This document shows positions 1 to 6,761 of a stretch of DNA of 6,761 nt, in pieces. The notes beneath the pieces are model-generated. The model was given only the letters and a program-made list of their open reading frames with translations. It did no database searches and had not been told where the DNA came from. The stretch covers positions 1 through 6,761 of the forward strand of contig JAJYOS010000362.1 in the NCBI GenBank assembly GCA_021796055.1, given 5' to 3'. This stretch comes from Bacteroidota bacterium. GTDB taxonomy: Bacteria > Bacteroidota > Kryptoniia > Kryptoniales > JAKASW01. The stretch's first letter is position 1. Each line of letters begins with the position of its first letter. A program made the translations under genes and the position numbers.

Positions 1-221
1 CGATGGCGTGTTGGATACTTCATCTCACTGATGCTGAATTTCCCGCTCAAAATTGAAGCGAATCTCGATACCTGTCGACCCAATCCATTCTCACAAAACT
101 CAACAGGATCTGCCGACACTTCAAGATAGGAATTAGTGGATTTATTTGCGACTTCGGAAGAGATTAAGTCCTGGTTCAGAGCGGGACCGATACTGCTCAG
201 ATTGTGACCCCGAAAAGATGA
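1..221. other. Left-flank sequence with no assignable gene
   Basis: This is the stretch beyond the terminator of the four-gene unit. I recognise no RNA gene or protein in it. On the minus strand the same frame as the aminomutase stays open after its TAA stop all the way to the window edge (about 87 codons). The only possible starts are weak: a GTG at 119-117 and an ATG at 23-21, neither preceded by a good Shine-Dalgarno sequence. The conceptual product near the edge (ending SISEMKYPTRH) has ordinary protein-like composition but matches nothing I know. On the plus strand, frame 1 is open from the edge to a TAG at 127-129 and could be the tail of a converging gene. It is equally unrecognised. 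Either reading is possible and neither is supported enough to call a gene. Confidence 0.3.
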
Positions 222-255
222 GGGCTGCCCAAATCCACCGTTACGCGGGCAGCCC
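222..255 (-). terminator. Hairpin terminator closing the aminomutase operon
   Basis: A perfect 9 bp GC-rich inverted repeat, gggctgccc at 222-230 and gggcagccc at 247-255, with a 16 nt loop. It begins 8 nt after the aminomutase TAA stop (264-266). On the minus strand it is followed by tcatcttttc, a short and imperfect T-tract. Position and stem fit a Rho-independent terminator of moderate strength. The other strand has no T-tract after the stem, so it is unlikely to serve a converging gene efficiently. Confidence 0.7.
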
Positions 256-263
256 GGAGAAAT

Positions 264-1451
264 TTATCCTTCCGTCGGTTTGTCCAACGCAACCTTCACG
301 GCTGCCCGGCTTTTCGATTTCGACGCGCGCCGCCTTCGCTCTCTTATAATGACAGGCTGCTTCCTCAGAAACCTCTCATCGACTTCCGCCGGCTCTGCGA
401 CTCTCGATTGTCCCGTTACCTCGTCGTACTCGAAGACCTCGTACTTGTAATTTCGTACGACGATCTTCTGGTCGTCGTGGTATAGGACATATTGCGGAAG
501 TATCGGTATTTTTCCGCCGCCGCCGGGGGCATCTATAACGAAATATGGAACCGCCAATCCGCTCGTGTGCCCGCGGAGTTTGTCCATGATTTCCAGGCCC
601 GTTTTGATGGGGGTGCGGAAGTGGTTCGTGCTCTTCACCATGTCTGCCTGGTAAATGTAGTACGGACGCACGCGCATCATGAGGAGCTTGCGATTGAGCT
701 CCTTCACAATTTCTGCGTCGTCGTTCACGCCCTTCATCAGGACCATCTGGTTGCCGAGAGGAAAACCGGCGTCGGCAAGAAGATCGCATGCCTGTTTCGC
801 CTCCGGTGTGATCTCCCATGGGTGGTTGAAGTGTACGTTGACATAAAGCGGCTGGTACTTTTTCATCATCTCCACGAGCTGCGGGGTGATGCGCTGAGGC
901 AACACGCAGGGCATTTTCGTGTGCACGCGGATTATCTCTACGTGCGGGATTTCTCGGAGGCCTTGCAACACCTTCTCCAACATGGTGTCGGTGAGCATGA
1001 GAGGATCTCCTCCGGACACGATTACGTCCCTGACTTCAGGGTGAGCCTTTATGTAATCCAGACCATCCTGGATGTACTTCATGCTGATCTTGGTCGAATC
1101 GCTCACTTTCCTTTTCCTCGTGCAGAATCGGCAGTACATCGAGCACTGGCTCGTGACGAGAAAGAGTACTCTGTCAGGATACCGGTGTGTTATGCTTGGA
1201 ACCGGGCTATCATTATCCTCATTCAGCGGATCTATAGGCAGGCCATCGTCCTCCAGCTCCTTGGCGTCTGGTATGCACTGAAGCCAAATAGGGTCGCCGG
1301 GATAGCGAATAAGGCTTAAATAGTACGGATTGATTCTGATGTGGAAAAGGCTGTTAAGCCTTTCGGCAGTTTCTTTGTCAAAGTTGAAACGCTTGACAAG
1401 GTCATCAGCACTGTCAATACTCTGCCTCAGCATCTGCTGCCACAGTTCCAT
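264..1451 (-). CDS. kamA: KamA-family radical SAM lysine 2,3-aminomutase
   Basis: A 395-residue PLP- and S-adenosylmethionine-dependent radical enzyme, expected to interconvert L-lysine and L-beta-lysine in the cytoplasm. The radical-SAM cluster motif CSMYCRFC is at residues 103-110 (Cys103, Cys107, Cys110), followed by Arg112. DAPGGGGK is at 307-314, with Lys314 as the PLP lysine. Compared with the clostridial enzyme as I remember it, these residues fall at a constant offset of 22-23. Asp270 (in YQAD) and Asp307 match the two aspartates that hold the lysine side-chain amine, and Arg112 matches the arginine that holds its carboxylate. This favours lysine over glutamate as substrate. No cysteine occurs after residue 222, so the structural zinc site of the clostridial enzyme is missing. 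The last 25 residues form an unusually basic tail. It starts at an ATG with GGAGG 8 nt upstream and lies 3 bp after the acetyltransferase stop. It is last in the operon. An EpmB-type role (elongation factor P lysine modification) is less likely given the partners. Confidence 0.93.
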   Translation of the reverse strand: MELWQQMLRQSIDSADDLVKRFNFDKETAERLNSLFHIRINPYYLSLIRYPGDPIWLQCIPDAKELEDDGLPIDPLNEDNDSPVPSITHRYPDRVLFLVTSQCSMYCRFCTRKRKVSDSTKISMKYIQDGLDYIKAHPEVRDVIVSGGDPLMLTDTMLEKVLQGLREIPHVEIIRVHTKMPCVLPQRITPQLVEMMKKYQPLYVNVHFNHPWEITPEAKQACDLLADAGFPLGNQMVLMKGVNDDAEIVKELNRKLLMMRVRPYYIYQADMVKSTNHFRTPIKTGLEIMDKLRGHTSGLAVPYFVIDAPGGGGKIPILPQYVLYHDDQKIVVRNYKYEVFEYDEVTGQSRVAEPAEVDERFLRKQPVIIRERRRRASKSKSRAAVKVALDKPTEG

Positions 1452-1454
1452 AAA

Positions 1455-1961
1455 TTAGTCCTCCGAGATTTGTTTAACATAGACCACGAGGTCGTCTCCG
1501 GGGCGGTAGTAATCCTTTATTCTACTCCCCTCTTGATAACCCCGATTCAAATAGAAACTTCTTGTGGAAACGTACTTTTCCTGCGAGCTCGTGTTAACAG
1601 TGATGAGTCTCCCGTGATGTCTGGCTATGTCCGCCTCGGCAAAGGAAAGAAGCTCTGTCCCAATCTTCTTTCCCTGCTGTTCGGGGTCCACGGCAATCCA
1701 GTAAATATCGTAAGTCCCCTCCGTCAGCGGCGTCGGTCCGTAACAGACGTAGCCCGCCACTTTGTCGGTGACGGCAGTATATGTCCAGTATCCGCTTTCG
1801 AGGGATTCGTCGAAGTAGGAGTTGAGGAGCTCGTCGGCTATTCCCACTTCATCTTCGGTGAAGTAATCAGTTCTCTTCAAGATGTCCAGTATCGGGGAGT
1901 AGTCTTCCCTGACTGTGGGTCTAATAAGTACCAACGCTCCTCTTGAAGGCTGATTCGACAA
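1455..1961 (-). CDS. GNAT-family N-acetyltransferase
   Basis: A GNAT-fold acyltransferase of up to 168 residues, expected to move an acetyl (or other acyl) group from CoA to an amine. The fold opens with LVLIRPTVRED (residues 10-20). The acetyl-CoA-binding strand and loop are at 86-103 (IYWIAVDPEQQGKKIG), where Gln96 to Gly101 is the Q/RxxGxG/A pyrophosphate loop with Lys99 in place of the middle Gly. A C-terminal TRSFYLNRGY segment at 133-142 fits motif B. The start is uncertain. The longest frame uses a TTG at 1961 with no Shine-Dalgarno and overlaps ligase B by 41 bp. A TTG at 1934 fits the protein fold better, but its AGGAG lies only 2 nt upstream. It is much shorter than AblB, the beta-lysine acetyltransferase of methanogens, and I do not think it is an orthologue. 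From its position, the likely substrate is an amine of beta-lysine or of a beta-lysyl peptide (inference). Confidence 0.88.
   Translation of the reverse strand: MSNQPSRGALVLIRPTVREDYSPILDILKRTDYFTEDEVGIADELLNSYFDESLESGYWTYTAVTDKVAGYVCYGPTPLTEGTYDIYWIAVDPEQQGKKIGTELLSFAEADIARHHGRLITVNTSSQEKYVSTRSFYLNRGYQEGSRIKDYYRPGDDLVVYVKQISED
1460..1464 (-). promoter_or_regulatory. Shine-Dalgarno of the aminomutase gene
   Basis: A perfect GGAGG on the minus strand, 8 nt before the ATG at 1451. It lies inside the last codons of the upstream acetyltransferase gene. This fixes the aminomutase start and suggests translation of the two genes is coupled. Confidence 0.8.
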
Positions 1962-2991
1962 TATTGTTTATCAGCTGGCCGTAAGTCCAGCCGAAAGCTT
2001 TTGCGCTGCGGGCAAATCCGGATTCTTCGGGCGAAAGATCCGGGTTGGAGTTCACTTCGAGCACGAATACTCTTCCTGTCTTGTCGACACGCATGTCGAC
2101 CCTGGCATAGTCACGGCAGCCCATTACCTGGTACGCCCTGATGGCGGTGTTCTGAATCTTCTTCTGCATCCGCTGGCTGATCTTTGCCGGGCAAATAGGT
2201 ACGGTCGACTTGTATTCGACCGTCTCGGGCATCCACTTCGCTTCATACGATACGATGTGGTGATATCCTTCCGGCATCGAGTTGAAGTCGATCTCCGAAA
2301 CAGGGAGCGCGACCAGCTCTTCATTTCCGACTATAGCGACGTTGAATTCGCGGCCATCTATGAATTGTTCGACGAGTATGGGCTGATTGAATGTCTTCAA
2401 CATTCTCGCGAGCAGCACCTGAAGATGGTCGCGGTCGTAGACCACAGATGCGTTCGATATCCCGGCGCTGGCGTCTTCATGAATCGGCTTGGCAATTACT
2501 GGGTAATTAACCTTCTTCCTCGAAATTTCGTCGGGGGAAGTAAAGACGCGAAATGCGGGCACGTTCAGCTTGTGGAACGAAAGGATCTCCTTTGCTCTCA
2601 CCTTGTTGAGGCAACTTCCGAGCGTCAGCGGACCGCTCCCGGTGTAAGGGATCCTGAGAAGATCGTATAATCCGGCGACATTCATCTCCTGGAAAGAGTC
2701 GCTCTCGATCGCCTCGCAAAAGTTGAGAACCAGATCAGGTTTCTCTTCACGAAGTTTGTCGACGAATCTGTGAATGGCGCTGCTCGTGAGAGTAGTCGAG
2801 ACATTGTAGCCCGACTCCGTCAGGACCTCGACAATAGCATCCACCTGTTCCAAAACGCTCATCATAGAGGTATCCACATTGGTAGTCTTCGAATTCTGCT
2901 CATTTTTGGAGCTGAAGGCCTTTTCGATCTCGGAGCTGATGTCCATCGAAGCCTCGTCATAGACTACCAGGATTTTCTTTTTCTTTGACAT
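1921..2991 (-). CDS. ATP-grasp ligase B, D-Ala-D-Ala-ligase-like (divergent)
   Basis: A 356-residue ATP-grasp enzyme, expected to activate a carboxylate as an acyl phosphate and join it to an amine. Landmarks of the D-Ala-D-Ala ligase family are: PYTGSGPLTLGSCLNK at 115-130 before the ATP-binding lysines; PVIAKPIHEDASAG around 164-177, the flexible loop over ATP; VEQFIDGREFNVAI at 207-220; and a C-terminal metal site CRDYARVD at 292-299 followed by LEVNSNPD at 311-318, giving Asp299, Glu312 and Asn314 as Mg ligands. It is clearly paralogous to ligase A but diverges where substrates bind. It has HEDASAG where A has HEGSSKG, and NSNPDLSPEESGF where A has NPLPGILPDPEEHS. The N-terminus starts MSKKKKILVVYDEAS instead of the usual VALVFNxKRE. 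A different amino-acid substrate is therefore likely. The ATG start has AGAGG about 7 nt upstream. It follows ligase A by 41 bp and overlaps the acetyltransferase. Confidence 0.88.
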   Translation of the reverse strand: MSKKKKILVVYDEASMDISSEIEKAFSSKNEQNSKTTNVDTSMMSVLEQVDAIVEVLTESGYNVSTTLTSSAIHRFVDKLREEKPDLVLNFCEAIESDSFQEMNVAGLYDLLRIPYTGSGPLTLGSCLNKVRAKEILSFHKLNVPAFRVFTSPDEISRKKVNYPVIAKPIHEDASAGISNASVVYDRDHLQVLLARMLKTFNQPILVEQFIDGREFNVAIVGNEELVALPVSEIDFNSMPEGYHHIVSYEAKWMPETVEYKSTVPICPAKISQRMQKKIQNTAIRAYQVMGCRDYARVDMRVDKTGRVFVLEVNSNPDLSPEESGFARSAKAFGWTYGQLINNIVESAFKRSVGTY

Positions 2992-3032
2992 AAGCCGCCT
3001 CTATAGGTTCAACAAATACCGCTAGTTATGAG

Positions 3033-4097
3033 CTATGATAATCCGAGCCTTTTTAACGCCGCGTTTAGCACGGAATTGATCATTTCATCGTAGTTCAACC
3101 CGGCTGCTCTGGATGCCATCGGAAAACAGGAATGCTCTTCCGGATCCGGTAAAATCCCCGGTAACGGATTAATTTCGAGGATGTTCGGATCATCGGCAGC
3201 ATCGAGCCTAACATCGATCCTGCTCCAATCGCGGCACTTAAGGACCTCAAAAGTCTTCCGACAGATTTCTTCGATTTTCTTCCCCAGCCTGTCATTTATA
3301 GGAGCTGGGCATTTGAAGACCTCGATCGGAGAACCCTTGGTGTCCCACAGCCATTTCGCTTCGTAAGAATAAACCGGCAGTGCCTCCGATGGCAACGAAC
3401 TGAAATTCATTTCTACAGGTGGGAAAACTTTCAGTTCACTCCCATTACCAAGCAATGCGACGGTAAACTCCCGTCCGGGCAAATATTCTTCCACAAGCGC
3501 TGGTTGCTCGTAGTTAGCAAGTATTCGTTCAACCTCCTGCCTGAGAGCTTCGGGTGTGGTTACGTAGGAGGAGTTGTAAATTCCTTTGCTCGAACCCTCA
3601 TGCAGCGGTTTAACAAAGAGTGGATATCGCAGTGAAGCATCGGACGCCTCTTCGAAAGACCTAGCGACAACAAACCTCGCAGTCGGAATACCGTGGTAGG
3701 ACAGTATCTCCTTTGTCCTTGCCTTATCGAGACAGGTTGCAAGAGTCAGAGGATCCGATCCGGTATAAGGCATTCCCAGGAACTCCAGCATGGCAGGGAC
3801 CTGTGCCTCTCGACTGACGCCGTTCATTCCCTCAGCAATGTTGAAGACTATGTCGAACCCGCCTTCGCGGAGTTTCTCGTAAGCGAACTCGTCCGCTTCG
3901 ACGAGAGTAACATTATGGAACAGGGACAAAGCCCGCGCGACAGCGTTTATCGTTTCGGGTGTGTCCCATTCGGCATACATGTCTGCCACTTTCTCTTGGA
4001 CCGTTACAGCTTTGAGGGGAGAAGAGTGGGAGGGAATCTGAGTGTCGTCGTCGAACGTGCTCTCTCTTTTCTGGTTAAAGACAAGAGCAACATTCAT
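3033..4097 (-). CDS. ATP-grasp ligase A, D-Ala-D-Ala-ligase-like
   Basis: A 354-residue ATP-grasp amino-acid or peptide ligase and the first gene of the unit. From the N-terminus it shows MNVALVFNQKRE (1-12), the usual opening of this family; FNIAEGMNGVSREAQVPAM (85-103); PYTGSDPLTLATCLDK (110-125); the ATP-loop FVKPLHEGSSKG (161-172); VEEYLPGREFTVAL (202-215); and CRDWSRIDV (288-296) with LEINPLPG (307-314). Asp295, Glu308 and Asn310 are the Mg ligands. The reading frame can be extended to a TTG at 4160 (375 residues), but I reject that start. The TTG overlaps a strong -10 element, the extra 21 residues look unrelated to the family, and the ATG at 4097 has GGGA about 6 nt upstream and gives a length close to ligase B. 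The combination with KamA and a GNAT makes peptide or amide synthesis more likely than cell-wall D-Ala-D-Ala synthesis, for which a canonical Ddl would be expected elsewhere in the genome. Confidence 0.88.
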   Translation of the reverse strand: MNVALVFNQKRESTFDDDTQIPSHSSPLKAVTVQEKVADMYAEWDTPETINAVARALSLFHNVTLVEADEFAYEKLREGGFDIVFNIAEGMNGVSREAQVPAMLEFLGMPYTGSDPLTLATCLDKARTKEILSYHGIPTARFVVARSFEEASDASLRYPLFVKPLHEGSSKGIYNSSYVTTPEALRQEVERILANYEQPALVEEYLPGREFTVALLGNGSELKVFPPVEMNFSSLPSEALPVYSYEAKWLWDTKGSPIEVFKCPAPINDRLGKKIEEICRKTFEVLKCRDWSRIDVRLDAADDPNILEINPLPGILPDPEEHSCFPMASRAAGLNYDEMINSVLNAALKRLGLS

Positions 4098-4158
4098 ACA
4101 TGATCCCGCGTCATGTCCGACTTCAAGTATGTTGGCGGAGCGCCCGTCATTTGCGTTC

Positions 4159-4186
4159 AATATAACGGTTTCTGTTTAAATGTCAA
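4159..4186 (-). promoter_or_regulatory. Sigma70-type promoter of the four-gene operon
   Basis: On the minus strand, TTGACA (4186-4181, perfect -35) is followed after 16 nt by TATATT (4164-4159, five of six bases of TATAAT). Transcription would start near 4152 at an A, leaving a leader of about 55 nt before the ATG at 4097. This is the only near-consensus promoter I found upstream of the unit. No clear operator repeat overlaps it. Confidence 0.72.
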
Positions 4187-4274
4187 GCAAAGTGGTACAG
4201 TTTGAAAGGTGCCGTAGACGGGAATCACACACCGCGTGAGAGTCTTAAGAGCACTCTCGGTCGGTCATGTTCCC

Positions 4275-4306
4275 GGTGAGCAGACAACTTCCGAAGGCCG
4301 CTCACC
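4275..4306. repeat. Inverted repeat, 7 bp stem
   Basis: GGTGAGC (4275-4281) pairs with GCTCACC (4300-4306) across an 18 nt loop. The loop itself contains cttccgaag, which can form a small inner hairpin. There is no T-tract on either side, so it does not look like a terminator. Confidence 0.45.
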
Positions 4307-4457
4307 TGTCCGCCGGCTCCGGCATCAGGAGAGTAGAACAAGTTCAGACAACTGGCCGATTGAAGACGGCGACTCGACGGTAAGAACTCGTCCATGCCCC
4401 GGAAGGAGCCGGTCTTCCTCCGAGACGCCGAGGAGTGGCCGATATTTGGCTATTGAT

Positions 4458-4481
4458 GCCCCCAGGAGTGAAGTCGGGGGC
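4458..4481. repeat. REP-like hairpin, GCCCCC/GGGGGC
   Basis: GCCCCC (4458-4463) pairs with GGGGGC (4476-4481) around aggagtgaagtc. On the minus strand it reads gcccccgacttc...gggggc. This resembles the short GC-rich hairpins that recur between genes in many bacterial genomes (REP elements). Only one copy is in this window, so repetition cannot be shown here. Confidence 0.4.
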
Positions 4482-4512
4482 GGTGTAGCGGGAAAGAAAC
4501 GGTGAAAAGGAT

Positions 4513-4531
4513 CGCCGGCATGCCGCCGGCG
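4513..4531 (-). terminator. Possible weak terminator after the phosphatase gene
   Basis: CGCCGGC (4513-4519) and GCCGGCG (4525-4531) form a 7 bp all-GC stem with a 5 nt loop. On the minus strand it is followed by atccttttcacc. It lies 77 bp after the phosphatase stop. The T-run is short and offset by four bases, so termination may be weak or Rho-assisted. Confidence 0.4.
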
Positions 4532-4607
4532 CAAAGGAACGGACCGGATATCCCAATTTACAGTCATAACTCAGGGGAAGATCCGGCAGGTGCCGATGAG
4601 GGGGCGG

Positions 4608-5498
4608 TCAGAAATTGATGGAAAGCTCCGCGCCCAATGAGTTATTGACAATGCCGAGATGAACCTTCGCCCCGTTTCTGTTAAAAGGAAGGTTCTCGAC
4701 AATTTTCGTACTACCTATCCCGATGATTGCGCCGACGAACACGTCGCTCGGCCAGTGTGCCCGCTCCATAATCCGGGATATTCCCACAATGGTGGCGGTT
4801 CCATACGCCGCATAAGAAACCCACTTCTCCGGATACGAGTCCGCAATCGAAGCCGCCGCTGCAAAAATTGTCGCCGTATGTCCGGAAGGAAACGCATCGT
4901 AGCTTGCGATGCTTTTGCTCCCGTTGTCCCTGTGCTCGAAATATGAGAGAGGCCCGCTCCAGCGTCCGCCTTCCCTCGTCGCCATACTCGGGCGTTCCCT
5001 GCCGAAAGCGTTCTTGAGTATCTGCGTCGCTATGCCGCTGAACAGAAAAGTCTCCATGCCGAGATCGGCCGCCTGCAGCGATGTTTCATCTCCGGTCACA
5101 AAATGGAAAGCGTAGAAACCGCTGAACAGCGCGATCGAGAACGTGCCCAATCCCATCATGCTCACCACCGGACTGACGCTGGACAGCACCGAGCTTCGAA
5201 TCCGAATACCACGCAGATACTCGTACACTTCGTCATCCGATTTAAACAAGCCGTATGTAATAGCAAGCCCGCCACCCACCATTTCCACAGGAGTCAGCAG
5301 TGGTTTCCTTACCGGCGCAAATGCGAGAACCCGTTGCCGCATTCCAGGTGATTTAGTATTTGCACCGACGACTGCATCAGATGCAGAATTCGCCAACGTA
5401 ATTCTCACGGGGTTAGACGAGTCGGAGACGGTGACCGTCCGCGAAGCGTTAACGGGAACCGGGGCGAATAAAAGCCAGCAGCTTAGCAGTAGGGTCAA
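4608..5498 (-). CDS. PAP2-superfamily phosphatase, exported/membrane
   Basis: A 296-residue type-2 phosphatidic acid phosphatase-like protein. All three catalytic motifs are intact: KNAFGRERP at 162-170 (Kx6RP), PSGH at 204-207, and SRIMERAHWPSD at 241-252 (SRx5HxxxD), with His207 and His248 as the expected catalytic histidines. Such enzymes remove phosphate from lipid pyrophosphates, phosphatidates or similar substrates on the periplasmic side. The first 19 residues look like a signal peptide ending at VNA-S. Hydrophobic segments lie at about 72-85, 111-133, 145-160, 209-220, 227-241 and 252-264. The end GIVNNSLGAELSINF alternates like an outer-membrane beta strand with terminal Phe, which is suggestive only. 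The start is doubtful: it uses TTG at 5498 without a Shine-Dalgarno, and the signal peptide then lacks a positive n-region. Substrate is unknown; undecaprenyl pyrophosphate or phosphatidylglycerophosphate are family possibilities. Confidence 0.9.
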   Translation of the reverse strand: MTLLLSCWLLFAPVPVNASRTVTVSDSSNPVRITLANSASDAVVGANTKSPGMRQRVLAFAPVRKPLLTPVEMVGGGLAITYGLFKSDDEVYEYLRGIRIRSSVLSSVSPVVSMMGLGTFSIALFSGFYAFHFVTGDETSLQAADLGMETFLFSGIATQILKNAFGRERPSMATREGGRWSGPLSYFEHRDNGSKSIASYDAFPSGHTATIFAAAASIADSYPEKWVSYAAYGTATIVGISRIMERAHWPSDVFVGAIIGIGSTKIVENLPFNRNGAKVHLGIVNNSLGAELSINF

Positions 5499-5656
5499 TC
5501 GTTCATCGGCAATTTATGGTGTCTCATTCTTTCTGTAATTCATGGTACAGTCATCTCGTAAACGCGCCCGCTGCCGGATTTGTTCCAGATCGGCGTCCTC
5601 AAAAGATCTTCTTTCTTGCGAAATCAGACCGAACCAGAAGACGCAGTTCCCATTCC
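5499..5656. other. Intergenic gap between coaBC and the phosphatase
   Basis: A 158 bp gap with no gene, no convincing terminator hairpin and no near-consensus promoter on the minus strand. A minus-strand ATG at 5527 opens MRHHKLPMND before a stop, one frame away from the phosphatase. See the findings for why this may be its true leader. Confidence 0.4.
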
Positions 5657-6761
5657 TCAAATAAGCGTGAGGATAAAGTCGAGGATTTTCTGAGCTACCT
5701 CGTATTTGGGGAGTACGGGAAGTTCCAGCTTATCTGAGCCTCTTCCGGAAAGTATAGTCACTTTGTTTGTCTCTATACCGAATCCGGCGCCTTCTTCGCG
5801 CGGGTTGTTCACGACAATGGCGTCCAGAGACTTCGAAACGAGTTTTTTCTGCGCGTTTTCAATCTCGTCGTCCGTTTCGAGCGCGAACCCGACGAACACC
5901 CGCTTCCCCTTTCTTGGAGCCAACGACTTGAGGATATCTGCATTTTCGACGAGCTCGAGCTTCGCCATGCCCTCTGTGAACTCCGACTTCTTGATCTTTC
6001 GGTCGGGCGGGTTGGCGACTCTGTAATCGGCGATCGCCGCGGTCATGACCAGCGCGTCACACCAGTCGACACTTTTTTCCACGGCCCGGAACATTTCTTC
6101 CGCGGTACGGACGTCTTCCCTGGCGACGTTGCGGGGAGTCTCGAGCGAGACCGGACCGGTTATGAGTTTCACTTCAGCTCCGCGGTTTGCAGCGGCAGAA
6201 GCAACGGCAAATCCCATCCTGCCGGAACTCCGGTTGGAGATAAATCTTACTGCGTCGATAGGTTCCTGTGTGGGGCCTGCGGTGACGAGCAACTTTTTTC
6301 CTGTAAGGTCGCGATGGTGAGACTCGAAAAAGGATTCCACGCTTGCGACAATCTTGCCGACTTCGGCCAGCCTTCCCGGTCCCGTAAGTCCGCTTGCCAG
6401 CTCTCCGACTTCAGGTTCAATTACAAAAACGCCCCGCTCCTTCAGCTTTGAAATGTTTGAAGAGGTAGCCGGGTGGGTGTACATATCGGTGTCCATCGCG
6501 GGGGCGATAATCAACGGCGCGCGGAGCGCCAGAACTATCGATGTAAGAAAATTGTCTGCGATTCCCTGTGTGAGCTTGGCGATAGTCGAAGCCGTTATCG
6601 GCGCTATCAGCATAGCATCAGCCCAAACGCCGAGCTCAATATGCCACGTTCCGACCGAAGTCGAGCGTCTCTGGTCTGGGAACATATCCATGTAAACCTG
6701 ATTGTGGGAAAGCGAAGAAAAAGTAAGCGGGGCGACAAAGTTCGCCGCTGAGGGCGTCATG
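5657..6761 (-). CDS. coaBC: Bifunctional CoaBC (PPC synthetase/decarboxylase), N-terminus cut off by window edge
   Basis: The flavoprotein of coenzyme A synthesis: the CoaB part joins 4'-phosphopantothenate to cysteine using CTP, and the CoaC part decarboxylates the product to 4'-phosphopantetheine. At least 367 residues are visible. The apparent ATG at 6760 is an internal Met (VMTPSA region of the family), and about 35 N-terminal residues with the first flavin-binding glycine loop lie outside the window. The visible CoaC part has the catalytic HIEL (His40, E. coli His75), PAMDTDMY at 87-94 and the clamp ELASGLTGPGR at 120-130. The CoaB part has VTAGPTQEPIDAVRFISNRSSG at 159-180 (Asn176), MTAAIADYR at 239-247 and KIKK at 255-258. 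Spacing to E. coli matches at a constant offset of 35 in the CoaC part. Asp90 replaces the usual Asn of PxMNxxMW, and Ser123 replaces the usual catalytic Cys of the clamp. I believe both are normal for FCB bacteria. Confidence 0.96.
   Translation of the reverse strand, partial: MTPSAANFVAPLTFSSLSHNQVYMDMFPDQRRSTSVGTWHIELGVWADAMLIAPITASTIAKLTQGIADNFLTSIVLALRAPLIIAPAMDTDMYTHPATSSNISKLKERGVFVIEPEVGELASGLTGPGRLAEVGKIVASVESFFESHHRDLTGKKLLVTAGPTQEPIDAVRFISNRSSGRMGFAVASAAANRGAEVKLITGPVSLETPRNVAREDVRTAEEMFRAVEKSVDWCDALVMTAAIADYRVANPPDRKIKKSEFTEGMAKLELVENADILKSLAPRKGKRVFVGFALETDDEIENAQKKLVSKSLDAIVVNNPREEGAGFGIETNKVTILSGRGSDKLELPVLPKYEVAQKILDFILTLI

Follow-up and report, generated by a model that had tools for sequence, protein, structure and literature searches.

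A conserved four-gene operon joining a lysine 2,3-aminomutase-type enzyme, two ATP-grasp ligases and a GNAT as a candidate pathway for an N-acetylated beta-lysyl peptide

The stretch of DNA analysed here (the window, 6,761 nt) carries on its minus strand a compact four-gene operon, recognised in its ORF list, that encodes two ATP-grasp ligases (LigA and LigB), a GNAT acetyltransferase and an aminomutase (KamA), in that order. In the reading that we consider fairly probable, lysine would be converted to beta-lysine, ligated twice and N-acetylated, giving an intracellular peptide with a plausible protectant role. The families, catalytic residues, gene order and joint inheritance were computed, as were the presence of a separate Ddl and the absence of AblB and EpmA over cut-off, and from these we infer the individual reactions, the substrates other than lysine, the order of the steps, the product and its role. 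The features of the four-gene cassette are as follows.

4159..4186, minus strand: sigma-70-type promoter TTGACA-N16-TATATT (motif inside a conserved block reaching the LigA ATG)
3033..4097, minus strand: LigA, D-Ala-D-Ala-ligase-like ATP-grasp ligase, 354 aa, alternative TTG start at 4160 (ORF, family match, catalytic residues)
1921..2991, minus strand: LigB, a further, diverged ATP-grasp ligase of the D-Ala-D-Ala-ligase-like type, 356 aa (family match, AlphaFold model, motifs EDAS and NPD)
1455..1961, minus strand: GNAT acetyltransferase, at most 168 aa, overlapping the end of LigB (family match, model)
264..1451, minus strand: KamA, lysine 2,3-aminomutase-type radical SAM/PLP enzyme, 395 aa (family match, residues)
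222..255, minus strand: hairpin 3' of KamA and candidate terminator, its T run weak (folding compared with shuffles)

The arrangement described in the earlier note, four minus-strand genes with a 41 bp gap (LigA to LigB), an overlap (LigB and GNAT, at most 41 bp) and a 3 bp gap (GNAT to KamA), was borne out by the ORFs, and the families it had named were recovered by profile matches; the true start of the GNAT may lie inside the annotated ORF. The strong promoter that it had placed in front fared less evenly. TTGACA-N16-TATATT is the best of four promoter-like sites in the window, but the motif on its own is no proof, because shuffled sequences yield as many (4.7). Support for a promoter at 4186-4159 comes from conservation among near relatives: a block that begins some 12 nt ahead of the -35 box and extends as far as the LigA ATG can be made out in the eight compared (L001-L007 and L009), whereas the DNA farther upstream cannot. 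Since the -10 box ends at 4159, the ATG at 4097 is a more likely LigA start than the TTG at 4160, and the sequences of the near relatives also back the ATG. As for the proposed terminator, the hairpin has a 10-bp G+C-rich outer stem, but its T run is weak, its z-score is -1.55 (14 of 200 shuffles fold equally well or better) and it is absent from the list of a consensus terminator scan of the window, so the terminator is less well supported than the earlier note had it. No family reached its gathering score in an Rfam scan of six sources.

Eighty loci were kept from the 430 confirmed relatives found in a genome contig scan, and the order LigA-LigB-GNAT-KamA on one strand is preserved in 75 of them, the remaining five running off a contig end. 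Of 149 genomes of the class, 100 have LigA and 107 have LAM_C over its cut-off; 97 have both and 39 neither, so the pathway is not universal in the class. Four of the 97 genomes with both have them on separate contigs; in the other 93 a single contig holds the pair, and the match starts are separated by 2.6-6.3 kb. A survey of 198 genomes of the phylum gave LigA in 34, the GNAT in 34, cassette-type KamA in 33 and all three jointly in 33; one genome (G097) has a GNAT match but neither LigA nor a cassette KamA, and another (G165) has a LigB-type ligase but lacks both a KamA match and a LigA scoring over 300 bits. The genes are dispersed in five of the 33 triple-positive genomes (G088, G096, G134, G142 and G146, two of them Chloroherpetonaceae by name), which also hold a LigB-like gene. 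LigA is inherited as faithfully as KamA, the scattered genomes included, and this co-inheritance of unlinked genes is good evidence for one shared pathway. Conserved order and joint occurrence support the assignment of KamA, both ligases and the GNAT to a single predicted pathway.

Few other genes travel with the cassette. Upstream of 53 complete loci (of 75 in all, 64 with over 2 kb of upstream sequence) lies a gene for a protein of about 750 aa; by eye it reads as a putative RecG, and we regard it as a neighbour in position only. The flanking PAP2 and CoaBC genes were rejected as pathway partners, being present in six and four of the 80 loci, respectively. The 14 flank families with the widest distribution include none recognised as an osmotic regulator; one of them, permease-like by eye, is found downstream in six near relatives, on the opposite strand.

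KamA carries the cluster motif, the PLP lysine and both substrate aspartates of the lysine 2,3-aminomutase (KamA) family. The equivalents of CxxxCxxC, R134, D293, D330 and K337 are retained in all 69 KamAs compared (sequences of at least 360 aa, the window included), D293 and D330 being, as we take them, the two substrate aspartates of lysine 2,3-aminomutase. These retained residues support the prediction of a lysine-type aminomutase. Against the AblA model TIGR03820, KamA scored 462.4 bits, below the cut-off of 525.4, and on this score AblA under another name was rejected; the match stops at model position 366 of 417, leaving the last 51 C-terminal positions of AblA with no counterpart. The score against the EpmB model was 248.2 bits (cut-off 369.3).

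Both window ligases share the fold and catalytic residues of Ddl and Ddl-like peptide ligases. In E. coli DdlB numbering, K97, K144, E180, E187, R255, D257, E270 and N272, presumably involved in binding ATP and the acyl-phosphate in the Ddl fold, are present in both and are retained in the 19 ligase rows sampled, the one exception being E270, replaced by D in two LigB rows from unlinked genes. Differences from Ddl lie elsewhere: Y216 is W in both ligases, and S150A and G276D occur in all eight LigB-type rows sampled; across 41 LigB-type rows, D318 never varies and A174 is conserved in at least 90%. In the substrate-1 pocket, LigA has both E15 and S150 (AEWDT, EGSS), and LigB has A at 150 and, in a loosely aligned N-terminal part, M at position 15 in the window and E in 65 of 80 LigB rows. 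TIGR01205 gave 161.7 bits for LigA and 138.0 for LigB (cut-off 245.65), and both fall below all listed Ddl cut-offs. All 19 relatives tested encode a separate Ddl that exceeds the cut-off, with LigA and LigB below it there, so that neither can be regarded as an ordinary D-Ala-D-Ala ligase, as the reading in the earlier note requires. The AlphaFold model of LigB (pLDDT 89.7) retrieved only Ddl-type ligases among the 50 best PDB folds listed. These comparisons support the view that both are putatively active, non-housekeeping enzymes. Homologues of each also occur with no KamA beside them, LigA next to an RsmB gene and the LigB type next to a gene for a C39-like peptidase, so that direct use of beta-lysine by the ligases cannot be assumed.

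The nearest solved relative of the cassette GNAT (model pLDDT 92.3) is a Desulfovibrio GNAT, PDB 2r7h (158 bits, TM 0.85-0.95, 37-38% identity), deposited as a 'putative D-alanine N-acetyltransferase', an activity name that is itself putative. The family also occurs on plasmids of other phyla, distant from any annotated ligase or KamA. In four scattered-gene genomes LigA adjoins a gene for a protein of 129-159 aa, which was rejected as a GNAT (hhalign probability 0.7%).

In the pathway that we propose, the operon would encode one cytosolic biosynthetic route in which KamA would convert L-lysine to beta-lysine, LigA and LigB would form two successive ATP-dependent amide bonds to other amino acids or small amines through an acyl-phosphate, as in D-Ala-D-Ala ligase, and the GNAT would probably acetylate a free amine. 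This would yield a small intracellular N-acetylated beta-lysyl di- or tripeptide, for which a role as protectant or compatible solute is plausible, replacing the Nepsilon-acetyl-beta-lysine of AblA/AblB in relatives. The earlier note had suggested an acylated beta-lysyl peptide pathway; one pathway with a lysine-type KamA, ligases and a GNAT stands (75 of 80 loci, 33 of 198 genomes), while the product, step order, acylated amine and stress role are predictions. If correct, the proposal would add a fourth use of beta-lysine to those in the osmolyte, in EF-P and in NRPS antibiotics. Two ATP-grasp families labelled generically as D-Ala-D-Ala ligase in databases would gain a function open to testing, and the proposal would point to an undescribed metabolite of largely uncultured, little-studied bacteria. 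A search of an open-access library, mostly at the level of abstracts and including PMC9337991 and PMC12776343, turned up no description of the cassette or its product.

Known beta-lysine systems fit the cassette poorly, as the earlier note had argued. AblA/AblB likewise combines a lysine 2,3-aminomutase with a GNAT, and a variant of it, in which KamA and the adjoining GNAT, both conserved, make acetyl-beta-lysine while the ligases do something else or recycle it, is an unlikely explanation. Other genomes of the class do have full-length AblA (9 of 149), mostly with AblB (matched in eight of the nine, over cut-off in seven), but LigA is found in none of these nine (Fisher p 2.6e-5 with kinship ignored, an exclusion that may reflect one clade). 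The cassette also differs by a KamA below the AblA cut-off, by two additional ligases, with LigA kept as faithfully as KamA in the scattered genomes too, and by a GNAT that is not AblB under another name: the AblB model TIGR03827 (cut-off 205.1 bits) gave no match to it at E 1e-3, and no AblB exceeded that cut-off in 20 cassette genomes. The EpmA/EpmB/EpmC system has a KamA-family aminomutase in common with the cassette, but beta-lysylation of EF-P was rejected as unlikely because EpmA was below its cut-off (286.9 bits) in all 20 cassette genomes tested; controls were matched in 14 of 14, two over cut-off. More generally, a beta-lysyl or acyl-beta-lysyl tag on a macromolecule (peptidoglycan, lipid or protein) instead of a free small molecule seems fairly unlikely. 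Ddl-like ligases are typical of cell-wall chemistry and LigB-type paralogues adjoin the C39-like peptidase gene, but no wall, lipid-tagging or carrier genes were recognised among the flank families, the widespread upstream ones reading by eye as housekeeping.

Beta-lysine is a constituent of NRPS antibiotics, and on a Thioflavicoccus plasmid diaminopropionate-type genes accompany KamA and a gene for an ATP-grasp enzyme, so a secreted, antibiotic-like bioactive peptide from a small non-NRPS cluster was considered; it is very unlikely, given that no transporter gene lies inside the cassette or was recognised as widespread beside it, and that roughly two thirds of the sampled class genomes have LigA, unlike a dispensable cluster. 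Least credible of all is a KamA that begins lysine degradation with the other genes as unrelated passengers. Clostridial lysine fermentation does begin with lysine 2,3-aminomutase, but one would not expect passengers to remain associated throughout the class and in genomes where the genes are scattered; a search with PF09043 matched none of 22 genomes, with controls equally silent (0 of 14).

The co-occurrence raised in the earlier note holds across a class and in a second lineage. For the spread across phyla that it had asked about, no case was seen: all full four-gene sets observed belong to the Ignavibacteria/Kryptonia/Chloroherpeton branch, and other lineages gave looser pairings of KamA with ATP-grasp genes. 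The two LigA protein searches covered 120 of some 8000 matches and the contig scan kept 80 of its 430 confirmed relatives, so rare cassettes outside the branch may exist; two names from outside appear among the matches listed, an 'Acidoferrales' and a 'Rhizobacter' MAG, and both may be mislabelled. Plasmid searches with LigB, KamA, a Rhodothermales ligase and LigA (best 25, 25, 12 and 20 records) and with the GNAT gave single genes or other pairings and no full cassette in the 17 stretches inspected, one of them unannotated, and none of 17 pattern matches in virus contigs was confirmed as a LigA relative. We suggest, tentatively and with less than even confidence, that this branch has, as a widespread and mostly vertically inherited trait, an NRPS- and tRNA-independent pathway to an N-acetylated beta-lysyl peptide, which substitutes there for acetyl-beta-lysine and is one of several independent KamA and ATP-grasp pairings that make beta-amino-acid peptides.

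Such pairings recur in other lineages with different specificity residues and could lead to new beta-peptides. On the Thioflavicoccus plasmid pTHIMO01, a KamA with both substrate aspartates adjoins a Ddl-like ATP-grasp gene, as in the cassette, but there is one ligase, KamA lies on the opposite strand and no GNAT is annotated in the stretch; nearby genes encode a diaminobutyrate aminotransferase, SbnA and an ornithine cyclodeaminase-like product. In Rhodothermales a Ddl-like ligase likewise directly precedes KamA, although it is single and the cassette GNAT is absent from the three genomes searched (G013, G040 and G060). D293 is replaced by Q and two loop glycines are missing in all five Rhodothermales KamAs compared, which therefore probably act on another substrate. 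At one Rhodothermales locus (L132), TrkH and TrkA genes follow the pair.

The four minus-strand genes of the cassette (LigA, LigB, GNAT and KamA) are present in the window at the coordinates and with the spacing claimed in the earlier note, and their Pfam and NCBIfam assignments were a KamA-family radical SAM enzyme, a GNAT and two Dala_Dala_lig_C proteins. Using the LigA alignment as query against GTDB species genomes, 430 loci were confirmed, and among the best 80 of these all four genes were found in the same order and on the same strand in 75; in the other five (L018, L060, L071, L073 and L078) the match reaches to within about 120 bases of where the contig ends. Median intergene distances across loci, with starts picked by script, were -1, -26 and 16 bp. 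Where given, the group names in the titles of these best 80 of 430 loci were Kryptonia, Ignavibacteria, Melioribacter, Chlorobi, "Bacteroidetes" metagenome-assembled genomes and a few named relatives. Among relatives of known origin the nearest was L008, a metagenome-assembled "Bacteroidetes bacterium" contig; its KamA, GNAT and LigB matches, as well as the portion of LigA present on it, were 100% identical to the window. By the names of its closest hits, the window belongs within or beside Candidatus Kryptonia. In a Kryptonia-type locus (L016, genome G006) stops break KamA, with the ligases and GNAT present, which points to either misassembly or gene decay.

Of 149 genomes sampled from the class, 100 had LigA (E up to 1e-80) and 107 had LAM_C over its cut-off; 97 had both and 39 neither. 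The two matches lay on the same contig in 93 of the 97, with starts 2.6 to 6.3 kb apart, and on different contigs in four. LigA occurred without LAM_C over cut-off in three genomes (G057, G227 and G299), and KamA without LigA comprised nine long AblA-type genes plus that of G292, whose match starts at base 840 of its contig. In the phylum sample (198 genomes; LigA above 300 bits, GNAT at E up to 1e-10, and cassette-type KamA of at least 430 bits plus a split gene in G142), LigA was found in 34, GNAT in 34 and KamA in 33, all three co-occurring in 33; the 300- and 430-bit limits were chosen after the score lists were known, the next KamA below scoring 390 bits. The exceptions were G057, where the LigA locus ends inside LigB, and G097, with GNAT alone. 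In five of the 33 full-set genomes, two of them Chloroherpetonaceae by name (G134 and G146), the genes are widely separated, and there is a LigB-like gene as well. Such unlinked yet co-inherited genes are the strongest evidence here for one shared pathway, although genome kinship weakens any p-value. Four scattered loci (L107, L109, L113 and L115) carry a conserved gene for a 129-159 aa protein before LigA, with one membrane helix by eye and no Pfam match in the three scanned, and an RsmB-type gene after it.

In every one of the 69 KamAs of sufficient length for comparison, that of the window among them, the cluster cysteines, R134, the PLP lysine and the two lysine-binding aspartates were kept (mapped on PDB 2a5h); cysteine 268, a zinc-site residue, was absent from all 69. 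In Rhodothermales-type KamAs the first aspartate is Q (5/5 compared) and in two rhizobial KamAs the second is C, whereas Thioflavicoccus and Deinococcus KamAs keep both. Because the aspartates are kept here and replaced there, the window KamA is predicted to act on lysine, and KamAs of similar pairings elsewhere may have another substrate.

Across 19 ligase rows aligned beside E. coli DdlB, the ATP-, Mg- and acyl-phosphate-binding residues were kept in both families, the sole exception being E270 replaced by D in two unlinked LigBs. LigA retains the equivalents of E15 and S150 together with G276 and S281, and in LigB position 150 is A and position 276 is D (DdlB numbering); among 41 LigB-type sequences D318 (the 276 position) is invariant and A174 is conserved in at least 90%, marking LigB, on alignment grounds, as a separate specificity class. 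The E15 equivalent is missing from the window LigB, with E at that position in 65/80 LigB rows. In our proposal the first substrate of LigA would carry a free amine, as for Ddl, and LigB would take another donor. In a 62-row tree LigA (25 rows; support 90/80, not starred) and the LigB group (26 rows; 100/96) formed separate clades, in both of which the scattered genes branch outside the cassette genes, and the LigC39 paralogues nest within the LigB group. The modelled structure of LigB has a predicted Ddl fold. That the ligases might be ordinary D-Ala-D-Ala ligases, an outcome named beforehand as telling against the pathway, is not what was found: in each of the 19 genomes tested one further ligase exceeds the Ddl cut-off, with LigA and LigB under it. 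Three loci (L116, L118 and L119) hold non-cassette LigB-type paralogues divergent from a conserved neighbour gene; the one scanned (L118) gave a weak Peptidase_C39 match, a possible ligase-peptidase pair.

AblA and AblB make the osmolyte acetyl-beta-lysine, ablA sometimes being under a Na+ riboswitch, according to passages of two papers that also cite work on acetyl-beta-lysine accumulation in green sulfur bacteria (PMC9337991, PMC12776343). No Rfam family reached its gathering score in the window and five relatives. AblB was over its cut-off in none of 20 cassette genomes, although in two of these there was a weak match, at 23-24 bits, in one case to the cassette GNAT itself. In nine AblA-type genomes AblB was over cut-off in seven, below it in one and without a match in one, and LigA was absent from all nine (Fisher p 2.6e-5, kinship uncorrected). 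EpmA, of EF-P beta-lysylation, was under cut-off in 20/20 genomes. That the cassette encodes one pathway, as the earlier note proposed, is well supported; its chemistry beyond beta-lysine is what we infer. A beta-lysyl peptide pathway is, on balance, our probable reading, and a protectant role for the product is a more tentative suggestion, with lower odds.

The 42 aligned GNAT sequences share a TSSxxxYxxTxxFY-like motif, and the best solved relative is PDB 2r7h, deposited as a putative D-alanine N-acetyltransferase. Relatives at 25-35% identity occur on ten plasmid records; within 7 kb of the plasmid GNAT no ATP-grasp or KamA gene was annotated in seven of eight stretches, the eighth being unannotated. 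In four of the five scattered genomes GNAT lies near a conserved gene, of the Asp/Glu racemase family in the three scanned.

Resembling the cassette's ligases and KamA, ligase-KamA pairs occur in Rhodothermales (L130-L133 and L143), KamA lies on the strand opposite an ATP-grasp gene on a Thioflavicoccus plasmid (L101, NC_019941.1 6691-12172), and on rhizobial plasmids KamA adjoins an ATP-grasp gene of another type. These pairings suggest that beta-amino acid formation with ATP-grasp ligation is a recurring theme. The Thioflavicoccus cluster, neighboured by diaminopropionate-type genes (diaminobutyrate aminotransferase, SbnA and an ornithine cyclodeaminase-like gene), is a candidate for making a small natural product. 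The Rhodothermales pairs have a conserved gene for a 423-448 aa protein downstream (no Pfam family in L132), beyond which L132, as scanned, carries TrkH and TrkA potassium-uptake genes, a neighbourhood hinting at osmoregulation.

At the cassette's ends, the consensus scan placed this site in front of LigA:

4186-4159, minus strand, promoter TTGACA-16-TATATT

The strong promoter proposed earlier is borne out as a site within a conserved block, but such sites are expected by chance (four in the window against 4.7 in shuffles). In eight near relatives the block can be made out, starting some 12 nt ahead of the -35 box and reaching the LigA ATG; column agreement in it is mostly 0.67-0.84 per 12-nt block (0.53 in the final 8 nt), compared with 0.42-0.52 in the DNA farther upstream (nine rows, two out of register). 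LigA more likely begins at 4097, because the -10 box overlaps the alternative TTG at 4160. Likewise, the proposed terminator holds as a hairpin 3' of KamA, but its T run is poor. Between the -10 box and LigA, the leader carries a candidate 18-codon ORF (4095-4152, minus strand; mostly M.G...TY.KS.....V) with a TGA that overlaps the ATG of LigA. It is open at equal length in the window, L001-L005 and L009, by eye also in L006, and differs in L007; it may be coding or reflect plain leader conservation. Upstream on the same strand lie PAP2 phosphatase (4608-5498) and CoaBC (5657-6760) genes, found in 6/80 and 4/80 of the relatives' fetched loci. Six near relatives (L001, L002, L004 and L006-L008) carry, on the opposite strand 0.2-3.2 kb downstream of the cassette, a conserved gene whose product, about 292 aa long, is by eye an EamA-type permease.
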